40,630 nt of DNA, from positions 1 through 40,630 of the forward strand of contig VGVY01000009.1 in the NCBI GenBank assembly GCA_016873835.1. The letters run 5' to 3'. This stretch comes from Ignavibacteria bacterium. Lineage in GTDB: Bacteria > Bacteroidota > Ignavibacteria > Ignavibacteriales > Melioribacteraceae. Of the stretch, positions 1 through 40,630 are shown piece after piece (positions within the stretch are counted from its first letter, which is position 1; every line of letters starts with the position of its first letter). The notes beneath the pieces were generated by a model. It saw only the letters and a program-made list of their open reading frames with translations. It did not search any database and was not told the origin of the DNA. The translations under genes were made by a program, and so were the position numbers.

Positions 1-722
1 GTCTGCCAATTTGTTGCACCAAGTGCTAGACTTGCTTCTGAATAATATTTAGGTACTGCGACCAATGAATCCTCAGTTATAGTGTACACAATAGGAATAA
101 CTGCCAATGCCATTGCAAATCCTCCGACAAAAGCATTTAATCTGTATGTAGTACCAAATAAGTCTTGAAAAATTGTTGCAAGAGTTACCAATGCGAAAAA
201 TCCAACAACTACGGAAGGAAAACTTGCAAGAAGTTCGATAGTCGGTTTTATAAATTCACGAATTTTTTTGGGTGCAAATAGTGCGGAATAAATTGCTGCA
301 AATATCGCAATTGGAGCGCCAAATAAAATTGCCATCAATGTTACTTTTAAACTTCCTATGAATAATGGCAGCAGTCCATATTTCGGTTTTTCTCCAACTG
401 GCTGCCAATCTTTTCCCGTTAAATTCTCAATATCAGCAACGTCAACTTTTTCTTTTAATAAAGAACCATACTGCTCAGTTTGAGCTTCTCCTTCTTCAGG
501 TATGTCTCCGTATGATTCTGATTGGAGATATTGTTCACTAATTGTGGAATCTTTTGGGTAAAATATTTGAGAGGTTTCTCTGAATACAAAGACAAATATT
601 AATACAATAATAGCAAAAGATACGAATGAAACAGATCGAATTACATTTTCTGCTAAAAATTCGCCCAGACGAAATTTTCGTCTGAGCAATAAATCTGTCT
701 TTTTAGAATTAACATTTGTCAT
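1..722 (-). CDS. pstC: Phosphate ABC transporter permease PstC (partial, C-terminus beyond left edge)
   Basis: Inner-membrane permease subunit of the high-affinity phosphate importer PstSCAB. The reading frame is open from an ATG at 722 to the window edge, giving about 240 residues. After a basic N-terminus there is a first membrane segment (about residues 27-45), then a long polar insert of about 70 residues, then several hydrophobic segments with the permease-type region around VELLASFPSVVVGFF-like residues. A long soluble insert after the first helix is, from memory, common in PstC of this bacterial group. Its ATG shares one base with the pstS stop codon (TAATG), so the two are translationally coupled. 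pstA and pstB would be expected further left but are not visible. Confidence 0.9.
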   Translation of the reverse strand, partial: MTNVNSKKTDLLLRRKFRLGEFLAENVIRSVSFVSFAIIVLIFVFVFRETSQIFYPKDSTISEQYLQSESYGDIPEEGEAQTEQYGSLLKEKVDVADIENLTGKDWQPVGEKPKYGLLPLFIGSLKVTLMAILFGAPIAIFAAIYSALFAPKKIREFIKPTIELLASFPSVVVGFFALVTLATIFQDLFGTTYRLNAFVGGFAMALAVIPIVYTITEDSLVAVPKYYSEASLALGATNWQ

Positions 723-1546
723 TATCTAACTGGGAAATATCCAACTTTAGAAACTAATTCTTGTCCTTCTTTACTCAAAATCCAATCAATATAATTTTTT
801 AATTCACCAGTTGGTCTATTCCTTAAGTATAAATAAAGGAAGCGTGAAATTGGATAGTTATTATTTTTAATATTTTCTTCTGTCGGTTCATAAGCTTTTG
901 ATTTATTATCTTTTTTTACAGCAACATATTTTATTCCTTTCGCATAAGCAGCTCCGCCGAATCCAATAGCATTTTCATCTTTGATAACTGCATTAACAAC
1001 TGCAGCAGTTCCGGGCAAACTTTGCATGCTTGCTAAAAAATCAGCTCCAAAAAGTACGTTATCTTTGAAGAAAACATATGTACCCGAACTATTTTCACGT
1101 CCATATACAATAACTTTGGAATCCTTTCCACCTACCTCTTTCCAATTTTTTATTTTACCAGTATAAATATCTTTAATCTGTTCTAATGATAATTCCTTCA
1201 ATGAATTTTTTTCATTGAGATAAACACTCAAACCATCTTTTGCAACTTTTACTTCCACACCTAAAGAATTATATCTTTGTTTTAGTTTTTCTCTTTCGCT
1301 TGGCTTCATTGGTCTCGAAGAATTTGCAATATCCGTTGTTCCATTTATCAATGCAGCAATGCCAACACCTGACCCGCCTCCGGTTACTTGAATAGTAATA
1401 CCAGCATGTGACTGCATATATTTTTCTGCCCATCTTTGTGCTAAAATTACTAGTGTATCTGAGCCTTTAACAGTTATTACATTGCTTTGCAAATAAAATC
1501 CTAATGTTGCTATTAATAAAATTACAACTGCAATTATTTTTTTCAT
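722..1546 (-). CDS. pstS: Phosphate-binding periplasmic protein PstS
   Basis: Captures phosphate in the periplasm and delivers it to PstCAB. The 274-residue product begins with a signal peptide (MKKIIAVVILLIATLGFYLQ). It carries the family's ligand-loop motifs: VKGSDT near residues 26-31, GGGSGVGIAAL near 56-66, and GRENSSGTYVFF near 149-160. The length is at the short end of the family, as in PstS proteins of Bacteroidota relatives. It lies 17 bases after the porin gene and overlaps pstC by one base, so it belongs to a Pho-type operon. Regulation is probably through the Pho box at 2885-2923. Confidence 0.93.
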   Translation of the reverse strand: MKKIIAVVILLIATLGFYLQSNVITVKGSDTLVILAQRWAEKYMQSHAGITIQVTGGGSGVGIAALINGTTDIANSSRPMKPSEREKLKQRYNSLGVEVKVAKDGLSVYLNEKNSLKELSLEQIKDIYTGKIKNWKEVGGKDSKVIVYGRENSSGTYVFFKDNVLFGADFLASMQSLPGTAAVVNAVIKDENAIGFGGAAYAKGIKYVAVKKDNKSKAYEPTEENIKNNNYPISRFLYLYLRNRPTGELKNYIDWILSKEGQELVSKVGYFPVR

Positions 1547-1563
1547 TTCTTTTTCTTTCTAAG

Positions 1564-2847
1564 TTAAAATTTATATTGAATTCTCATTGTGAATACATTG
1601 TCTTTAATGTCTTCTGTAAATCCAGCCAAATATTTTGATGTTTCATTAGTAACTGAGTCATAATAAAATAAAAATTTGATGTTGTCATTCCAGTAATGAA
1701 CTAATCCTATTCCAAATGTTGAATATTTTACGTCGCCAGTTCCTAATTTCGCGTCTGTATTCCAACCAATTTGATCCCCTTCAACATCAGTATTTGGATC
1801 ATACTGATCATATTTCAAAACTAATTGATTAAACTCTCCAAGGTTTTGAACATACATGAAATAATAACCCATGAAATTTCTTTGATATAAATCTCCAGTA
1901 AATAATCCGGTTGGAGAAGTGGAGCTTGATGAACTGCTTCCGACTTGTTTTCCTGAAATATATTCACTTCTTAAAGTGAAACCACCAAGAACCGGTATAC
2001 TATAATAAACTTGCAAATCTAACCCCAGATAATTTCTATCTGCGGAATTATCTGTAGAAATTGTATGTGGAAATATTGAAGAATTAACTAAATAAATATT
2101 TTTTCCAGCAGCCCTTTTTACTTTACCAAAGAAAGTTGAAATTCCGCCATCAATTGCAAAATTTTCATCGTAGAATGGGAATTGAAATCCTAATCTTCCA
2201 ATAAAATCTTTCTGATTATCTACTTCTGGATTCACTCCATTACCAGCGAACATTCCTCCTTTGAAATTAATAAAGCTTAACAACCCATCCTGAGGTGTAA
2301 TTTCAAAACTTGCACCTAAATCTCTTTCACCGGGGAATAAAGTTTGAAACAATCTTGAGCGCTCAGGAGATTCACGATTGCTTGAAGAATAACTAATTTC
2401 AAATCCGAAAGGTCTATCGAAAACACCGGCTTTTAATTTAAAAGTCTGCAGCCAAGGTTCTGTAAAATAAACGTATGCATCTTTCAAGCCTAATCCTTTT
2501 TCTGTTGCATCCAACTGTAACACTAAGTTTGATATTGAATTATCATAAGTAAATTTTATTCTGCCTCTTCTTACCATAAATCTATTGTGCATTCCAGTCG
2601 AAAAATTTCCTCCAGAAAATGATGCTGCACCATCACTTTCTGCTGATTGAAATTGTGTTTGGATATATCCGGAAATCTTTATTTTTTTTAATGCATCAAC
2701 TGTTGATTTTGTTTCGAGGTATGACTCTTTAATCCCTTCTACTTCACCTTTAATTTCATCAACTTTAGATGCAGTTGAATCTTGAGCTATAGTTGTTGAA
2801 CATGTTATAATTCCAAATAATAAAAAATAATATGCTGTTTTTTTCAT
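1564..2847 (-). CDS. Phosphate-selective porin O/P family outer-membrane protein
   Basis: Probable outer-membrane channel for phosphate, the first gene of the Pst operon. The 427-residue product has a signal peptide (MKKTAYYFLLFGIITCSTTIAQ), then a short charged segment of about residues 23-55 that could form a coiled coil, as in trimeric OprP/OprO-type porins. The rest is a beta-barrel: alternating strands, many aromatic residues, and a C-terminal strand ending in Phe (MRIQYKF), the usual outer-membrane assembly signal. Context supports the substrate: pstS follows and a Pho box lies upstream. The specific anion preference is inferred from family and neighbours, not from visible binding residues. 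Confidence 0.88.
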   Translation of the reverse strand: MKKTAYYFLLFGIITCSTTIAQDSTASKVDEIKGEVEGIKESYLETKSTVDALKKIKISGYIQTQFQSAESDGAASFSGGNFSTGMHNRFMVRRGRIKFTYDNSISNLVLQLDATEKGLGLKDAYVYFTEPWLQTFKLKAGVFDRPFGFEISYSSSNRESPERSRLFQTLFPGERDLGASFEITPQDGLLSFINFKGGMFAGNGVNPEVDNQKDFIGRLGFQFPFYDENFAIDGGISTFFGKVKRAAGKNIYLVNSSIFPHTISTDNSADRNYLGLDLQVYYSIPVLGGFTLRSEYISGKQVGSSSSSSTSPTGLFTGDLYQRNFMGYYFMYVQNLGEFNQLVLKYDQYDPNTDVEGDQIGWNTDAKLGTGDVKYSTFGIGLVHYWNDNIKFLFYYDSVTNETSKYLAGFTEDIKDNVFTMRIQYKF

Positions 2848-2867
2848 ACATCACTCATTTTGTTTTA

Positions 2868-2875
2868 CAAAGGTA
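2868..2875 (-). promoter_or_regulatory. Promoter -7 element (TACCTTTG) of the porin-pst operon
   Basis: Reading the minus strand, TACCTTTG matches the Bacteroidetes primary sigma -7 consensus TAnnTTTG exactly. It lies about 20 bases upstream of the porin ATG. No good -33 TTG is present at the usual distance. That position is occupied by the Pho repeats, as expected for an activator-dependent promoter. Confidence 0.65.
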
Positions 2876-2884
2876 ATTAATCAG

Positions 2885-2923
2885 TGTTAAGTAAATATTA
2901 ATACAATGTTAAGGAATTGTTAA
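2885..2923 (-). promoter_or_regulatory. Pho box: four 11-base-period TTAACA repeats
   Basis: On the minus strand the hexamers at 2923-2918, 2912-2907, 2901-2896 and 2890-2885 read TTAACA, TTAACA, TTAATA and TTAACA. Each is separated by exactly five bases (11-base period). This is the architecture of the Bacillus subtilis PhoP box (repeats of TTAACA with spacers near five bases) and resembles the 11-base phasing of PhoB boxes. The array ends nine bases before the -7 element of a phosphate porin/Pst operon. It is therefore very probably the binding site of the local PhoB/PhoP response regulator. Confidence 0.8.
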
Positions 2924-2955
2924 TTTATTGATTTGATTAAAGGTGAGTTGAAGCG

Positions 2956-3762
2956 TTATGGATTGTTGATGAGTAAATCAGTTCTCCCCCATTCTGTTAA
3001 TTTACTTTTAATAAAATAAACAGATTTTTCATGCTGTTCATTTCCATTACCAATTATTTCCATTGGTTCACCAAATGCCATTTTAACTTCTTTTGTTGGG
3101 TCAATTTTCCCAAATTCTTTTATTAGCTTTCCATTTCCCCATGCATCAGTTACAATTGCAATTGGAATTACTGGGACATTATTTCTTTTTGCTAATTTTA
3201 CTCCCAGTGAATTAAAAAGCGATGGATCAAATTTTTTACTTCGAGTTCGTTGAGGGAAAATAATTACTGATAAACCATTTTTAATTCTTGAACTTCCGTC
3301 TTCTAATACAGTTATTAAATCTTCCTTAGGATTTTTTCGACCTACAACGATAGGATTTCTTGCAGTTGCAACTTTACCAAAGAATGGAAATGTTGTTAAT
3401 TCAACTTTCATCACATAAACAATTTTTTTTACCTGATGAATAAATGATGGAAATAAAAAAGTTTCTAATACACTCATATGATTTGATACGAATACAACCG
3501 GCCCTTCAACTTTTCTTAGATTATTCATTCCTGAGACGTGGACATTAATCCCAGTTTTCTCAATACTCTTCAAAACATCTAACGATGAATTTACCCACTT
3601 AATATCCCCATAATCATTATTCTTCGCTTGTTTATAACTGTACAATACTATTCTGGCTACATGGCAAATGTAAAAGTAAAATGATGGAAAGAATGGTTTT
3701 CTATAATTCTTTTGCGTGCTATACTCGTCATACTGGGCAAATAATTCTTTATACTTTTCCAT
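2956..3762 (-). CDS. PlsC-family lysophospholipid acyltransferase
   Basis: Probable 1-acyl-glycerol-phosphate-type acyltransferase acting at the inner membrane in phospholipid synthesis. The 268-residue protein has the acyltransferase block NHMSVLE (H95, E100), a variant of the HX4D catalytic motif with Glu for Asp. The substrate block is FPQRTRS at 169-175, a variant of FPEGTRS. A further conserved stretch, VPVIPIAIV, follows near 195-203. Hydrophobic residues near 26-42 could anchor it to the membrane. It is probably transcribed alone from the promoter at 3788-3817. Acyl donor and exact acceptor cannot be told from sequence. Confidence 0.82.
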   Translation of the reverse strand: MEKYKELFAQYDEYSTQKNYRKPFFPSFYFYICHVARIVLYSYKQAKNNDYGDIKWVNSSLDVLKSIEKTGINVHVSGMNNLRKVEGPVVFVSNHMSVLETFLFPSFIHQVKKIVYVMKVELTTFPFFGKVATARNPIVVGRKNPKEDLITVLEDGSSRIKNGLSVIIFPQRTRSKKFDPSLFNSLGVKLAKRNNVPVIPIAIVTDAWGNGKLIKEFGKIDPTKEVKMAFGEPMEIIGNGNEQHEKSVYFIKSKLTEWGRTDLLINNP

Positions 3763-3787
3763 CTTTGATGTGTTATTATTTGTTGGA

Positions 3788-3817
3788 CAAAGATAGCAAA
3801 TCGTATGAAGTAATCAA
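3788..3817 (-). promoter_or_regulatory. Bacteroidetes-type promoter of the acyltransferase gene
   Basis: On the minus strand, TTG (3817-3815), a 19-base spacer and TATCTTTG (3795-3788) match the TTG-N19-21-TAnnTTTG consensus. The predicted transcript starts near 3781, about 20 bases before the ATG at 3762. Confidence 0.65.
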
Positions 3818-3881
3818 GTTTATGGATAGGAGATTTCACTAATATATTTTTCTTGAGAATTTTTTTGGAATAAATAGTATT

Positions 3882-3926
3882 TAAAAAATCCATTGATTCT
3901 ATAACTACGATTAAAGAATCAATGGA
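3882..3926 (-). terminator. Rho-independent terminator of the tRNA operon
   Basis: A perfect 12-base inverted repeat pairs 3915-3926 with 3889-3900 around a 14-base loop. On the minus strand it is followed directly by six T residues (3888-3883). It lies about 35 bases after the tRNA-Glu gene, which suits the end of the four-tRNA transcript. Confidence 0.8.
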
Positions 3927-3961
3927 ATTGAATGGTGTGATGCACATATAAGAAAGGCTTG

Positions 3962-4033
3962 TGACCCCAAGGGGATTCGAACCCCTATTACCGCCGTGAA
4001 AGGGCGAGGTCCTAACCATTAGACGATGGGGCC
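3962..4033 (-). tRNA. tRNA-Glu (anticodon UUC)
   Basis: The minus strand folds as a tRNA. The acceptor GGCCCCA pairs with TGGGGTC, with one G-T pair. The anticodon loop CTTTCAC gives UUC, and the T-loop has the GGTTCGAATCC form. CCA is not encoded. It is the last gene of the four-tRNA operon. Confidence 0.95.
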
Positions 4034-4039
4034 TTCTTG

Positions 4040-4114
4040 GGTGACCAATGGGATTTGAACCCATGACCTTCTGGGCCACAACCAGATGCTCTAACCAACT
4101 GAGCTATGGTCACC
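4040..4114 (-). tRNA. tRNA-His (anticodon GUG)
   Basis: The minus strand folds with acceptor GTGACCA/TGGTCAC and anticodon loop TTGTGGC, giving GUG. The histidine-specific extra G at -1 (position 4114) faces discriminator C (4040), and both are included in the coordinates. CCA is not encoded. Only six bases separate it from tRNA-Glu. Confidence 0.95.
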
Positions 4115-4183
4115 ATTTATTATCATCATATCGCTAACAATTTGTTAGTTTACCAATTTTCTTCAATGAACAGTTCATTACTG

Positions 4184-4257
<74 letters not shown>

Positions 4258-4335
4258 ATGACATATAGTGGAGAAATATTTAATTTTCCGCTATACGGTG
4301 GATTCAGCATACGGGTCATACTTTAATTTACGCTG

Positions 4336-4410
4336 TCGGGGTGGTAGGATTCGAACCTACGACCTCCTGGTCCCAAACCAGGCGCGCTAGCCGGGCTACG
4401 CTACACCCCG
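4336..4410 (-). tRNA. tRNA-Pro (anticodon UGG)
   Basis: The minus strand folds with acceptor CGGGGTG/CACCCCG and discriminator A. The anticodon stem is CCTGG/CCAGG and the loop TTTGGGA gives UGG. It is the first gene of the tRNA operon, about 40 bases after the predicted start of transcription. CCA is not encoded. Confidence 0.95.
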
Positions 4411-4456
4411 TCATTCACAATGTGAAAAACTTTCCATTCCCCTAAAAAATGGATAT

Positions 4457-4487
4457 CAAAAATATACTTTTGATTGTGAAATGTCAA
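4457..4487 (-). promoter_or_regulatory. Promoter of the tRNA-Pro-Arg-His-Glu operon
   Basis: On the minus strand, TTGACA (4487-4482) is followed at the correct distance by TATTTTTG (4464-4457). There are 20 bases between TTG and TA, which fits TTG-N19-21-TAnnTTTG. It lies in the 138-base gap shared with the divergent lol operon. No convincing promoter was found for the plus-strand direction in that gap. Confidence 0.7.
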
Positions 4488-4548
4488 TTTTAGCATTAAT
4501 TTCATTTTATATTTATATTTTTACAAAACTCAATATTATTATTGTAAA

Positions 4549-5778
4549 ATGCCTTTAATATTCTATCTAACATCAAGATTTATTCGTTCTAAAAAAGAAT
4601 CAAAGCTGGCCTCATCAATTTCATTAATAACCATTATGGGAATTGCTTTAGGAATTGCAGTTGTTATAATTGCTTTAACAATTTTAGATGGATTTGAAAA
4701 AACAGTTCAAGAAAAAATTGTAAACTTAAATTCTCACATAAAAATTACTGCATTCGGCAATAGAAATTTACCAAACCCAGAATTTGTTACCCCAAAATTA
4801 ATTTTGAAATATGGCAATTACATTTCAAATATAGAACCATTTAATTCCAAATTAGCAATAATTAAATCACAAACTAGAACTGAAGGAATTAATTTAATTG
4901 GTCTTCATGACAAAACAATTTCTAAAAATCTTGGAAAATATTTTCTTCAAGGAGAAAAAGACTCAATAAATATTGATTCAGAAAATCACAGAATAGTTTT
5001 AGGAAAAAAGCTTGCTCAAAAATTGATGATCGATGTGGGTTCAACCGTTACGATATTTACTTTAGTCCGCAATCAAATACCTTCTTTGGAAAATCCTCCC
5101 TCAATACAACAATTTATTGTCTCATCGATATTTGAAAGCGGAATGTCTGAATATGATGATTTAAATGCATATATAAATTTTTTAGTTGCGGATTCTTTAT
5201 TTGGAATGAACAAAGAAATTTCAGGCTACAATATTAGGTTGAAGAATAATAGCGAGATTGAAGAAATTTCAGATGAACTGCAAGATTATCTTGGCTACCC
5301 ATATTATGTAAGATCTATTTACAAAGTGCATCAAAATATTTTTACATGGTTGGAACTTCAAAAAGAACCGATCCCAATAATTCTTGGATTAATAATTATT
5401 GTTGCGGTTTTCAATATAATAGGTACTTTGCTAATGGTAGTGTTGGAAAAAACTAGTGCTGTTGGAATTTTGCGTTCAATGGGATTAAATAGAAAAAAAG
5501 TCCTATCAATTTTTGTACTTCATGGAGTTTACTTATCTATCATCGGCATGATTATCGGAAATATATTAGCTTTTATTCTTAGCATCATGCAAAATGAATT
5601 TGGGTTAATTTCATTACCAGATGCTGTCTACTTTGTTACTAAAGTCCCTATTTCAATAGAATTAAAAAATTACGCAATGGTTTCTGGAATCACTTTTATT
5701 GTCTCAATATTCGCAGCCATACTACCAGCTTTAGTTGCTTCAAAAATAAAACCAATTTCAGCAATTAGATTTGACTAA
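4549..5778 (+). CDS. LolC/LolE-like ABC transporter permease (first copy)
   Basis: Inner-membrane permease of the MacB/FtsX-type superfamily. In LolCDE this class extracts lipoproteins from the inner membrane for delivery towards the outer membrane. The 409-residue protein has the expected four-helix plan: helix 1 at about residues 24-47, a large periplasmic domain (about 48-270), then helices near 273-298, 318-345 and 376-400. The C-terminal half has the FtsX-like block with LRSMGLNRKKVLSIF. It is two bases upstream of a second permease and followed by a LolD-type ATPase, so the three form one transporter. MacB-like export of another substrate is the main alternative. Confidence 0.85.
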   Translation: MPLIFYLTSRFIRSKKESKLASSISLITIMGIALGIAVVIIALTILDGFEKTVQEKIVNLNSHIKITAFGNRNLPNPEFVTPKLILKYGNYISNIEPFNSKLAIIKSQTRTEGINLIGLHDKTISKNLGKYFLQGEKDSINIDSENHRIVLGKKLAQKLMIDVGSTVTIFTLVRNQIPSLENPPSIQQFIVSSIFESGMSEYDDLNAYINFLVADSLFGMNKEISGYNIRLKNNSEIEEISDELQDYLGYPYYVRSIYKVHQNIFTWLELQKEPIPIILGLIIIVAVFNIIGTLLMVVLEKTSAVGILRSMGLNRKKVLSIFVLHGVYLSIIGMIIGNILAFILSIMQNEFGLISLPDAVYFVTKVPISIELKNYAMVSGITFIVSIFAAILPALVASKIKPISAIRFD

Positions 5779-5780
5779 AC

Positions 5781-7007
5781 ATGTTTGAATTTTTTATTGC
5801 CAAAAGGTATTTACGTTCCAAACACAAACTAAATTTCATTACCATTATTTCCATCCTTTCAACACTGGGAATTACAATTGGGGTTGCAGCTTTAATTATT
5901 GTTCTGTCGGTTTTTAATGGTTTTGGATTGTTGGTTACATCAATTTTGGTTAGTTTTGACCCTCACATAAGAATATCAGTAAATAACACTTCAGGATACG
6001 ATAATATTAGTCTAGTTGAACAATCATTAAAATTAAATCATTACGTTGAATCAACCACATCTTTTGTTGAAGGAAAAATTATTGCACTAAACAAGCAGTC
6101 ATATGAAATAGTAAACTTAAAAGGGATATCTACCACGATTGATGATACTTGGGGATTAAGTACCAAAATTATAAGTGGATCGTTCAAGCTTGATAAGGAA
6201 GACGGATTAGAAAAAATAATTCTTGGATTACCATTAGCATTAAGGCTTTCAGCTCGAGTTGGCGATACTATTATGGTTACGTCTGCTTTCAACATTGAAA
6301 AAACAATTACTTCTCTTTCGATTCCCAAAACAAAAAGATTCATAGTACAAGGTCTATTCGAATCGAATAACAGAGACTACGATATTTCATGTACTTTCAC
6401 TTCCTTGTCTGCTGGACAAGAACTGTTTGGTCTAAAAGGTAAAACTTCCGGCATTGAGGTTAGACTGAAAGATATTGCACAATCAGAATTAGTAAAAAAT
6501 AATTTGCAATCGAAATACAGTGAAAATATCTTCACAATAAATACATGGTATGATTTACACAAAGACTTGTATAGTGTAATGCTAATTGAAAGATGGGGTG
6601 CTTATATATTATTATGTCTAATTATTGCTGTTGCAACATTCAATATTTTTGCCTCACTTACGATGTCAGTTCTTGAAAAGAAAAAAGATATTGGAGTTAT
6701 GCGTTCGATAGGTGTTAATAAAAAATCGATTCGAAAAATATTCATGTTTGATGGAATTCTTGTTGGAGCAATTGGGACAATTCTAGGTGTAGTTATAGGA
6801 TTATTAATTTGTTATTTGCAGATTGAGTACAACTTCTATAAACTCGACCCTTCAAAATATATTATAAATGCATTACCAGTGAAAATAAATATTTCAGATA
6901 TTTTTGCTATTGGTGGAATGTCAATGCTTCTATCCTTTTTAGCTTCGCTTTATCCAGCAAAAAGGGCTGCAAAAACTGTAATAATTGAATCAATTAAATA
7001 TGAGTAA
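5781..7007 (+). CDS. LolC/LolE-like ABC transporter permease (second copy)
   Basis: Second permease subunit, 408 residues, with the same plan as its neighbour: helix 1 at about 20-48, a long periplasmic domain, and three C-terminal helices from about 272. The N-terminal region (AKRYLRSKHKLNFITIIS) and the block MRSIGVNKKSIRKIFM are typical of LolC/LolE. Two distinct permeases plus one ATPase suggest a heterodimeric LolCDE-like complex. The two probably arose by duplication. Gaps of two bases on both sides indicate translational coupling. Confidence 0.87.
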   Translation: MFEFFIAKRYLRSKHKLNFITIISILSTLGITIGVAALIIVLSVFNGFGLLVTSILVSFDPHIRISVNNTSGYDNISLVEQSLKLNHYVESTTSFVEGKIIALNKQSYEIVNLKGISTTIDDTWGLSTKIISGSFKLDKEDGLEKIILGLPLALRLSARVGDTIMVTSAFNIEKTITSLSIPKTKRFIVQGLFESNNRDYDISCTFTSLSAGQELFGLKGKTSGIEVRLKDIAQSELVKNNLQSKYSENIFTINTWYDLHKDLYSVMLIERWGAYILLCLIIAVATFNIFASLTMSVLEKKKDIGVMRSIGVNKKSIRKIFMFDGILVGAIGTILGVVIGLLICYLQIEYNFYKLDPSKYIINALPVKINISDIFAIGGMSMLLSFLASLYPAKRAAKTVIIESIKYE

Positions 7008-7009
7008 CA

Positions 7010-7693
7010 ATGAATAATTTTATTTTGAATGCATTTGCCATTACAAAATCTTTTACAAAGATTGACGGACAAAAGTTAGAGATCCTAAAAGGTATTTCTA
7101 TTGACATTGAAGCAAACAATATCTCTATGATTATCGGCGCTTCTGGCGCTGGGAAGAGTACTTTGCTCCATATTCTTAGTGGTTTGGATTTTCCTGACGG
7201 TGGTCAAGTTAAAATTAAAGATGTCGATATTTTTCGGCTGAGTGATGATAAACTTTCTACATTCCGAAACAAGAATATTGGATTTATTTTTCAGTTCCAT
7301 CATTTATTGCCTGAGTTTGATGCAACTGAAAATGTAGCAATTCCGATTATGATAGATGGCAGTCCATTACAAAAAGCAAAAAAGCGTGCTGAAGAGCTGC
7401 TTGAATTAGTTGGTTTAAAAGAAAGACTGCATCATAAACCCTCAGAACTTTCTGGCGGAGAGCAGCAGCGAGTTGCTGTGGCGAGAGCTCTTGCAAATAA
7501 TCCTTCACTAATTTTTGCAGACGAACCTACTGGTAATCTTGACTCAGCAAATAGTGAGATGATTCATAAATTATTTATTGACCTTAAAAACATATTGAAT
7601 CTTACTTTTCTTATTGTTACACACAATTCAGATTTGATAAAACTCGGTGATAAAATTTTCGAAATGAAGGATGGTTTGATTTTTACTAAATAA
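7010..7693 (+). CDS. lolD: LolD-like ABC transporter ATPase
   Basis: Cytoplasmic ATPase that would power the two preceding permeases. At 227 residues it is the normal size for LolD/MacB-type subunits. Visible motifs are Walker [10 protein letters not shown] (43-51), the Q-loop in [12 protein letters not shown], the ABC signature [15 protein letters not shown], Walker [13 protein letters not shown], and the H-loop in IVTHN. The HHLLPEF segment after the Q-loop is a LolD hallmark, which favours lipoprotein release over antibiotic efflux. It is two bases after the second permease. Confidence 0.9.
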
Positions 7694-7715
7694 AAATTCC
7701 TAACATGGGATCATT

Positions 7716-9122
7716 ATGGGAACGAGAAGAAATTTCTTAAAATTATCTATGCTCAGTGGCGCTGCATTAAGCGTGTCCGGTATTAAATCAATTGCTGAAT
7801 CTAATTTGAGATTGAGCGATGCATTAACTGAATCGAAAAGAAAAACGAAAAATGTTGTTGGATTAACTTGTGAGCCATTAGAAAAAGTTCGAATCGGTTT
7901 TATCGGACTAGGAATGCGAGGTCCTGGAGCTATAGAAAGGATGATGAAAATTGAACGGGTGGAAATAAAAGCCTTGTGCGATCTCCTTCCAGAACGTGTA
8001 AAAAAAGTTCAAGAAATTATTCGAAAAGAAGGACGACCGGAAGCTTTGGAATTCCATGGTAATGAAGATGCTTGGATGAAAATGTGCGAAAGAGATGATA
8101 TCGATTTAATTTATGCTTGTACACCTTGGCATCTCCATGTTCCCAATGCTGTTTATTCAATGAAGCATGGAAAACATGTTGCCATTGAAGTTCCGGCAGC
8201 GACAACACTTGAAGGTTGTTGGCAGATTGTTAACACTGCTGAAGAAACACGAAAACACTGTATGATGCTTGAAAATTGCTGTTATGATTTTTTTGAAATG
8301 GCTACTCTTAATATGGCTCGTAGTGGATTACTCGGAGATATAATTCATGCTGAGTGTGCATATATTCATGATCTCCGATGGTTAAAATTTGATAAAGAAA
8401 ATGGATATCAAGGAATGTGGAGACTGAAAGAAAGCGTTAATCACACCGGAAGTTTATATCCAACCCATGGAATTGGTCCAATCGCTCAAATCATGAATAT
8501 AAATCGCGGCGACAAATTCGAATACTTAACTTCTATGTCATCTGATCAATTTGGGATGACTTTATATGCAAAAGAAAAATTTGGAGAAAACTCTCAAGAA
8601 GCTAATCAAACCTATAAACTTGGAGATATGAACACAACACTTGTCAAAACTAAAAATGGTTACACAATTTTAATTCAACACGATACAACAAGTCCTCGTC
8701 CTTACAGCAGAATTCACTTATTAAGCGGTACGAAAGGGATTGCCATGAAATGGCCACAGCAAAAAATTGCTCTTGAACCTAATCCACATTCATGGTTGAA
8801 GGATGATGAATTCAAAAATATTATGGAAAAATTTGAACACCCACTTGCTAAAAAAATTGGTCAAAAAGCACGGGAAGTTGGTGGACACGGAGGAATGGAT
8901 TTTATAATGGATTGGAGATTAATTTATTGTTTAAGAAACGGACTGCCTCTTGATCAAGATGTTTATGATGCAGCATCCTGGTCTTCCTTAATTGAGTTAA
9001 GTGAAATTTCAACTTTAAATAAAAGTAAATCTTTAGAGGTTCCAGATTTTACAAGAGGAGCGTGGAAAACTACTCTCCCATTTGGAATTTTAAATTACTA
9101 CGATTACGATGTGGATAAATAA
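7716..9122 (+). CDS. Tat-exported Gfo/Idh/MocA oxidoreductase, GH109-like
   Basis: NAD-dependent oxidoreductase-fold protein of 468 residues. The N-terminus has a twin-arginine signal (TRRNFLK followed by a hydrophobic run and SVSG), so it should be exported folded with its cofactor. The Rossmann motif GFIGLGMRGPG is at 61-71 and EVPAA at 158-162. The segments ENCCY (186-190) and YPTHGIGP (248-255) recall GH109 alpha-N-acetylgalactosaminidases, which use NAD in glycoside cleavage. Substrate is not determinable. It starts 22 bases after lolD and may be co-transcribed, although its function does not obviously fit lipoprotein sorting. Its 3' end overlaps the convergent aminopeptidase gene by 19 bases. 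Confidence 0.82.
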   Translation: MGTRRNFLKLSMLSGAALSVSGIKSIAESNLRLSDALTESKRKTKNVVGLTCEPLEKVRIGFIGLGMRGPGAIERMMKIERVEIKALCDLLPERVKKVQEIIRKEGRPEALEFHGNEDAWMKMCERDDIDLIYACTPWHLHVPNAVYSMKHGKHVAIEVPAATTLEGCWQIVNTAEETRKHCMMLENCCYDFFEMATLNMARSGLLGDIIHAECAYIHDLRWLKFDKENGYQGMWRLKESVNHTGSLYPTHGIGPIAQIMNINRGDKFEYLTSMSSDQFGMTLYAKEKFGENSQEANQTYKLGDMNTTLVKTKNGYTILIQHDTTSPRPYSRIHLLSGTKGIAMKWPQQKIALEPNPHSWLKDDEFKNIMEKFEHPLAKKIGQKAREVGGHGGMDFIMDWRLIYCLRNGLPLDQDVYDAASWSSLIELSEISTLNKSKSLEVPDFTRGAWKTTLPFGILNYYDYDVDK

Positions 9123-10600
9123 TCAACCATAAGTCTTACACCAAAACCAGTATCAAATTCTTTTGTGTAATTGGTTAATTCATGCTTAATTGCTGGTCCA
9201 GCAATATCAAGATGTGCCCATGGAATTTTTTTATCTACAAAATGTTCTAAAAATTTTCCGGCCGTAATCGCACCACCCCAACGTGGTCCCAAATTTGATA
9301 CGTCTGCTATTTCACTTTTAATTTGCGAATTGTAATCATTCCAGAAAGGTAAACGCCAAACACGCTCAAAAGTTCTTTGTCCAGAATTAATAAGTTTATT
9401 AGAAAGCTGATCATTTTTTGTAAATAATCCAGCTGCAATTAACCCAAGAGCAACAGCACATGCACCAGTTAAAGTAGCAAAGTCAATTATTTCATCTGGC
9501 TTTTGTTGCGAAGCATAATGTAATGCATCGGCTAAAATTATCCGGCCTTCAGCGTCAGTATCTTTAACCTCAATACTTTTACCTGAATAGGCTCTAATAA
9601 TATCCCCGGGTTTATATGATTTGCCGCCAATCATATTTTCAGCAGCTGGCACAATTCCAATTATCTGTATAGGCAATTTAAGTTTAGCTGCAGCCATTAA
9701 TGTTCCTATTACTACAGCACCGCCAGCCATGTCAGCTTTCATCTTTAGCATTCCAGACGTAGGTTTAATTGAGAGTCCGCCCGAATCATAAGTAACACCT
9801 TTACCAACTAAAGCAATCTTTTTCCTTGGTTTGATTTTTGGTTTGTAACTCATTACAATCATGCAAGGTTGATTTTCAGAAGCTCCGCCAACGGAAAGAA
9901 TAGCATTCATTTTTCTCTTGATTAACTGTCGTTTATCTAAAATTGTCGTTTTAATTCCAAATTTAGATAATTTTTTCTTTGTTCTCCTTCCTAATTCAAT
10001 TGGTGTTAATGTTATTGCTGGTTCGTTTACTAAATCCCGTGTAAAATAAACTGAATCGATAATATTAAGTGCGTTCTGAATTGATTTCTTAAGAGCATTT
10101 TGGTTGGTATAATGAAAAATGACATTTAATGATTCTGTTTTATCTTTTGAGGATTTGTATTTATCAAAACTATAATTTCCAAGCCCAAATCCTTCAACCA
10201 TTGTTTGAAGAAAGTATACTTCATCACCAAAATGTTTTTTAAATTTATTAAATGAAGGAACAACAACATGTATAGAATTTATTTTGATTTTCCTAATATC
10301 TGAAATTAAGCCAGCAAAATAATTTCTGAAAAAATCAATCGTGAAGTCATCATCAATTTTTACTTTTTTGATATAAATATTGGAAGGCTCACCATATTCA
10401 GAGTAATAATTTAAAGCATCACCTTTTTTATCTAAAAAATTTTTTTTCTGAAGTGGATTAATATTTTTATTAAGTGATTCATAAAAATTATTAAAATGTT
10501 TTTCTAGGTTATTTGAATCAACAAAAAATTTTACTAGTCCTGAGTCTTTGTCAAATTTAATTTCATCTTTTGCAGATTGAATATTCAGTTTAAAGTACAT
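9104..10600 (-). CDS. pepA: Leucyl aminopeptidase, M17 family
   Basis: Cytosolic two-metal aminopeptidase that trims N-terminal residues from peptides. The protein is 498 residues: a variable N-terminal domain (to about 170) and a C-terminal catalytic domain. Metal and catalytic residues are visible: K267 and D271 in KGVTYDSGG, K279, D290 in KMKADMAGG, and D349, E351, R353 in DTDAEGR. The last block has Asp in place of the usual first Asn (NTDAEGR). The start has an SD (AAAGGAG) inside the end of the upstream NrnA gene and begins one base after its stop, so the two are coupled. Confidence 0.9.
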   Translation of the reverse strand: MYFKLNIQSAKDEIKFDKDSGLVKFFVDSNNLEKHFNNFYESLNKNINPLQKKNFLDKKGDALNYYSEYGEPSNIYIKKVKIDDDFTIDFFRNYFAGLISDIRKIKINSIHVVVPSFNKFKKHFGDEVYFLQTMVEGFGLGNYSFDKYKSSKDKTESLNVIFHYTNQNALKKSIQNALNIIDSVYFTRDLVNEPAITLTPIELGRRTKKKLSKFGIKTTILDKRQLIKRKMNAILSVGGASENQPCMIVMSYKPKIKPRKKIALVGKGVTYDSGGLSIKPTSGMLKMKADMAGGAVVIGTLMAAAKLKLPIQIIGIVPAAENMIGGKSYKPGDIIRAYSGKSIEVKDTDAEGRIILADALHYASQQKPDEIIDFATLTGACAVALGLIAAGLFTKNDQLSNKLINSGQRTFERVWRLPFWNDYNSQIKSEIADVSNLGPRWGGAITAGKFLEHFVDKKIPWAHLDIAGPAIKHELTNYTKEFDTGFGVRLMVDYLSTS

Positions 10601-10601
10601 C

Positions 10602-11594
10602 TTAACTCTCCTTTCTCAAATATGATTGAGCCTTCAATAATACTTTCTCTAAAACATCTTCAATTATTGTATTTTCTAGACGAGCACCTGAAGCATTTAA
10701 ATGTCCGCCTCCGCCAAACTCACCAGCCAATTTATTAACCGGAATTTCTCCTTTTGAACGAAAACTAATTTTTAAACTGCCGTTTAATTCATAAATCAAT
10801 ATTCCTATTTCAACACCTTGAATTGAGAGACAATAATTAACAAAACCATCAACATCTGCTTCAACAGCATTATTTTTTTTCTGAGTCTCATTTGTTAAAA
10901 TCATATATGCAATTTTCTTTGTTTCATCAAGCTTAACTGAACTTAAAACATTGCCAAGTAATTTAATTCTGCTGAAATGGAATTGATCATATACTTTATC
11001 ATAAACTTCCATTGGAACAATCCCAAAGTCAAGAAGCTCTGCAATTATTCTATGAACTTTTGACGTGGTTCTATCAAATCTAAATGAACCAGTGTCAGTC
11101 ATAATTGCTGTATAAAGTTGATAGGCTATTTTATTGGTAAAAGGAACAATTTCAGTCTGTTTTATGAATTCATAGATTATTTCACCGGTAGCTGAATAAC
11201 CTGATCCGCCGACAAAATAATCATAAAATTTTTCTGGGTCTTGATGATGATCAATGCATATTTTTATACTCTTGGATTTTCTAATACCATTTTCCATCCT
11301 TATAACGCGGTTGATTTGATTCAGGTCTAGTAAAATAATCACATCAGTTTCTGAAAAAATTTTTTTATGAATTTTTTCATCATATCTTTCAATTATTTTC
11401 TCTTCATCCAAAAATTCAAGGTTATACGGAGTGAAGCTGTGATTTACAATATAAACATTTTTTTTTAATTGCTTTAAAATAAAATACATCGCCAGTTCTG
11501 ACCCAATTGCATCAGCATCCGGATTTACATGGGTGGTTAGAAGAAATGTTTTATTCTTAAGAATTAGTTCTTTTAATTGTTCGTAAACATTCAT
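10602..11594 (-). CDS. nrnA: DHH/DHHA1 phosphoesterase, NrnA-like
   Basis: Probable nanoRNase and 3'-phosphoadenosine 5'-phosphate phosphatase. NrnA-type enzymes degrade short oligoribonucleotides at the end of RNA turnover and recycle PAP. The protein is 330 residues, the family size. Motifs are HVNPDADAIGS (22-32), LLDLN near 89-93, the signature DHH at 115-117, and the C-terminal DHHA1 glycine-rich segment GGGGHLNASGA near 290-300. It is followed after one base by the aminopeptidase gene and preceded by the korB terminator. The exact substrate preference is by family only. Confidence 0.87.
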   Translation of the reverse strand: MNVYEQLKELILKNKTFLLTTHVNPDADAIGSELAMYFILKQLKKNVYIVNHSFTPYNLEFLDEEKIIERYDEKIHKKIFSETDVIILLDLNQINRVIRMENGIRKSKSIKICIDHHQDPEKFYDYFVGGSGYSATGEIIYEFIKQTEIVPFTNKIAYQLYTAIMTDTGSFRFDRTTSKVHRIIAELLDFGIVPMEVYDKVYDQFHFSRIKLLGNVLSSVKLDETKKIAYMILTNETQKKNNAVEADVDGFVNYCLSIQGVEIGILIYELNGSLKISFRSKGEIPVNKLAGEFGGGGHLNASGARLENTIIEDVLEKVLLKAQSYLRKES

Positions 11595-11614
11595 AAAGTT
11601 TCATTTTAAAACAA

Positions 11615-11639
11615 GAAAGCGAAGATAAACTTCGCTTTC
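11615..11639 (-). terminator. Terminator after korAB
   Basis: A perfect 10-base stem (GAAAGCGAAG at 11615-11624 pairing with 11630-11639) closes a five-base loop. On the minus strand it is followed by TTGTTTT. It lies 22 bases after the korB stop codon and just before nrnA. The stem is AT-flanked on both sides and might also work in the other direction. Confidence 0.75.
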
Positions 11640-11661
11640 AAATTTATTATTGACTAATAAT

Positions 11662-12702
11662 TTATTTCACTTCCCAGGTATTTTCGGAGAACATAAGAGC
11701 ATCATAAGTACCAACACCCATTTTCTGTTTTAAGCCTTCAATTTGCTGGACATAATCACCATCATAAGTTTGCTTAGAATAATTACGAAATACACCAACT
11801 GGAGTTGGATAGCCCGGTATATCTGTAAAACGTGCCATTAAGAAAATACGAGTAGGGTTATCATCTGTTTCATCATGAACTAAACAATCATTTACTGAAT
11901 GCTTTCCATCCTCAAGATCAATTATGATTGGATTAAGTCCGTCTAACTTAATTCCTTTATTTTGTTTTTCACCAAACACTAATGGTTTCGCATGCTCAAG
12001 ATATACAACATTATCAGCACGAGTTTCTTTTTCAGTTAAATTGAAAAAAGCTCCATCATTAAAAATAGGACAGTTCTGTAATACTTCAATAAATGTTACA
12101 CCTTTATGTTTTGCTGCGCGAGAAAGTATCTCTTGCAAATGCTTCGGATCTCTATCCATGCTTCGAGCTACAAAAGTAGCACCTGAGCCAGTTGCCAATT
12201 TAATAGCATTAAAAGGCCAATCAACTGTTCCGTAAGGAGAAGATTTGGTAACCTTGCCTTTTTCAGAAGTTGGTGAATACTGCCCTTTTGTTAATCCATA
12301 AATTCTGTTATTGAACATTACAATTTTAAGATCAATATTTTTTCTGCATGCATGAATAAAATGATTACCGCCAATGCTTAACATATCACCATCGCCAGTG
12401 GCAACCCAGACTTGTAGTTTAGGATTCGCTAATTTTACTCCAGTCGCAATTGCAGCGGCTCTACCATGAATTCCATGGAATCCATAAGTATTCATATAAT
12501 AAGGGAAACGGCTTGAGCACCCAATTCCCGATACCCAAACTATATCTTCCTTTTTTGCACCAAAATCAGGAGAGGATCTTTGCACTTGAGCTAAGATTGA
12601 ATAATCGCCGCATCCCGGACACCATTTGACATCAATCCCTGAAGAAAAATCTTTTGCAGTGTATTTAACTTCAGTTTCTACCGTATTTATATTATTTGCC
12701 AT
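11662..12702 (-). CDS. korB: 2-oxoacid:ferredoxin oxidoreductase, beta subunit (KorB type)
   Basis: Thiamine-diphosphate and Fe-S subunit that, with KorA, interconverts 2-oxoglutarate (or a related 2-oxoacid) plus CoA and acyl-CoA plus CO2 using ferredoxin. The 346-residue protein has cysteines for a 4Fe-4S cluster (WCPGCG, C28 and C31, C62 in GIGCSSR, and one near 207) and the ThDP-binding GDGD at 103-106 with downstream NN at 131-132. The ATG at 12702 has a strong SD (AGGAGG) inside the end of korA and overlaps it by 11 bases. In Chlorobi relatives such enzymes serve the reductive or oxidative TCA cycle. Direction here is unknown. Confidence 0.9.
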   Translation of the reverse strand: MANNINTVETEVKYTAKDFSSGIDVKWCPGCGDYSILAQVQRSSPDFGAKKEDIVWVSGIGCSSRFPYYMNTYGFHGIHGRAAAIATGVKLANPKLQVWVATGDGDMLSIGGNHFIHACRKNIDLKIVMFNNRIYGLTKGQYSPTSEKGKVTKSSPYGTVDWPFNAIKLATGSGATFVARSMDRDPKHLQEILSRAAKHKGVTFIEVLQNCPIFNDGAFFNLTEKETRADNVVYLEHAKPLVFGEKQNKGIKLDGLNPIIIDLEDGKHSVNDCLVHDETDDNPTRIFLMARFTDIPGYPTPVGVFRNYSKQTYDGDYVQQIEGLKQKMGVGTYDALMFSENTWEVK

Positions 12703-14533
12703 TATTGCCTCCTAAGACTTCCTTTATTTTATTCAGAACTTCTGCAACTTTGAATGGCTGTCCTTGCACTTTATTAAATTGAATTATTTCTCTTAAATAA
12801 ATTCCTTTAATAATTGTAGCCAATTGACCTAAGTTTAGTTCCGGTATCATAACTTTATTAAAACTCTTCAGAACTCCTTCAAGATTTTTTGGAAATGGAT
12901 TCATATATCTAAGATGTGCATGAGAAACTTCCAACCCTTCTTTTCTTGCTAATTTAATAGCTTCAATTACAGCACCATAAGTACTTCCCCAGCTTAAAAC
13001 TAAAAGTTCTCCAGTTTCATTTCCATTTACAGCTAAATCCGGTATTACTTTTTGTACATTGATAACTTTCTTTTGTCTGTTATTGATCATAATCTCGTGA
13101 TTCTGCGGATCGTAACTTATATTTCCAAACACATCCTTTTTCTCTAATCCACCAATTCTATGTTCTAATCCCGGAGTACCTGGAATTGCCCAAGGTCTAA
13201 CTAAATTTTCGTCACGTAAGTATGGATAGAACCCTTCTATTTCAGTTCTAAATTTTACATTTATTTCTGGCAGCTCTTCAAATTTCGGAATTTTTAATGG
13301 CTCGGAACCGAATGCTAAATATCCATCAGTCAATAATATTACCGGCACCATAAATTCTAAAGCAATTTTTGCAGCTTCAATTGATGCAAAGAAGCAATCA
13401 GCGGGACTGCTTGCAGCTATTACAACGAGCGGTGCTTCTCCATGTCGACCGTATAATGCTTGGAATAAATCAGCTTGTTCAGTTTTTGTTGGTAGCCCAG
13501 TGCTTGGTCCACCACGTTGTACATCAATAACAACCAGAGGCAATTCTGTCATAATTGCTAAACCCATTGCTTCAGCTTTTAATGAAAGGCCTGGTCCCGA
13601 AGTACTTGTAATTGCCAATGCACCAGTAAATGCAGCACCTACTGCCGAAGCAATTCCAGCAATTTCATCTTCAGCTTGAAATGTTACAACTCCATAATTT
13701 TTATATTTACTCAACTCTTGCAAAATTTCTGAAGCTGGTGTAATTGGATAAGAACCAAGAAACAAGGGAAGTTTACTTCTTAAAGATACTGTTACAAAAC
13801 CGAGTGCAACTGCTTCATTTCCAGAAATGTTGCGATAAATACCTTTGGGTAATTTTGCCGGCTGTACATCATATCGTGTAGTAAAAATTTCTGTAGTTTC
13901 GCCATAATTAAATCCAGCTTTTAAAACACGTTGATTTGCCTCAAGTATATCCGGTTTCTTTTTAAATTTGGACTCAAGCCAGGCTAATGTCATTTCTATT
14001 GGTCGGTTATACATCCAATACATAATGCCAAGTGCAAAAAAGTTTTTGCATTTATCTTTTTCTTTGGGAGAAAGATTTAATTCGTCCAAGGCTGTTGTGG
14101 TTAATTTTGTTAATTCAACTGGAATTACATTGTAACCGGCTAATGATCCATCTTCAAGTGGATTAGTATCATACTGAGCAAGTTTTAGATTTTTTGCATC
14201 AAATGAATTTGTATTAACTATGATAGTCGCATTAGGTTTTAGATCTTTCAAATTAACTTTCAACGCAGCCGGATTCATAGCAACTAAAACATCGGGTGAA
14301 TCTCCTGGAGTTTGAATATCACTACTGCTGAAATGAATTTGAAAACCACTCACACCAGCAAGAGAACCAGCGGGCGCTCGAATTTCTGCCGGGAAATCTG
14401 GAAGTGTTCCTATATCCGTACCAACCATTGCTGTTGTATCAGTAAATTGCGAACCAGTCAATTGCATACCATCACCGGAATCACCAGCAAAGCGTACTGT
14501 TACATCTTCAAGTATTTGAATTGGTTTTGCCAT
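12692..14533 (-). CDS. korA: 2-oxoacid:ferredoxin oxidoreductase, fused gamma-alpha subunit (KorA type)
   Basis: Large subunit of the KorAB enzyme, 613 residues. The N-terminal gamma domain (about 10-200) starts with RFAGDSGDGMQLTG. The alpha domain (from about 238) has the SYPITPASEIL segment and continues to a C-terminal transketolase-type domain (SWGSTYGA region, about 510 onwards). A gamma-alpha fusion paired with a separate beta subunit is the pattern of two-subunit 2-oxoglutarate ferredoxin oxidoreductases, and no separate delta ferredoxin subunit is present. Pyruvate or branched-chain oxoacid specificity cannot be excluded. No consensus promoter was evident in the 82-base upstream gap. 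Confidence 0.9.
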   Translation of the reverse strand: MAKPIQILEDVTVRFAGDSGDGMQLTGSQFTDTTAMVGTDIGTLPDFPAEIRAPAGSLAGVSGFQIHFSSSDIQTPGDSPDVLVAMNPAALKVNLKDLKPNATIIVNTNSFDAKNLKLAQYDTNPLEDGSLAGYNVIPVELTKLTTTALDELNLSPKEKDKCKNFFALGIMYWMYNRPIEMTLAWLESKFKKKPDILEANQRVLKAGFNYGETTEIFTTRYDVQPAKLPKGIYRNISGNEAVALGFVTVSLRSKLPLFLGSYPITPASEILQELSKYKNYGVVTFQAEDEIAGIASAVGAAFTGALAITSTSGPGLSLKAEAMGLAIMTELPLVVIDVQRGGPSTGLPTKTEQADLFQALYGRHGEAPLVVIAASSPADCFFASIEAAKIALEFMVPVILLTDGYLAFGSEPLKIPKFEELPEINVKFRTEIEGFYPYLRDENLVRPWAIPGTPGLEHRIGGLEKKDVFGNISYDPQNHEIMINNRQKKVINVQKVIPDLAVNGNETGELLVLSWGSTYGAVIEAIKLARKEGLEVSHAHLRYMNPFPKNLEGVLKSFNKVMIPELNLGQLATIIKGIYLREIIQFNKVQGQPFKVAEVLNKIKEVLGGNNGK

Positions 14534-14615
14534 ATTTATCTCTTTAGTTTCCTATAAATGTTGTTATTTAACAGAGTTAAAATAGTGAATATTGTATAAT
14601 ATTAAAAAATGAGTC

Positions 14616-16379
14616 CTATTTAACTTTCTGAATTATACCTAAAAATTCATCAGCATTAACAAATCCAGTAATTCTCTCAATCTCATTTCCGTTTGAATCA
14701 ATAATTAGCACTGTGGGCATTCCTAATATCCTGAACTTATCACGAATTGCTTCAGTTTCTTCAGAAATTGTTTGCGTCATATCCACTTTATATGCATCAA
14801 ATTCTTTTGACAGTTCAACAATCCTTGAATCCGAAAATGTTAATGCATCCAACTCTTTACATGGAATACACCAGTCAGCATAAAAGTCAATAATCATTTT
14901 CTTTCCATCAACCAAAGACTGATTATAATTTGCTTCTGAAAATTCTTTCCAATCAGGTGAAATATCTTTAGATGGAATCAGTGAATAAACTGAAATTAAT
15001 AGTACAATTATTGAGAAAATAATTTTAAACCATCGAAATCCTATAATTTGATTTGCTGTTTTATCAAGAAACAATAAAATAATCGCTGCGATCAAGCCGA
15101 ACATTGGTAAAATGTAGCTCGAAATTTCCTTAGGTAAAATTGGTCCGACAAAATAAATTGCCATGCCGAGCAATAAAAATCCAAAAATATGTTTCACACC
15201 TTCCATCCAGTCACCGGCGCGAGGTAATTTTTTAATTTTTCCAGAAAACAAAGCAAGAACTAAATATGGTAATCCTAATCCAAGTGCTAAAACAAAAAAC
15301 ATTAGAAAGCCATTAAATGGGTCCCCTTTTGCTGCAACATAGGTGACAAGCCCAATTACAAAAGGTCCAATACAAGGAGCGGCAACAATGCCCATTGTTA
15401 ACCCCATAAAGAAAGCTCCAAAAGTACCAGCTTTAGCTCCGCCAGCTTTTGCAACAAGTGAATCTGGTAATTTGAACTCATAGACACCAAACTGACTCAA
15501 AGAAAGAAGAACAAAAAGAAATGCAATTCCAACTATTACAAATGGATTTTGCAGTAAGGATCCAAAAACTGAACCGCTTAATGCAGTTACAACACCGACA
15601 ACTGAATAAGTTAATGCCATCCCGAGTACATAAAGAATTCCAAGTAAAAAAAGCCGGCTTGTTTTTCCTTCACTTTGTCCGCCAAAATATCCAATTGTAA
15701 TTGGTATTAATGGATAAACACATGGTGTAAGATTAAGTGCTAATCCTCCAAGGAAAATAATTAGGAGACTTAAAATTAAACCGCTCGATTCTAATGTTGA
15801 AGCAAGTGAATCTTCACTTTTTTCAACATTAATTTCAGGTTCTGCTTGTTCAACATTTTTAAATGTTTCTTGATTTATTTGTAAAACCTCTGATTTTACT
15901 TTGACAACTTCGATTGAAATTGTATCTGATACCGAAGTTGGAGGCATACAGCTCTGATCATTGCATGCCTGATACTTTAGTTGTATCGGAATGTTGTTGT
16001 TACCAATTTCTAAATTTTTATCAATTTGAATTAATCCAGAAATAATAACTTCTCCATCATAAACAGAAACTGGTTTTTCCGAAAATTCAAAATTCAACTC
16101 CTGGGGTTTCGGGAAATTTAATTTGGTGAAAGGAAATTTTGGATTTTTTGAAATCAACTCAGTTGGAATTAAAAATTCGTCATTTGGTTTATTTGAATTT
16201 ATATGCCACTTTTCTTCAATAATAACTTTGACACTAAACTTAAATGTTTCACCCTGAACTGCTTTATTCTGTCCGGGTATTATTTCTAGTTTTACTAAAT
16301 CACTTTGTAATCCGAACTGAGCAAATGAAAATCCGCTTGCAAAAATAAAAGCCAGTAAAAATAATTTTTTAAAATTCAT
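14616..16379 (-). CDS. dsbD: Thiol:disulfide interchange protein DsbD
   Basis: Carries reducing equivalents from cytoplasmic thioredoxin across the inner membrane to periplasmic thiol proteins. The 587-residue protein has all three DsbD modules. After the signal peptide (to about residue 20) comes the periplasmic alpha domain with C139 and C144. An eight-helix membrane domain (about 200-470) has the paired cysteines in NLTPCVYP and VAAPCIGP. The C-terminal thioredoxin-like domain has ADWCIPCK near 500. The ATG has an SD (GAGG) eight bases upstream. It follows nadE by 56 bases, but the functions do not look related. Confidence 0.93.
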   Translation of the reverse strand: MNFKKLFLLAFIFASGFSFAQFGLQSDLVKLEIIPGQNKAVQGETFKFSVKVIIEEKWHINSNKPNDEFLIPTELISKNPKFPFTKLNFPKPQELNFEFSEKPVSVYDGEVIISGLIQIDKNLEIGNNNIPIQLKYQACNDQSCMPPTSVSDTISIEVVKVKSEVLQINQETFKNVEQAEPEINVEKSEDSLASTLESSGLILSLLIIFLGGLALNLTPCVYPLIPITIGYFGGQSEGKTSRLFLLGILYVLGMALTYSVVGVVTALSGSVFGSLLQNPFVIVGIAFLFVLLSLSQFGVYEFKLPDSLVAKAGGAKAGTFGAFFMGLTMGIVAAPCIGPFVIGLVTYVAAKGDPFNGFLMFFVLALGLGLPYLVLALFSGKIKKLPRAGDWMEGVKHIFGFLLLGMAIYFVGPILPKEISSYILPMFGLIAAIILLFLDKTANQIIGFRWFKIIFSIIVLLISVYSLIPSKDISPDWKEFSEANYNQSLVDGKKMIIDFYADWCIPCKELDALTFSDSRIVELSKEFDAYKVDMTQTISEETEAIRDKFRILGMPTVLIIDSNGNEIERITGFVNADEFLGIIQKVK

Positions 16380-16435
16380 TAAATCCTCTAACTATTTAAG
16401 ATAATGAAGTTAATAAAAGAGTTTTGAAAGTATAA

Positions 16436-18076
16436 TTAATTTCTCCACTTTTGTACAATAGGAAATCTGCGCCCATAACCAAATGCTTTCTTTGAAACTC
16501 GCAAAACCGGAGCTGATTGTTTTCTTTTAAATTCGTTTAAATCTACTATCTTTAACACTTTTTTAACCGCTTCAGGTTCCTTAATTATGGAAATAATTCC
16601 ACTTAACTCCATTTGTTCTTCTAAATAAAGTTTTAAAATTTTATCCAACAGATCATATGGCGGTAAAGAATCTTGATCAGTTTGATTTGGTTTTAATTCT
16701 GCAGAAGGAACTTTATTTACAATTTCATATGGGATAATCTCAGAATCTCTGTTAATATAATTAGCTAAGGAATAGATCTGAGTTTTATAAACATCTCCAA
16801 TTACAGCCAATGCACCGCACATATCTCCGTATAAAGTAGCATATCCAGTTGCAATTTCAGATTTATTTCCGGTTGAGCATAACAAATATCCATGCTTATT
16901 CGAAAGAGCCATCAAATATAATCCTCTAATTCTAGGCTGAATATTTTCTTCAGTAATATCTTCTGGTTTGCCATCAAATGAGTCTTTTAACATCTCTAAT
17001 ATTTTGTCAAATACTGGTTGAATAGAAATATTATTTGATTTGATGCCAAGGTTGGCAATAAGTTTTTTAGAATCTTTTATACTTCCTTCACTTGAATATT
17101 TAGACGGCATCATCACAACATGGACATTATCTTTTCCGAGGGCGTGTACGGCAATGTATGTTACAATTGCTGAATCAATTCCCCCGCTTAAACCAACTAA
17201 TGCTTTTTTAAATCCATTTTTTTTTGAATAATCTTTTACACCTAAAATCAGCGAATCTAAAACTTCCTTTTCAAAGCTAGATTCAATTTGTAATGTTTTA
17301 TTATATTTTTTTTCCGTATCAAAAATAAAATAATCTTCTTCAAATGGCTTTCCAATTAAACATAGCTCACCTTTTTTATTTAAGCACATACTTGCACCAT
17401 CAAAAATCAATTCCGTTTGTGCACCTACACAGCATACATATGCAAGAGGAAGTTTATCGTTTATGACTAAAGTTGAAAGCATTTCAAATCTTTCTTTCCT
17501 TTTTCCGTAAGAATACGGACTTGCGGAAATGTTGATCAAAACAGTTGCACCATCATCAACTTGTTTTTGAATCGGATCTATAGGATACCTTCTGTGCTTC
17601 CAGTAATCAGCGTCATTCCAAATATCTTCGCATATAGAAATTCCTATAATTTCATTCTTGAATTTGTGCACTTCAACAACTTTTGCTGATTCAAAATATC
17701 TAACTTCATCAAATACATCATAGTTTGGGATCAGTGATTTACTTTGAACAAAATGTATTTTACCATCGTAACATAGAATTGCTGAGTTGTATACATTTGT
17801 CCCAATCAAATCCTCATAATCTTCAGTAATTGATCCAAATAATAATCCAGTTGAAGTAGTTTGAGAAGCAATTTGCTCGGCAGTTTTCATTACTGATTGA
17901 CGGAATTCTTTTTTCTCAACTAAATCGAGCGGCGGGTATCCGCAAAGAAATAATTCTGGGAATACTACTATATCAGCTTTCTCTTCAATTCCTTTTTTAT
18001 ATCCTTCAAGAATTTTTTCAGCATTCCCTTTTATATCACCAATTATCGGATTAGCTTGACAGACAAATATTCTCAT
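16436..18076 (-). CDS. nadE: Glutamine-dependent NAD+ synthetase
   Basis: Final step of NAD synthesis: amidation of nicotinic acid adenine dinucleotide using ATP and glutamine. The 546-residue protein combines an N-terminal nitrilase-type glutaminase with catalytic triad E41, K113 and C149 (ISICEDIW) and a C-terminal synthetase with the ATP-pyrophosphatase P-loop SGGIDS at 297-302. The two-domain form uses glutamine directly, unlike the shorter ammonia-dependent NadE. It lies 62 bases after the TonB receptor gene. Confidence 0.95.
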   Translation of the reverse strand: MRIFVCQANPIIGDIKGNAEKILEGYKKGIEEKADIVVFPELFLCGYPPLDLVEKKEFRQSVMKTAEQIASQTTSTGLLFGSITEDYEDLIGTNVYNSAILCYDGKIHFVQSKSLIPNYDVFDEVRYFESAKVVEVHKFKNEIIGISICEDIWNDADYWKHRRYPIDPIQKQVDDGATVLINISASPYSYGKRKERFEMLSTLVINDKLPLAYVCCVGAQTELIFDGASMCLNKKGELCLIGKPFEEDYFIFDTEKKYNKTLQIESSFEKEVLDSLILGVKDYSKKNGFKKALVGLSGGIDSAIVTYIAVHALGKDNVHVVMMPSKYSSEGSIKDSKKLIANLGIKSNNISIQPVFDKILEMLKDSFDGKPEDITEENIQPRIRGLYLMALSNKHGYLLCSTGNKSEIATGYATLYGDMCGALAVIGDVYKTQIYSLANYINRDSEIIPYEIVNKVPSAELKPNQTDQDSLPPYDLLDKILKLYLEEQMELSGIISIIKEPEAVKKVLKIVDLNEFKRKQSAPVLRVSKKAFGYGRRFPIVQKWRN

Positions 18077-18138
18077 ACATCACACTATTTTGAAAGTAAA
18101 ATTAGCTAAGTCAAAAAGTTAATTCAAACTTAATAAAG

Positions 18139-20268
18139 CTATTCGAATAATATGGAAGCTGAAATAACAATATTTTGGGGTAGACCAGGTTCAAGGTATA
18201 TTGCTTCATTATTAACAATATCAGGATTAATAAATGCCGATGCTGCATATTTGGTATTAAATAAATTATTAATTGTAAGAAATCCTCTTATTTTCAGTTT
18301 ATCTGTAATGCTGATGAAGTCATTAATTCCAATAGTGGAATTAAAAACAAAATAAGAAGGTACTTCAATTTTATTTGCATCATCAACAAAATAACTGCTA
18401 ACCGAATTAAGAGAAAAATTTAGAAAAAAGTCCTTCAAGAATTTGGGTTGAAATGATAAACCAATGTTATAAAAGAATCTAGGGATACCAGCTACTGTAT
18501 TATTCTTGTAATTTGCAAATGAGTTCGGTTTAAAATAATGAACTGAATCAACCAAATATTCATTGTATTTGTTATCAGAATAAGTGAAAGCACCTTTCAA
18601 AGAGATTCCTTGTTCAAATTCAAGTTCTGCACCTAATTCAATTCCAATTCGAGATGTTTTACCGGCTGTAAAATAAAATCTGCCACCGCGATACGGTATA
18701 ATATCATTTTTGATATCAATATAATATCCAGCAACATCAATTGAAGCTGTTTTTAGAAGATTCGAATTGCTCACAGCTAACAAATGTTTTGTACCTACTT
18801 CATAAGTTGTAGAAATGATTGGTTCGAGCAACGGATTTAATAAGTATATTTGATCTTGACTATAAGTGCTTGACGGATCAGTTTCATTTCCGGCTGGAAC
18901 TTCAGTACCTCCGCCAATATTTGCATAAATACTTTGTGTTTGATTGAATCGATATGTTAATCCAAACTTAGGAGTAAGTTTGGAGAATGATTTGCTTTGC
19001 AACCCATAGGATGAAATTAGAAAGTCTTCACTGTAATAAGTTATATTATCATAACGGAGTCCAGCAATAAAACTAATCTTTTCATTAAATATAATTTCAT
19101 CTTGAATAAAAGCACCAAAATTATTAGCGCCTTCACGTTTATTTGCTCTTAATACAGAACCTCTTTGATTTGTAGAAGATAAACTATAAAATAAAATTGC
19201 TCCATCCTGATATGCTTCATCAATTCCAATAATTAAATGATTCTTTAATTCATTTGAGAATTTCGAATTATTCTTGAACATAATATTTCCGCCAATATGA
19301 TATCGTGTAAAATCACGGAATGTTCCTCTTTCTGATCTTTGTAAAAATTTTGGAGATGCAAACAACATTCCAGATATCTGATTAGCTTCATCAAAATTAT
19401 GTTCTATAGTGAATCCAATTCTACCTAGTCGGTTATGTCTTCGTTCGTCTCGTTGAGAATAAATTGCATTTGCTTGTTGAGGATTGAGTTCAAATTGCTT
19501 TTTAGTTAGTGGACCAGGTACGTGGAAAAGATTTGAACCAGCTAATACAAGTACACTAAATTTTGTAATGTCCTCAATATTTGATGTAATTCCAAAATTA
19601 AAAAGAGTCCTATAACTGCTTGAATGTTCCCTCCATCCAGAAAAATTTGTATTAGTTAGTGTTGCAAAAATTTTACCATATGTAATTGGAGTAACCGCCT
19701 TTGTTTGAAAACCATAAAAACCAAAACTACCTGAAAGACTTTTTATTGAGAGATTATAATTATTACTTGACGGAATTGTTGAGAGATTGACTATTCCACC
19801 AGAAGCATTACCCCAAATTGCAGAAGCATTGGATCGGATAACCTCCATATTATCTACTGCCCCCAAATCAATCAAATCAAATGATGTTCTTCCATCAGGT
19901 TCCGTTTCTGGGATTCCGTCAACCATAATTCGAATTCCCCTCGTTGTACCATAGTTAGATCTATCACCGGCTCCTCGTGCGCCAAAACCTCTAATTACCA
20001 AACGAATATCTTGATTACCAGCTCGCGTTTGAGCCAGAACTCCAGGTACAGAAGTTAATATTTCATCAAGTCCGTAACCTCGCAAATTCATCAATGATTT
20101 TTCATTGATAAGTGTAACTGCATATGGAATTTCGATTATGTTTTCAGGGTATCTTGTAGCAGAAACTGTTATTTGATTCATTTCATATTTTAAAGTATCC
20201 GGGTAAATAAATACTTGTGAATAAATTGAGTTTGATAGTAGAATTAATAAATAAATTATCTTCTTCAT
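18139..20268 (-). CDS. TonB-dependent outer-membrane receptor
   Basis: Outer-membrane active transporter energised by TonB. The 709-residue protein has a signal peptide (MKKIIYLLILLSNSIYSQ) and a plug domain at about 30-150 with QITVSATRYPENI as a likely TonB-box region, the LDEILTSVPGV segment and the VMVDGIP-type block. A 22-strand-type barrel follows. The plug and barrel pattern is FecA-like, which hints at a ferric siderophore or citrate ligand, but no neighbour supports a substrate. The last residues are ILFE, so the usual terminal aromatic is one residue in from the end. It ends in a TAG stop, showing that UAG is an ordinary stop here. No clear promoter in the 97-base upstream gap. Confidence 0.88.
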   Translation of the reverse strand: MKKIIYLLILLSNSIYSQVFIYPDTLKYEMNQITVSATRYPENIIEIPYAVTLINEKSLMNLRGYGLDEILTSVPGVLAQTRAGNQDIRLVIRGFGARGAGDRSNYGTTRGIRIMVDGIPETEPDGRTSFDLIDLGAVDNMEVIRSNASAIWGNASGGIVNLSTIPSSNNYNLSIKSLSGSFGFYGFQTKAVTPITYGKIFATLTNTNFSGWREHSSSYRTLFNFGITSNIEDITKFSVLVLAGSNLFHVPGPLTKKQFELNPQQANAIYSQRDERRHNRLGRIGFTIEHNFDEANQISGMLFASPKFLQRSERGTFRDFTRYHIGGNIMFKNNSKFSNELKNHLIIGIDEAYQDGAILFYSLSSTNQRGSVLRANKREGANNFGAFIQDEIIFNEKISFIAGLRYDNITYYSEDFLISSYGLQSKSFSKLTPKFGLTYRFNQTQSIYANIGGGTEVPAGNETDPSSTYSQDQIYLLNPLLEPIISTTYEVGTKHLLAVSNSNLLKTASIDVAGYYIDIKNDIIPYRGGRFYFTAGKTSRIGIELGAELEFEQGISLKGAFTYSDNKYNEYLVDSVHYFKPNSFANYKNNTVAGIPRFFYNIGLSFQPKFLKDFFLNFSLNSVSSYFVDDANKIEVPSYFVFNSTIGINDFISITDKLKIRGFLTINNLFNTKYAASAFINPDIVNNEAIYLEPGLPQNIVISASILFE

Positions 20269-20365
20269 TTTAGATTTTTTTCCTTTCCCAAAAAAATTCT
20301 TTTCATCTCATAGCAGAAAATAAATATTAATTTTTTTTTAATAGAAGGTCATTAAAAATTGCAAA

Positions 20366-21688
20366 TTATTTGTGTAGGTTTGCCAAAGGAGCAGAAGTAT
20401 TTCGCATTGAGTGAACTTTATTTGGAACTGGGATTGTAACTTCATTTTTAACGTATTGTTCAAATTCATCTCTAAATCTTTGAATCATAAATTTAACTGG
20501 CCATGCAGCTGCGTCACCTAATGCACAAACAGTATTCCCTTCAATGTTTTCAGCAACACTTATCAAAAGGTCGAGATCTTTTGAAGTACCGTTGCCTTCT
20601 AAAATTCTGTGAAGTGTTTTTTCCATCCAGCCTGTTCCTTCACGACAAGGTGTGCATTGACCACAACTTTCGTGATGATAAAAATGAGTTATACGAATTA
20701 AAACTTTTAGAAGATTTGTATCTTCATCCATAACCATTACACCACCAATACCAATTGCCGATCCAGCTTCTTTTAAAGATTCTGCATCCATTCGTATACC
20801 TTCTAATTGATCTCCACGCAACGGCGGCATTGAAGAACCACCGGGAATTACACATTTAACTTTTTTATTATTTGGAATTCCACTGGCAGTATTGAAAATT
20901 AAATCTGTAAGTAAAATTCCAGTTGGTAATTCATAAACTCCAGGCTTGTTTACATGTCCGCTGATTCCATACAAAAGTGTACCGGGATGTTTTTGCGCAC
21001 CAATTTTCGAATACCATTCCCATCCATTACTTATAATTTTGGGTACGTTTGTAATAGTTTCAACATTGTTAATGGTTGTAGGACATCCCCACAAACCTTT
21101 CTGTGCTGGGAAAGGTGGTTTAACACGAGGATAGCCTCGATATCCTTCAATTGAATTCATCAAAGAAGATTCTTCACCGCAAATGTAAGCCCCGGCACCT
21201 TTATGAATGTAAAGGTCGCAGCTAAAATCATTACCGAAAGTTTTTTTCATTGATTCGCCAAGAAAACCACGATCGTATGCAACTTCAATAGCTTTCTGCA
21301 TTAACTTAATCCACTTATGATATTCTCCACGAATATACAGATACGCAACTTTAGCACCTATTGCATAACAAGTGATTATTGCACCTTCAATCAATTGAAA
21401 AGGATTGTCTTCAAAAACTTGTCTGTCTTTAAATGAACCGGGTTCGCTTTCGTCACCATTTATACAAAGATACTTTGGCTTATCAGTTGTCTTTGGCATA
21501 AAGCTCCATTTCAATCCAGCAGAAAATGCAGCTCCGCCTCTGCCACGAAGACCGGATTTTTTCACTTGGTCGATTATATCATCTGGAGATTGTGATAAAG
21601 CCTTTTTGAAAGATTCAAAACCACCATTAGTCAAATAAACATCTATTTGATTTAGGTTCGGTATGTCGGGTAAAACAATTCTTTCCAT
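20366..21688 (-). CDS. nuoF: NADH-quinone oxidoreductase subunit F
   Basis: FMN- and NADH-binding subunit of the complex I electron-input module. The protein is 440 residues. The FMN/NADH loop GLRGRGGAAFSAG is near 46-58 and GAGAYICGEESSL near 165-177. The 4Fe-4S ligands are in ESCGQCTPCREG with a fourth Cys in NTVCALGD. It follows nuoE by 10 bases. It is the last nuo gene here: downstream is the unrelated TonB receptor, so nuoG and the membrane arm are not attached. Confidence 0.94.
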   Translation of the reverse strand: MERIVLPDIPNLNQIDVYLTNGGFESFKKALSQSPDDIIDQVKKSGLRGRGGAAFSAGLKWSFMPKTTDKPKYLCINGDESEPGSFKDRQVFEDNPFQLIEGAIITCYAIGAKVAYLYIRGEYHKWIKLMQKAIEVAYDRGFLGESMKKTFGNDFSCDLYIHKGAGAYICGEESSLMNSIEGYRGYPRVKPPFPAQKGLWGCPTTINNVETITNVPKIISNGWEWYSKIGAQKHPGTLLYGISGHVNKPGVYELPTGILLTDLIFNTASGIPNNKKVKCVIPGGSSMPPLRGDQLEGIRMDAESLKEAGSAIGIGGVMVMDEDTNLLKVLIRITHFYHHESCGQCTPCREGTGWMEKTLHRILEGNGTSKDLDLLISVAENIEGNTVCALGDAAAWPVKFMIQRFRDEFEQYVKNEVTIPVPNKVHSMRNTSAPLANLHK

Positions 21689-21698
21689 AATTAAGAAT

Positions 21699-22169
21699 TC
21701 AATTCAATGAATTTAATATCTCTTCAACTTTTTCTTTTGAAAGGTTTTCAAAATAATCTTCATTAACAGCAATCATTGGTGCGTAGCCGCAAGCACCCAT
21801 GCATTCAACTTCTTCGAGAGAAAATTTGCCATCTTGTGATACATGCATATTTTCAATGCCCAATTTTTCTCTCACTTGATCCCATATTTCATATGCGCCT
21901 CTCAACATGCATGAAACATTAGTGCAGACTTGCACATGAAATTTTCCCATTGGTTTCGTATGATACATTGTGTAAAAAGTAACTACGCTTAAAACATTCA
22001 CTTTATCAATACTAAGAATATTTGCAATCTCTTCCATCACCTCATTGCTGATAAATCCATTTTGCTCTTGAGCTATATAAACAGTATCCATTACTGCGGC
22101 TAAAGCAGTTGGATACTTACTTCTTGCTTTTTCAATTCTTTTTATATTTTCTTCTGTGAATTTGAACAT
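21699..22169 (-). CDS. nuoE: NADH-quinone oxidoreductase subunit E
   Basis: Thioredoxin-fold 2Fe-2S subunit (N1a cluster) of complex I, 156 residues. The four cluster ligands are C82 and C87 (CTNVSC) and C123 and C127 (CMGAC). It pairs with NuoF in NADH oxidation. The 53-base gap before it is unusually purine-rich on the coding strand, with repeated GATAAGA-like units, and contains no other gene. Confidence 0.93.
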   Translation of the reverse strand: MFKFTEENIKRIEKARSKYPTALAAVMDTVYIAQEQNGFISNEVMEEIANILSIDKVNVLSVVTFYTMYHTKPMGKFHVQVCTNVSCMLRGAYEIWDQVREKLGIENMHVSQDGKFSLEEVECMGACGYAPMIAVNEDYFENLSKEKVEEILNSLN

Positions 22170-22222
22170 GTGTTAATTCTTTATCTTATCTCATTCTCTT
22201 ATCTTATTCTTTTTCTTACTCT

Positions 22223-23473
22223 TTATTTATCCGCTTCACCCATTACCGGATCTAAACTTCCAATAATAGCAACGACGTCAGAGATCATTGCGCCTTTGCA
22301 TAATTTTGAAATTACTTGAAGATTACAAAAAGAAGGTGAACGAATTTTCATTTTCCATGGATGACCGGTTCCATTACTAACAATATAAAAACCGAGTTCA
22401 CCTTTTGGATTTTCTGCTGAGAAAAAAACATCTCCTACTGGCGGATTAATCCCATAATTAATTAACATGAAATCATGAATCAGTTCTTCCATTTTCGTAT
22501 AAATTTCAGTTTTATGAGGAAGAACATGCTTTGGATCATTTGCCATAATTTCCCCTTTAGGCATTTTATCCAAAATTTGATAAAGTATTTTCACACTTTC
22601 TCTTACTTCATCGCCTCTTTGGAAATATCTGGCAAGACAATCCCCTTCTGAAAAAGTTGGTATCTTAAAGTCTAATTCATTATAAAACAAATACGGTTTT
22701 GCACGCCGTACATCGTATTCAACTCCAGAGGCTCTTAAGTTTGGACCCGTAACACCATATTCAATTGCATCTTCTTTACTTAAAACCCCGATACCTTCCA
22801 ATCTATCAATAAAAATTTTGTTGCCAAGAAGAAGTTTATCCATTTCATCTAAGGCTGAATGAAATTGATCCAAAAATTCTTTCACCATTTGCAATACTTC
22901 ATCATCAGCATCAGCAGCTACTCCGCCAATTCTAGTATAGCTTGTTGTAAATCTTGCACCAATTAGTTTATCAAATATATTGTGAATTTTTTCTCGTTCT
23001 CTGAAAGTCCACATTACCATTGTAACTGCGCCAACATCCATTGCATATGTTCCAATTGCAACCATATGGGCAGCAATACGAGATAATTCAGCAACCATCA
23101 TTCTTATATATTGAGCTCTTTTCGGAGATTCAAGTCCAAGCAATTTTTCTACTGCAAGTACATAAGCAACATTATTGCAAAGTGTGGCTGTATAATCAAG
23201 TCGATCGGTATGAGGAATGTATTCAATATAACTCATGTCTTCAGCCATCTTTTCATAACCGCGGTGTAAATATCCAAGCTCTGGAACTGCTGCCATTACT
23301 GTCTCACCGTCAAGTCTTAAAACCAACCTTAGCACACCATGAGTTGCTGGATGTTGAGGACCCATGTTTATCACCATTTCATTTTCCAATGAATCTTCAA
23401 TGGTGATTTCTCTAATAGCATCAAGTTTCTTTAATAATTTTTCGTCGTTATATATACTTGAATGTAAATCCAT
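22223..23473 (-). CDS. nuoD: NADH-quinone oxidoreductase subunit D
   Basis: 49-kDa-type subunit lining the quinone-binding cavity of complex I. It has the MGPQHPATHGVLRL block near the N-terminus and the GYLHRGYEKM segment. A longer reading frame begins at 23518, but it would overlap nuoC by 44 bases. The internal ATG at 23473 starts one base after the nuoC stop and gives a 416-residue protein of normal length, so that start is preferred. Confidence 0.92.
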   Translation of the reverse strand: MDLHSSIYNDEKLLKKLDAIREITIEDSLENEMVINMGPQHPATHGVLRLVLRLDGETVMAAVPELGYLHRGYEKMAEDMSYIEYIPHTDRLDYTATLCNNVAYVLAVEKLLGLESPKRAQYIRMMVAELSRIAAHMVAIGTYAMDVGAVTMVMWTFREREKIHNIFDKLIGARFTTSYTRIGGVAADADDEVLQMVKEFLDQFHSALDEMDKLLLGNKIFIDRLEGIGVLSKEDAIEYGVTGPNLRASGVEYDVRRAKPYLFYNELDFKIPTFSEGDCLARYFQRGDEVRESVKILYQILDKMPKGEIMANDPKHVLPHKTEIYTKMEELIHDFMLINYGINPPVGDVFFSAENPKGELGFYIVSNGTGHPWKMKIRSPSFCNLQVISKLCKGAMISDVVAIIGSLDPVMGEADK

Positions 23474-23474
23474 A

Positions 23475-23969
23475 TTACTCAACTTTTTTTGGAAGTGGAA
23501 GAGAGCCGGGAATTCCAATCACTGGGAAATCTTTTCTAAGTGGATGATATTGGAATCCTTCTGGCATGTACATTCTTCTCAAATCAGGATGATTAATAAA
23601 CTTAATTCCGTACATGTCATAAGTTTCTCTTTCATACCAATCTGCACTTTCCCAAACTGATGAAACTGTTTCTATTTGAGGCGGTTCTTCATCAATGTTA
23701 GATTTAATTCGAATTGTAAAATTGTTTTTGAAAGAGTATACATGATAAACAACAGTGAATCTTTTTTTACGAGTAGCCCAATCAATTGCAGTAAGATCTT
23801 TGCAAGTCACAAATTGTAAATCGGAATCTTCTTTAAGGTATTTTGCAAAATCGACAATATTATTTTTAGAAATTGTTATTGATAAATCATTTCTAAATTC
23901 AACAACTTCTTCAACAGCATCGCCGAATTGATTCCTAACTTTCTTTTTAATTAATTCTTTGAATTCCAT
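23475..23969 (-). CDS. nuoC: NADH-quinone oxidoreductase subunit C
   Basis: 30-kDa-type peripheral-arm subunit of complex I, 164 residues. The family signature is clear near residues 110-150: ERETYDMYGI, then HPDLRRMYMPEGF and HPLRKDFP. It is separate from NuoD, not fused as in some proteobacteria. It lies eight bases after nuoB. Confidence 0.93.
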   Translation of the reverse strand: MEFKELIKKKVRNQFGDAVEEVVEFRNDLSITISKNNIVDFAKYLKEDSDLQFVTCKDLTAIDWATRKKRFTVVYHVYSFKNNFTIRIKSNIDEEPPQIETVSSVWESADWYERETYDMYGIKFINHPDLRRMYMPEGFQYHPLRKDFPVIGIPGSLPLPKKVE

Positions 23970-23977
23970 AGTTAGTT

Positions 23978-24490
23978 TTAATGAGCATCAACATTTATCA
24001 AAGGATTATCTTGAAAATCTCTTGCACGTGTTTTTGATATTTTCTTTTGAATCTCCATAACAGCATTAATCAAATTTTCCGGACGCGGCGGACAGCCAGC
24101 CGTATAAACATCAACCGGTAGAAATTGATCAATCCCTTGTACTACACTATATGAACGATACATTCCACCCGAAGATGTACATGCCCCCATTGCAATTACC
24201 CATTTCGGTTCGGGCATTTGATCATATATTCTTCTAACAACTTGAGCCATTTTATAAGTTACAGTTCCAGCAACGATCATCAAGTCGCACTGTCTCGGAG
24301 TAAACCGCATGACTTCAGAACCAAATCGTGCAAGATCATATTTGGGATCTGCTGCGGCAATCATTTCGATAGCGCAACATGAAATGCCCATCGGCATAGG
24401 CCAAACAGAACTTCTACGTGCCCAAGTTATTACTGAATCTATTGTAGTCGTAATAAACCCATCTTGTAAAAATTTTGCTTCTAATCCCAT
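23978..24490 (-). CDS. nuoB: NADH-quinone oxidoreductase subunit B
   Basis: Holds the terminal N2 4Fe-4S cluster that reduces quinone. The 170-residue protein shows the four cluster cysteines: C38 and C39 (GISCCAIEM), C104 (MGACTSSGG) and C133 (GCPPRPE). Its start overlaps the end of nuoA by 10 bases. Confidence 0.95.
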
Positions 24491-24849
24491 TTCAATCCGC
24501 CTTTCACAAAAATGTACAAGAATCCTAACTCAAGAACAATTAAGAAAATAAGCATTGGTATAAACGCAAATAAACCGTGCTCGCCAAAAAGTGTTTTGAA
24601 TTGTACTGCCCATGGATAGACATAGATCACTTCAATGTCGAAAATAATAAAGAGCATTGCTACTAAATAATATTTGACTGAAATTCTTTCATGGGTAGTG
24701 CCTACTGGATCCTTTCCACTTTCGTATGATAATTGCTTTATTTTATTTGGACTGTAAGGACCGAATAATTTTGAGGAGAAAACTATTGCTCCCCCAATAA
24801 TTGCAGAAAAAATTAGCACAAGGAAGATTGGTATGTAATCGAGAATCAT
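24481..24849 (-). CDS. nuoA: NADH-quinone oxidoreductase subunit A
   Basis: Small membrane subunit of complex I, 122 residues with three helices (about 5-27, 62-84 and 92-115). The loop contains the family block YESGKDPVG and the acidic [15 protein letters not shown] helix. It is the first gene of nuoABCDEF. Confidence 0.94.
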
Positions 24850-24873
24850 TCTATAGATAATTAATTTTGGTTA

Positions 24874-24905
24874 GAAAAATAAGCCAAAACTGTCTATAAA
24901 GTCAA
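24874..24905 (-). promoter_or_regulatory. Candidate promoter of nuoA-F
   Basis: On the minus strand TTG (24905-24903) is followed after 21 bases by TATTTTTC (24881-24874), one mismatch from TAnnTTTG. It lies in the 115-base gap between lysJ and nuoA. No strong terminator separates the two clusters, so read-through from the lysine genes is possible. Confidence 0.35.
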
Positions 24906-24964
24906 AGAATTGCTAGAAAAGAATTTTTTGAATATACTTTTTTCATAAAAGTAATCCCCTAAGA

Positions 24965-26119
24965 TTATTTTAATACTTCATAAAGAACTTTCAACACTTC
25001 ATCAAGATCTTCATAACTAATTACTAATGGCGGTAATAGTCTTAGTACCGTAGTTCCAGCTGGTAATGAAACGATTCCTTTTTCAAGTAGTTCAATTATT
25101 ACTGGTTGAGATTTATCTTTTAGCTCAATTCCAATCATAAGACCGAGTACACGAATTTCTCTTACTTTAGATAACTCAAAACTTTCTAATTTATTTTTAA
25201 AATATTTTCCCTTTGCTTCAGCTTGTTCCCAAAGTTTTTCTTCCACCATAAATTCAATTGATGCATAACCAGCTGCACAAGCTAATGGATTACCTCCAAA
25301 CGTTGAACCGTGTTTGCTCTTTTCAACTTTAATTTTTTCTGAACAAAGCAAAGCACCCATTGGAAAACCGCCAGCCATTGATTTTGCTATCGTCATCATA
25401 TCGGCTTCTATCCCAACATGCTCAATTGCAAACATTTTTCCAGTTCTGCAAAATCCAGTCTGTATTTCATCTATTATAAGCAAAATCCCATTTTCATCAC
25501 ACAATTTTCGAACTTTTTCAAAATATTCTTTTTGACCTAAATTAATACCTCCTTCACCTTGAACAATTTCTAAAATAATACCGGCTGTATCACTATCAAC
25601 AGCTTCAGCTAACTTTTCAAAATTATTAAAAGGGACGAAAGAAAAACCGGGAACAAGGGGTTCAAAACCTTCACGATATTCTTTTTTAAAAGTAGCACTT
25701 AAGGCGCCGTATGTTCTTCCATGAAATCCTTTCATAGCAGCGATAAATTTCGATTTCTTTGTGTTTAATCTTGCAAATTTAATTGCAGCTTCAATTGCCT
25801 CTGTCCCGGAATTTGTTAGGAATGCTTTTGTTAAATTTCTTGGAGTGATAGAAAAAAGTTTTTCAAGGAATTTTGCTTTTGTGTCGTTGTAAAATGTATT
25901 AGCACAAGTAATAAGTGTCGCTGCTTGATTAGAGATTGCCTCAACTAATTTATCATTCGCATGACCAATATTCGCAACACTAATTCCCGAGGCCATATCG
26001 ATAAATTCCTTTCCATTCTCATCCCAAAGTCGAGCACCTTTCCCCTTAACAATTACTATATCTCTTCTTGGATATACGTCTACTTCGTATTGTTCAATAA
26101 TTGATTTATAGTTACTCAT
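24965..26119 (-). CDS. lysJ: LysW-gamma-L-lysine aminotransferase (LysJ/ArgD family)
   Basis: Class III PLP aminotransferase of 384 residues. In the LysW pathway it transaminates LysW-aminoadipate semialdehyde to LysW-lysine. Visible residues are the phosphate-binding NSGTEAIE (103-110), PLP-stacking GFHGRTYGAL near 131-140, D217 in LLIIDEIQTG, PLP Lys246 in IAKSMAGGFPMGA, and STFGGNPLACAAG. By sequence alone it could be an acetylornithine aminotransferase. Position after lysZ in a cluster with lysW decides the call. It may serve arginine synthesis as well. Confidence 0.85.
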   Translation of the reverse strand: MSNYKSIIEQYEVDVYPRRDIVIVKGKGARLWDENGKEFIDMASGISVANIGHANDKLVEAISNQAATLITCANTFYNDTKAKFLEKLFSITPRNLTKAFLTNSGTEAIEAAIKFARLNTKKSKFIAAMKGFHGRTYGALSATFKKEYREGFEPLVPGFSFVPFNNFEKLAEAVDSDTAGIILEIVQGEGGINLGQKEYFEKVRKLCDENGILLIIDEIQTGFCRTGKMFAIEHVGIEADMMTIAKSMAGGFPMGALLCSEKIKVEKSKHGSTFGGNPLACAAGYASIEFMVEEKLWEQAEAKGKYFKNKLESFELSKVREIRVLGLMIGIELKDKSQPVIIELLEKGIVSLPAGTTVLRLLPPLVISYEDLDEVLKVLYEVLK

Positions 26120-26171
26120 TCGATCTCCAAATCTAAATGATTAATTAAGCTACTTCTAATCAATAAGACCA

Positions 26172-26963
26172 TTAAGAAATAATTGTTCCTTTACCATTTA
26201 ATGCGTCATTAATGGGATGCTCTGTTCTTCCGTCAGATAAAATTACAGTTGAATTTCCAGTTTCAAAAAGTTTTTTAAGTGCAAGAATTTTTCTTTTCAT
26301 TCTTCCTTCAACCTTTTTTTCCATTTCATCAAGCTCAGCTTTTGTTAATTTTGGAACTAAAGAATTAGGATCATTTTTATCAAGCAAGAGTCCGGATTCT
26401 TCTATTAAAGAAATTATTTTATCAGCATTGAATTCTTGTTGAAGCAATGCAATTATGTCGTCATTTTCAGAATTTATTGCAAAATTGTTTTCATCAATCA
26501 ATGGTACTGATAATACCGGAATATATCCGTTAACTAAAAGTAGGTTCAACAAGTGCCTATTTACACTTTTTGGTTTCCCAGAAAAATCTCTTACTATTAA
26601 AGTTTTCCCATCTTCACGAATTTTAATTCCAGCATTGCGTTTACCTTGGATCAATTTTCCATCTAATCCAGAAAGACCTACTGCATTTATTCCTTTCTGC
26701 TGACAAAGTTCCACGATTCTTTTATTTCTCAAACCAGCGTAGGACATCATCATCAAATCAATTGTTTCTTCATTACTCAATACTGAGTCATATCCCGAAA
26801 CGGAAGTAACTATTCTTTTGCTGATATTCAATTTTTTTGCTAGTTCATCACGCAATGCATTTGCACCGTGTACAATAATAAATTTTTCATTTAAAGCAGC
26901 TAAATCAGAAATAATTCCATCAATATTAATTCCTTTTCCGCCGCCAATTTTAATTATAAGCAT
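26172..26963 (-). CDS. lysZ: LysW-aminoadipate kinase LysZ (acetylglutamate kinase family)
   Basis: Phosphorylates the side-chain carboxylate of aminoadipate held on LysW. The 263-residue amino-acid-kinase protein starts with IIKIGGGKG and has the phosphate loop IVHGANALRDEL near 34-45 and the GLSGLDG block near 97-103. The segment KRIVTSVSGYDSV near 49-61 resembles LysZ more than ArgB. The ATG has an SD (CGGAG) at good spacing inside the upstream amidotransferase-like gene and overlaps it by 10 bases. Confidence 0.88.
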   Translation of the reverse strand: MLIIKIGGGKGINIDGIISDLAALNEKFIIVHGANALRDELAKKLNISKRIVTSVSGYDSVLSNEETIDLMMMSYAGLRNKRIVELCQQKGINAVGLSGLDGKLIQGKRNAGIKIREDGKTLIVRDFSGKPKSVNRHLLNLLLVNGYIPVLSVPLIDENNFAINSENDDIIALLQQEFNADKIISLIEESGLLLDKNDPNSLVPKLTKAELDEMEKKVEGRMKRKILALKKLFETGNSTVILSDGRTEHPINDALNGKGTIIS

Positions 26964-27598
26964 TTATACTCCGTTAGACTACCTTGTTCAATAGGATTCC
27001 AATCATTATCATTATCAAGCGGCTCTGAGCTGATTATTATATTAGTATCAGAATATTTTTTGTACAAAGTGAAATACTCCGGCTGTTCATTAAAATATGA
27101 ATATACATAAGTTGCATTTTTTTCGGAAAGAATAATATTCATTGCTCGGATATAAGATGATTTAGCGATTATTATTTTAGTTCCTTTTTTAATAGCATCA
27201 AGAATTTTCCCTTTATCAAATCGTTTTATATAATTAAAAATTTTTTCTGCACCAATTCTTCCTTCTTCCTTTATTTTCACACCTTTAAGTTCACCGTTAA
27301 ATATGAATATATACTTATCATCATAGAACGGCATATTGTTTTCAACAACAATTCCTTCATCACGAAACGCACTTCTGGCATGTGCAATTAATCTTGTTGT
27401 TCTACCAAACTTCGAAAAGTCATCTTCCCAGATTGGCAAAATATTTTTATAATGCTGCCATTTATTATCTTTCCAAAAACTGCAGCCCCAACCATGACCT
27501 TGAAATTCTTTGCTTTCAATAGAGATTTTGGAAAACTTTAACAAAAATTCTGCAATTGAAAATTCATGTTTTGAATTGATATAAAGTAATCTACACAT
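26954..27598 (-). CDS. Class II glutamine amidotransferase-like protein (Ntn glutaminase), in the LysW cluster
   Basis: Free-standing Ntn-type glutaminase domain of 214 residues, related to the YafJ/GATase class II family. The start is fixed by the catalytic nucleophile, Cys2 directly after Met1. Other family blocks are GHGWG (34-38), LIAHARSA (70-77, with R75 as the likely glutamine carboxylate-binding Arg), ENNMPF (86-91) and the oxyanion-type FNGEL (100-104). There is no synthase or ammonia-using domain attached. It lies 81 bases after lysY and overlaps lysZ by 10 bases, so it is part of the lysine operon. Its substrate is unknown. Since the local LysW ends in Gln, deamidation of LysW is a testable possibility. 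Confidence 0.82.
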   Translation of the reverse strand: MCRLLYINSKHEFSIAEFLLKFSKISIESKEFQGHGWGCSFWKDNKWQHYKNILPIWEDDFSKFGRTTRLIAHARSAFRDEGIVVENNMPFYDDKYIFIFNGELKGVKIKEEGRIGAEKIFNYIKRFDKGKILDAIKKGTKIIIAKSSYIRAMNIILSEKNATYVYSYFNEQPEYFTLYKKYSDTNIIISSEPLDNDNDWNPIEQGSLTEYKCL

Positions 27599-27679
27599 TT
27601 AAAAATTATTGCTCTTTTCTCGAAGAATAAATTATTTGATCACAACAAATAAGAGGAATTATTTTTATAACGTACATCA

Positions 27680-28726
27680 TTAAATTGGATGTAATCCAGA
27701 AAATTCAAGTCCAGTTTTTTCATCAAATCCATGCATAATATTAAACGCTTGCAAAGCTTGTCCAGCAGCACCCTTCATTAAATTATCGATAGCACTAATA
27801 ACTACCAGCCGATTTGAGAATTCATCCTTCTTAAAACCAATGTCACAATAATTTGTACCGAATAATAATTTTGGTTCTGGATAGCGATAAATTCCATCAC
27901 TCTCTTTAACAATTCTAATAAAAGGTTCCTCTCCATAAGAATCGCGGTAAATTTTCCAAATCTCCTTTTCGCTCAAGTTATCTTTTAGAAAAACATGCGA
28001 TGTTGCAAGCAGACCTCTTACCAAATCAATTGCAGTAGCTGAAAAATGTATATTAATTTTTTTATTAAATGATAATTCTTGAATTATTTCTGCGGTATGT
28101 CGATGTTGCGTTGGTGCATAGGATCGAACTACTCCGCTTCTTTCCGGATGATGTGATCCTTCATTAATTTTATTTCCTCCTTCGCTTGAACCAACTTTTA
28201 CTTCAACAACAGTTCTTTCTTCATCAGCTAATCCATTTTTGTATAGAGGATATAATGCCAAAATACTGGCAGTTGCATTACATCCAGCGCTTGAAATATA
28301 ATTTGCGGTTTTCATTTCTGAACGATGAAGTTCTGGAATGCCGTAAACAAATTCTTTCAATAGTTCTGGCCGGGCGTGTTTATGTCCATACCATTTTTCA
28401 TATTCTGATGGATCTGATAATCGGAAATCAGCACTAAGGTCAATTATCTTGGGTGCTAATTTATTAAAAGTATCAATTTTATTTTGAGAACTGTTATGCG
28501 GAAGACACAAAAATAAAAGATCGCATTCTTGAATTTCAGATATTGAACAAAATTTCATTAATGTTGTTTTTCGTAAGTTAGGATGTATTTTATGAATAAA
28601 TTTGCCGGTATTGCTTTCAGAAGTAATTTGTTTTAACTCAACATTTGGATGAAATAGTAGAAGTCTAATCAATTCACCACCGGTATAACCAGAACCTCCT
28701 ACAATTGAGACTCTTATTTTATCCAT
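27680..28726 (-). CDS. lysY: LysW-aminoadipyl-phosphate reductase LysY (ArgC family)
   Basis: NADPH-dependent reductase forming LysW-aminoadipate semialdehyde. It has the N-terminal Rossmann motif GGSGYTGGE (10-18) and catalytic Cys149 in [10 protein letters not shown] longer frame begins at 28741, but the ATG at 28726 has a correctly spaced SD (GAGG) and overlaps lysX by only eight bases, so it is preferred and gives 348 residues. The family also includes N-acetylglutamyl-phosphate reductase, and the cluster context supports LysY. Confidence 0.88.
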
Positions 28727-29570
28727 TATCACCCTCAACAACTTTTAAAACATAATCAACCATTTTTTGAGGAATATTAACTCCGGTTGTGTCAATACTA
28801 TTTTTGTATTCCATTGTATAGTTTACTTCATTAACCATTAATCCATTTGACGTTTCGAATAAATCAATCGCAACTATACCACCTCCAACAGCTTTAGCAG
28901 CTTTTACTGAAATCTCATTCAATTCATCTGATACTACACATTTGGATGCAACACCTCCACGAGCTGTATTTGTAATCCAGTGTGGCGATGTTCTATAAAT
29001 TGCAGCTATGCAATTGTCACCAACAATAAAACTACGAATATCTCTTCCGCTTTTCTCAACATATTTTTGGATATAAAAAATTGAGTGATGATATGAACCT
29101 AAAATTGTTTTGTGTTCTAAAATAGCTTCAGCTGCATCTTTGTCATTTATTTTAGAAAGTAATCTCCCCCAGGAGCCAACTGCCGGTTTGAGAACTACTG
29201 GATATCCCATTTCTTCAATTGCCTTTAGAGCTGATTCTTCAGTGAACGCAACACGAACTTCTGGTTGAGGAACTTTATTTTCGGCTAATGCCACAGAGGT
29301 TAATAATTTATCACCACAGATTGTAGCAACTTTATACGAATTGATGCATTTTATTCCGAAAGATTCATACAATCTTAATGCATGAAGCGCACGTGAGTGG
29401 TTAATACATCTTTCAATTACAACATCAATGTCATAGCTTCCATTTCCCAAACTGAAAGTAATTTCTCTATCGTCCATTAAAACTATTTCAATTCCTTTCC
29501 TTGATCTAAGCTCATCAATAAGAAATTTTTCATCTTTGCGAATTAAAGAATGAAGCAAACCAATTTTCAT
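28719..29570 (-). CDS. lysX: LysW-alpha-aminoadipate ligase LysX (RimK-like ATP-grasp)
   Basis: ATP-grasp ligase that joins the amino group of alpha-aminoadipate (or glutamate, in ArgX-type enzymes) to the C-terminal residue of LysW. The 283-residue protein has an N-terminal pre-ATP-grasp domain, then [14 protein letters not shown] near 127-140, the [15 protein letters not shown] region near 170-184, and metal-binding IDLFET and [11 protein letters not shown] near 248-275. The ATG is preceded by an SD (GGAGG). In known systems the ligase needs a terminal Glu carboxylate on LysW, which conflicts with the Gln end of the local LysW. Confidence 0.9.
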
Positions 29571-29608
29571 TTTATATTTTCCTCCGGCTCGATATAATAA
29601 TTGCGAGT

Positions 29609-30766
29609 CTATTTATTGTAAGTTTTGTGATGCTTAACTGCGTCGACGATATGTTTCAATTCGGAAAGGTCTACTGTTCGTCCTCGTTGACCAACGAACT
29701 TAACTTCTTTTAATACTTCCATTTGATGTTCATCATCCATTGATTCTTCTCCAACAAGTTTAAGTGCATATCTTAATGAAGCGATTCCAGACATTTGATC
29801 GAGTGCAAAAGATCTTTCACGACCAAGCAGATTTGGATCTAAACTTTCATAATGCATTGGATTAATCGACGCAGCATGAGTATGTACTCCAGCACAGTGA
29901 GTAAATGCATTTTTACCAGTAATGGGATAATTAGCTGGTATTGGAATTCCTGAATGTTTGCTTACCAGATCATAAAGTTGCGTTAATTTGCTTATGTTCC
30001 ACCTTTGTTCGTTATGATCAACAGAAAGTACAACCAATAACTCAGCAAGATCAACAATACCGGCTCTTTCACCAAGTCCGAGTGCGGCAGCATCAATAAT
30101 ATCTACACCAGCCCGGTAAGCATCTAAGGCATTTGCCAACGCAAGCCCCCTATCATTATGGCAGTGAACTGCAACTTTCGGAAACAATTTTCTCTTTGCA
30201 AATTCATCTTTAAGATTGGATATATAATCATACATACTTCTGTTTGTACCTGGTACCATATAACCAGTAGTATCTGCAACACTTATTATATCAGCACCAG
30301 CTTCAACGGCAGCCGAAGCAGCTTTAACAACATTTTCAAATTGGGAGCGAACTGTATCTTCCGGAGTATAACGAATCAATAAATTTGGTTTTTGACTTTT
30401 AGCATACTTTATTACATCTGTAATCTGAGTTATTGCGGTTTCAAGATCTTTCTTAAAAACAGTTTGAAGTCTTTCATCAGATACACAATAAAATATTCCA
30501 ATAAAATCTACTTCACACTCTAACGCAAGATCAATATCATTTTTAAGAGATCGGGAATGTGCTCCAACAATCGATTTAAAACCTTTTTGTGCTATTGATT
30601 TTACAGCGGCATGAATTTCTGGTGTAACCACTGGATGACCAGCTTCAATGATATCCACACCAATTTCATTTAGAAGATTTGCAATAGCAAGTTTAATGTG
30701 CTTATCAAAATAAACACCAGGAGTTTGTTCTCCTTCGCGCAGAGTTGAATCTAAAACCCAGACCAA
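29609..30766 (-). CDS. Homocitrate synthase (HCS/NifV-LeuA family)
   Basis: Condenses acetyl-CoA with 2-oxoglutarate to homocitrate, the first committed step of the aminoadipate lysine pathway. The 385-residue TIM-barrel enzyme has DSTLREGEQ at 6-14 (metal ligand D6) and HCHNDRG at 201-207 (metal ligands H201 and H203). A TTG start directly abuts the lysW stop and no downstream start would keep the catalytic DSTLREGEQ, so TTG is required. The cluster argues for homocitrate over isopropylmalate or citramalate synthesis. It ends with a TAG stop. Confidence 0.85.
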
Positions 30767-30934
30767 CTACTGACCCCAGTCTTCTTCTTCTTGAGGAGCT
30801 TCATTAAGTTTTGGAGGATCAAGTGAGATTACTTCAAGTTCTGTTCCACACTCAGGGCATTCGAGCAATTCGCCTACTACTGTTCCCTCTTGCAAATTTA
30901 TGCTTGCATCACAAACTGGACATTCAGCTTTCAT
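30767..30934 (-). CDS. lysW: LysW amino-group carrier protein, with C-terminal Gln
   Basis: Small carrier on which alpha-aminoadipate is held during conversion to lysine. The 55-residue acidic protein has two zinc-binding pairs, C5/C8 (CPVC) and C26/C29 (CPEC), and the family's acidic tail. The tail reads EEEDWGQ, whereas the known family ends in EDWGE and uses that Glu side chain for attachment. Codons at the end are GAC TGG GGT CAG TAG. UAG is a normal stop elsewhere in the window (homocitrate synthase, TonB receptor). The ATG at 30934 follows GGAG by a few bases. It is the first gene of the lysine operon. Confidence 0.9.
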   Translation of the reverse strand: MKAECPVCDASINLQEGTVVGELLECPECGTELEVISLDPPKLNEAPQEEEDWGQ

Positions 30935-30957
30935 ATTCACTCCAAAAAAAAGTTTTG

Positions 30958-30988
30958 CAAAAGTAAAAAACTATTTAGTTGATAGCAA
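30958..30988 (-). promoter_or_regulatory. Promoter of the lysW operon
   Basis: On the minus strand TTG (30988-30986), a 20-base spacer and TACTTTTG (30965-30958) match TTG-N19-21-TAnnTTTG exactly. The leader would be only about 17 bases, too short for a lysine riboswitch or attenuator. Two small palindromes overlap the promoter and could be operators: AACTA-TT-TAGTT at 30969-30980 in the spacer and TTTTGCAAAA at 30953-30962 around the start site. Confidence 0.7.
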
Positions 30989-31040
30989 GAATGAAGTTGC
31001 TTTTACTCAATGACTCGTTACAAGAAAATTTACGTTCGAT

Positions 31041-32240
31041 TCATTCAGTGGTCAAAAGTTTTTGAGTTAAAATATTTTTGAGAGAATCAAATTCAATTTT
31101 ATGCTCTGCAGAAAGCGGTTTTACTGACGGCATTTTTTCACGAAGAGGATTTACTTGCCTACCATTTTTCCAAAAGCGATAACACACATGAGGACCAGTT
31201 GCTAAACCAGTACTTCCAACATATCCAATAATTTGACCTTGCTTAACAGCTTTTCCATTTCTAATACCTTTTGCGAATTTTGACAAATGTAAATATTGAG
31301 TTGAATAGACAGAGTTATGTCTCACTTTTATGTAATTACCATTCCCACTTGTATAACCAGCATTAACAACTACTCCATCACCTACAGACATGATAGGAGT
31401 TCCAGTAGGTGCCGCATAATCTGTTCCGAGATGTGCTTTCACCCTTCCTAAAACTGGATGAAGTCTTCGTGAAGAGAACCTTGAGGAAATTCTACTAAAT
31501 TTCAATGGTGCAATTAAAAAAGCTTTTTTCAAACTATTTCCTTTTTCATCATAATATCCTACTTCGTCATTCTTTTCAAATCTGAATGCATTAAACTCAT
31601 TCCCAGAATTTCTAAAAACAGCAGTTAAGATTTTTCCAACACCAGAAAGTTTATTATCTACATATAACTGTTCATAAACAACTTTGAAAGAATCACTTTT
31701 TTGAATTCTAAAAAAATCGATTTGCCAGGCATAAATTTCAGAAAGTTTAACAGCAATTTCCGGGTCAATCTGTTTTGATTCAAGTGTTTCCCATAAAGAA
31801 TTTTTAATTATGCTTGCAACAGTTCGTTCTTTAATTTCAACTTCTTTTTTCCCAAAATACACATTAACACTATCCCGCAAATCATAAACAACATACTCAA
31901 TCGGATTTCGAACATATACGAAGTACTGAACTGTTTCGGTTGTATCCCATTTAGCATAAATATAGTATTCATCTCCCGATCTAAAACTTCTTACTGGGAA
32001 AATTGACCTTGCTTTATCGGCAATGTTAAATATTTGTTTGTCCGAGAGACCATGCGGGATTAAAATATCACTTAAAGTTTCACCTGAATTAAAAGTACCA
32101 TGCACTTCAATTAGTGAATCAACAACTAATCCGAATGAATTTTTTATGGGCTGGTTAATTGTTGTATAATCCTCGTTATCTGCACACGACACTATAAGAA
32201 TAAAAATTAATAATATGAGAAAAGAAATTTTATTTAGCAT
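31041..32240 (-). CDS. M23-family peptidase lipoprotein (MepM/NlpD-like)
   Basis: Envelope protein that probably cuts, or helps cut, peptidoglycan cross-links. A lipoprotein signal ends in LIVSC. An N-terminal LysM/OapA-like region (about 45-120) is followed by a linker domain and a C-terminal M23 domain. Zinc residues are visible as HLGTD (H270, D274) and YLH (H318). The last motif is GPHVCYR, so the usual HxH is HxC (H351, C353). The frame opens at 32246, but the ATG at 32240 has AGAGG six bases upstream and is preferred, giving 399 residues. It overlaps the VOC gene by 11 bases. Confidence 0.85.
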   Translation of the reverse strand: MLNKISFLILLIFILIVSCADNEDYTTINQPIKNSFGLVVDSLIEVHGTFNSGETLSDILIPHGLSDKQIFNIADKARSIFPVRSFRSGDEYYIYAKWDTTETVQYFVYVRNPIEYVVYDLRDSVNVYFGKKEVEIKERTVASIIKNSLWETLESKQIDPEIAVKLSEIYAWQIDFFRIQKSDSFKVVYEQLYVDNKLSGVGKILTAVFRNSGNEFNAFRFEKNDEVGYYDEKGNSLKKAFLIAPLKFSRISSRFSSRRLHPVLGRVKAHLGTDYAAPTGTPIMSVGDGVVVNAGYTSGNGNYIKVRHNSVYSTQYLHLSKFAKGIRNGKAVKQGQIIGYVGSTGLATGPHVCYRFWKNGRQVNPLREKMPSVKPLSAEHKIEFDSLKNILTQKLLTTE

Positions 32241-32601
32241 TAGCATCCTCTTGCATCATCCCAAAAATGGTACCTTCAACATCTTTGCAATAACAGATAT
32301 ACCCAACGTTTGGAATAGTCATTTTTTCAACCACTTGTTCACCGCCATTTATTTTAACTTTTTCGATTGCTTCTTCTAAATTTTCAACTTGAATTGTATT
32401 TACAATTCCATTTCCGGGCATGGTCCCTTGCGGAACAAAAAAAGCACCATCAATTCCGGGTGAATTTTTATCTCCGGTAAAAGCAAGCCAATATTTTTGT
32501 TCACCCCATTGCTGAACATTCCAACCAAATACAGATTTATAAAAATTAATAACTTTTTCGGGATCATTTGCCGCGATTTCAAAGTGTATAACACGATTCA
32601 T
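32230..32601 (-). CDS. VOC (glyoxalase/bleomycin-resistance) family protein
   Basis: Single-unit vicinal-oxygen-chelate protein of 123 residues with two beta-alpha-beta-beta-beta modules. The first begins HFEIAANDPEKVINFYKSVFGW, typical of the family, and the second has GYICYCKDVEGTIFGM with a Glu-free metal site that cannot be assigned with confidence. Function is unknown: such proteins range from dioxygenases to binding proteins. It is coupled to the M23 gene by overlap. Confidence 0.8.
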   Translation of the reverse strand: MNRVIHFEIAANDPEKVINFYKSVFGWNVQQWGEQKYWLAFTGDKNSPGIDGAFFVPQGTMPGNGIVNTIQVENLEEAIEKVKINGGEQVVEKMTIPNVGYICYCKDVEGTIFGMMQEDANAK

Positions 32602-32611
32602 AACTAACCTA

Positions 32612-32710
32612 TTATTTATCGGTGGAATTTTTCTTAGAATTACTTTTTATTCTAAAAGGATTGAATATGAATTCTAATATGTGAAAAATAAATTCAGTTA
32701 TTGAAGACAT
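32612..32710 (-). CDS. Possible 32-residue small protein between moxR and the VOC gene
   Basis: An ATG at 32710 opens a 32-codon frame ending in TAA. The N-terminal two thirds are hydrophobic with aromatic residues (EFIFHILEFIFNPF) and the last third is basic and polar. This pattern could suit a membrane-surface peptide. It fits neatly between the MoxR stop (15 bases away) and the VOC start (10 bases away), as expected in a tight operon. No good SD is visible and no family is recognised, so it may be chance. Confidence 0.3.
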   Translation of the reverse strand: MSSITEFIFHILEFIFNPFRIKSNSKKNSTDK

Positions 32711-32725
32711 TGTTTGTTAAAAAAA

Positions 32726-33709
32726 TTAGATTAATCTTTTTATTATTTCAACAGAATTAATACCATCCGCTTCAGCAGAAAAATTTGGGATAATTCTATG
32801 TCTTAACACCGGCATCAAAAATTTTTTAACATCATCAATTGATGGTGTAAATCGATTATTTAATACTGCATTTGTTTTGGCTGCAAGAATTAAAAACTGT
32901 GATGCTCTTGGACCTGCACCCCAACTAACCCAATCTTTAATAAATTGGTCCGACTCGCCGTTGACTGGGCGAGTTTTATTTACAATATCAACAGCAAATT
33001 GAACTACGTTATCAGCTACTGGAACTCGTTTTATTAATTCTTGATAATTAATTAAATCTCTTGAGCCTAAAACTTTTTTTAATTTTGGTGAATAAGAACT
33101 TGTAGTTTGTTTAATAATTTCCGTTTCTTCTTTATTGCTTGGATATTCAAGCCAAAGATTAAACATAAATCGGTCTAATTGAGCTTCGGGAAGGGGATAA
33201 GTTCCTTCTTGTTCAATAGGATTTTGCGTTGCAAGTACAAAAAATGGTTCATCAAGCAGATGTGTTTGGCCAGCAGCAGTTACTCTGTGTTCTTGCATCG
33301 CTTCAAGTAATGCAGATTGAGTCTTAGGAGGAGTTCTATTAATTTCATCAGCTAAAATAATATTTGCAAAAATTGGACCTTGTATAAATCTGAAAAACCG
33401 TTTCTTAGTAATAGCATCCTCGTCAATAATTTCTGTACCGGTTATATCGCTAGGCATTAAATCAGGTGTGAATTGTATTCTATTAAATTTTAGATCTAGA
33501 ACTTCTGCGAGAGTTTTTATTAAAAGAGTTTTTGCTAATCCTGGAACTCCTACTAAAAGACAATGTCCTTTGGCGAGCAGACTAATTAATAAATTGTCAA
33601 TTATTTCGTGCTGTCCAATAATAACTTTGGCAATTTCTTCTTTAACTTTCGAAATACTCAAAGAAAGTTGCTCAACTCCTTTTACATCACTTTGGTTGTT
33701 TGCAACCAA
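32726..33709 (-). CDS. MoxR-family AAA ATPase
   Basis: Cytoplasmic AAA+ chaperone-like ATPase of 327 residues. Walker A is GVPGLAKT (54-61) and Walker B with the sensor is ILADEINRT (118-126). The family stretch TQNPIEQEGTYPLPEAQLDR lies at 161-180. The start is a TTG with AGGAG six bases upstream, and no ATG lies early enough to keep the fold. MoxR genes normally sit beside DUF58 and von Willebrand factor A genes. Neither is present, and it follows the foldase genes instead. Its client is therefore unclear. Confidence 0.9.
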   Translation of the reverse strand: MVANNQSDVKGVEQLSLSISKVKEEIAKVIIGQHEIIDNLLISLLAKGHCLLVGVPGLAKTLLIKTLAEVLDLKFNRIQFTPDLMPSDITGTEIIDEDAITKKRFFRFIQGPIFANIILADEINRTPPKTQSALLEAMQEHRVTAAGQTHLLDEPFFVLATQNPIEQEGTYPLPEAQLDRFMFNLWLEYPSNKEETEIIKQTTSSYSPKLKKVLGSRDLINYQELIKRVPVADNVVQFAVDIVNKTRPVNGESDQFIKDWVSWGAGPRASQFLILAAKTNAVLNNRFTPSIDDVKKFLMPVLRHRIIPNFSAEADGINSVEIIKRLI

Positions 33710-33742
33710 ATTATTCTCCTAATTAAAACTGTTGTTAAAATG

Positions 33743-35008
33743 TTAAAGTCTAGTTTCCCAAAATATTTTTTCTTTTAATTCATCCATCCAAATTGCATAT
33801 AATTTTTGTTTCTTGTTGTATTCAGTAAGTCTTTTAATTTCTTCATAATCTTGATCAAGATTTGCACGATGTTCTGGAATTCGTTTAATTAATTTTACAA
33901 TATGATAACCATAAGTATTTCGATCAATCTCTAACCTTTTAGGATAACCAATATCACCTTCTTTCAATTTATAAATCTGATCCAAAGTACTTTTATCCAG
34001 TTGATTTTTTTCAAAAGTACCAAGCTGTCCGCCAAATTTAGAAGTCTCTTTATCATCACTATATTTTTTAGCAAAAGATTCGAACGTATTTACATTTTTG
34101 ATTATGCTGTCTCTAAGGTCAGTTAAAAATTCAATTGCTTTTAAATCAGCTTCATCATCAGATTTTAGTTTTATAAGAATATGTCTTGAGTGAATTGATT
34201 CTCCCCTTCTTTCAATCAATTGGATAATATGAAATCCAACGGGAGATTCAACAACGCCAGAAAGACTTCCGGGAGCTAAAGAATATGCAACAGCTTCAAA
34301 CTCAGAATAGAATACACCACGTTTTACAAATCCGAGATCTCCGCCTTGAGAAGCACTGCCAGGATCATCTGAATATTTTTTTGCAAGTGAAGCAAAATCT
34401 GATCCTTTTTTTAGAGAATCAAGAAGTGCTATTGCCAACGAACGCGCTTTTGTTTTAATTCTTTCACCCGTTCTTGGATTTTGAAAGATGTGTGATATCT
34501 GATATTTCTCTGCTACTATTCCAAGTGAGTCTTTATATGAATCAAAGAAATCTTCAACCTCTTTTCTAGAAACTTGAATACTGCTAAATTTCTTCTGCTG
34601 AACCATTTGAGCCATTAAATTTTTTCTAGTATCATCTCTTAAGGTTCTTTTTATTTTTTCAACTGGCATTCCATAGACTTGCTCAAGTCTTTCTTTTGAA
34701 CCATATTGACTGATAAAATAATTAATTTGATACTCAAGCTGCTGAGTTACTTGATCATCTGTAACATTTACAGAATCAAGTTCTGCTTGTGCATATAACA
34801 GTTTTTCTTCAATTAGCTGCAGAAGTATAGTTTTAAGGAATGTAGTATCCTTTAGGTTTTGATTTTTTTGCGCAGCTTCGAAACTAGCTCTAAAATCCAA
34901 TTCCGATTTTAATATAATTTCATTGTCAACAACTGCAACTATTTTGTCTGCAATTTGTTGAGCAAAAATGGTTGTAGACATAAGAAGCAATAACAATATT
35001 CGTTTCAT
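33743..35008 (-). CDS. surA: SurA-like periplasmic chaperone with two parvulin domains
   Basis: Periplasmic peptidyl-prolyl isomerase and chaperone for outer-membrane proteins. A signal peptide (MKRILLLLLMSTTIFAQ) is followed by a SurA N-domain (about 20-165), a first parvulin domain (about 170-270) and a second (about 275-380), then a C-terminal helix. The frame opens at 35029, but the ATG at 35008 has AAAGG at ideal spacing and makes a clean signal peptide, so a 421-residue product is preferred. It starts four bases after the preceding foldase-like gene. Assignment as surA is by architecture. Confidence 0.85.
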   Translation of the reverse strand: MKRILLLLLMSTTIFAQQIADKIVAVVDNEIILKSELDFRASFEAAQKNQNLKDTTFLKTILLQLIEEKLLYAQAELDSVNVTDDQVTQQLEYQINYFISQYGSKERLEQVYGMPVEKIKRTLRDDTRKNLMAQMVQQKKFSSIQVSRKEVEDFFDSYKDSLGIVAEKYQISHIFQNPRTGERIKTKARSLAIALLDSLKKGSDFASLAKKYSDDPGSASQGGDLGFVKRGVFYSEFEAVAYSLAPGSLSGVVESPVGFHIIQLIERRGESIHSRHILIKLKSDDEADLKAIEFLTDLRDSIIKNVNTFESFAKKYSDDKETSKFGGQLGTFEKNQLDKSTLDQIYKLKEGDIGYPKRLEIDRNTYGYHIVKLIKRIPEHRANLDQDYEEIKRLTEYNKKQKLYAIWMDELKEKIFWETRL

Positions 35009-35012
35009 AAGA

Positions 35013-35837
35013 TTACCTTTTAATTTCAACTTTGTAGTCAGAAATCAATGATTCAATATAGTTTTTAATCAATTCTTTTCTTTTGACAGTAATAAATCTC
35101 TCTCGAACTATATTTTGAATAAATTCGAATGATGGTATTGAATTACGATTATATTTTTCAAGAAATTGAACAACAGTAAATTTTGATGGTTCCGAATCAA
35201 ATACAATGCTAACTTCATTGAGCAACAAATTATCGACTATTTTTTGGAATGCTAATGGTTTTATTTGATAACTGTAAAATAATTTATTAGCAAATTCTTC
35301 GATTAATGTATTATCCGATTTAATAATTTTAATTGTATTCTCCCATCTACTTTCAATAAGTAAATTTCTAAATCTAATGGCAGATTCCCGATTGACAAAA
35401 GAAGCTAAGTTTAATTTGTATAAATCATCCGTGAGCCTGAAGTCAGATTTATATACATCAAAATATTTCTTAATTTCATCTGTTGCTGGATTAATAGGTT
35501 TATTCTTAAGATATTTTTCAATTAATAATGTAGCAGCTAATTCGCGTTCACTCCTTTTTACCAAAGAAATATAATTAGGTTCAGCGATGATGTTTTCTTT
35601 AATTGCTTCTTGGTACAGAACTTCCTTTTCAACCCAATCATTAATAAATTCTTCTTTATACATTGATTTATTATTATAATCACCCAATGCTGAATCAAGC
35701 ACTGCAGTAGTCAAAGTATGTTCTTCAACTTTTGCCACATAATCTTCTGTTTGTTCTTTTCTTGTGCATGAAGTTGTAAACAATACTAATGTTAAAAGAA
35801 AAAAACTAATTTTTAAACGCAGCTTCAAGCTTATCAT
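35013..35837 (-). CDS. SurA-N-like lipoprotein without a clear isomerase domain
   Basis: Lipoprotein of 274 residues with lipobox FTTSC near residue 24. A helical N-domain like that of SurA/PrsA (about 30-115) is followed by a region (about 115-215) that begins like a parvulin domain but lacks the usual GGDLG-type core seen in both neighbours. The C-terminal segment is again helical. It lies between two true parvulin genes and overlaps the upstream one by 32 bases. A chaperone partner that has lost isomerase activity is the best guess. Confidence 0.7.
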   Translation of the reverse strand: MISLKLRLKISFFLLTLVLFTTSCTRKEQTEDYVAKVEEHTLTTAVLDSALGDYNNKSMYKEEFINDWVEKEVLYQEAIKENIIAEPNYISLVKRSERELAATLLIEKYLKNKPINPATDEIKKYFDVYKSDFRLTDDLYKLNLASFVNRESAIRFRNLLIESRWENTIKIIKSDNTLIEEFANKLFYSYQIKPLAFQKIVDNLLLNEVSIVFDSEPSKFTVVQFLEKYNRNSIPSFEFIQNIVRERFITVKRKELIKNYIESLISDYKVEIKR

Positions 35838-37791
35838 AGTATAGATTAGGTTGATATATACTTCTAAGTTTATTTAAATAACTTTCTTCAAGCCGTTTGC
35901 TTTCACTTTCTTGGAGCAAACTTGCAATCTCAGCTTTTGCTTCATCAAGCGTCTTAAACCTTGCAACATCTCTGCTGACCAATTGTACTATAGACCATCC
36001 ATCTTGAAAAGGGAATGGAGGTGTGATATCGCCAATATTTTCAAGTGCATTTGCCTTTATTGATAATTCATTTGCATCTATTTCTACTAACCCAGAATAG
36101 CCTGACGTGTTCTCATAACCACGTCTTTGAGTATACTTAACTGAAAGGCTGTCAAAATCATATCCAGACACTGCCATTGAATAGTAATTATTTGCAAGCG
36201 AGTCATTAGTTAAATATAATTCTTTGAATTCAACTCGATCTTTCCATCTAAATCTTTCTTTGTTTTTATTATAATAATTTTCAATCATAACACTATCGAC
36301 TACAACTTTAGACCAGATTTCTTCTTCAAGTATTTTAAATAAATAAATACCTTTTTCATACTCGCTCATTAACTTTGCAAATTCTGAATCTTCATTGTCA
36401 TACACCATTGCTTTTTCTTCAATTAATTTTTCACTAGCAAACTGTTCAATTGCATCATCAAGAACTGCTTTATCAAATTCTCTATTTAGAAATGCGCCTT
36501 TAAATTGTAAGAATCCAAATAGAGAATCGATCACATAATTATTTTTATTAACATTGAAAATGTTTAATGCTCCAAACTCTTTATTTATAAACGAACCTTT
36601 ATAATTCGCATCAACTTTAATCGAGTCAGCATTAGCCAATAATTTGTTATAATTATCATTATTAACAGAATATTGAAATTCTTTTTTAAGTTTATCAATC
36701 AATAATTTGAAAGCATCCTTGTGCCTTACCCTTTGAAACATCTGTTTTAATTCTTCTTTTTCAGCTTCATATGTAGGTAATGGCTGAATTTCATTTACTT
36801 TGATTAAATGATAACCAAAACTTGTTTCAATTATTGGAGAAATCTCATTTACTTTTAAATTAAATGCTGTATTCTCAAACTCTGGTACCATTCTTCCGCG
36901 AGTAAAATATCCTAAGTTGCCATTTTGTTTTCCGCTGGCGATATCATCTGAATATTCAGAGGCTAGTTTACCAAAATCTTCACCCTCGGAAAGTTTTTTC
37001 TGAACCAATTTTATTTTTTCTAATGCTTTTAATGAGTCAATGTTTCCAGTTGTATCACGAAAAGCAGCTAAAATATGCTGTGCTTTCACTTGGGGTTTTC
37101 TAGGAACTTTGTTCAGAGCTTTTAAGATATGATACCCAAATTGTGATTTAACTAATTCTGGGAATATTTTTCCAGTTTCAGTATTATAAATTGCATCTTC
37201 AATCGGCACACTTACAATTAGTCCACTTGTAACCCAACCTACAACACCGCCTCTATCTTTTGTATAAGTATCTTTTGAATATTCTTTAGCAATATCTTCG
37301 AAGCTTTCACCTTTATTGATTCTTTCAATTAATTGATTACCCAGCACAACACATTGATCATCTGTCATTAAAGTATCTGGAAGCAAAAGTATATGAGCGG
37401 CATGAATTTCAGTTTTTCTTCTTTCGTAAATTTCTTTCATACCTGGTTCAAAAAGTCTGTCTTCAAGAAATAAAGTACCACCAATATTTTTTTTATATTC
37501 GATTAATTCCTTTTGCATATCCTGATCAACTGTATATCCTCTCACAACAGCATCTCGGAGTTTCATTTTATAATTGACAAATAAATCTAAAAATTTCTTA
37601 AGCGAATTAAGAGAATCATCTTTAGCGGCTTCTACCCCACCAGAATTTTTAGCGTATGCTTCTTCAAATTCACCCATTGTAATTTCATAATTCCCATAAT
37701 CAGCAACAATAATTTTTGAATGTTCAGGTGTACAAGAAACAAGTAATGAGATCAAAAGCAAAACTAAGATTAGAAGTTTTCTGAAAATCAT
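35806..37791 (-). CDS. Large PpiC-type peptidyl-prolyl isomerase lipoprotein
   Basis: Periplasm-facing lipoprotein foldase of 661 residues (lipobox LLVSC near residue 20). Two parvulin domains are visible: about 130-232, beginning HAAHILLLPD with RGGVVGWV, and about 240-345, beginning KAQHILAAF with NGNLGYFTRG. A third, weaker isomerase-like region may lie near 525-625 (RFRWKDRVEFKELYL onwards). The ATG is preceded by an almost ideal SD (TAAGGAGG, 37807-37800). It is the first gene of a foldase operon of three with lengthening overlaps. Confidence 0.86.
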   Translation of the reverse strand: MIFRKLLILVLLLISLLVSCTPEHSKIIVADYGNYEITMGEFEEAYAKNSGGVEAAKDDSLNSLKKFLDLFVNYKMKLRDAVVRGYTVDQDMQKELIEYKKNIGGTLFLEDRLFEPGMKEIYERRKTEIHAAHILLLPDTLMTDDQCVVLGNQLIERINKGESFEDIAKEYSKDTYTKDRGGVVGWVTSGLIVSVPIEDAIYNTETGKIFPELVKSQFGYHILKALNKVPRKPQVKAQHILAAFRDTTGNIDSLKALEKIKLVQKKLSEGEDFGKLASEYSDDIASGKQNGNLGYFTRGRMVPEFENTAFNLKVNEISPIIETSFGYHLIKVNEIQPLPTYEAEKEELKQMFQRVRHKDAFKLLIDKLKKEFQYSVNNDNYNKLLANADSIKVDANYKGSFINKEFGALNIFNVNKNNYVIDSLFGFLQFKGAFLNREFDKAVLDDAIEQFASEKLIEEKAMVYDNEDSEFAKLMSEYEKGIYLFKILEEEIWSKVVVDSVMIENYYNKNKERFRWKDRVEFKELYLTNDSLANNYYSMAVSGYDFDSLSVKYTQRRGYENTSGYSGLVEIDANELSIKANALENIGDITPPFPFQDGWSIVQLVSRDVARFKTLDEAKAEIASLLQESESKRLEESYLNKLRSIYQPNLYYDKLEAAFKN

Positions 37792-37850
37792 TAAAATTAC
37801 CTCCTTATATTGATAATATCTTCATGTTACATGTTACAATTACAAAAAAT

Positions 37851-38804
37851 TTATTTATCAATCGGTATCGGGATAGTATTTCTTTCCCAAAAGTGACCGA
37901 ATTCATAACCTTGAATTTTTTTTTCATTCTCAGCAAGTTCAAGTCGTTTTTCTGTTAAGCAAACATAGAATTTATCAACTTCAACACCTACAAATTTCCG
38001 ATCAAGTTTTTTAGCCACAACAGAGGTAGTCCCGGAACCTAAGAAAGGATCCATAACCACGTCACCTTTATTTGTACTTGCCAAAATTAATTTTGCAATT
38101 AGTTTTTCTGATTTTTGCGTTGGATGAACAGTATTTTCTGGCATTGACCAAAAAGGCACTGAAATATCCGTCCAAATATTTGATGGAAAAGTTAATCTAT
38201 AGTTACCGTTCTTACTTTTTTTCCAATCTTTTGGTTCCCCTTTTAGATCCTTATATGGTGCGATTACACGACGTAAAATTTTAACTTCACTGGAATTAAA
38301 TGTATAATTTTTAGAATGAGTAGCAAACCAGATATCTTCAGAATTATTTTTCCAGTTTTTTGATGAACCTCTCCCTTTTTCGCGTTCCCATGAGATTCTA
38401 TTCCTTAGAATAAAATGCTTGTTCAACAATTGACCAATTGAGATTGATGAATACCAATCTGAACAAAAGTAAATTGAGGCTGTTTCTTTAAGCACTGGTT
38501 TTATTTCAATTAATAATTTTTCTATCCACTTTGTATAATCATCAACAGACTTAAGAGTAAATTTTGTAGAATTAAAAATCTTATTTAGATTATAAGGAGG
38601 ATCAATTACTAATAAATCCACAAAATTTTTTGGAAAATATCTTAATGCATCAAATAAATTCTGACAGATTGTTTTATTGATTAAATCCTCAGCATTTGCT
38701 ACCCTTTTAAGAACAATTGCTCTATCTAAGTAACTTTTATATTCTTTTTTGTTGATTGCTATTGAACGATTAAGCGGAGATTTACTTGTCTTCATTCGTT
38801 TCAT
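37851..38804 (-). CDS. Orphan DNA methyltransferase, beta class (N6-adenine or N4-cytosine)
   Basis: Methylates an amino group in DNA using S-adenosylmethionine. The 317-residue protein has the catalytic motif IV DPPYN at 68-72 early and the SAM-binding motif I DPFLGSGTT at 252-260 late, with the target-recognition region between. That order defines the beta class. DPPY favours N6-adenine. No restriction enzyme is adjacent, so it may be an orphan regulatory methylase or a solitary remnant. It starts nine bases after metG. A second in-frame ATG at 38795 is an alternative start. The recognition sequence is unknown. Confidence 0.87.
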   Translation of the reverse strand: MKRMKTSKSPLNRSIAINKKEYKSYLDRAIVLKRVANAEDLINKTICQNLFDALRYFPKNFVDLLVIDPPYNLNKIFNSTKFTLKSVDDYTKWIEKLLIEIKPVLKETASIYFCSDWYSSISIGQLLNKHFILRNRISWEREKGRGSSKNWKNNSEDIWFATHSKNYTFNSSEVKILRRVIAPYKDLKGEPKDWKKSKNGNYRLTFPSNIWTDISVPFWSMPENTVHPTQKSEKLIAKLILASTNKGDVVMDPFLGSGTTSVVAKKLDRKFVGVEVDKFYVCLTEKRLELAENEKKIQGYEFGHFWERNTIPIPIDK

Positions 38805-38813
38805 TTACAATAT

Positions 38814-40630
38814 TTACTTTGCATTAGTACCAAGAGGTATAGATTCATCAAGTTCAATAATCTTAACAATGCCTTCTTCATTTGAATCAAGTGCAAGTAT
38901 CATTCCTTGGGAATCTAGCCCAAATAATTTTGCTGGTTTTAAATTTGCAACAACTAAAACTTTCTTTCCTATTAATGATTCGGGCTCATAACTTTTTGCA
39001 ATACCAGCTATTAATTGTCTTTTTTCAGAACCAATATCAATTTGAAGTTTAAGTAATTTGTCACTTTTCTTAACTTTTTCTGCTCCAATAATAACAGCGG
39101 CTTTCAATTTTATTTTTTTAAAATCATCAATTGTTATTTCTTCATCAGCATCTACTTTCTCTTCCACTCTGCAAAATTTTTTGATTTGTTCATCAATCAC
39201 ACTGTCTTCAATTTTATTGAATAATATTTCTGGTTGATTTAGTATTCCACCAGCTTTCAAATTTTCTTTGCCACTATTATCCCATTCCGTTTTATCTGAA
39301 TTCAACATTTGGAATATTTTCTCAGAAGTAAAAGGAATGACTGGTTCAAAAACTTCAGCTAGCGTGTAAATTGCATTTAGACAAATGTTAATTGTAGTAG
39401 CACATTTTTCTTTATCCGATTTTACAGTTTTCCACGGTTCAGAATCATTAAAGTATTTATTGCAAGTTCTAGCTAGGTTCATCATTTCTAAAACAGCTTC
39501 CTTAACTTTATACCTTTCCAGCAATGTACCAATGGAAGTTGGATAATCTAATAAAACTTGTGTCATTTCATTATCAATTTTACTAAGCTTACTTCTAATG
39601 GGTATTTTGCCGTTAAAGTGATTAAAAGCGAAAGTGAATGTACGATTTATAAAATTTCCAAGTATGTCAGCTAATTCACTATTATTTCTTGCTTGAAACT
39701 CTTTCCAATAGAAATCAGTATCTTTATTTTCAGGTAAGTTTGCAGCTAAAGTATATCGAAGAGGATCGGGTGGAAACAACTCTATAAACTCAAGCACATC
39801 TATACCCCATCCGCGCGATTTGGAAAATTTTTTCCCTTCAAAATTAAGAAATTCATTCGCGGGTACATTTTGAGGTAATATATATTTTGTTTCTGATACA
39901 TCATTCCATGCCATCAGCATAGCCGGGAATACAATTGTATGGAAAACAACATTATCCTTACCAATGAATGAAACATATTTAGTTGAGCTATCTTGCCAAT
40001 ACCTTTTCCAAAGATCAGGATCACTTCGTTTTTCTGACAATTCCTTTGTTGCAGAAATATAACCAAGTACAGCTTCAAACCAAACATACAATACTTTGCC
40101 ATTAGCATTCTCTAATGGTACTTTTACTCCCCAATCTAAATCCCTTGTTACTGCCCGGTCTTTTAATCCATCTTTAAACCAACCATAACAATACTGCAAA
40201 ACATTTTCTTTCCATGAATATATCGAATTCATGTTATTGATATATTTCTCTAATCGTTCCTGAAATTTACCAAGAGGGAAATACCAATGCGAAGTTTCAT
40301 TTAATACTGGTGTCTCACCACTGATCTTACTTTTTGGCTTTATTAATTCAGAAGGTTCATATAATGAACCACATTTTTCGCATTCATCACTTCGTGCTTC
40401 TTCATAACCACATTTTGGACAAGTACCTTCAACATATCTATCCGGTAAAAACATTTTTACTTTTTCATCATAAAATTGTTTTGATTTCTTTTCTAATAAT
40501 ATTCCGCTTTTATAATATGAAGTGAAAAATTGTTGTGCAGTTTCATGATGAATTGGTAAACTAGTTCTTGAATAAACATCAAAGCTTATCCCAAATTTTT
40601 CAAAGCTCTGTAAATTTAGTTCATGATATT
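38814..40630 (-). CDS. metG: Methionyl-tRNA synthetase (partial, N-terminus beyond right edge)
   Basis: Charges tRNA-Met in the cytosol. The frame is open from the right edge and codes for about 605 residues. The HIGH-motif region is outside the window. Seen here are the zinc knuckle with four cysteines (CPKCG and CEKCG), the KFSKS form of the KMSKS loop in EGKKFSKSRGWG, the anticodon-binding helical domain, and a C-terminal EMAPII/tRNA-binding domain (about the last 110 residues, starting IDDFKKIKLK). An internal Met at 40454 is not the true start: in-frame synthetase sequence continues upstream of it to the edge. Confidence 0.95.
   Translation of the reverse strand, partial: YHELNLQSFEKFGISFDVYSRTSLPIHHETAQQFFTSYYKSGILLEKKSKQFYDEKVKMFLPDRYVEGTCPKCGYEEARSDECEKCGSLYEPSELIKPKSKISGETPVLNETSHWYFPLGKFQERLEKYINNMNSIYSWKENVLQYCYGWFKDGLKDRAVTRDLDWGVKVPLENANGKVLYVWFEAVLGYISATKELSEKRSDPDLWKRYWQDSSTKYVSFIGKDNVVFHTIVFPAMLMAWNDVSETKYILPQNVPANEFLNFEGKKFSKSRGWGIDVLEFIELFPPDPLRYTLAANLPENKDTDFYWKEFQARNNSELADILGNFINRTFTFAFNHFNGKIPIRSKLSKIDNEMTQVLLDYPTSIGTLLERYKVKEAVLEMMNLARTCNKYFNDSEPWKTVKSDKEKCATTINICLNAIYTLAEVFEPVIPFTSEKIFQMLNSDKTEWDNSGKENLKAGGILNQPEILFNKIEDSVIDEQIKKFCRVEEKVDADEEITIDDFKKIKLKAAVIIGAEKVKKSDKLLKLQIDIGSEKRQLIAGIAKSYEPESLIGKKVLVVANLKPAKLFGLDSQGMILALDSNEEGIVKIIELDESIPLGTNAK

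Follow-up and report, generated by a model that had tools for sequence, protein, structure and literature searches.

A glutaminase-fold gene of LysW operons as the predicted replacement of the lysine-releasing hydrolase LysK

In the described LysW pathways, lysine is freed from the carrier protein LysW by LysK, a hydrolase of the M20 family. A LysW operon in the genome of an Ignavibacteria bacterium, within a stretch of 40,630 nucleotides that was analysed as a whole (the window), has no lysK and contains a gene for a class II glutaminase fold between lysY and lysZ. What does a glutaminase do in such an operon, and which enzyme releases the product? We think it quite likely that the two questions have one answer, and that this gene is a non-orthologous replacement of LysK, predicted from its sequence and context to release lysine from LysW.

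The LysW operon of the window

The operon is encoded on the minus strand in the order lysW, homocitrate-synthase-like gene, lysX, lysY, glutaminase-fold gene, lysZ and lysJ. The lysW gene (30767..30940) scores 76.5 bits with TIGR01206 (cut-off 53.2) and specifies an amino-group carrier protein ending in EDWGQ; the C-terminal Gln57, the carrier attachment residue, is encoded by the CAG codon at 30770..30772, so that the local LysW is indeed Gln-ended, as the original prediction had stated. The homocitrate-synthase-like gene (29609..30766) matches PF00682 and PF22617 and scores 345.9 bits with TIGR02146, below the cut-off of 413.6. It is followed by the LysW ligase gene lysX (28719..29570; TIGR02144, 351.9 bits, cut-off 275.6), a lysY/argC-type reductase gene identified by family searches (27680..28741), the [LysW]-aminoadipate kinase gene lysZ (26172..26963; NF010659, 254.4 bits, cut-off 223) and a lysJ-type aminotransferase gene (24965..26119), which is above cut-off for TIGR00707 and scores 443.7 bits with NF042418, below the cut-off of 700. 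Membership of the LysW pathway is indicated by LysW, LysX and LysZ above their cut-offs together with LysY and LysJ homologues, all in one operon. Whereas in Deinococcus lysJ is followed by lysK, here it is followed by nuo-type genes, which were named by reading their translations and not by family search.

The gene between lysY and lysZ (26954..27598, minus strand) encodes 214 residues beginning MCRLL and overlaps the lysZ open reading frame by 10 bases. The original prediction had described its product as a stand-alone Ntn glutaminase with Cys2, the Arg75 region and an NGEL motif, and the open reading frame, the Pfam match and the AlphaFold model all bear this description out. GATase_4 (PF13230) matches residues 1–114 with 35.7 bits against a cut-off of 23, and a family search of the 214-residue protein finds neither a fused synthase domain nor any LysK-type M20 metallo-hydrolase sequence. 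The model for EgtC (TIGR03442) gives only 54.7 bits, far below its curated cut-off of 218.65, and we therefore rejected membership of that family.

Lysine is the likely product of operons of this type, because many of them include a homocitrate-synthase-like gene and because LysX carries the Asn-Thr signature (ITNTARGG in the window), which marks the aminoadipate-specific type of the ligase (PMC10433800). One relative, L142, has a tandem pair of lysX genes (at 7146 and 8075), the first with WITNTARGA and the second with WIADVSKGA, in which the Asn-Thr signature is lost. The homocitrate synthase gene is missing from some operons, including those of Gammaproteobacteria (SUP05 Thioglobus among them), Binatia and others (for example L127, L130, L116–L118, L125, L126 and L144); L127 has a succinate-glutarate CoA-transferase-like gene just upstream of lysW. 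LysA-like proteins occur in some of the LysX genomes, the window's own included, and are absent from G019, G153 and G187. Because of these operons and the LysA-like proteins, some organisms may make lysine by another route besides LysW; the absence of LysA, being mixed, was dropped as proof of LysW-derived lysine.

Co-occurrence with LysX and the search for LysK

Of the 23 sampled genomes that have LysX, 22 carry the gene, and there is not a single strong match in the 471 genomes without it. Within the window's class (197 genomes) it accompanies LysX in all 18 genomes that have the ligase and is absent from the other 179, with the exception of one weak match (G186, E 1e-6) to an ordinary YafJ-like GATase that has the standard TDSE motif; in the family to which the window belongs, the two genes occur together in 15 genomes and are both missing from five. 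The phylum of a distant relative (G226) gives a similar picture, with strong matches in four of five LysX genomes and in none of 292 others. A LysX genome without the gene is G554 (locus L171), which has a lysW-X-Y-Z-J operon on a contig that ends 29 bases past lysJ, in the place expected for lysK. We looked for LysK-type and glutaminase-type operons mixed within one phylum and saw none in the window's phylum, where all 20 LysX matches fall within the window's class; elsewhere G554, cut by the contig end, is the one possible case. TIGR03442 was discarded as a stand-in for the gene in control genomes, as it is too broad and matches 10 of the 14.

When about 85,000 species genomes were scanned, 244 stretches proved to encode a relative, and we read 80 of these. 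All 80 lie in LysW operons with the arrangement W-(HCS)-X-Y-[gene]-Z-J, or in parts of it cut by contig ends; none has lysK, and no M20 gene is conserved in them. They come from Ignavibacteria, Calditrichota, KSB1, Delta- and Gammaproteobacteria, Binatia, one Planctomycetota record and an archaeon; a few are the same records as genomes in the class sample, and most of the genomes are draft MAGs. Because the same place in the same operon type is kept in every relative read, we regard the placement of the gene as real and not due to chance. The archaeon, GW2011_AR15, is represented by a 1.16 Mb chromosome, in which L148 (3759–12599) has the order lysW-lysS-lysT-lysU-HICDH-lysX-lysY-[gene]-lysZ-lysJ, where lysS, lysT and lysU encode homocitrate synthase and the homoaconitase-type large and small subunits, and HICDH is a dehydrogenase of the homoisocitrate/isopropylmalate type. 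The on-carrier stage of the pathway is thus complete except for LysK, for which we found no candidate anywhere in this genome. The operon is compact and of bacterial type, and was possibly acquired by transfer.

LysK itself, as defined by TIGR01902 above its curated cut-off, was found in none of 234 genomes (0 of 197, 0 of 30 and 0 of 7), 54 of which have LysX or the glutaminase-fold gene. The same model exceeds its cut-off in four of 14 control genomes, and the control organisms with the LysW pathway, Thermus, Deinobacterium, Haloferax and Sulfolobus, all match; we infer that these are the four. Sub-threshold M20 matches to TIGR01902 are present in many of the genomes and are generic, and at E 1e-20 the LysK model hits no M20 protein in G019, G058, G066, G086, G153 and G161, or in 21 of the 30 named genomes. 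The window's genome has no LysK above cut-off, and its best LysK-like M20 protein is YgeY (465 bits); the gene for this YgeY-type hydrolase (L002, 1135–2328) adjoins a carbamoyltransferase-like gene. In L127 an M20-type amidohydrolase gene lies about 3.3 kb upstream of lysW on the opposite strand.

Plasmids provide a further comparison. All eight plasmid LysW/AmCP clusters with enough flanking sequence carry an M20 hydrolase, and no relative of the glutaminase-fold gene was found in the plasmid collection. The Deinococcus plasmid operon, for example, reads HCS-T-U-W-X-Y-Z-J-K and is without the gene. Clusters resembling those for natural products, with LysW/AmCP and an M20 hydrolase, are present on plasmids of Streptomyces, Pseudalkalibacillus and Staphylococcus epidermidis (L187, L189, L190). 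We note also that the Caldithrix abyssi genome paper described the lysine pathway of that organism as maybe incomplete or with non-orthologous displacement.

Predicted fold, active site and release mechanism

The AlphaFold model of the protein has a mean pLDDT of 93. The closest structures are those of EgtC, including one with a bound natural gamma-glutamyl substrate (Z 24.8, rmsd 2.1 Å, 201 residues), followed by the glutaminase domains of GlmS and PurF; Z values to GlmS and EgtC are 20.8–24.8 over 194–201 residues. Cys2 (codon 27593..27595), the predicted catalytic N-terminal nucleophile after removal of the methionine, is invariant in 86 of 86 homologues, as are Arg75 (27374..27376), which aligns with GlmS HTRWATHG and PurF HVRYPTAG and is the equivalent of the Arg that binds the alpha-carboxylate in class II glutaminases, and Asn101-Gly102 (27293..27298), which form the oxyanion hole. 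The main departure is at residue 116 (27251..27253), a glycine in all 86 homologues and an aspartate in all five comparison enzymes (GlmS, PurF, YafJ, EgtC and the G186 homologue). In the GlmS structures this aspartate (Asp123) lies where the alpha-amino group of glutamine is bound. A glycine at this position would suit a substrate with an alpha-amino group already engaged in a peptide bond, which is the case for the C-terminal residue of LysW. Ten Lys or Arg positions are at least 90% conserved among the homologues; by analogy with other enzymes of the LysW pathway, whose positive charges hold the acidic tail of LysW (PMC9303977), these could bind the EEEDWG tail.

In LysW-gamma-lysine, the C-terminal Glu of LysW carries lysine on its gamma-carboxyl, bound through the lysine amino group (PMC10433800; PMC9303977). 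The original prediction had remarked that the pathway has no glutamine-dependent step, which takes account neither of LysW-gamma-lysine being itself a gamma-glutamyl amide nor of the absence of LysK here. A class II fold suits the release step because this amide has a free alpha-carboxylate and is of the bond type cut by EgtC and by Dug2-Dug3. In the LysW pathway the amino group of aminoadipate is coupled to the gamma-carboxyl of the terminal Glu, and conversion on the carrier gives LysW-gamma-lysine. We propose that Cys2 would then attack the gamma-glutamyl isopeptide bond, freeing lysine and leaving a gamma-thioester with the LysW terminus, which water would resolve to give LysW-Glu ready for the next round. 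During this reaction Arg75 would anchor the terminal residue by its free alpha-carboxylate, Gly116 would give space to the peptide bond in which the alpha-amino group of that residue is engaged, and the conserved Lys and Arg residues could contact the acidic tail. The proposal draws on operon context, co-occurrence, the lack of a recognisable LysK, the predicted fold and the residue substitution, and it extends by prediction to the substrate, the chemistry, tail binding and a deamidating side activity.

The known systems closest to this proposal each share one part of it. EgtC (gamma-glutamyl-hercynylcysteine-sulfoxide amidohydrolase; PDB 4zfj/4zfk/4zfl; TIGR03442), the best structural match, is likewise a stand-alone class II Ntn enzyme with Cys2, the Arg and Asn-Gly, and it hydrolyses a gamma-glutamyl amide, the type of bond proposed for the window protein; however, the two are only about 20% identical, EgtC still has, in place of Gly116, the Asp suited to a free alpha-amino group, and it belongs to a different operon. 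LysK ([LysW]-lysine/ornithine hydrolase, M20, TIGR01902) performs in the same pathway the reaction proposed here, but it is a metallo-hydrolase of unrelated fold and chemistry rather than a Cys Ntn hydrolase, and its Deinococcus gene has a different place from the window gene. Dug3, which acts with Dug2 in yeast glutathione cleavage, is a class II GATase that cuts a gamma-glutamyl peptide bond (PMC6508711), although it is eukaryotic, needs Dug2, and has a small-molecule substrate with a free alpha-amino group. YafJ/GATase_4 and the glutaminase domains of GlmS and PurF share the fold, the catalytic Cys, the Arg and Asn-Gly, but keep the T/S-D-S/T-E motif with its Asp and have no linkage to LysW. 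A literature search limited to open-licence papers found none that links LysW with a glutaminase-fold enzyme. It counts against the proposal that, to our knowledge, no described class II Ntn enzyme has a protein C-terminus as its substrate.

Carrier tails and alternative readings

The original prediction was that the gene product could deamidate the terminal Gln of LysW, in which case the gene should track Gln-ended carriers. A phylogenetic profile does not agree: in the 62 operons in which both genes could be read, LysW ends in Glu in 46 and in Gln in 16, and most close relatives of the window are Glu-ended. The Gln-ended carriers are those of the window and of L054, L056, L088, L095, L097, L098, L101, L111, L114, L116, L117, L121, L135, L138 and L147, and on the LysX tree the end has switched between Glu and Gln at least nine times, three of these changes being forced by well-supported branches. 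Because 46 of the 62 are Glu-ended, the gene is not tied to Gln-ended LysW, and we rejected on this tally the reading that it is a deamidase only; a dedicated deamidase, converting the encoded Gln to Glu, would also leave the release step without an enzyme, and is very unlikely even though the window's own LysW and the recurrence of Gln ends speak for it. What stands of the original prediction is the site of action, since the gamma-amide of the terminal residue is very probably what the enzyme acts on, with Arg75 placed for the free alpha-carboxylate and the blocked amino group tolerated at Gly116; deamidation of an encoded Gln as the reason for the gene does not stand. Carriers from M20/LysK-type systems or solved LysW structures are all Glu-ended (12 of 12, two Streptomyces sequences being identical), a contrast with the 16 of 62 that is suggestive, and for which the sample is too small to decide, but which fits an enzyme that tolerates and repairs Gln ends. 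A Gln-ended LysW also presents a gamma-amide, and the same active site could deamidate it to Glu before its first use, so that deamidation may be a candidate second activity of the same enzyme. More tentatively, and with somewhat less than even confidence, we suggest that one Ntn hydrolase serves both ends of the cycle, deamidating Gln-ended LysW and then releasing lysine from the same residue in each round.

Other readings would leave the release of lysine to a different enzyme or give the fold a different task. The protein might be an editing hydrolase that strips wrongly loaded amino acids off LysW while another hydrolase, such as a generic M20 protein, releases lysine; some LysX enzymes take both aminoadipate and glutamate (PMC10433800), and the generic M20 proteins noted above could in principle act as LysK. 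We consider this improbable, given the genomes in which the LysK model finds no M20 protein at E 1e-20, the want of a conserved M20 gene in the operon, and YgeY as the best M20 of the window's genome. The original prediction had also offered ammonia supply to another enzyme or a regulatory glutaminase; the protein would then be an amidotransferase partner or a glutamine sensor, and the class II fold with its catalytic Cys, Arg and Asn-Gly is what such a protein would have. However, the residue that would bind the alpha-amino group of free glutamine is a Gly in every member, and family searches and the loci of the relatives reveal no ammonia-using step or partner synthase in the window's operon or in related ones, which makes this reading highly improbable. 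It is scarcely credible that the protein is a transamidase, passing a gamma-thioester formed from LysW-Gln to aminoadipate and so bypassing the ATP-dependent LysX: the related Dug2-Dug3 complex can transfer gamma-glutamyl groups (PMC6508711), but LysX with conserved motifs lies beside the gene wherever the contig is long enough, and a Glu-ended LysW, the commoner form, has no amide to exchange.

We thus favor replacement of LysK. What is new is that, in a known pathway, a new class II Ntn subfamily appears to have taken over the release step, with a function that is predicted. In these organisms the LysK model used for annotation finds no LysK, and annotation of the gene goes no further than a generic amidotransferase. 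If the prediction is correct, it would fill the missing lysine step in up to a few hundred sequenced species of many phyla, cultured Ignavibacteria and marine SUP05-type bacteria among them, and it would give a clear-cut example in which one fold has taken the place of an unrelated one, with the glutaminase fold re-aimed at a protein C-terminus through loss of a single Asp. If the dual role is also true, the enzyme that releases the product could also create the attachment residue of LysW after translation, and the terminal codon of LysW would be free to change between Glu and Gln in any lineage where LysK has given way to this enzyme.

Follow-up and report, generated by a model that had tools for sequence, protein, structure and literature searches.

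A candidate EgtC-like hydrolase in place of LysK and the use of glutamine-ended LysW carriers

The window analyzed here, a stretch of 40,630 nucleotides from contig VGVY01000009.1 of an Ignavibacteria bacterium (assembly GCA_016873835.1), contains a lysW operon in which lysW is followed on the same strand by the genes for a homocitrate synthase, LysX, LysY, an EgtC-like hydrolase, LysZ, and LysJ. The operon contains no lysK gene. Its features are as follows:

30767..30940, minus strand: lysW, amino-group carrier protein (sequence; NCBIfam TIGR01206 lysW, 76.5 bits, cut-off 53.2; Pfam Zn_ribbon_LysW, PF21344, 65.7 bits)
30770..30772, minus strand: C-terminal codon CAG (Gln), a Glu codon in characterised LysW (alignment; relatives GAA/GAG)
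29609..30766, minus strand: homocitrate synthase-like protein, LysS/HCS (TIGR02146, PF00682; TTG start)
28719..29570, minus strand: lysX, ATP-grasp ligase loading alpha-aminoadipate on LysW (TIGR02144, 351.9 bits, cut-off 275.6; GSWGR kept)
27680..28726, minus strand: lysY, [LysW]-aminoadipyl phosphate reductase of the ArgC family (TIGR01850)
26954..27598, minus strand: class II glutamine-amidotransferase-like Ntn amidohydrolase (EgtC-like), candidate LysW-gamma-Glu amidase (PF13230, 35.7 bits; TIGR03442, 54.7 bits, under the cut-off; AlphaFold model)
26172..26963, minus strand: lysZ, [LysW]-aminoadipate kinase (NF010659, 254.4 bits, cut-off 223)
24965..26119, minus strand: lysJ, [LysW]-aminoadipate semialdehyde transaminase (TIGR00707, over the cut-off; NF042418, 443.7 bits)

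The lysW gene, for which the first-pass annotation had given no strand, runs from 30940 to 30767 including the stop codon TAG at 30769-30767, and likely starts with the ATG at 30934 or the GTG at 30940, giving the protein (V/M)NMKAECPVCDASINLQEGTVVGELLECPECGTELEVISLDPPKLNEAPQEEEDWGQ. This protein has the zinc-ribbon domain with two CxxC motifs and the EDWG tail of its family, and its gene is clustered with lysX, lysY, lysZ, and lysJ. The last codons, GAC TGG GGT CAG TAG, yield the tail EAPQEEEDWGQ, which bore out the original reading of an EDWGQ end and places an encoded Gln where Glu is the attachment residue. In characterised systems, LysX links the C-terminal Glu of LysW, through its gamma-carboxyl, to the amino group of the substrate; the E54A mutant of Natrinema is an auxotroph (PMC10433800).

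The end of lysW is not a frameshift artefact, since the homocitrate synthase ORF follows directly after the stop codon, and the TTG start of this ORF at window position 30766, which abuts the stop, makes translational coupling of the two ORFs probable. The genome is 98.8% complete and holds a single lysW, so there is no Glu-ended back-up; a second intact Glu-ended copy, which the first-pass annotation had named as fatal to the Gln reading, was looked for without success, and that reading stands. A sequencing or assembly error was rejected as the source of Gln, because Gln recurs in several independent related lineages as well as in complete and isolate genomes elsewhere, and the sequence comparison confirmed the Gln end as a real state of the encoded carrier. 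No riboswitch or other known RNA was found at gathering scores between positions 20000 and 40630.

Within the same family-level group, lysW was carried by 44 of 79 genomes, and the surrounding regions were read. The intact clusters ended LysW with Glu or Gln and with no third residue, Gln being the end here and in ten more genomes from at least seven further genera, and Glu in the rest. The objection that close relatives would all end in Glu was half true, as the relatives mix the two residues, and mixed ends occurred within single genera (g1, g3, g5). On a family tree built on HCS, LysX, and LysY (42 rows), at least eight changes between Glu and Gln were counted, with the codons GAA/GAG and CAA/CAG one base apart; the earlier suggestion of a one-base variant was correct about the single-base difference from GAR to CAR, and the many recurrences speak against its being an error. 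Every intact cluster, with either tail, followed the order lysW-HCS-lysX-lysY-hydrolase-lysZ-lysJ. Odd tails (EEEDWDE, DEDWDD, none) were seen only in L085 (G261), L086 (G306), and L087 (G288), where most of the operon was lost and a lysW remnant lay beside lysJ in two of them, possibly through decay or reuse. Considering that such tails occurred only where most of the operon was lost, the last residue of LysW is, on this comparative evidence, under constraint, with Glu and Gln equivalent.

The GSWGR motif of LysX, which we take to be the motif recognising the EDWGE tail of LysW, was kept with Glu- and Gln-ended carriers in 111 of 112 complete sequences, and because it is kept in both tail groups, LysX presumably still needs Glu on LysW in this organism. 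The first-pass annotation was right that Gln is not directly activatable. Its proposal of loading through the alpha-carboxylate is unlikely, because the GSWGR motif is kept and intact clusters tolerate no last residue of LysW other than Glu or Gln.

Neither the hydrolase gene nor the missing LysK had figured in that annotation. Since its score lies far under the EgtC equivalog cut-off (TIGR03442, 218.65 bits), the hydrolase is, by this measure, a separate family that is a relative of EgtC and not EgtC itself. Its AlphaFold model (pLDDT 96) had EgtC as the closest solved structure (Foldseek E 1e-13, TM 0.83; Z 26.1, 1.8 A over 201 residues), followed by the glutaminase domains of GlmS (Z 22) and PurF, and displays an Ntn hydrolase fold rather than the glutamine-synthetase fold of Dop. 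Together with the fold, the N-terminal Cys, the Arg, and the Asn-Gly of the class II glutamine amidotransferase/Ntn hydrolase superfamily are in place. Sequence comparison of 35 diverse hydrolases showed M1-C2-R3, H73-x-R75-S76, N101-G102, G113, and G116 to be invariant, and Cys2, Arg75, Asn101, and Gly102 were also invariant in 80 hydrolases from genomes with either LysW tail.

E. coli YafJ was used as the comparison sequence for the Asp of the alpha-amino clamp, and its GETDSEKAF aligned with GRIGAEKIF of the hydrolase in both MAFFT and hhalign. This Asp, presumably the residue to which the alpha-amino group of free Gln is bound in class II enzymes that use glutamine, is replaced by Gly116 in all readable sequences of the 80 hydrolases, with Glu and Gln tails alike, and the Arg is kept; the hydrolase thereby departs from YafJ and GlmS and lacks the Asp with which free-glutamine class II amidotransferases bind the alpha-amino group. 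Because the clamp Asp is Gly while the Arg is kept, the glutamyl group of the substrate would expose its alpha-carboxylate but lack a free alpha-amino group, from which we infer a protein C-terminus. EgtC, the ergothioneine amidohydrolase, removes a glutamyl residue from a gamma-glutamyl substrate by amide hydrolysis (PMC9103826). With EgtC and the class II amidohydrolases the hydrolase shares the fold, Cys2, the Arg and Asn-Gly motifs, and, as proposed here, gamma-glutamyl amide hydrolysis, whereas it is ~20% identical to EgtC, is linked to lysW, and would act on the C-terminus of a protein.

In the 57 relatives searched, the hydrolase was found in 17 and tracked the lys cluster, being absent from genomes without the cluster. 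LysW is Glu-ended in most of the family members that carry the hydrolase, which refutes the simple rule that the hydrolase means Gln; in the genomes compared, the link runs in one direction, Gln occurring almost always with the hydrolase and not the reverse. For the same reason, deamidation alone cannot be the main job of the enzyme.

LysK was searched with TIGR01902 at a cut-off of 163.1 bits, and on this single model cut-off it was absent from all 41 family genomes, the best match in this genome reaching 90 bits; the controls in Thermus, Deinobacterium, Haloferax, and Sulfolobus were positive. Weaker M20 peptidase matches of 42-101 bits occurred in 29 of the 41 relatives, this genome included, and no M20 match was found at E 1e-10 in 12 of them. 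True LysK scored 240-350 bits in Chloroflexota, where LysK was over the cut-off in 86 of 251 genomes and the hydrolase was present in one genome of the same set (G346), whose LysW is Gln-ended and which has LysK as well. Chloroflexota tails that were read directly (70 genomes, 77 copies) were all EDWGE, and the intact LysW matches in this phylum reached the last position of the model except in G346. Tandem lysW genes in two or three near-identical copies, all Glu-ended, are frequent in Chloroflexota, as at the loci L240 (G431), L216, L217, L226, L234, and L236.

Among the Gln-LysW genomes elsewhere, LysK exceeded the cut-off in only 4 of 46 (G346, G347, G351, and G378). The Borrarchaeota genome G378 holds two systems: contig C172 (L255) carries two Glu-ended lysW with lysX, lysY, lysZ, lysJ, and lysK, and contig C174 (L256) carries a Gln-ended lysW with lysX, lysY, lysZ, lysJ, and the hydrolase, which follows lysJ in the position that lysK takes on C172. 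Each contig is self-consistent, and the two systems in one bin may reflect contamination.

The Gln end is not the single oddity that it first appeared to be. A scan for the pattern AP-xxx-EDWGQ-stop over 84,980 species, with one genome per species, gave 91 stretches, 87 of which were true LysW from some 20 phyla; the pattern is blind to Glu tails and gives no Glu:Gln ratio outside the family. Gammaproteobacteria formed the largest group, followed by Acidobacteriota, Ignavibacteriota, Calditrichota, Gemmatimonadota, and Planctomycetota, and several candidate phyla and archaea were also represented. Complete or isolate genomes with Gln-LysW included Sulfidibacter corallicola (L182), Acanthopleuribacter pedis (L168), and Stygiobacter electus (L141).

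The hydrolase gene lay within a few kilobases of lysW in 48 of the 87 Gln-LysW loci, 30 of 34 others, whose loci were cut short by contig or locus ends, had it at another place in the genome, and three more cases were covered by the family loci. In total, 81 of 85 testable Gln-LysW genomes, which are not independent samples, had the hydrolase; the two cases outside this count (G062 and G293) have clusters cut by contig ends. Where hydrolases on other contigs were read, they again lay between lysY and lysZ, and in Patescibacteria, Dehalococcoidia, and Borrarchaeota the gene instead follows lysJ.

The hydrolase was not detected in the Gln-LysW genomes G331, G333, and G347, perhaps owing to incomplete bins, and sisters of G331 and G347 possess it. 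The strict rule that Gln requires the hydrolase is broken by Sumerlaeia G351 (L166), which has Gln-LysW and an uninterrupted LysK and in whose genome the hydrolase was not found. An error or an incomplete bin could account for this only clean exception, as could a deamidating activity of LysK itself; in the near relative G633 (L305), LysW ends in Glu. At the usual hydrolase site between lysY and lysZ of the Sumerlaeia locus (L166:5948-6639), a CopG-like and then a PIN-like ORF were seen, by eye a toxin-antitoxin pair.

Of the options offered by the first-pass annotation for a Gln-ended carrier, deamidation to Glu is the best supported, because the gene for an EgtC-like gamma-glutamyl amidohydrolase lies in the operon and tracks Gln-LysW across phyla. 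A dual role of the hydrolase is therefore proposed, with a probability of roughly two in three: the enzyme would replace LysK, and the same reaction would turn LysW-Gln into LysW-Glu, so that either codon works. LysW of this organism would be translated as LysW-Gln, the hydrolase would bind its free C-terminal alpha-carboxylate, and the N-terminal Cys would attack the amide in the side chain of the final residue. When the amide is that of the Gln side chain, ammonia would leave and yield LysW-Glu, loadable by LysX; when it is the amide to the finished lysine, lysine would be freed and LysW-Glu regenerated. One enzyme could thus combine LysK replacement with LysW maturation, and the changes from GAA/GAG to CAA/CAG would be near-neutral in every lineage using it. 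The Gln codon and its many independent occurrences, the operon linkage, the absence of LysK, the fold, and the conserved catalytic residues are observations, and from them the two activities and the sequence of steps are inferred. The release role would explain why the hydrolase gene is kept with Glu-ended LysW and why LysK is missing, and the deamidation role would account for Gln being accepted almost exclusively in the presence of the hydrolase and for the two residues flipping freely. Somewhat more cautiously, it is probable that a branch of the LysW pathway in some 20 bacterial and archaeal phyla uses an EgtC-like hydrolase for LysK, which releases lysine (or ornithine) and matures the Gln-ended carrier.

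The system resembles the LysW/ArgW pathway of Thermus, Sulfolobus, and Natrinema in having LysW, LysX, LysY, LysZ, and LysJ in one operon, a zinc-ribbon carrier with an EDWG tail, and the GSWGR motif of LysX, and differs from it in the Gln end, the lack of LysK, and the EgtC-like Ntn hydrolase in the operon. With LysK, the [LysW]-lysine hydrolase of the M20 group, the hydrolase would share the release of lysine from LysW and the place in the pathway, and the presence of the two is complementary, whereas LysK is a metallopeptidase unrelated to an Ntn cysteine hydrolase in fold and chemistry. The comparison with Pup and Dop drawn by the first-pass annotation was apt. Dop carries out both the deamidation of the Gln of Pup and the hydrolysis of the amide to its cargo (PMC7947786). 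As in the mycobacterial system, the C-terminal Gln of the small carrier would be deamidated to Glu before ligation, and in both systems the end is Gln or Glu according to lineage. In contrast, Dop has a glutamine-synthetase fold and uses a nucleotide, the candidate here is an Ntn cysteine hydrolase, and carrier and pathway are unrelated, making the likeness to Dop at most an analogy.

If the dual role is true, the final step for which LysK is missing, in lysine and probably also arginine biosynthesis, would be accounted for in many uncultured bacteria and archaea, which automated pathway tools would now call lysine-incomplete, and a function would be assigned to an unnamed hydrolase family now seen only as generic glutamine amidotransferase. 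It would also be the second case after Pup/Dop in which one hydrolase makes the terminal Gln and Glu of a carrier interchangeable, an independent invention of the same logic in primary metabolism. The open-access papers searched contained no link between LysW and a glutamine amidotransferase or a C-terminal Gln, and the link may be new.

Among the other explanations, the one that survives best, although unlikely, confines the hydrolase to product release as a LysK replacement and leaves LysW-Gln to be deamidated by another enzyme or slowly and spontaneously. Such a division would fit the hydrolase accompanying Glu-ended LysW in most relatives and the Gln-LysW of G351 without a hydrolase, but the association of Gln with the hydrolase holds across phyla (81/85, and the single Chloroflexota case), both reactions are the same chemistry, and linkage points to no other candidate gene. 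Ntn and class II enzymes act via a gamma-glutamyl thioester, and the hydrolase could accordingly be imagined as a transamidase whose Cys forms a thioester with LysW-Gln and passes the acyl group to alpha-aminoadipate, loading the first round without ATP. This would account for the retention of Gln; it is nevertheless quite improbable, as the clusters keep LysX with its GSWGR motif, the regenerated carrier would be LysW-Glu and need LysX anyway, and the same enzyme works with Glu-ended carriers. Improbable to a similar degree is a hydrolase that matures LysW-Gln only, with lysine being freed by a divergent M20 peptidase under the LysK cut-off: sub-cut-off M20 matches do exist in many of these genomes, yet they lie far under true LysK (42-101 against 240-350 bits in Chloroflexota) and are absent from the 12 relatives noted above, and all intact clusters with Glu-ended LysW keep the hydrolase where maturation would be unneeded. 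A Gln-LysW that is non-functional, loaded through its alpha-carboxylate, or the product of a sequencing error can appeal to the data coming from one MAG and to the difference being one base, but is largely refuted and very unlikely, given an operon intact throughout, at least eight lineage changes in the family, occurrence across some 20 phyla with complete and isolate genomes among them, and the restriction of intact clusters to E or Q, with WDE, WDD, or no tail only where the operon is lost.

Several variants of the cluster were observed alongside those that led to the proposed dual role. Long hydrolase frames in four genomes were considered as fusions to another lys protein, and none contained a second lys domain; the extra length is probably an open frame upstream of the start. 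The gammaproteobacterial loci, among them L103, L111, L121, and L124, show the order LysW-LysX-LysY-hydrolase-LysZ-LysJ, mostly with no homocitrate synthase nearby, and to judge from their gene content may serve ornithine/arginine synthesis rather than lysine. In the nanoarchaeotal locus L253 (G357), two different Gln-ended lysW and three LysX-like ligases surround one hydrolase, suggesting a shared lysine/arginine system.
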